Made by a program: the position numbers and the translations under genes. Below, in pieces: positions 1 to 20,808 of a stretch of 20,808 nucleotides of DNA (positions are counted from its first letter, which is position 1; each line of letters begins with the position of its first letter). The stretch is from a virus: the IMG/VR virus record IMGVR_UViG_3300032116_001563, positions 1 to 20,808 of that record; one strand, written 5' to 3'. The notes beneath the pieces were generated by a model. The model ran no database searches and was not told the origin of the DNA. It saw only the letters and a program-made list of their open reading frames with translations.

Positions 1-345
1 GCTGGTTAGTGCGCCCAGGACATAGATCAGAATGTCCTTGGAGTTAGCGTCAACGTCCACAAAAATAATGACCGCAAACAAAATGAACGTGAGCCCCACG
101 GTGCCGAGCGCCAGGATGGGTGTAACAATTTTGTTAAGTATTGGAGCAGCTGCGCTGGTGGCAATCTCAATCTCCCGCCTGCGAGCTGAGTCCATGTCCT
201 TGACATGAGATTCAAGTTCCGCGAGTTGACCCCTCTGCGCCATCTCCATCAGCTTGGCCTGGGCCTCTGCCTTCGCGCCTGGGTCAGGCAGAACTTTGTC
301 AAGAACCTTCTCTCCGATTGAGAGTAGAGCTGCGATTGGTAGCAT
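1..345 (-). CDS. 3TM-holin-like protein, C-terminus cut by window edge
   Basis: The frame stays open for 115 codons from an ATG at 345 to the window edge, so the protein is truncated at its C-terminus. Residues 1-20 are amphipathic. Residues 21-65 are charged and helical and contain MDSARRREIE, which resembles the D-x-A-S-A-R-x-R-E pattern of the three-transmembrane phage/GTA holin family. Residues 73-95 form a clear membrane segment, and a second hydrophobic stretch begins at about 105. In that family the protein forms inner-membrane lesions that release or activate the endolysin. The start lies 2 nt after the TAA of the 48-residue membrane ORF, and the region is full of small membrane proteins, which supports a lysis role. 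The holin call rests on topology and the partial motif; the missing third segment should lie beyond base 1. Confidence 0.72.
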   Translation of the reverse strand, partial: MLPIAALLSIGEKVLDKVLPDPGAKAEAQAKLMEMAQRGQLAELESHVKDMDSARRREIEIATSAAAPILNKIVTPILALGTVGLTFILFAVIIFVDVDANSKDILIYVLGALTS

Positions 346-347
346 CG

Positions 348-494
348 TTATCCTTTCGTTGCGAGATATAAACCAATGTTGCTGAAAGCGTAACCGGCAA
401 ACACAATGGCCATTGCTAGGTTGCCCCTGGTGCCCTGTTCAAATCCTATGTAGGCGTAGACACAGCCCACAAAAATAATGAGCCACGGGCTCAT
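348..494 (-). CDS. Small two-segment membrane protein (48 aa)
   Basis: This short ORF starts with MSPWLIIFVGCVYAYIGFEQ and ends with NIGLYLATKG. Two hydrophobic stretches, about residues 4-18 and 26-45, flank a short polar turn (EQGTRGN), which suggests a hairpin membrane protein. Its ATG shares four bases with the TGA of the upstream phosphoesterase gene (ATGA), and its TAA lies 2 nt before the next ATG, so it fits tightly into the operon. I recognise no family. From position and topology it may be a holin partner, antiholin or other lysis accessory. The exact overlap at both ends is the best evidence that it is a real gene rather than a chance reading frame. Confidence 0.72.
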   Translation of the reverse strand: MSPWLIIFVGCVYAYIGFEQGTRGNLAMAIVFAGYAFSNIGLYLATKG

Positions 495-1432
495 ACGCGC
501 TGGCCACGGAAGTATGCAACGCCATCGATCACCTCGCAGAGCTCGGGCGGCAGCAGCTTGCCATTCTCAAACGTGAGCACACAGAAACCAGAGCACCAGT
601 TCACCGGGTTCATCTCGGTGTAAGTAAACTGATCGCCGTATGGTTCGGCTAGGCAGCCGGTATCTACCCCCCAGCGACGCCCGTCATAATCACTAAATGG
701 GGTCACCCGGAGCTGGTGTAGGTGCCCGGTTACGATTGATCTACCTGACTTGATCGCATTATTCCACGTCGCGTGGGCCCCGTTATTGTAACGATGCTTT
801 ATTACTACTGACTCGTTTATGTCCACCCGCCAGGCTGTGTGCCAGCCAGGAAAATAATCCCAGAGGTTGCTGAACTCTGATAGCTCTGGAGCATGACTTG
901 CAATAAAGTTGAACAGACGTAGGTCGTGATTACCGTAGCTCCAGAATTTAATTGCGTTCTTGGATGCGTTTGCAATTTCATCTAATCGATCCTGGCACGC
1001 CTCAATCTCTTGCTTTGGTGTTGGGGGGTTAGTGTTCATCAGCGCGGGGTGTCGGCTGATCCTGGCTCCATCGAAGACATCCCCATTGAGCACCACCTGG
1101 AGCGGTTTGAACTCGGTTAGCAATTTAACAAATGCTTTGTGAGCTACAGTTGATTCGCCTGGCCAGTAGTGACAATCGCTGGCAATAAATACATGGCCAT
1201 TGTCTACCCTATGCTCTATCACTCGGCGATTCTCAGGTATGTAGGTATTGCGTTTGCTTTCTTGTGGCGCAGAGTAAGCTGGTAGCGCAATCCCGCGTTC
1301 AATTTGAATCTTAGCCTTGCGTTGGGCCAAAGCTCGCACAGACATACCAACGTGTTCGGCAGCTAGCTTGGTGCTGCCAAACCGTTTCATTGCCGAGATG
1401 ATTTCCTCGTCGCTAACTCTTTTTAGTGCCAC
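491..1432 (-). CDS. Calcineurin-like metallophosphoesterase with N-terminal HTH-like segment
   Basis: A 313-residue protein with the ordered metal-binding motifs of the calcineurin-like phosphoesterase fold: ASDCHYW (Asp86, His88), NGDVFD (Gly117-Asp118), YGNHDLR (Gly167 to Asp170), a histidine at 213 or 220, and GHLH (236-239). Such enzymes hydrolyse phosphomono- or phosphodiesters with two bound metal ions; the substrate cannot be read from sequence. Residues 7-48 are helical and include TKLAAEHVGMSVRALAQRKA, which looks like a helix-turn-helix and suggests nucleic-acid contact. The start codon is GTG at 1432, chosen because GGAG lies at 1440-1443 with good spacing. The gene overlaps the HslV-like gene by 20 nt, an unusually long overlap in this operon. 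No signal peptide is seen, so the protein is probably cytoplasmic. Confidence 0.88.
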   Translation of the reverse strand: MALKRVSDEEIISAMKRFGSTKLAAEHVGMSVRALAQRKAKIQIERGIALPAYSAPQESKRNTYIPENRRVIEHRVDNGHVFIASDCHYWPGESTVAHKAFVKLLTEFKPLQVVLNGDVFDGARISRHPALMNTNPPTPKQEIEACQDRLDEIANASKNAIKFWSYGNHDLRLFNFIASHAPELSEFSNLWDYFPGWHTAWRVDINESVVIKHRYNNGAHATWNNAIKSGRSIVTGHLHQLRVTPFSDYDGRRWGVDTGCLAEPYGDQFTYTEMNPVNWCSGFCVLTFENGKLLPPELCEVIDGVAYFRGQRV

Positions 1433-1850
1433 GGATTCTCTCCAGTTTCATCTCATCGATGGGGCCGTGCGAGCTGGTGTCGTATAGACACGCAATCTCA
1501 ACGGCCTCGCGTGGGCTCTTGCCCAGGTGCATGGCCCCCATTGCGTATCCAGCCCCGGTGCCAATGGCAAAGAACGAATTCTTAATTGGCACGGGTATGA
1601 CCGAGCTCTCGTATACCCACAGCCCCTGTGCGTTTAGCATCAGAATGCTGATGTCGGTATCCGAGTCCAGGTCACCGCCCTGGTCTAGCACCTGGTAGAA
1701 CTTGAGCAGCCTCTCAAAGTCACCGGCACCGCCGTAGATGCAGCCCTTGCCACGGCGCAGTTTGTTTATCAGGTAGTAGCTGTCATCGGAGCTGACCATC
1801 GAATCAGCGGCTATCTCACCTGTCAAAAAATTTGCAGCAATGGTTGTCAC
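1413..1850 (-). CDS. HslV/proteasome-beta-like Ntn-hydrolase peptidase
   Basis: This 145-residue protein begins MTTIAAN, like bacterial HslV (MTTIVSV). Removal of the initiator Met would expose Thr2 as the N-terminal nucleophile. Asp16 (IAADS) and Lys30 (NKLRR) match the conserved Asp and Lys of HslV near mature positions 17 and 33. Residues 39-43 (YGGAG) and 94-106 (FAIGTGAGYAMGA) match the HslV glycine-rich segments, and SPREAVEIACLYDTSS matches the following helix. It is shorter than host HslV (about 175 residues), mostly in loops. The start codon is GTG, which overlaps the upstream TGA as GTGA. No HslU-type ATPase is visible nearby, so it may act alone, pair with the host unfoldase, or process small or unfolded proteins. 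The family call is strong; the role in the phage cycle is unknown. Confidence 0.87.
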   Translation of the reverse strand: MTTIAANFLTGEIAADSMVSSDDSYYLINKLRRGKGCIYGGAGDFERLLKFYQVLDQGGDLDSDTDISILMLNAQGLWVYESSVIPVPIKNSFFAIGTGAGYAMGAMHLGKSPREAVEIACLYDTSSHGPIDEMKLERIRGTKKS

Positions 1851-2305
1851 CAGGCACCCATCAACTTGAATACTCCGTAGATGATTCCAGAGAGCGCAAA
1901 GATAATGATCCAGGTCAGCCGCTCTTCAGCTCGCAGGCGTTGGAACTCATGGTCGAGTATCTTGTTTTCTTTTCGCATCTGTGTGATTAACGCCTTGACC
2001 TCGTTGACCGCAGCTCTGCCAAACTCTTTCTCAACGTCCTGGTACATACCCTCTTCAGCTGCTCTGATTTTGCGTACCTCTCGGTACTCGTTGGCGGCGT
2101 CAATGAACACCAGGTCACCCCGGCGCTGCAGCTGGAGCTGCTTGCGCTTCCACGCTATGCGAGCTCGGGCCTCCTCATCGAGGAAGCTGGATACCTCGGC
2201 CCCGGTCTGCTTGATCTCGCGGCCAACCTTGATGGCCTCCTTGATGCCACCCAGGGCCTGCCTGGCTACGTCTGCTGGGTTCCCTGGGTCAGGTAGCTTT
2301 GTCAC
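1847..2305 (-). CDS. Helical protein with C-terminal membrane anchor (152 aa)
   Basis: The protein is mostly charged and helical over residues 10-130, with many Arg, Lys, Glu and Gln, and ends in one hydrophobic segment at 131-149 (TWIIIFALSGIIYGVFKLM). It therefore looks like a tail-anchored protein with a cytoplasmic or coiled-coil body. I chose the GTG at 2305 because AGG lies 7 nt upstream; an in-frame TTG at 2323 has no visible ribosome-binding site. The GTG start falls inside the 28-residue ORF upstream, and the TGA overlaps the GTG of the HslV-like gene. I recognise no family. Its place among small membrane proteins suggests lysis or membrane association, but it lacks the N-terminal anchor of a classical i-spanin. 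Confidence 0.8.
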   Translation of the reverse strand: MTKLPDPGNPADVARQALGGIKEAIKVGREIKQTGAEVSSFLDEEARARIAWKRKQLQLQRRGDLVFIDAANEYREVRKIRAAEEGMYQDVEKEFGRAAVNEVKALITQMRKENKILDHEFQRLRAEERLTWIIIFALSGIIYGVFKLMGAW

Positions 2306-2375
2306 GGGTGAGCCTGTATCCAATGCGTTGTAGGTACAGGCCAGTTGCGACCAGTAACCTGCCTAAAAATTTCAC
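2289..2375 (-). CDS. Tiny membrane-associated peptide (28 aa), candidate
   Basis: A 28-codon ORF begins MKFLGRLLVATGLYLQ and ends RLTRDKAT. It starts with GTG at 2375, overlapping the TGA of the XhlA-like gene by four bases (GTGA), and its own TGA lies 17 bases inside the 152-residue gene. It fills what would otherwise be the only noticeable gap in this part of the operon. The first 16 residues are hydrophobic and mildly amphipathic, followed by a basic tail, as in small membrane-active peptides. There is no strong ribosome-binding site, so translation would depend on coupling to the upstream stop. The peptide is too short to exclude chance, and I recognise no family. Confidence 0.55.
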   Translation of the reverse strand: MKFLGRLLVATGLYLQRIGYRLTRDKAT

Positions 2376-2578
2376 AGCTTTGCAACCAGGCCAATCAGTA
2401 GATTGATTGCCCAACCCATTGCGCCGATCAAACCTATGGTTGCACCGATCAAGCCAACCTCGATGCGCTTGAGCCTGGCGTTGGTCGAGCGGAACTGTAG
2501 CTCAATGCCAGCGTATCGCTGGGCGCATACCTGTTCGTGAGTGTCGAGCTGGCCCTTGACCTGGTCTGCTGTTGTCAT
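2372..2578 (-). CDS. XhlA-like small membrane protein (68 aa)
   Basis: Residues 1-40 form a polar, probably coiled-coil helix (LDTHEQVCAQRYAGIELQFR, then STNARLKRIE). Residues 41-66 form one transmembrane segment rich in Gly, with GLIGATIGLIGAMG giving small-residue packing faces. This layout resembles hemolysin XhlA-type phage proteins, which sit in the inner membrane and work with a holin. Two ATG codons are adjacent (2581 and 2578). I chose 2578 because GAGG, overlapping the upstream stop codon, lies 6 nt from it but only 3 nt from the first. The next small gene overlaps its stop codon. The XhlA resemblance is in topology, not in a catalytic motif. Confidence 0.75.
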   Translation of the reverse strand: MTTADQVKGQLDTHEQVCAQRYAGIELQFRSTNARLKRIEVGLIGATIGLIGAMGWAINLLIGLVAKL

Positions 2579-2586
2579 CATTCACC

Positions 2587-2796
2587 TCAAGGTAGCGTAG
2601 CGACAAAAGCCTGTGCCGCCTCAGCAGTCATCACATTGCCATCAGCGTCTTGCAGTTCTGCGCCAGCCGTGACTGCCTTCTTAAACTCTGCGTAGTCTGT
2701 GTTGTCTTTGCTCATCGGAATACACTTATAAACTGAGCCGTTTTCAAAAATAATTGAGTTAACAACGCCTTCTGAGTTTTTGTGTAGTTTGTACAT
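2587..2796 (-). CDS. Small fibre-associated protein (69 aa), function unknown
   Basis: The protein begins MYKLHKNSEGVVNSIIFENG and contains IPMSKDNTDYAEFKKAVTAG. The 'NTDYxEFxxxVxxG' block is one I associate with small proteins next to phage tail-fibre genes. There is no membrane segment or signal peptide. The ATG directly follows the TAA of the upstream fibre gene, and GGAG lies 6 nt before it, so the start is well supported. A role in fibre assembly or as a small virion component is inferred from position only. Confidence 0.75.
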   Translation of the reverse strand: MYKLHKNSEGVVNSIIFENGSVYKCIPMSKDNTDYAEFKKAVTAGAELQDADGNVMTAEAAQAFVATLP

Positions 2797-3933
2797 TTAC
2801 AACTCCGCATCAAGACCGGTTACGCCGGTCACATTAAATTGACGACATGCGTATGCATACCCAGTTGTCAAACCAGAAAAACCAACAATTCCAAGAGTAC
2901 AAGATTTTTCACCGGGAGTATCATTCGTTGGATTTGACGTTGAGTTTACATTGACATTTCCGTTAATCCTAAACCGATCACCAACTGTAAGCGATGAATA
3001 GACTGTCGGATCTGTTCGCATCGTTGTTGGGTATCTGATTTGAACGGCAATGTCTGTTGAACTTGTTGCAACTGCTAGTGCAAGCGGGTCATTTGCAGGG
3101 GCAGAACTGCCAGATGTCAGCGTAAAAAAATACCGCTGACACATAATCAACTCACGCCCATAATCCCTGCGCTCAAACGGTGTAGCAACAGAGCCTACTT
3201 CGAGTTGAACGCCTGTGATGTAGAAGGTGGCTCCGTTTGTGCCGACTACGCTGGTTGCGCCTGTTGGAGCAAAATAAAGACTTGATGACCAAGAACCAGC
3301 AGTTCCGCTATAAGTTGAGCCTGTACCAAGATTAAATATTACAGATATACCAGTACTATTAGTTGTTAACCAAGTTCCGCTAGTATCGCCAGCAACAGTT
3401 ACACTAATTTGTGTCCATGTATTAGCACTAGAAATAGTAAAAGTAAAAGGATAATTTCTATTTTGTGCGGAATTTTGTAATACACCACCAAAAGTACCAG
3501 TTAATGAACTACGCACCCAAGCAGAAATAGTGATGGTTTTAGCGTTAGCTGTACCCCAACCTAAATCCGCAACATTGTAACCTTCTATGTATTGTCTAAT
3601 ACCAAATGTATCACTAGCACCAACGGAGTATGCAGAAGATGAAGTGCATCCTAAATAATTTGTAAACCCCACTGGTGGAGTAATTGAACCAGCATTTTGC
3701 TGAACACTATATTTTGATGCTTGTGTAAGAAAGGCTTGCCATCTATCTAAGGTGTATTGTCCATTAGTAGGAGTAACACTTGCCCCAGCGTTCCTCTGGT
3801 CAATCCTCATATCTGAATTTATCAGGCGGTTACGGAAGCCTTGTAGACTATCCGCAGTAGGGGTCATACTATTTATCGTAGCGGTATTGCCACCACTAGC
3901 GTCTAAGATTGCGTTTGCTCGTACTGTACTCAT
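2797..3933 (-). CDS. Tail fibre / carbohydrate-binding-like receptor protein (378 aa)
   Basis: The protein begins MSTVRANAILDASGGNTATI and then has LINSDMRIDQRNAGASVTPT and YTLDRWQ, a block common in phage fibre proteins that precedes a beta-sandwich, carbohydrate-binding-like domain. The rest is rich in Ser, Thr, Gly and aromatic residues, including ITISAWVRSS and FYITGVQLEVGSVATPFERR, typical of jelly-roll binding domains. I start it at 3933, not at an upstream ATG at 3975, because 3933 gives a four-base ATGA overlap with the previous gene and has GAGG 8 nt upstream. Its 5' and 3' ends have ordinary composition, but about 3280-3780 is strongly AT-rich (25% GC in 3421-3480), which suggests exchange of the central module. 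A host-receptor role is inferred. Confidence 0.83.
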   Translation of the reverse strand: MSTVRANAILDASGGNTATINSMTPTADSLQGFRNRLINSDMRIDQRNAGASVTPTNGQYTLDRWQAFLTQASKYSVQQNAGSITPPVGFTNYLGCTSSSAYSVGASDTFGIRQYIEGYNVADLGWGTANAKTITISAWVRSSLTGTFGGVLQNSAQNRNYPFTFTISSANTWTQISVTVAGDTSGTWLTTNSTGISVIFNLGTGSTYSGTAGSWSSSLYFAPTGATSVVGTNGATFYITGVQLEVGSVATPFERRDYGRELIMCQRYFFTLTSGSSAPANDPLALAVATSSTDIAVQIRYPTTMRTDPTVYSSLTVGDRFRINGNVNVNSTSNPTNDTPGEKSCTLGIVGFSGLTTGYAYACRQFNVTGVTGLDAEL

Positions 3934-4223
3934 TTTGGGAACCTCGCTTTGATTTCTGCTACCTTGGCTTGCCACTCCTCCGTCGTAGCCTCACCACGCT
4001 GGGCTTTGAAGAACAACGGGTCAGCCTCTGCTATGTAGGCACTACGGCGGTTCTCGGTAGCAATACGGGCTGGCTCTAGTGCGGTTAGCCTAGCCACCTC
4101 TGCGGTAATCTCTGCCTCTGTTGGCTGCGTCTGGTTAGTATCGAGCCACTCTAGGTCATCACCACGGAGAACCCATTCAGAACCGGGGCGTAAAGAATGA
4201 AGTGCTTCTACTTTAGTAATCAT
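3930..4223 (-). CDS. XkdW-like small protein, tail-fibre accessory (97 aa)
   Basis: The C-terminal half reads RRSAYIAEADPLFFKAQRGE followed by ATTEEWQAKVAEIKARFP. This matches the conserved 'EADPLFFKxQRGEATxEEW' block that I know from XkdW-like and fibre-adjacent phage proteins. The N-terminus has LRPGSEWVLRGDDLEWLD. It is probably soluble and helical, with no membrane segment. ATGA overlaps at both ends tie its translation to the fibre genes on either side. The position between two fibre genes supports a role in fibre assembly or attachment, though the biochemical function of this family is not established. Confidence 0.8.
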   Translation of the reverse strand: MITKVEALHSLRPGSEWVLRGDDLEWLDTNQTQPTEAEITAEVARLTALEPARIATENRRSAYIAEADPLFFKAQRGEATTEEWQAKVAEIKARFPK

Positions 4224-4798
4224 GCCGCAACCTCCATTAGGGTAATAGTAGAGTTGCTTGAAAGAGCGCTAATTTGTATGGTTCTACTTGATGCAGAAGA
4301 ATCTAATTTTGCTTGAATTTTGTAAGTTGTTGAACTTGTTGTACTTGGAGAATCTAAATACATTAAGTCTACAAGAGGCCATATAGCAAAACCACCTGCT
4401 CCAGTTCCTGCCTGTAAATTGTCAGTCATTTTTTCATAAACGGTGGTAGAAGCCCTTAAGATACTAAAATAAAACTTTGTATCACCATTAGTACCGGCAT
4501 ACATACGACCACTTAAAAAGCCTAGAACTAAAATTTTACTTGATGCGCTAGTTGGCGTAATTGTTACACTCAGACCAGTATCTGTATATGAGGTGGAAGT
4601 TATGCTAGTGCTTGTAGAATAGGTTGCACTAACCACCTGAATCACAGAGCCAGCAGGGAAGCCCGTAGTCGTAGCAGAGGTCAGGATAGTGCCAGTATTG
4701 TTAGGCAGCGTCAGCGTCCTGTTTGTGTTGCTATTGGGGCTAGCAATCGTGAATATCCCAGTACCGCTGGCGTTGCTCTCTAGTTTTATTGATGACAT
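4220..4798 (-). CDS. Short fibre-like protein (192 aa)
   Basis: The N-terminus begins MSSIKLESNASGTGIFTIAS and continues with NRTLTLPNNTGTIL, a pattern shared with many small phage fibre proteins and possibly a docking segment. Residues 48-192 are beta-rich with many Ser and Thr (PAGSVIQVVSATYSTSTSIT, then SSKILVLGFLSGRMYAG) and look like a C1q/jelly-roll-type head. The start is supported by AGGA about 6 nt upstream, and the stop overlaps the next ATG as ATGA. About 4230-4600 is AT-rich (32% GC in 4261-4320) compared with the 5' end. It is a candidate receptor-binding or fibre-tip protein; I see no enzymatic motif. Confidence 0.78.
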   Translation of the reverse strand: MSSIKLESNASGTGIFTIASPNSNTNRTLTLPNNTGTILTSATTTGFPAGSVIQVVSATYSTSTSITSTSYTDTGLSVTITPTSASSKILVLGFLSGRMYAGTNGDTKFYFSILRASTTVYEKMTDNLQAGTGAGGFAIWPLVDLMYLDSPSTTSSTTYKIQAKLDSSASSRTIQISALSSNSTITLMEVAA

Positions 4799-4807
4799 AT
4801 CAGTTCC

Positions 4808-5875
4808 TTAACAGGCCATTAGCACACACGGTACGCAGTAAGACCCGTCTGCGTAGGTGCAAGTAACATGATTGGATGTGACCTTGGCAACAGTCTTAGA
4901 GCGCACAATATCGTCACCCTGTGGCTTAGCAGTACCGTCACCAGCAGACATGAGCAAGTCACCCTTCTGGACAACCACGCCCTGAGCAATACGGATAATC
5001 ATGTCACCCGTCATCGCCATATTGATTTCGTCTACCTGATGGTCTTCGTCATATTCCCAGTTCACAAACACGCCAGCCACATTGACATCGCCCTCGACAT
5101 CAGAGACCTTGACCTTGTTTAACTGCTCGTTTGCTATTGGCTCTCCGTCTTTGGTGTAGACATTCATCTCATCAAGGTTAGACATGACCGTGCCCTTGAG
5201 CAAGTCAGGCTTAGTGAGCATTTGCGCCCAGCGAGATAAGTGACCACCGTTGTAGGATACGGTTGTGCCAGATACGGAGATGGTTCCTTCACTTGTTCCA
5301 TCTTGTGAAAAATAAACAATAATTCCATCGGTTGTGTCTCGTCTAAATACAGCAACAGCACCATCAAGAACGGTTGCCGTAAATTCTCCACTAGCGGCTA
5401 AATATCCACCAGCTCCGGTTGTTGTCGTTGTAGTTTTATTAACAAAAAAGTTACCGTTAGAATCAATACGGACACGTTCTGCGGGAGCAGCAGCGTTTGA
5501 TGTTGCAAAAATTAAATTTGCAGTTCTAGCATTGTTTCCAACCTGTGAAGCTGCAATGTATGCATTTGTTGTGTCAGTTCCACCGCCATCTGTTGAAAAG
5601 TCAAGTGAATATCCTGCGCCATTTGAAGCATTTGCATGATAAATACGAACAGTACCGTCTTTTACTTCTAGTCTTGCATTTACAGTCGTTGTTCCAATCC
5701 CAAAGTTCCCACTTGAGTTAAACCTAGCAACCTCTGCACCGCCCTCACCAAAGGCTATGGTGTCTGCCGCAGGGAAGAAGATACCTGTGTTGGTATCCGT
5801 ACCCTGTACCGCTGGCGTACTAGCGGAACCGTCTACACCCGCTATGCCTGTCGTACCGTTTATTGTTACTGCCAT
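4808..5875 (-). CDS. Tail fibre/appendage protein with conserved C-terminal domain (355 aa)
   Basis: The protein begins MAVTINGTTGIAGVDGSAST and carries fibre-type repeats such as ARFNSSGNFGIGTTT and ERVRIDSNGNFFVNKT. From about residue 205 a different domain starts (GGHLSRWAQM, then LLKGTVMSNLDEM, VSDVEGDVNVAGVFVNWEYD and MIIRIAQGVVVQKGDLLMS). It may be an intramolecular-chaperone type fibre terminus comparable to Peptidase_G2 or S74 domains, but I cannot confirm catalytic residues. The last 17 residues hold four cysteines (339, 347, 350, 355). The start at 5875 is set by AGGAG at 5883-5887; an in-frame ATG at 5902 would overlap the previous gene and has no such site. The middle (about 5270-5710) is AT-richer than both ends. 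Confidence 0.82.
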   Translation of the reverse strand: MAVTINGTTGIAGVDGSASTPAVQGTDTNTGIFFPAADTIAFGEGGAEVARFNSSGNFGIGTTTVNARLEVKDGTVRIYHANASNGAGYSLDFSTDGGGTDTTNAYIAASQVGNNARTANLIFATSNAAAPAERVRIDSNGNFFVNKTTTTTTGAGGYLAASGEFTATVLDGAVAVFRRDTTDGIIVYFSQDGTSEGTISVSGTTVSYNGGHLSRWAQMLTKPDLLKGTVMSNLDEMNVYTKDGEPIANEQLNKVKVSDVEGDVNVAGVFVNWEYDEDHQVDEINMAMTGDMIIRIAQGVVVQKGDLLMSAGDGTAKPQGDDIVRSKTVAKVTSNHVTCTYADGSYCVPCVLMAC

Positions 5876-5886
5876 GTGTTGTCTCC

Positions 5887-7917
5887 TTAAACCACAGTCC
5901 AAGCAGAGCCGCTTGTAACCGTTACCGTGATACCTGAATTTACCGTCACAGGGCCAGCAGATAAACCGTTGTAACCGCTGGCTATCGTATAGTCTGCTGC
6001 AATAGTATTTGCATTGACAGTAATACCGTTAGTGGAAACCATCGCAGTAGACTGCAACTCACCTGTACTGGGCTTATACAGCAGTTTGGCGTTGCCAGTA
6101 TTTAGACTGCTAGCCGTACCGCTGGTGCTGCTTACAAATGTTGGATACAGATTGCTTGTGGTGCTTGTGTCATTAGAGATAGTGATACTTGTACCGCTAC
6201 TCGGCGTTACAAACGACAGGGTTCCAGAGCCATTGGTCTTTAATACCTGATCTGCCGTGCCGTCAGTAGTTGGTAGGGTGAACGTATTAACAAACGATGT
6301 TAGGTTGCTATCGTATGCTTGGACATCTGCGCCGATAGTCAGGCCAAGGGAGGTCTTTAGCGTAGCCCCTGATTCAACAACAAAGTTAGTACCGTTGCCG
6401 ATAATCACGCCATTGTCTGTTGGGGTCAGGCCAGCTACGTCAGCTAGTTGAGCATCGTATGCTTGGACGCTCACGCCAATTGCGGCAGACTTTAGAATGG
6501 TTGCATCGGCAGGTTCAAAGCTAGCTGCTGTGTATGTGCTGTCTTTAATCAGCTTGCCGGTTGTGCCATCAAACGCAACAAGTCGGTTATTGACCGCAGA
6601 TGCTGGGCCAACCACATCCCCGGTTCCAGAGCCTGCCGCACCCTTCTCAGCTAGCACATCCCAGTATGTTGTATTGGTTGGCAGGTTGCCGGTAGAGGCA
6701 AGCTTACAGATGTAGCTTGAGCCGTTGTAGCTTACTGCGTCATCAACTACATAGGATGTGCCGCCAGCATAAGCACCCAGCCAGTTCATACCTACCGGGC
6801 CGGTTGCCCCTGTTGCACCGGTTGCACCGGTTGCGCCTGTGGCTCCGGTAGCTCCAGTTGGGATGCCGAGAGTCAGCGTATATGTACCAGAGTTGTAAGA
6901 CGCTGTTGCGCTAGACCCCGGAGAAAGAGTGGTAGCTGTGGCCGTAAAATTGTTGGCCAGGTTGATCGATGCATTGCTAGCATTGGTTGCTGTAGTGGCA
7001 GATGATGCAGCCGAGGTTGCGCTGTTGGCTGCGTTAGTCGCTGCCGTGCTAGCAGTAGAGGCAGAACTTGCCGCTGCCGTTGCGCTATTAGATGCGTTGG
7101 TTGCGCTGGTGCTAGCAGACGATGCGCTGTTGGCCGCATTGGTTGCGGAGGTTGATGCATTAGATGCCGAGGTACTCGCGCTGCTAGCAGAACTTGCGGC
7201 ATTTGACGCTGACGTAGATGCAGCTGATGCGCTGGCCGCAGCTGCTGTAGCTGATGACCCAGCAGATGCGTTGTCTACAATCAAGTCCCACTTAGCAGAG
7301 TCGGCGTTAGTAGAGATAGGCTGCGATCCGCTAGACGTATGCGAGGTATTGGCGTAGTAGATGTTGCCGTTGCTGGTGTCTTTGACAATGTCACGCTTGT
7401 TATAAGCCGTAGCAGCTGCCCAATTACCACGGTTTTCGCCAATGGTTTCGCCGGTTGTTGGGTTTCCGCTAGCATCAAAAGCAAGGGTCTTATTGGCCCG
7501 TACAGTAGACCGTGGCAGGGTCATGCTGATACTGGTTGGGTCAGTCTGCGGAGCCTTCAGAGCCCGGTCTACGCCCTCTGCGTTCTGCTGGGCAAAGATG
7601 GTTAAGCTATCGAGCTCATCATTAATCGTATTGGCAAACAGGTCACCGCCCGTCACAAAGTCCGAGGTGCGCTGAATCGCCCGGTCACCAACGATGGCAA
7701 TCTGCGTGGCCCCGGTGGGGCTGGCCGTCAGGGTCACATAGCCAGTACCGTTGGTGTTGATCGTAACCGTGTAGTCCGTGGTCAGCGTCAGCAGGGTATC
7801 GTCCTTGTACACAGAGATATCTGTGTTAGCCAGGATCTCAAAGGTAAAGGAGTACGGCCCGGTGCCAGAGGCAGCGAGCACTACTCGGCGGGTGACGTTG
7901 CTAATAGGTACTGGCAT
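5887..7917 (-). CDS. T7-type tail fibre with Ala/Ser repeat and collagen-like run (676 aa)
   Basis: Residues 1-160 match the T7 gp17 N-terminal, tail-attachment type: MPVPISNVTRRVVLAASGTG, then ISVYKDDTLLTLTTDYTV and FANTINDELDSLTIFAQQNA. Around 163-212 a short module (WAAATAYNKRDIVKD to AKWDLI) resembles a CBM5/12-like fold, and a second copy lies near 375-420 (WLGAYAGGTSYVVDDAVSYN to YWDVLA). Between them, about 215-318, is a low-complexity Ala/Ser/Thr/Asn repeat, then five GAT triplets ending in GPVG, like a collagen helix. The C-terminal part repeats VQAYDAQLAD and VQAYDSNLTS, a known fibre repeat style. It should form a trimer on the virion. AGGA lies 7 nt before the ATG. It is the first and longest of four fibre-like genes, probably the one attached directly to the tail. 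Confidence 0.9.
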   Translation of the reverse strand: MPVPISNVTRRVVLAASGTGPYSFTFEILANTDISVYKDDTLLTLTTDYTVTINTNGTGYVTLTASPTGATQIAIVGDRAIQRTSDFVTGGDLFANTINDELDSLTIFAQQNAEGVDRALKAPQTDPTSISMTLPRSTVRANKTLAFDASGNPTTGETIGENRGNWAAATAYNKRDIVKDTSNGNIYYANTSHTSSGSQPISTNADSAKWDLIVDNASAGSSATAAAASASAASTSASNAASSASSASTSASNASTSATNAANSASSASTSATNASNSATAAASSASTASTAATNAANSATSAASSATTATNASNASINLANNFTATATTLSPGSSATASYNSGTYTLTLGIPTGATGATGATGATGATGATGPVGMNWLGAYAGGTSYVVDDAVSYNGSSYICKLASTGNLPTNTTYWDVLAEKGAAGSGTGDVVGPASAVNNRLVAFDGTTGKLIKDSTYTAASFEPADATILKSAAIGVSVQAYDAQLADVAGLTPTDNGVIIGNGTNFVVESGATLKTSLGLTIGADVQAYDSNLTSFVNTFTLPTTDGTADQVLKTNGSGTLSFVTPSSGTSITISNDTSTTSNLYPTFVSSTSGTASSLNTGNAKLLYKPSTGELQSTAMVSTNGITVNANTIAADYTIASGYNGLSAGPVTVNSGITVTVTSGSAWTVV
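6791..6865 (-). repeat. Collagen-like GAT triplet run in tail fibre
   Basis: Within the tail-fibre gene the minus strand encodes five consecutive Gly-Ala-Thr triplets framed by IPT and GPVG. The DNA units are imperfect 9-mers with varied third positions. Such Gly-X-Y runs in phage fibres can fold as a collagen-like triple helix. The run can change length by slippage. Confidence 0.8.
6950..7275 (-). repeat. Ala/Ser/Thr/Asn-rich coding repeat in tail fibre
   Basis: About 100 residues consist almost only of Ala, Ser, Thr and Asn in a loose unit like SASNASTSATNAAN. The unit is about 7 residues and imperfect, consistent with a trimeric coiled-coil or shaft spacer. Long antisense open frames over the same DNA arise from this composition and are not genes. 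Confidence 0.8.
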
Positions 7918-7957
7918 ATCTGAATCCTTTCAATACGCAAATCTAGTGGTTATTTCA

Positions 7958-10900
7958 TTAATCTTCTACCGGCTCGCGCTTTTCCTTGAGAAATTTGTTT
8001 TTGGCTCTAAACTGGTTTTTCATTACGTTTTTAACCAGGTCTGGGTACTTGGCCTGGAACCCTGGGTCTTGGAAAGCCATCTCCTTAAAGTCTTCCTTGA
8101 TCTTGGATAGCCGGTCAACTGGCCCCTGGTATCTTCTGGCCGCCAGATCACTTGCCGTCTCCCCGGAAGAAAGCACCTCGGCCACCGCCTGCTTGTAGCC
8201 CCTGCCCTCAACCGTGATCTTGTTCATCGTCAAAATTAAGTCTGAATATTCGGCATCGTTCATGGCAATGTTGGCCACGTTTCGCTCTGGCAGGGATATT
8301 GGCTGCTTGCCTGTAATCCTGGCCAACTCCACAATCTTCTTGTCGATTGTGTCCAGCTCCGAATCCTTGCGATAGAAAGGCAAAATCCAATAGATTGCCC
8401 CAACGTCTTGCTGAACTTCCTTGCCCCATACGTTCCTGGTTGGAGCTCCAGAACTAAAGGTCTTGGCTGCCCAGGTGCGGTATAGGAAATCAAAATACTT
8501 TTCGTCAGCTGGCAAGCTTGGGTCAACCCTAACCTGGCGTTGTGTCGGGTCTATGGTGGTTTCAATTTGACGAATTAAGGCACCAGCTGGTGTTGGTATT
8601 GGAACCATCCCAGCCGGGAAGTTTTGAGCTATGCCACCAAAGAACTTGTTAGCCGCAGCTGACGCACGCTCGCCTGTTGGATCGCGCTTGAGCTCCTCGA
8701 TTAAGCTAGTAAGGTTTGCCATGCCAGACATGAATGGCAGCTCGCCAACATACTTAAACGGAACCAGAGCTGCGTACAGCATTAGATCCGTCCAATCTGA
8801 ATCATCGTCTTTGGCGTAAACCGATCCAACCTCGGCAAGCGTTGCGGCCATACCGATCAAACCACCTATTGGCTCTAGGCCAGCGTAGCTCACCCACTTG
8901 TTGGCCATTGATTCCGGTAAATCAATTCCAAATATTGATCCCGACATTTTGATTGAAAACGGCTGCCAACCAGGATTAGTCTGGCGCAAGAACTCCCTGC
9001 GTTTTGGGTCTGTTGGGCCAGCTCCAGATATATTTCCATCTAGAGTTTCGTACATCATCCAGCCCATTAATGAACTACCCATTGCCATTTTGCCTAATGC
9101 CATCTGACGGCGTGCGCCACCAGCTGCGAGCTCATCCCTGACCTCTTTCATAACCGGCGCAAACGGGGTGCGCTTAAAGAGCTCTTTCTCTACGTTAACC
9201 ACGGTCTTAACAAACGGGGCTAGCACAGTACCAACCGGGCCAAGTCGGTTACGAACCATGAGCATGGTATTGCCAATCTGGCCCATATCGCTTTGGAACG
9301 TGGCCTCTTTGACCGAATCGTCTACTCGCTGCAATATCTTGGCATCTGGGTTTGCAATCTGCACAACCATGCCATCGATTGCCTGGTCAACTGGCACGCC
9401 ATTATCTATTGCAAGAAACGCCTGGCGTGCTGCCAGCCTGCGTGTTTCCATCTGAGCTACTGTTGCCTTGGCAAACTCATCTCCAGCTAGCATGGCCCGG
9501 AACGGCAATCGGATAGCCTTGCCCATAAAGTCTACGGCCTGGGCTGTTGGGGTGTTGGGGTCAGCAAACAATCTAGATGACAGAGCTGGCATTGGTACCT
9601 TGTCAGCGTCTTTCCCGGCGTACTGAGGAGTGTCGGTTTTAAATGCCTTGATACCGGCCTTAAAAGCTTTTGGAACGGCTAGAAAGAAATTGGCAAGCTC
9701 GATTGCCGCCTCTGATGCGTAGACCCTGTCGGAGCTCTTTGAACCAAATACAATTTCAATTGGTTTGTCTATTGCTCTTCCAGCTGTAGCCGCAAATGCT
9801 GTATCAAATCCCCTGGTCAAATTCATAATCATGCCGCCATAGAGGTTGCGCTCTATGGTTGCAGGCGAATACATGATCGAGCTGGTGTACATCTCTTTCC
9901 AGATTGAACCCAGGTTCTTCCAGGCACCACCGGACATCTGCACAAACCTGGCTCGCTCTTCCATGCTTAGTGTGTCAAAAGCCTCGGCCATCTGCTTGAG
10001 GTTTAAGCGGCCACCGCTTTCGTTAAGCAATGTTGTGATTGCAGCTGGATCTCCAATTCCTGTGGTGCCATCAACCGGCAATCGGAAAGAACGTAGAGCA
10101 CGGGCCACCTCTGTCTGAGCTGCTTTGACCGTCATCTGAATGGCTGCGTGGGTGGCCAGCTGATTGCGAAACTCCAGCAGTAACGCATCATCTTCTTTGT
10201 TTGGGCCGAGACCCTTGACCCGTTTAGTTAGCTCATCTAGCTTTGATGCCGAGCGCACCAATAGCTCTCGAGCTGCAAGCATTTGTTCCGCATTAAATGT
10301 TGTGCCAACCCCTGCCTTGATAATATCTGGAACGATATTTAGTCGAGCGGCCATATCTTTAACGGCTTCATCACTAAGCACGCCACGCTTGGCAATATCT
10401 GTGTTTTGTGCAAATACCCGGCTAACATCGTTTATTGCCTTATGAATATCTTCTGGGGTTTGGATGTAATTGAAATTGAAATCAATTCCAACCTCCGGGG
10501 CATCTGCACCAGACAGGAACTTGACGCTTTGTATTGGATTGGCGGTTTCAATTACCAGCTGTTTTGGAGGAACAGCTGCCTGGGTTACGTTTTGTGTATC
10601 CACCACAGCAGCTGTGGTTTGTACATCCCCGGTGGTGGTGACGTTAACCGGGTTATCAATTTGTTCAACGGGTGGAGTTACAGGCTGTTGTGCCTTGGGT
10701 TTTTTCTTTGGCGCAAGCAGGCCAGGCTTTTGGGCTTTTTCCAGCTCAGCTGCACCTTTAGCCACCTGCTCTTGTAGCTCGGCCCCCGTGGCCATAGATT
10801 CGGGTATCTTGCGTGCAGGTTTGACACCAGCTTTAATAACCTCGATGACCGTACCAAGACCTGCAACCTCTACCGGCTCGGTCTCTGGCTCCCCGCCCTG

Positions 10901-10999
10901 CGGCGGTTGAATCGCAGCCAGGTCAGGCTCCACCTGGTTGGACTGCTCAATCGATTTGGCCAGCGCATCTAAGCGTGTATCAATACCCTTGATAGCCAT
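7958..10999 (-). CDS. Large internal virion / DNA-ejection protein (1013 aa)
   Basis: The largest protein here lies between another internal protein and the tail fibre, where T7-like phages encode gp16-type ejection proteins. Residues 25-150 are Pro/Gln/Val-rich and probably flexible. From about 290 come blocks I know from many large phage virion proteins: VARALRSFRLPVDG, EMYTSSIMYSPATIERNLYG, RAMLAGDEFAKATVAQMETR, LAPFVKTVVNVEKELFKRTP and NPGWQPFSIK followed by VSYAGLEPIGGLIGMA. Moderately hydrophobic helices near 632-650 and 705-725 could insert in a membrane during ejection. The C-terminus is basic (KNQFRAKNKFLKEKREP). I see no lysozyme or transglycosylase motif. The ATG overlaps the upstream TAA by one base (TAATG). 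Role in ejection is inferred from order, size and these blocks. Confidence 0.82.
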   Translation of the reverse strand: MAIKGIDTRLDALAKSIEQSNQVEPDLAAIQPPQGGEPETEPVEVAGLGTVIEVIKAGVKPARKIPESMATGAELQEQVAKGAAELEKAQKPGLLAPKKKPKAQQPVTPPVEQIDNPVNVTTTGDVQTTAAVVDTQNVTQAAVPPKQLVIETANPIQSVKFLSGADAPEVGIDFNFNYIQTPEDIHKAINDVSRVFAQNTDIAKRGVLSDEAVKDMAARLNIVPDIIKAGVGTTFNAEQMLAARELLVRSASKLDELTKRVKGLGPNKEDDALLLEFRNQLATHAAIQMTVKAAQTEVARALRSFRLPVDGTTGIGDPAAITTLLNESGGRLNLKQMAEAFDTLSMEERARFVQMSGGAWKNLGSIWKEMYTSSIMYSPATIERNLYGGMIMNLTRGFDTAFAATAGRAIDKPIEIVFGSKSSDRVYASEAAIELANFFLAVPKAFKAGIKAFKTDTPQYAGKDADKVPMPALSSRLFADPNTPTAQAVDFMGKAIRLPFRAMLAGDEFAKATVAQMETRRLAARQAFLAIDNGVPVDQAIDGMVVQIANPDAKILQRVDDSVKEATFQSDMGQIGNTMLMVRNRLGPVGTVLAPFVKTVVNVEKELFKRTPFAPVMKEVRDELAAGGARRQMALGKMAMGSSLMGWMMYETLDGNISGAGPTDPKRREFLRQTNPGWQPFSIKMSGSIFGIDLPESMANKWVSYAGLEPIGGLIGMAATLAEVGSVYAKDDDSDWTDLMLYAALVPFKYVGELPFMSGMANLTSLIEELKRDPTGERASAAANKFFGGIAQNFPAGMVPIPTPAGALIRQIETTIDPTQRQVRVDPSLPADEKYFDFLYRTWAAKTFSSGAPTRNVWGKEVQQDVGAIYWILPFYRKDSELDTIDKKIVELARITGKQPISLPERNVANIAMNDAEYSDLILTMNKITVEGRGYKQAVAEVLSSGETASDLAARRYQGPVDRLSKIKEDFKEMAFQDPGFQAKYPDLVKNVMKNQFRAKNKFLKEKREPVED

Positions 11000-11178
11000 T
11001 ATCCAAGTCCTTTGTTCATCGCGGCCAGGTCAGCAACATTGATAGCGGGGCCTTGTGTAGACGGGTCTCCACCGGCATCCCACCAGTTAGCAAACTCCAA
11101 ACCATCTTGCATATATTCTTGCGCCCCAGGAAATTGCTGGAGGAAGTCTTCTTCATTTAGCTCAAAGTCAGTAATCAT
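10999..11178 (-). CDS. Small acidic protein (59 aa) between two ejection proteins
   Basis: The ORF reads MITDFELNEEDFLQQFPGAQ at the start and ends in AINVADLAAMNKGLG. Its ATG overlaps the TGA of the 729-residue gene by four bases, and its TAA overlaps the ATG of the 1013-residue gene by one base, so it exactly bridges the two. It is strongly acidic in the first 15 residues and contains FANWWDAGGDPST. There is no membrane segment. A small acidic protein next to large virion proteins might be a chaperone, linker or minor virion component; I recognise no family. Perfect packing on both sides is the main support for its reality. Confidence 0.75.
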   Translation of the reverse strand: MITDFELNEEDFLQQFPGAQEYMQDGLEFANWWDAGGDPSTQGPAINVADLAAMNKGLG

Positions 11179-13364
11179 TGGGTTGCCCTTTCTGTGATCT
11201 GCTCACCTGTTTCCATAATGGACGGGGTTTCTTGGCCGTCCGTCTTGAGCATAATAGCCTCTCTCTTCTGGCGCGGGATAGTCACCTGGGTGCCAAGCTT
11301 GGGATCATATTGGACAAAGAATCCATTGGAATCCTGTGCGGCCATAGATTCCTTGCGAGTCATAGCCTTATTCTTTAAGCCAATAATCACCCCATCAAAC
11401 CCAGCAGGCTGGGCATCCATCGGACGGAAGTCATAGGCATCCCCATCAACTACTCGGTAAATTTTGCCAGTAGCCTCATCTAGCACAGATTCAGGTAGAC
11501 CCTTCTTGCTGCTAAATGCCATTGCCACGTTCTGGCCATCATCAAGCCATTGGCGCATTTGCATCCAATTGGAATGCGGATTGTCAACGTCTACGGTCAA
11601 ACCGTTTTGGCCAGCTTTTTGAGACAGGCCGGTAGAGCTGTAAGTGTAGTGATGGTTTGGCGCAATCGGGCGGTACTTCATCTTGGTGTAGTCATAGAAG
11701 AGAACATCTGGGTTGGCCTCGATGATCGACTTGTAGACCTTTGGATCGATGTCGGAAAGCACGTTCAAGCGGATAGCCAGGGCATTGCCATTCTTGGCAG
11801 CTGCGGTCTTTAGCGACAGGATTTCATTATTGAGCTTGATGGCAAACGCCTCTGGCTCGCGGAACATAGCCTGGGTCATCCTAAAGCTCCGCAGGCGGGT
11901 TCCTTTCATAGCTTCCAGGTCTGCCCCTCCACCGTAGGCAAAGTAGCCGCCAGAGGTCTTGCCAAGGCATTCCTGGGCGCAGCTGGCAGAATTTGGGCAG
12001 GTGCTGAACTTGCCAACTTTAAATGCCGGTGAGATGGCCAGACCGGCACTCTCAATGTTGCGGCCATCTGGAAGCTCAATTGGAACCCCGCCTTCCACGC
12101 CGGTCTCGGTCTTGAGAAGTTTTCCGTTGGTAGTAAGCAGACGTTTTGCGCCGCCATCCTTTGCCGTACCAAGAATCGGAGCCAGCCGCTGGTCTGCAAC
12201 CATAGCTGCATTCTTGAGGTTGGTTGGATCAAGGGTCTTGATCCAGGCCATTGCATCATCAAACGATTTGGCAAAATACTGGGTAGATGGCTCAACCGGA
12301 AAAGGCTGTGCAATTAAATCCTTGAATGCCTGGTCAGAATATATCTGCCCTTTAGGAACATTTTCAGACACATATTGTTTTAATTCTTTTTGCTGCTTGC
12401 CTGTTAATTTTGTTCCTGTTTGTTTTTCAACAGCCTGGATCATTTTGGTTGGTGACATATTTGATGCAATGCCATCCGAAACAATTTTTTGAGCTACTGA
12501 TAATCGTTCTGGGTCAATGTTAGTTAATGCGATTGGCTTAACAACATCTGGGGCCTTCAGCGTAATAGCACCAACCGGAGCGGTAGTCATTACTTGCTGC
12601 GCCATTTCTTTAATAGCTCTAGACCCAGCTCTAATCCCTTTGGCCGCCAGGAACGGGTCAGCCACCAAACCACCGGCAAGCTCTCCACCGGCTGCGGCCT
12701 TCTCACGCATTGCCATATCAGTAGTAACGCCAGGCGGTATTACTGGTGGCAATATCTTGCTGCGCTCTATATCCTCGGATGTCGGCAGTAAAGTAGGAGA
12801 TTCAAACGCCGCAGCTGCGCGGCTAATTCGATCCATAAAACCACCGCCCTGCCGGTCTGTGGCAAAGCGTCCAATAAACTCAAATAGCTGCTCAACGTCC
12901 CCGCCAAACCCCAGCGTAGATTTAACGCCGCCGCGAGCAATGCCAGCCATGCCGTCCACAACAATCTTGCCCATCTGTGCCGGGCTCATGGTTTCAGCGT
13001 CAGCTGGTAGCGTCATGCCGCCCTGGGCCAGGAACTCGTCTAGAGCTGACGGCTGCTCACCGGCAACCTCTTCTGGGGGCGTTGGCTGGCCAACTCCAAC
13101 GATATCAATACGCAATGGTTTCTCTTCTGTTGCGTCCGTGGCCGTGGTGGCCGGGCCAGCTGCCAGCTGAATTGCCGGGCCAACCCCAATCAGCCTGCCA
13201 TCGTCACCCTTGAGAAACACGCCTTCAAAGCCATCCTCATCTTTGATGGTTACAAAGTCAGGGTCACCTTCAGCTGCACGTTGAATATAGCCATCGCGCA
13301 CGCCAGGTATAGACATTGTTTCGTCAAAGAAATAAACGTCATCTACACGGCTAAACTTAATCAT
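11175..13364 (-). CDS. Internal virion protein with C-terminal GP88-like domain (729 aa)
   Basis: The N-terminal 380 residues look like a phage virion protein: a beta-type start (MIKFSRVDDVYFFDETMSIP), an acidic/Pro linker at 70-120, then helical segments, with KMIQAVEKQTGTKLTGKQQK near 307-326. From about 385 the protein changes. Cys456-x5-Cys462-x3-Cys466 (STCPNSASCAQECLG), RLNVLSDID at 532-540, VLFYDYTKMK at 554-563, NHHYTYSSTGLS at 570-581, and DGDAYDFRPMDAQPAG at 640-655 followed by VIIGLKNKA match the layout of the mycobacteriophage gene-product-88 family (GP88). The GP88 function is not established; the cysteines could hold a metal or cluster. The start is ATGA-coupled to the upstream gene, with GGTG just before it. 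The position among ejection proteins suggests the domain may enter the host with DNA, which is inference. Confidence 0.82.
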   Translation of the reverse strand: MIKFSRVDDVYFFDETMSIPGVRDGYIQRAAEGDPDFVTIKDEDGFEGVFLKGDDGRLIGVGPAIQLAAGPATTATDATEEKPLRIDIVGVGQPTPPEEVAGEQPSALDEFLAQGGMTLPADAETMSPAQMGKIVVDGMAGIARGGVKSTLGFGGDVEQLFEFIGRFATDRQGGGFMDRISRAAAAFESPTLLPTSEDIERSKILPPVIPPGVTTDMAMREKAAAGGELAGGLVADPFLAAKGIRAGSRAIKEMAQQVMTTAPVGAITLKAPDVVKPIALTNIDPERLSVAQKIVSDGIASNMSPTKMIQAVEKQTGTKLTGKQQKELKQYVSENVPKGQIYSDQAFKDLIAQPFPVEPSTQYFAKSFDDAMAWIKTLDPTNLKNAAMVADQRLAPILGTAKDGGAKRLLTTNGKLLKTETGVEGGVPIELPDGRNIESAGLAISPAFKVGKFSTCPNSASCAQECLGKTSGGYFAYGGGADLEAMKGTRLRSFRMTQAMFREPEAFAIKLNNEILSLKTAAAKNGNALAIRLNVLSDIDPKVYKSIIEANPDVLFYDYTKMKYRPIAPNHHYTYSSTGLSQKAGQNGLTVDVDNPHSNWMQMRQWLDDGQNVAMAFSSKKGLPESVLDEATGKIYRVVDGDAYDFRPMDAQPAGFDGVIIGLKNKAMTRKESMAAQDSNGFFVQYDPKLGTQVTIPRQKREAIMLKTDGQETPSIMETGEQITERATQ

Positions 13365-15016
13365 TGCCCACCCCTTGGTCTTCCAGCTTGCTGCTGCCCA
13401 CCAGGCTGAGTGCCAGCCCTTCTAATATTTTGTCGATAGTTTTCGACAGCTGTTTTGGCAGCAGATATATCATCTGTTGATGCAGGCTTTGGTTTGCGGT
13501 TTGCAGCTGCCGCAAATGCCTGGTTAACAGCAGCCTCATTCATAAGATCAACACCGGCCAATTCTTTTAAGAACATCTCAGCGGCATTTTTATTTCCAGC
13601 TGCGGCCTTGTTAAAAATTGGAGACATCTCTTGCTGAAGATTTCCTTGTAGCTCATTGCCCTTTTCTCTAATTTGGGCATCTGACGGGTATCTTCCATTT
13701 TCGTCCGGGGTGTTCTTAAATTTAATCAACTCTAGTTTTGATTTGTTTACAGCATTGACCGCAGCTGCCCTGCCCTCGGCAGAAGTAATTTCTGGTGGCA
13801 GGTTTGCGCTTTGGATTCCAACCGTTAGGTCAAGAATACGATTGGCCTCATTCATTGCATCGTTTGGATTGGCAATCTGTAGGGCAAGGGATTTGGTTGT
13901 AGATTTGGTTAGCTTGCCTTGGTTTGATACCAGCTCATTTACAGACAGCTCGCCCCTGGCCGCCTTGCCAGACAAGTCAATTAACGTGCGAATGTCATCG
14001 GTAGATGCGCCAGACTGATCGCTATTAATATATTCTCTAATTGATCTAATCTTAGATGGGTCTAATGGCAAGTCTTGCAATAATCCATATAGCCGTGTTT
14101 GCTCTTTTGGATCGTTGCTATTCATAATCTTACGAATGATTGGGTCAGCCTCAAGATTGGCGTTTGTGTATTGCGCCTCAATGCCTTTTTTGACCATTGC
14201 TGTTCGCTGGTCAATCAACTCAAATAATGCCTTGCGCTCATCAAAACCCATGTTTTTCCATTGCTCGGCATATTTGCCTGCATTATTAGCATTGAGTTTT
14301 AAAATCATTTCTGTACCAGTTCCGCTTGGGCTAAATTCTGGTGACGTAAAGTACTCGGCCATCGCGCTATTGCGAGCGTTGGTGGCCATCTTGTCGTACT
14401 CGCCACCAGGTGCCATGTATTTGTTATAGCTTGATGGATTGTTGTAGGCTATTCCAGATATTGTGCTTCTTAACCTGTCTTGGAATGCTTGTAGTTCTTT
14501 TGGATCTTCTATTGTTTGCCAGGCGTTTGATAAAGCAACCTGATTAGATTTAATAGCTTGGTCTGTAATTCGGTCTCGTTCCGTTCCATAAACATCTGTT
14601 ATTAGTTTATTGCTTTTGTTAAGCAATGCTTTACCAGACTGAGTAATTGAGTTCATCAACCCAGCTGCCTGGTTAACATCTACTTTATAAAGTTCTGATG
14701 CGTAACCCTGCAAAGATTTAACCCTAGACTGAATCTCACCAAAGTCGGCGAGCTTGCCTATGGTGACATCTCTGTCAATGAGTTCCAGTTCCTTTGCAAC
14801 TGCCGCCTCAAGGTCGGCTCGCATCTGGATGCCAAGGATTTTGTTTTGCTGGTCAGCTCTTTCCTTAGCCTCTCCAAAAGCAAATTGCGCCAGCTTGTCT
14901 AGTGACGATCCAATGCCCTGCTGAATGCTTACTTGAGCAGCAAGGTTGGCCGTGCTGATAGTAGGCACATCTGCCGAAACTACGCCTGATTCTTGGTATC
15001 TAGGAACGCGAGCCAT
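13361..15016 (-). CDS. Internal virion / ejection protein (551 aa)
   Basis: The protein begins MARVPRYQESGVVSADVPTI and has a helical N-terminus (SSLDKLAQFAFGEAKERADQ), a pattern common to podovirus internal virion proteins that follow the tail tubular genes. It is almost wholly alpha-helical with many Asn, Gln, Lys and Glu and has no membrane segment, signal peptide or visible catalytic motif. The C-terminus is Gly/Gln-rich (GTQPGGQQQAGRPRGGQ). AAGG lies 6 nt before the ATG. It sits between a gp14-like and a GP88-containing protein, as expected for a component of an internal core that is ejected with DNA. The exact T7 counterpart (gp15 or similar) cannot be settled by eye. Confidence 0.78.
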   Translation of the reverse strand: MARVPRYQESGVVSADVPTISTANLAAQVSIQQGIGSSLDKLAQFAFGEAKERADQQNKILGIQMRADLEAAVAKELELIDRDVTIGKLADFGEIQSRVKSLQGYASELYKVDVNQAAGLMNSITQSGKALLNKSNKLITDVYGTERDRITDQAIKSNQVALSNAWQTIEDPKELQAFQDRLRSTISGIAYNNPSSYNKYMAPGGEYDKMATNARNSAMAEYFTSPEFSPSGTGTEMILKLNANNAGKYAEQWKNMGFDERKALFELIDQRTAMVKKGIEAQYTNANLEADPIIRKIMNSNDPKEQTRLYGLLQDLPLDPSKIRSIREYINSDQSGASTDDIRTLIDLSGKAARGELSVNELVSNQGKLTKSTTKSLALQIANPNDAMNEANRILDLTVGIQSANLPPEITSAEGRAAAVNAVNKSKLELIKFKNTPDENGRYPSDAQIREKGNELQGNLQQEMSPIFNKAAAGNKNAAEMFLKELAGVDLMNEAAVNQAFAAAANRKPKPASTDDISAAKTAVENYRQNIRRAGTQPGGQQQAGRPRGGQ

Positions 15017-15025
15017 AATTAACCT

Positions 15026-15631
15026 TTATCCGTACCACGGGTTATCAGCAGTTCCACCAATCGGCCCGTACATATCTAAACCGCCAGGTGTTGCACCCGG
15101 AGCTTTTGGCATTCCCTTTCCAGCTGTTGCTGTGGCCATTAAAAGCTTGGTGGCTGCATCTAGCTTTCCAGCCTGGCGAGCTGCGGCACCAGCGGCCATA
15201 CCTGATTGAAGAGCAATATCACCGGCGCGGAAAGCGGCAGCGGAATCGTCCATGTAAACCATAAACTCTCGCCCGGCAGCTGTTTCGTTTGCAGCTCGCA
15301 CCACATCTACTGATCCGCTAAATGGATCGATGCCGCCAGCATAGCCTTTGGCTGCCAAGTTAGACTGTGTGCGCTTTAATTTCTCTAGGGTCTGGTTGGC
15401 CTTTTGCTGGTACTGGATTGCCCGGCGGTCATACTGGGTTTGCTCTAGTCTTCCCTTGAGCTCCAGCTGCTTGCCCTGGATCTGGCCCTGCTGGTATGAG
15501 CTGTAAGCGGACATAACAGATGCGGCCACAGCTGCGGCGGTAAATGGATCGTTTTGGATCTTGCTTGATCCAGGCGGGTTGTGTGGGTCACCAAGCGGTA
15601 GCCCGTGGACGTTGATATCAAATCTGTTCAT
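15026..15631 (-). CDS. gp14-like internal virion protein (201 aa)
   Basis: Residues 28-50 are Ala-rich (DPFTAAAVAASVMSAYSSYQ), followed by a long helix with many Gln, Lys and Arg (GKLEQTQ-like spacing, QYQQKANQTLEKLKRTQSNL), then GYAGGIDPFSGSVDVVRAAN. This order is typical of the short internal virion protein (T7 gp14 / internal virion protein B type), which is thought to help form the channel across the outer membrane. The C-terminus is Gly/Pro-rich (PKAPGATPGG). The ATG is one base after the TGA of the tail tubular B-like gene. Size is close to the T7 protein (about 196 residues). The call rests on pattern, order and size. Confidence 0.8.
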   Translation of the reverse strand: MNRFDINVHGLPLGDPHNPPGSSKIQNDPFTAAAVAASVMSAYSSYQQGQIQGKQLELKGRLEQTQYDRRAIQYQQKANQTLEKLKRTQSNLAAKGYAGGIDPFSGSVDVVRAANETAAGREFMVYMDDSAAAFRAGDIALQSGMAAGAAARQAGKLDAATKLLMATATAGKGMPKAPGATPGGLDMYGPIGGTADNPWYG

Positions 15632-15632
15632 G

Positions 15633-17633
15633 TCATGCCCCAGGGTATGTAGATATCTTGTACTCTAAACCTAGCAAAGTCATCTTTAGCGGAATAGTTT
15701 GCCTAATAGTGATCTTACCTTCTGTCGTATATCCGAGAATGCTGTCGATAGTTTTTGTGCCAGTAAAGAGAGGTACGGGGTCATCGAGTGTGTCTCCTGT
15801 GTCAAAACTTCTAAAAGGTAATTCGTTGTCATTGACAATCAAATGCTGGGTGTCTTTGACAATAGCGTTTACTTCAATAATTCGTTTCTGGTAGGCGAGC
15901 CTGGTGCCAGCTGCAATCTTGATGTCTGCTGGCATGGTGACCGCCTGGGTAGTAAAGTTAAGACCTACCTGGTATGAGCTAGTAGCTGATCGCGGGAATG
16001 TCACCGTGCCGCCACCAGGTACTGTCTGAGCTGCCTGCACCGCGCCATCTAAAACAACCTGCACAGACTTGGCAACAAGGTGGGACATCGATACAGACGC
16101 AGCTGCGCCGCCAGACTTGGCGCAATCAAGTTGGAGGCTATCATCGAATACCTCAACGTAATACTGAGTCGTACTATTTATCGTACGTTTCACCACCGTA
16201 TAAATAGTTGTAAGGTCTACGCCAACATCGATGTATTCACCATCGGTTGTAAACTCGGACGGCGCAATTACGTTTTGCACTCGCAACATAGAAAATGCAG
16301 CGATTGTTCCACCTGTGCTGTTAACGATAAACAGTAAATCATTTTCATCGGTAGCTACTGACCGGCGCAGAGCCATCCTTGTGGGAGACTTTAGTAAATG
16401 GCCAGCCAGTAGCGATATCTTGCTTGTAACGTAGGTCAATTGCGTGTCTGTAAACGCAAACTCATTGAGTGACTTTCCCTGCCGCTGCAAAAATAGCGTG
16501 CCTGATTCAAGCTGCTGGACACGGACACCCTCTTTGGCACCATTGCGGGTAACCGCCTTCATAAAGAAGTTGGTGGGCGTGATTGGCTCCAGCCCCTCTT
16601 GTGGGCAATAAAACTCACCGCCTGTTGTAAAGATTTGCAGGTCTCGGCCAGAGGTTACATCGACAATTGCGTTAAAGGTGTTGGTGTCTAGCGTAGCCTC
16701 CACCGCATCATCGTCCAGACCTTCGGTTGGCTCAAAGTCAAAGAATAGCCCTACCTTAGAACCCCATACGGTTGATGGCCGCGACTTAGACCCGGCAAAG
16801 AAAAGCCTGCCCTCATGGAACGTAACCGAGCGTGGCCACCCTTTTCCAGATGACCACACAGCCTCGTATCCGGATTCGTAATCCCATGAGCCACTTGCAA
16901 TAGCAGAGGTGTTAAAAAACGGAAACTCAACTATTGCGTCAACTACCGTGGCACTTGTGTATTTGACTATCTTGGCCCTACCCTGGGGGCTGGCGTTAAC
17001 GTATTGGCCAACTGATGCCGCGCTAAACGGCGTGCCGGTTGAAGCTGTCAACGTAACCTTGCCAGAAACGGCAGACGGAGTCAGGGTGCCAGCTGGAGTA
17101 GATATTGATACGGTAAACGCATACTTTGGAATGCTATCGAATGACAGCGTGCTTGCAGTCCAGGCAGAATCGTTGGCACCGCGAACAATCTTTACCGGGT
17201 TAATGTCCTGGTGGCAGACAATCAAAGTATCTGCTGACTGTGTCCAAGTTAGATTGGCTAGCCTGGCACCAGTAAGGCCATATGAGCTGGTGTCTAGGTA
17301 ATCGTTTGCCCCTGCGTTGATGGCCAGCTGCTGAACGGCGTTTTTAAAAACATACATCCGATTGTGGGTAAAGCAGAGCATATAACTATCGGACGTAGAG
17401 AACTCAAACGGAACCAGGCGTACCCCATTGCCAGCGGAATCGGAACCCGCATTTGGCAGCGACATAATGTACTTAGAGCCCGGTCTGCGCCTAATCCCAC
17501 CCTGGGGCTGCACCACCACGTTGGTGGCCTCCTCAAGGGCGTTAGCGTAAGCCTGTAGGTCAACCCTAGCCCTCAACAGGGGATCGAGCTCCCCGGTTGA
17601 GAAGTTAGTTTGGATTGACGTAAAACGTGCCAT
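15633..17633 (-). CDS. Tail tubular protein B-like, podovirus tail nozzle (666 aa)
   Basis: The N-terminus MARFTSIQTNFSTGELDPLL followed by RARVDLQAYANALEEATNVV and VQPQGGIRRRPGSKYI is the recognisable start of podovirus tail tube / stabilisation proteins of the T7 gp12 type. RLVPFEFSTSDSYMLCFTHN and WTQSADTLIVCHQDINPVKI continue the same beta-rich, propeller-like pattern, with VTFHEGRLFFAGSKSRPSTV near the middle. In the virion it forms the distal tail nozzle below the tail tubular A ring. Its ATG shares one base with the TGA of the A-like gene (TGATG), so the two are coupled. Length is normal for the family (about 650-800 residues). Confidence 0.88.
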   Translation of the reverse strand: MARFTSIQTNFSTGELDPLLRARVDLQAYANALEEATNVVVQPQGGIRRRPGSKYIMSLPNAGSDSAGNGVRLVPFEFSTSDSYMLCFTHNRMYVFKNAVQQLAINAGANDYLDTSSYGLTGARLANLTWTQSADTLIVCHQDINPVKIVRGANDSAWTASTLSFDSIPKYAFTVSISTPAGTLTPSAVSGKVTLTASTGTPFSAASVGQYVNASPQGRAKIVKYTSATVVDAIVEFPFFNTSAIASGSWDYESGYEAVWSSGKGWPRSVTFHEGRLFFAGSKSRPSTVWGSKVGLFFDFEPTEGLDDDAVEATLDTNTFNAIVDVTSGRDLQIFTTGGEFYCPQEGLEPITPTNFFMKAVTRNGAKEGVRVQQLESGTLFLQRQGKSLNEFAFTDTQLTYVTSKISLLAGHLLKSPTRMALRRSVATDENDLLFIVNSTGGTIAAFSMLRVQNVIAPSEFTTDGEYIDVGVDLTTIYTVVKRTINSTTQYYVEVFDDSLQLDCAKSGGAAASVSMSHLVAKSVQVVLDGAVQAAQTVPGGGTVTFPRSATSSYQVGLNFTTQAVTMPADIKIAAGTRLAYQKRIIEVNAIVKDTQHLIVNDNELPFRSFDTGDTLDDPVPLFTGTKTIDSILGYTTEGKITIRQTIPLKMTLLGLEYKISTYPGA

Positions 17634-18247
17634 CAGTTCCTCACATCGATCAAGCTGTAATCTTCAATCACAGAGATTGGCTGGCCCTGGCCATCGATAG
17701 TGGTGGCTGTACGCATATACCCACCCCGGCCATTTTCTGACGCAGCTCCAATAGCAATCTGCTGCCAGTATTGTGTTTTGTCGATCTGGTCTGTAATTGG
17801 CAGAGACAGGTGCCAGGCCATCATGTACTTGAGCAGCTGCACAAAGTAGACCGGCATCTCGTACTCTTGGACGGCATAGGGATAGTCGGCGTAGATGGTT
17901 GTTTCGTTGGTGAGCAGCTTGTCTTGGAATATTCGGTAGGCTTTAATCGGCCTGGCACCAATAGCGTTGGTAACAAATACCTGCCTGGGAGGCCCAATCC
18001 GATCACCTGGCAACTGGTATTCGTACCTGTACTCTGTGGTTGGCGTAGTAATTAGCTGAGATAGCTGAATCTTTTTGTAAACAAAAGACCACGGATAATT
18101 TAAAAGTGTTTGATTTTTGATGTCTGGGTATAGTCGATCACATACATTGGCTGCGTTGGTTCCCTCGTTAAACGATGAGATAGCCTTGGCACCCAGCATC
18201 AAGAGAGCGTCTGAACAAATTGATAGTGCGGAATCACCTGCTGCCAT
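17633..18247 (-). CDS. Tail tubular protein A-like, head-tail adaptor (204 aa)
   Basis: The protein begins MAAGDSALSICSDALLMLGA, followed by ISSFNEGTNAANVCDRLYPD and LLNYPWSFVYKKIQLSQL, the typical pattern of T7 gp11-like tail tubular A proteins (SxAlxxLGAxxIxSF, then NYPWxFAxK). It forms the ring that joins the portal to the tail nozzle. I start it at 18247 because GGAG at 18256-18259 lies 8 nt away; the upstream in-frame ATG at 18253 is only 2 nt from it. The gene overlaps the glycosyltransferase-like gene by 14 nt, and its stop overlaps the next start. Confidence 0.88.
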   Translation of the reverse strand: MAAGDSALSICSDALLMLGAKAISSFNEGTNAANVCDRLYPDIKNQTLLNYPWSFVYKKIQLSQLITTPTTEYRYEYQLPGDRIGPPRQVFVTNAIGARPIKAYRIFQDKLLTNETTIYADYPYAVQEYEMPVYFVQLLKYMMAWHLSLPITDQIDKTQYWQQIAIGAASENGRGGYMRTATTIDGQGQPISVIEDYSLIDVRN

Positions 18248-18893
18248 TTGCATTACTCCATATATCTCTTACCCAGCCACTTGAACCAGATCCTTTTGGC
18301 TCCCCATGAAAACAAACTACTTTTGCCTCATCTGGTTTTGGCTTGCCAAGAAGATGAAATTTGTATGAGAAGATTCTATTGGGGAATATCTGTTGCCACA
18401 AGCAGTCTGGCTTTTGATTCTTAGCAATAAAAGCCTGATCTCCAAGATTCAAGCTCCCAGAGTACATAGTCATATAAAACGATGGGTCTGACTTAAATGT
18501 CAGGTAAATGTGCGAATAGTCCCCGTTCCAGGCCATCATCCCGCTTGCCGGGGTATCGCGCTTGCCCAGGTCTTTGAGCATCGTGAACTTATGGGGATAC
18601 TCGGCCAGCTCGGTCAGGTCACCACAGATAACGGTATCGAGATCAAAGTAAAGCACCGGGCCATCAAATACCCAAGAGAAGAGCTCGATCTTAGACCACC
18701 AACCTGGCCACCCGTGCTTGAGCGGTATCCGCTCGCAGGGTACATCTACATCTGAGAAACAAACAAACCTATGGTCTCCAAGATTCTTGGCAACCATATT
18801 CATCAATCTTTCTACATCGGCTGGGGTGTAGGGTTCTTTGCCAGCTGATTGGCTAAAGCGGCCAGACTTGAGAACGCAGACAACAGTTAACAT
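18234..18893 (-). CDS. Glycosyltransferase-like protein with DxD motif (219 aa)
   Basis: This protein starts MLTVVCVLKSGRFSQ and has WWSKIELF followed by VLYFDLDTVICGDLTEL. The Asp84-x-Asp86 pair in a hydrophobic strand is the DxD metal/nucleotide-sugar site of GT-A fold glycosyltransferases of the GT8-like kind. GDQAFI (151-156) and VVCFHGEPKG (192-201) match other conserved blocks of phage proteins annotated this way. It would transfer a sugar from a nucleotide sugar; the acceptor is unknown and could be virion protein, phage DNA or host surface. I start at 18893, where AGGAG lies 4 nt upstream, not at an in-frame ATG at 18986 that lies inside the previous gene. Its presence inside the head-tail operon is unusual. 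Confidence 0.8.
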   Translation of the reverse strand: MLTVVCVLKSGRFSQSAGKEPYTPADVERLMNMVAKNLGDHRFVCFSDVDVPCERIPLKHGWPGWWSKIELFSWVFDGPVLYFDLDTVICGDLTELAEYPHKFTMLKDLGKRDTPASGMMAWNGDYSHIYLTFKSDPSFYMTMYSGSLNLGDQAFIAKNQKPDCLWQQIFPNRIFSYKFHLLGKPKPDEAKVVCFHGEPKGSGSSGWVRDIWSNANGSR

Positions 18894-19441
18894 GGGGCTC
18901 CTAAAACTTGGCGGGTATATCCGCTGACAGAGGTTACACCATCCATGCGTCCATGTTCTTTGTGTATATACAAAAACCTCTGCCAATGCTCAATGTTATT
19001 GGCGGGAGCAAATACCCTGTCTGGTTTGCTGTCTGGGTATTGAGCGTGGTAATCGGTGCTACTAACACTTAGTGGAATACCGGCCATAATTACTTCATCG
19101 AAACCCATAGCCTTGGCCCAAATTGCAGCCACAACGCCGCTCGATCCTTTTATTCCAACCATGCTAGTCCACCAGTAGTCCACATCATCTCCAACGATGT
19201 CTGCCCTGGCGTGAACCTTTATTGGCCTACCGGCCTTGGTTTTGTATTCTTGAGCGTAGCTGTTGTGCTGCGTCCAGATATGCTCAATCTCAGGAATTAT
19301 TGCAGCTGCGTTATTGACCCCAACGATAGTGGAGCCTGGGCGCAGCTTGAGTGCGTTTGCTAGGTCTTCAAAGACACAAGGGGCCGCGCCACAAATAATG
19401 GCACACCCCTTGTGTTGTACGTCATACGGCTGCGGCATCAC
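18887..19441 (-). CDS. Rossmann-like protein, DUF115/MptE-like, possible sugar-pathway partner (184 aa)
   Basis: The N-terminus has CAIICGAAPCVFEDLANALK followed by GSTIVGVNNAAAII, a Gly-rich nucleotide-binding type loop. Later come GIKGSSGVVAAIWAKAMGFD and VIMAGIPLSVSSTDYHAQYP. This GSSG...A...GF...GIP layout resembles DUF115/MptE-like and related Rossmann proteins often found near surface-sugar genes. No transmembrane segment is seen. I use the GTG at 19441; an ATG at 19438 is equally possible, and neither has a clear ribosome-binding site. Seven bases at its 3' end overlap the glycosyltransferase-like gene, so the two are probably made together. The family assignment is tentative, and it may be an enzyme of sugar transfer or a nucleotide-binding protein. 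Confidence 0.7.
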   Translation of the reverse strand: MMPQPYDVQHKGCAIICGAAPCVFEDLANALKLRPGSTIVGVNNAAAIIPEIEHIWTQHNSYAQEYKTKAGRPIKVHARADIVGDDVDYWWTSMVGIKGSSGVVAAIWAKAMGFDEVIMAGIPLSVSSTDYHAQYPDSKPDRVFAPANNIEHWQRFLYIHKEHGRMDGVTSVSGYTRQVLGAPC

Positions 19442-19468
19442 AATCGGGAGCTTATGGCCCCCTCTTGA

Positions 19469-19747
19469 TTAGTCCGTATCCGTGTTGGCTAATGTTGTGC
19501 CATCGTTCACATCAACTACGCCTGATGCGTTAGACAGTACATATACCAGCGTTGCTACAGCGGTTGAACCTGTTGACGTTACACAGTAAATCAGATCCCC
19601 AACTTCCAGGGTATCAGCCAGGCTGTTGAAGTAACCAGCTGTGTTGACATCAGCAATGGAGTCAGTTGTCTTATAAGCGTAGATCGATGGTGCGTTGCCG
19701 CGCTTATTGGGGCTGACAGAGTTTAAACCAGTAATAGAAAAAGCCAT
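19469..19747 (-). CDS. Small virion-associated candidate, possible head decoration (92 aa)
   Basis: The protein begins MAFSITGLNSVSPNKRGNAP and continues SIYAYKTTDSIADVNTAGYF. The 'YKTTDxxADVxxxGYF' motif is common in short phage virion proteins located just after the capsid gene. It is beta-rich (DLIYCVTSTGSTAVATLVYV) with no membrane segment. AAGGAG lies 7 nt before the ATG, the strongest ribosome-binding site in the window after the capsid gene, which suggests high expression. A head decoration or head-tail protein role is inferred from position and expression signal. Confidence 0.8.
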   Translation of the reverse strand: MAFSITGLNSVSPNKRGNAPSIYAYKTTDSIADVNTAGYFNSLADTLEVGDLIYCVTSTGSTAVATLVYVLSNASGVVDVNDGTTLANTDTD

Positions 19748-19758
19748 TGTCGTTCTCC

Positions 19759-20601
19759 TTATACCGAATCGGTTGTTTGGACTTCGACAATACCTTCAGC
19801 ATCGATGGCAATTGCACCGGCTGAGAATACTGCGTTGACCAAAAAGCTGGTCTTCTCAGGGATGTAATTGATTTCCGTGCGAGGAGCGATACCCTCTGCA
19901 TAGCCGATAGCGTCACGGTGGAAAGCCCACAGCTTGCGCTCAGATGATGCAACAGGAAGACCACCCTCGGCGCGGTCACCGATTGTGTGGAAAGTAAAGC
20001 CGAGGAACGTGTTGAGCTCTCCAGATACCAGGGCGCGGACAGTATTGAAATCTGCGCTGGTAACCGAGGTCTCAGCAAGCAACGATGCCAAAGAGTTTGC
20101 GTGGATGATCATGTGGCGGTTGTCCATTGGGACGTTGCCTTTGTCCAGCAATTTCTTAGCAGCACGCAGTTTGGCTACGTTCAGGCCAGTATTAGTACCA
20201 CCCTCGTCTTCGGTCACGATTAAGCTTGTGCTCGAACCTGCGAGTGCGTCCAAAACGATCTGGTCTTGACGGCGGCCAATAGCGGAACCAACCACCTGGA
20301 CAAGCTCAGAACGCTCGTCAAAGTTAACTTTAGCCTGATTGAAGATGTCGCTGTACTCAGCGGCATTGTAATCAGTCAGCGTGCAGGTGACGTTAGAGAA
20401 CGCTACGTTTAAAGGGCTAACATCGGATTGGGGAACGCGCACGGTGGCCACGCCCTTGCCGACTTTAGGGAATTTTACAGTTGAGCCTTCGACACCCCTG
20501 CGCTGACGAACCGCACCTACCAACTGGGCTTTGCCCTGGTAAGCTTGCTTAACTTCAGCGTCAAAGAGGGTTACAAAGGCGTTTGATAATGAAATCGCCA
20601 T
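19759..20601 (-). CDS. Major capsid protein (280 aa)
   Basis: The protein begins MAISLSNAFVTLFDAEVKQA and contains VRQRRGVEGSTVKFPKVGKG and VNFDERSELVQVVGSAIGRR, then MIIHANSLASLLAETSVTSA and GELNTFLGFTFHTIGDRAEG. This is the pattern of podovirus major capsid proteins in aquatic T7-like phages, which I take to have an HK97-type fold. The last part (FSAGAIAIDAEGIVEVQTTD) is typical for such proteins. The start is supported by GGAG at 20609-20612. The gene is the first after a terminator and a 169-nt leader, so it begins the transcript unit and probably has its own promoter. No separate scaffold gene is in the window; it probably lies to the right. Confidence 0.9.
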   Translation of the reverse strand: MAISLSNAFVTLFDAEVKQAYQGKAQLVGAVRQRRGVEGSTVKFPKVGKGVATVRVPQSDVSPLNVAFSNVTCTLTDYNAAEYSDIFNQAKVNFDERSELVQVVGSAIGRRQDQIVLDALAGSSTSLIVTEDEGGTNTGLNVAKLRAAKKLLDKGNVPMDNRHMIIHANSLASLLAETSVTSADFNTVRALVSGELNTFLGFTFHTIGDRAEGGLPVASSERKLWAFHRDAIGYAEGIAPRTEINYIPEKTSFLVNAVFSAGAIAIDAEGIVEVQTTDSV

Positions 20602-20640
20602 TTGAAATCTCCAAGAAAGTTAAAAAGGTTTAGTCGCTTC

Positions 20641-20652
20641 GGTTAGCCGGTG
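20641..20652 (-). repeat. 12-bp direct repeat copy 1 (leader)
   Basis: GGTTAGCCGGTG (plus strand) occurs here and again at 20788-20799 inside the terminator hairpin, 147 bases apart. A chance match of this length in such a short region is unlikely. Confidence 0.7.
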
Positions 20653-20741
20653 TTCTGGGCCTTTTGCTTGCTAGTTACGCTAGCCGCTCGTCAGCATCCG
20701 CTGCGGTAAGGGTCGATGGATATCGATTGGCCTTAAACGAA

Positions 20742-20770
20742 TATCTAACGGTTCTAAAAATAAAATGCAA
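20742..20770 (-). promoter_or_regulatory. Weak sigma70-like promoter candidate
   Basis: On the minus strand TTGCAT (20765-20770) is followed after 17 bases by TAGATA (20742-20747). Spacing is ideal but both hexamers match the consensus at only about half their positions. It lies immediately after the terminator T-run and before the capsid leader, where a promoter is expected. A phage-specific promoter could be present instead. Confidence 0.3.
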
Positions 20771-20801
20771 GAAAAAAAGCCACCGGTGGTTAGCCGGTGG
20801 C
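20771..20801 (-). terminator. Rho-independent terminator upstream of the capsid gene
   Basis: Read on the minus strand: GCCACCGG, a 7-base loop CTAACCA, CCGGTGGC, then seven T residues and C. The perfect 8-bp GC-rich stem (20794-20801 with 20779-20786) followed by the T-run (20772-20778) is a textbook intrinsic terminator. It ends transcripts that enter from the right, outside the window. Confidence 0.9.
20788..20799 (-). repeat. 12-bp direct repeat copy 2 (terminator)
   Basis: This copy of GGTTAGCCGGTG (plus strand) covers the terminator loop and most of one stem arm. The leader copy could in principle pair with the other arm and so compete with the terminator hairpin. Confidence 0.7.
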
Positions 20802-20808
20802 GTTCAAG

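Follow-up and report, generated by a model that had tools for sequence, protein, structure and literature searches.

The locus and its neighbouring genes

The window, by which we mean the whole stretch of 20,808 bases analysed from one virus record, carries its main genes on the minus strand, in the order tail genes, a gene at the position of T7 gp14, a 551-residue protein, a 729-residue reading frame, a 59-residue reading frame, internal virion protein D and tail fibre (Table 1), and the same order from tail to fibre is retained in relatives. The 729-residue protein combines an N-terminal module, here called the carrier, with a C-terminal domain of the GP88 family, here called the cargo. The earlier note had taken it for a probable ejection protein, and a location among ejection-protein genes is borne out by the adjoining gene, whose 1013-residue product has tblastn matches to podovirus proteins annotated as internal virion protein D. 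Searches of Pfam and PHROG gave no family match for the 551-residue protein at the gp15 position. The phage is short-tailed, with a T7-like ejection operon whose proteins are probably injected together with the DNA. A plus-strand reading frame at 11959-12492 and further overlapping ones were discounted as genes. The tail fibre, at 5887-7917, has a carbohydrate-binding module (CBM_5_12, E=7.9e-8) adjoining collagen-like sequence.

Table 1. Features of the ejection-gene region, in positions of the window
Feature	Position	Strand	Basis or remark
Two tail genes, 666 aa (PHROG 376) and 206 aa (PHROG 394)	15633..18253	(-)	PHROG matches
201-aa internal virion protein, gp14 position	15026..15631	(-)	PHROG 418, E=6e-5
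551-aa protein, gp15 position	13361..15016	(-)	Position
Carrier-GP88 ORF, 729 aa	11175..13364	(-)	ATG overlaps stop codon of upstream gene
N-terminal carrier module, residues 1-285	12510..13364	(-)	Common to slot ORFs with other cargo or none
Linker, residues 286-390	12195..12509	(-)	Co-inherited with GP88 (70-99% identity); carrier meets cargo near its start
GP88 cargo, residues 391-715	11220..12194	(-)	Pfam, PHROG, structure model (pLDDT 85)
Cys456, Cys462, Cys466	11967..11999	(-)	Candidate metal or Fe-S ligands after first predicted barrel strand
59-aa ORF accompanying GP88 cargo	10999..11178	(-)	Overlaps GP88 stop (ATGA) and internal virion protein D start (TAATG)
Internal virion protein D, T7 gp16-like, 1013 aa	7958..10999	(-)	PHROG 6651, E=1.9e-21; tblastn

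The GP88 domain

The 729-residue protein is a genuine member of the Pfam GP88 family: PF17338 matches residues 436-667 (positions 12059-11364) with E=5.4e-18 and 66.1 bits against a cut-off of 24.4, and PHROG 1617 matches with E=1.4e-31. Membership had been proposed in the earlier note, whose cysteine pattern (C456-x5-C462-x3-C466) and motifs (VLFYDYTK, NHHYTYSS and DGDAYDFRP) are all found in our translation, the cysteines at the residues given. The change in sequence character that it saw near residue 385 is real, but the unit associated with GP88 starts earlier, near residue 286-290. Profiles from Pfam, PHROG and NCBIfam recognised no second effector domain in the window protein besides GP88.

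Among 91 aligned diverse relatives, 91 have Cys456, 90 have Cys462 and 91 have Cys466, the spacing C-x5/6/7-C-x3-C is found in 90, and K415, R532, N534, D538, N570, S576 and D645 are invariant; FYDYTK was the pattern used to retrieve these relatives, so that its invariance arises by construction and carries no independent weight. The window copy retains every residue invariant in a diverse set of 14, and the family-invariant residues present in it are the three cysteines, R532, N534, D538, Y557/Y559, S576 and D645. In more distant pairs, residues 391-715 have a pS of 0.69-0.79, which is near saturation, against a pN of 0.05-0.08. The GP88 cargo is under purifying selection and is conserved as a protein.

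A slot for exchangeable cargo

Related loci were fetched through internal virion protein D and the carrier, and at each of them we compared the reading frame lying directly upstream of the former gene, with cargo families matched on representatives and then extended by blast clusters. All 40 of the internal virion protein D loci used for the tree encode the N-terminal carrier, which spans about 160-285 residues. The cargo at these loci is GP88 at 12, DUF7178 (PF23802) at 11, an ART-PolyVal-like domain at five, other types at five and nothing at seven. Three of the five matches to ART-PolyVal (PF18760) lie above the cut-off (67.9-82.4 bits) and two below it (25.9 and 30.0), and the other types consist of one marked by the motif EVQSDWH, at three loci, and two single ones. 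The former, which has no confident Pfam match, carries EVQSDWH followed further on by GGEGMKGFYD (L277, 3393-5498; L278, 2637-4820; L282, 2946-5138), and no convincing family match was obtained for the single cargoes (L223, 3641-5998; L238, 7587-9983). L238 has tail and gp14-position genes 92-97% identical to those of the window, with cargo and internal virion protein D replaced (about 23% identity) and a recombination junction inside the 551-residue gene, near residue 313. An apparent class of loci with no slot gene proved to be an artefact of choosing the longest upstream reading frame; those loci encode carrier-only proteins.

Different cargoes are found next to nearly the same internal virion protein D. 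For instance, L279, L277 and L284, in which this protein is 96-98% identical, carry GP88, the EVQSDWH domain and DUF7178 respectively, the carriers of L277 and L284 being 91% identical and their cargoes unrelated. A similar pair is L268 and L269 (98.7% identity in internal virion protein D), where one is carrier-only and the other has ART cargo. Cargo labels placed on the internal virion protein D tree call for at least 15 changes, with at least six forced for GP88 by well-supported branches; the trees were made by a quick method with SH-aLRT support only, and this one contains some long branches. Conversely, the GP88 domain of the window is 88-92% identical to that of phages with which it shares only 21-25% identity in internal virion protein D. 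By these comparisons, cargo has been exchanged recently between related phages.

The join between carrier and cargo was placed near residue 285, because two relatives (L003 and L004) are 97-100% identical to the window over residues 286-715 and only 73% over residues 111-285. The latter segment has a pN of about 0.5-0.6 in the same more distant pairs as above; the carrier evolves fast, and a pattern scan was precluded by the divergence of its alignment. When parts of the carrier were compared by tblastn with the phage collection there was no significant match to phage isolates, and as for known ejection proteins, PHROG gave no match outside GP88 and tblastn none that was significant.

A companion of GP88 cargo

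The 178 nucleotides that separate the GP88 stop from internal virion protein D do not vary in length at GP88 loci and encode a protein of 59 residues. This reading frame is present at the window-type GP88-cargo loci that cover the stretch (shortened at two contig ends) and occurs in both lineages of internal virion protein D, and among the loci compared tblastn with E up to 1 found none where window-type GP88 cargo is lacking. Its pS is 0.57-0.89 against a pN of 0.11-0.16. Because of this co-occurrence and constraint, the 59-residue protein is a companion of window-type GP88 cargo, for which escort, inhibitor and immunity protein are candidate roles. An RNA element in the gap was considered and rejected, since Rfam gave one sub-threshold match, judged to be chance, and the gap is the conserved reading frame itself. 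The earlier note had overlooked both this gene and the exchangeable-cargo architecture.

GP88 in other genomes

By tblastn, 190 phage records have a match to the GP88 part only, and the homologues that we fetched are mostly stand-alone proteins of about 230-300 residues, in agreement with the earlier note. The stand-alone gene lies within about 2 kb of the start of the record in HTVC115P, HTVC134P, Lo5R7ANS, CRP-143, HMO-2011, HTVC024P, HTVC035P and HTVC309P, with the terminase/maturase gene on one side and the RNA polymerase gene on the other in Bylgja and MedDCM-OCT-S46-C10, and near the right end of the genome in the mycobacteriophages examined. These are early-transcribed regions; HTVC023P, Limnohabitans DC31 and jumbo phages are exceptions. 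Few bacterial genomes contain GP88 (3 of 199 in one order), none was found in the plasmid collection, and a PADLOC search for defence systems gave nothing convincing. Several similar GP88 genes are found on Planctomycete chromosomes (L114-L116 and L121), with two each in TBK1r and Rhodopirellula SM50, and these possibly lie on mobile elements.

Further fusions, those of L034 and L035/L036, fall in the same clade as the window GP88 (SH-aLRT 100). The protein of L034, downstream of terminase and portal genes, has an ART-PolyVal-like match (below cut-off) and GP88, and that of L035/L036, 2657 residues long and downstream of a match to a DNA-ejection protein, has ART-PolyVal and GP88. In gp272 of the Tunturiibacter phage Tunturi_5 (L017, 7350-8687) an InPase domain precedes GP88, and at least two disparate effector domains occur in one polypeptide in L034, L035 and L017. 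This gp272 is annotated as a ‘minor head protein’ and adjoins a 1490-residue reading frame. Outside the virion-fusion clade, a 1319-residue reading frame (L045, 4771-8727) has GP88 in mid-protein. The literature searched, which covered few subscription papers, yielded no description of GP88 as a radical-SAM protein or as an injected effector.

Predicted fold and the conserved cysteines

Structures were predicted for the GP88 domain of the window (pLDDT 85, pTM 0.85) and for a stand-alone member (pLDDT 95, pTM 0.91). When the stand-alone model was compared by VIA-align, ranks 1-16 were all radical-SAM enzymes (Z 5.0-7.2, rmsd 4.2-6.3), the first fold of another kind following at Z 4.8, although values of Z below 8 are suggestive only and may reflect a mere common arrangement. 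The best entry was pyruvate formate-lyase activating enzyme (Z 7.2, rmsd 4.4, 165 residues), and others were QueE (6.4), spore photoproduct lyase (6.3), SuiB (6.1), viperin (6.0) and TYW1 (5.3). A similar picture emerges for the window domain, whose top five entries are QueE, SuiB and a sactipeptide enzyme, at Z 4.6-5.1. Foldseek gave no significant match in the PDB for either model, the GP88 profile matched nothing meaningful among PDB sequences, and no radical-SAM profile of Pfam or NCBIfam matched GP88 proteins.

Comparison of the GP88 profile with the PF04055 alignment gave a weak score (P=0.09). With DUF5131 the Cys, S-D and T-K motifs fall in register (P=0.005, HHalign probability 7%), and the score exceeds that of all 60 of 60 column shuffles; DUF5131 proteins in turn match the NCBIfam model ‘radical SAM mobile pair protein A’, below the strict cut-off of that model. 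The canonical CX3CX2C motif is absent from GP88, which has C-x5-7-C-x3-C instead, and GP88 has not been filed as a radical-SAM member because of this non-canonical spacing. Non-canonical cysteine spacings do occur in some radical-SAM members. On the models, GP88 likely has a radical-SAM-like fold.

Discussion

We consider, with a probability of roughly 0.7, that the 729-residue protein is an ejected carrier with an exchangeable, early-acting C-terminal effector of radical-SAM-like fold. The N-terminal 285 or so residues would serve for entry into the particle, alongside the gp14/15/16-like core proteins, and for exit when infection begins. The GP88 domain, whose fold is probably a radical-SAM-like alpha/beta barrel carrying the three conserved cysteines, would then act in the newly infected cell ahead of all phage gene expression. 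Stand-alone GP88 probably does the same job in other phages as a first-expressed gene, that is, host takeover or counter-defence, and the 59-residue protein is probably an escort of GP88 or a restraint on its activity while still in the producing cell. The virion location, delivery, cofactor, activity and target of GP88, like the role of the small protein, are what we infer. Delivery into the host with the DNA becomes more likely, because the same carrier bears ART-like, other or no domains at the same slot in relatives; the ART and GP88 virion-module proteins of L034 and L035, and the stand-alone genes at genome starts, were also counted for an ejected effector. A [4Fe-4S] cluster, if present, would need to survive in the virion or be rebuilt after exit.

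The location of GP88 in the ejection operon and its strong conservation would also suit a domain that serves the ejection machine structurally or by contacting DNA and catalyses nothing in the host. We regard this as quite unlikely, given that the C-terminus is dispensable, being absent from carrier-only proteins, and replaceable by other domains, some of them ART-like enzymes, and that GP88 genes mostly stand alone and lie outside virion modules. The reading frame belongs to the late gene block, as would be expected if the protein were packaged or made late and acted in the producing cell, in lysis, superinfection exclusion or late metabolism, and not in the next host; the stand-alone relatives at the early end of genomes, the other effectors fused to the same carrier and the related GP88 domains of L034 and L035 in virion-module ART fusions make such a role improbable.

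It is possible, though we doubt it, that the three cysteines hold zinc or another structural site and that GP88 is some other type of alpha/beta enzyme, which would leave delivery unchanged. The unusual spacing, the lack of a significant Foldseek match and the weak PF04055 comparison point that way, and are countered by the 16 best VIA alignments and the five best for the window domain, all to radical-SAM enzymes, and by the in-register, if weak, match to DUF5131 with its own link to radical SAM mobile pair protein A.

Giant polyvalent proteins, and single cases such as T4 Alt, make up most of the injected phage effectors known. The notable result here is that a T7-like ejection operon holds a slot for exchangeable cargo, and that GP88, conserved and accompanied by a partner, is one of the cargoes. 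Such a slot suggests a plug-in site for delivery of different host-modifying proteins, and a short carrier with plug-in cargo is a candidate signal for particle loading. As DUF7178 and several unnamed domains share the slot, its position alone could list effectors of new kinds. GP88 itself, a common phage family without a function, would be tied to early host takeover and gains a testable fold and cofactor, and the finding points to a small partner protein for it. We would give even odds to the broader view that the T7-like ejection operons of these phages hold a standard delivery slot, in which a conserved carrier brings one or another of several interchangeable effectors, in some cases with a partner, into the capsid, the radical-SAM-like one being first-expressed in other phages, the earliest infection step thus being shifted from gene expression to the particle.

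With radical-SAM enzymes such as PFL-activating enzyme, QueE, SPL and viperin, GP88 may share a predicted partial barrel with three cysteines after the first strand, and it has a weak profile match to DUF5131, which is linked to rSAM mobile pair A; it differs from the former enzymes in its spacing and in matching no PF04055 profile, and is not known to have an activity. The stand-alone Pfam GP88 proteins of mycobacteriophages, Pelagibacter phages and HMO-2011 share all family-invariant residues with the window copy, over a profile match of 232 residues, whereas the window copy is fused to a carrier in an ejection operon, has longer loops and is accompanied by the 59-residue reading frame. Gene order and a gp16-like neighbour are common to this operon and T7 gp14/gp15/gp16. 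Carrier-GP88, which comes as an additional gene after the gp15 position and before that of gp16, has no T7 counterpart by PHROG or tblastn. Polyvalent proteins have InPase and ART among their effector domains, and their injection was inferred by the authors from gene context (PMC5512222); ‘gp88’ does not occur in the text of that paper. The GP88 reading frame of the window is encoded among virion genes. Polyvalent and MuF-type injected effectors (PMC5512222) and phage T4 Alt likewise place an effector domain in a virion-module protein, and the ART-PolyVal domain described there can also fill a slot of the window type. In contrast to these systems, the carrier of the phages studied here is a dedicated one within a T7-like ejection operon and bears either one exchangeable effector or no effector at all.

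Follow-up and report, generated by a model that had tools for sequence, protein, structure and literature searches.

A gene pair between the capsid and tail genes of an environmental phage, recurrent in unrelated phages and with predicted MptE/GT42-like and GT8-like folds, as a candidate glycan-modifying cassette

Few phages are known to carry glycans on their particles. In mycobacteriophages of cluster O and in Che8 (cluster F), phage glycosyltransferases reportedly act on proteins of the capsid and tail tube (PMC11600133, PMC11256854), the cluster O enzymes being encoded in tandem downstream of an O-methyltransferase (PMC11600133). Phage P1 has a group of genes running from pmgL to pmgQ after an annotated late promoter and containing pmgO, pmgP, ppp and pmgQ. 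Database names already describe PmgO as an 'alpha-2,3-sialyltransferase' and PmgQ as a glycosyltransferase; PmgO and PmgP belong to PHROG families phrog_4603 and phrog_2111, and PmgQ to phrog_1962. The gene name stands for 'putative morphogenetic function', and pmgO, pmgP and pmgQ were scored non-essential, according to the available part of the source (PMC10695390). The main text of the P1 structure paper (PMC9024508) makes no mention of these three genes or of glycosyl- or sialyl- terms.

The locus described here lies in a viral record of 20,808 nt (IMGVR_UViG_3300032116_001563), the whole of which we call the window. As the preliminary description had proposed, two sugar-related genes are found on the minus strand between the capsid and tail genes, where the features are the following.

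19759..20601, minus strand: major capsid gene (PF19821, E = 3.4e-73), 5' flank of the slot
19469..19747, minus strand: 92-aa gene, perhaps encoding a decoration protein (phrog_18004, E = 7e-22, a family of unknown function)
19446..19462, minus strand: hairpin with a 6-bp stem, 3' of the 92-aa gene (RNA folding of intergenic stretches)
18887..19441, minus strand: MptE/GT42-like Rossmann protein gene, cassette gene 1 (predicted fold; dN/dS)
18234..18893, minus strand: GT8-like glycosyltransferase (GT) gene, cassette gene 2 (phrog_1962; predicted fold; dN/dS)
17633..18253, minus strand: tail tubular A (TTA) gene, 3' flank of the slot (phrog_394, E = 1.4e-28)
15633..17633, minus strand: tail tubular B gene, after TTA in the block

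Elsewhere in the window, a 145-aa ORF at 1413-1850 (minus strand) matches phrog_1040, an HslV-family peptidase (E = 7.2e-29), and adjoins a metallophosphoesterase gene at 491-1432.

The mutual overlap of the two genes and their coupling to TTA were seen as described earlier, while the layout had to be amended for an extra gene and for a later GT start. The stop of the MptE-like gene and the start of the GT gene share seven nt (ATGTTAA), and the GT frame in turn extends 20 nt into TTA, which couples the pair to a virion gene; the 92-aa gene and the hairpin separate the pair from the capsid gene. The MptE-like gene begins either at the GTG at 19441 (184 aa) or at the ATG at 19438 (183 aa), and relatives use the ATG equivalent to 19438. 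The GT starts at the ATG at 18893, as in relatives, giving a product of 219 aa; a 250-aa, TTG-started ORF was rejected since relatives begin at the ATG. Both genes are under purifying selection: over 15 relatives, median dN/dS was 0.091 for the MptE-like gene (two divergent relatives being left out of its pairs), 0.056 for the GT and 0.046 for TTA, and because the first two values are low and near that of TTA, these are not chance ORFs.

The 92-aa gene next to the pair is a constant feature of relatives, being present in 217 of the 247 sequences searched (the window and 246 loci, some of which overlap). Carriers have a hairpin 3' of this gene, ahead of the cassette, and the hairpin in the same position of empty relatives is stronger (median -28.5 kcal/mol over 58 intergenic stretches from the 92-aa gene to TTA), which we take to be the place corresponding to that of the T7 terminator. 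At the other end, 45 of the 68 occupied intervals have a last cassette gene that overlaps the TTA start, and in 17 more the two are within 20 nt of each other. Unrelated last genes (MptE-like, GT or methyltransferase) often have a C-terminal N-G-S-R in common, for example at 18234-18253 of the window, since their final codons fall in the overlapping start of TTA.

The first protein had been called a DUF115/MptE-like Rossmann protein, and here the fold agrees while the family does not. It scores 12.6 bits (E = 0.12) against Pfam MptE-like (PF01973), far under the cut-off of 34.6, for which reason we rejected DUF115/MptE as a family name; a PF01973 profile search of the window gave no match, and no Pfam or NCBIfam family was assigned to the protein. 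It matches phrog_4603, 'alpha-2,3-sialyltransferase', weakly (E = 7.6e-05). Its AlphaFold2 model (mean pLDDT 94.7, from an alignment of 25 sequences) has Cst-II and Cst-I (Z = 11.7) and Maf (Z = 11.6) as nearest folds, followed by SteA (Z = 10.6) and the methanogen HPPK/MptE (Z = 10.1); the superposition on the CstII-type fold has an rmsd of 3.3 over 170 residues. In sequence, the comparison with Maf gave E = 0.48, with 5mu5 only. Judging from the model, we are confident that the first protein has a fold of the sialyltransferase/Maf/MptE type. CstII has a catalytic His, and an H-x-H-G-x-H stretch in PmgO aligns with Y-x-x-x-Y in the window clade, which makes catalytic activity of the first protein less certain.

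The reading of the second protein as DxD glycosyltransferase-like was borne out. It matches phrog_1962, 'glycosyltransferase', over residues 21-214 (E = 2.4e-40), and its AlphaFold2 model (mean pLDDT 90.4, alignment of 14 sequences) is nearest to glycogenin (Z = 18.0) and LgtC (Z = 17.3), with about 199 residues aligned; a Pfam search gave no GT8 match. The DxD motif, D84-L-D86, aligns with D-A-D of glycogenin, L85 and D86 being invariant in the 14 sequences and D84 nearly so, and G-D-Q and H-G-x-P-K stretches aligned with glycogenin are also kept. The metal-binding His of glycogenin aligns with a Cys of the GT, which has a His two residues on. The predicted fold is confidently of the GT8 glycosyltransferase type, and thus structure prediction gave glycosyltransferase-type folds for both proteins.

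The scans used to gather relatives took the MptE-like, GT, TTA and capsid proteins as seeds (nearest relatives, up to 80 per scan), and the slot was defined as the interval from the 92-aa gene (or the capsid gene) to TTA. Among the nearest relatives listed there were 147 distinct intervals, in which presence and absence alternate. Empty slots make up 69, with lengths of 59–81 nt under a fixed-length convention for TTA. An MptE/GT42-like gene is found in 73, alone or with the GT or one of two methyltransferases: 33 hold MptE-like and GT genes (including L071, with one further gene), 22 the MptE-like gene without a recognised partner (including L025, L052 and L195, in which the TTA side is incomplete, L150 with a fused frame and L074 with an extra ORF), 15 the MptE-like gene and methyltransferase 1 (Methyltransf_23 or _11 type), and three the MptE-like gene, a short methyltransferase-like gene and the GT, the kind of this short gene being a reading of its sequence, which has no family match. 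The remaining intervals are three cut by a contig end, L152 (empty, without a recognisable 92-aa gene) and L218 (another ORF). Counting flank-seeded scans only (n = 120, with 17 further loci lacking one flank kept outside this number), 68 intervals were empty, 21 had MptE-like and GT genes, 17 the MptE-like gene alone, seven the MptE-like gene with methyltransferase 1, two the MptE-like gene, short gene and GT, and five were of other kinds.

Gene order is fixed, the MptE-like gene standing first in the cassette, and a GT or methyltransferase without an MptE-like gene was seen in none of 51 distinct intervals (none of 30 in the flank-seeded scans). Over all loci, overlapping ones included, 164 of 167 MptE-family ORFs either occupy the slot or abut a contig edge in a way that agrees with this location, the three exceptions being L074 (same slot, extra gene), L150 (frame enters TTA) and L102 (another phage). 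The L150 frame (5509-6618) runs into TTA without a stop and is either a natural fusion or a sequencing frameshift. The slot ORF of L218 (6391-6960) has no Pfam match and is open on both strands; an HNH reading of it was considered, and Pfam gave no match.

The cassette appears to come and go. On a tree of 137 TTA proteins its presence and absence require 10 changes, at least six of them forced by well-supported branches, and the GT changes seven times among carriers. The empty L127 and L026, which has the MptE-like gene only, have TTA proteins that are nearly identical and 92-aa proteins with a single residue difference, with 352/377 and 227/259 flanking positions identical (the aligner gap fell inside the cassette). 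They form a natural near-isogenic pair, which shows that the trait can come or go while the head-tail block around it stays almost the same; in the four other pairs the left flank did not align, and no exact insertion break points were obtained. Compared with the window, L028 has a GT 95% identical and an MptE-like protein only 55% identical, which indicates that the two genes can be swapped separately. In the closest cultured relative, Methylophilales phage MEP301, both genes are absent at the slot; this is a short-tailed phage in which, by the part of its genome paper available, no complete serine integrase was found (PMC8024684). Two observations had been named beforehand as counting against the earlier interpretation, universal presence in close relatives with a known non-glycan role and a lack of GT-A and Rossmann folds, and neither was made. 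No cultured phage matched the window's MptE-like clade, and 107 pattern stretches yielded no relatives of this clade in bacteria.

Distant relatives of the GT were found on unrelated contigs, and in most of the first eight inspected the GT has around it genes of the head-neck module, FkbM methyltransferases, sulfotransferases and proteins that show MptE-like motifs. The association was tested on 49 distant GT records, some of which are near doubles, so that effective numbers are smaller. The Pfam MptE model (whole records, E ≤ 0.01) matched in 27 of the 49, and 24 of these matches lie within 3 kb of the GT against 14.9 expected by random placement (0/20,000 shuffles as high); for records >15 kb the figures are 13/13 against 4.1. 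An HMM seeded with the window clade and six neighbours, iterated on the same 49 records (the first round gave nearly the same number), found an MptE-like gene in 37, namely 33 within 3 kb, all on the GT strand, and four more at 3.6–6.2 kb; it found none in the other 12, some of them short contigs with the GT near the end. On 65 background loci of the window clade this HMM gave three matches, all in cassette carriers. FkbM methyltransferases occur in 20 of the 49 records, always within 2 kb, HK97-gp10-like neck genes in 17 (15 within 3 kb), and sulfotransferases and one hexapeptide transferase in some distant islands. Two MptE-like genes lie near one GT in P1 (L339, 1650-2836), L099, L293 and L318, which suggests two successive transfers by paralogues. 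In L098 (1358-3703), a single 781-aa ORF encodes a methyltransferase domain, a region weakly matching GT9 and the PmgQ-type GT. The earlier suggestion of a moron fits the slot, but the pair goes back further and is spread more widely than a local moron would be.

Among cultured phages, the window GT is 30–35% identical to PmgQ of P1 (about 31%), HdmD of P7, and genes of Citrobacter phage phiNP and Stenotrophomonas phages. The pair itself recurs in phiNP, where the genes lie outside the head-neck block, and in Stenotrophomonas phage RAS14. The seeded HMM matched PmgP (6.9e-33), phiNP_031 (5.8e-31), the RAS14 gene upstream of the GT (5.4e-25) and PmgO (7.8e-24), E-values that refer to a small database and to an HMM that includes six non-clade seeds; an HMM of the window clade alone gave marginal values of 0.006 and 0.03. 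With the window MptE-like clade and the Pmg-type set kept apart, profile-profile comparison gave E = 4.6e-08 and a probability of 95%. In the Escherichia phages Chlobot and Chuche, the GT lies near tail genes and no neighbour is annotated as a sialyltransferase or as MptE-like, and in C48C1 the MptE-like match near the GT is only marginal (3.1e-05). A sequence search of solved structures with PmgO gave no relevant match.

We propose that the pair is an exchangeable, late-expressed glycan-modifying cassette whose acceptor is most likely a virion protein, and give this reading a probability of about one half. The MptE/GT42-like enzyme, as the constant member, would probably add the first, or an unusual (nonulosonic-acid-type), sugar to the acceptor, and the second gene product, here GT8-like and in relatives a methyltransferase or a methyltransferase and a GT, would extend or cap the glycan. 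This order of action is suggested by the seemingly soluble enzymes, the nucleotide-sugar-type folds and the coupling to a structural gene, by a partner that varies as an extender or cap might, and by the methyl-, sulfo- and hexapeptide transferase neighbours elsewhere. The acceptor would most likely be a cytosolic head or tail protein of the virion made at the same time, a choice favoured by location and by analogy with the mycobacteriophages; a phage-collection protein search with the window GT had no mycobacteriophage among its matches. The putative decoration protein gains no support as acceptor from its Ser/Thr content, which is not enriched in carriers of both genes (0.225 vs 0.246 in empty relatives). 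The cassette is absent from about half of the close relatives and pmgO, pmgP and pmgQ of P1 are non-essential, so any effect is conditional.

A different acceptor, late in infection, might be host lipooligosaccharide (LOS) or another envelope glycan, remodelled so that receptors are hidden and progeny virions avoid adhering to debris or to cells already infected. Cst-II and Cst-I (GT42) and LgtC (GT8) are LOS outer-core enzymes, which makes LOS a real alternative acceptor, since the nearest solved structures of both proteins include such transferases; the enzymes, which seem cytosolic, could act without being exported, LPS is bound by P1, and the sulfotransferases, FkbM methyltransferases and hexapeptide transferase would suit envelope glycans as well. 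We nevertheless consider this less likely, though a serious rival, given the position within neck modules and the coupling to a tail gene, and given that a late change in a short lytic cycle would probably alter little existing surface. Maf, equally similar in fold (Z = 11.6), glycosylates protein, as stated in the available part of the source (PMC11339370).

Less probable still is an action on some other target (bases of the phage DNA, nucleotides or a signal in defence): MptE-type pyrophosphokinases have this fold too, and MptE/HPPK and SteA are almost as close as Cst-II, but the constant partners are a GT8-like GT and methyltransferases, elsewhere sulfotransferases, and general annotation of the window brought no base-hypermodification gene to notice. 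That the genes are ordinary mobile cargo co-travelling in a permissive intergenic site, with no virion-tied function, would fit the repeated gain and loss on the TTA tree and the other ORF in the L218 slot, but is improbable in view of strong purifying selection, the fixed order with the MptE-like gene first, and the same pair at other sites in unrelated phages.

The presence of the pair in many unrelated phages suggests what may be a common way to put sugars on particles or host. More tentatively, and with some doubt, the MptE/GT42-like and GT8-like core may be a widespread phage virion-glycosylation system, often in the head-neck module, with interchangeable methyl-, sulfo- and acetyl-type tailoring enzymes, and with P1 PmgO/PmgP-PmgQ as its cultured member. 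If so, capsids or tails of many unrelated phages would bear elaborated glycans not yet looked for; virion modification by the pair would be a frequent trait, found in podophages, HK97-type siphophages, P1 and jumbo phages alike, and pmgO, pmgP and pmgQ of P1, so far unexplained, would gain a testable function.

Phage-encoded glycan modification is already known; what appears new here is the recurrent pair, the slot and the tailoring partners as one system, of which we recognised no description in the literature searched. Compared with known enzymes, the MptE-like protein resembles GT42 Cst-I/Cst-II and Maf in predicted fold (Z = 11.6–11.7 over 167–179 residues), while identity is just 11–14%, and the window GT matches the GT-A fold and the DxD-type, GDQ and H-G/K motifs of GT8 (glycogenin, LgtC). 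A methyltransferase beside the GTs, as described for cluster O in the part of that report available, is also found in the cassettes of some relatives of the window. P1 differs from the window in having two MptE-like genes, with a phosphatase between, outside the head-neck block; at the same time, in both a GT from one and the same family is accompanied by one or two MptE/GT42-like proteins, within a group of genes that is late in P1 and presumably so in the window.
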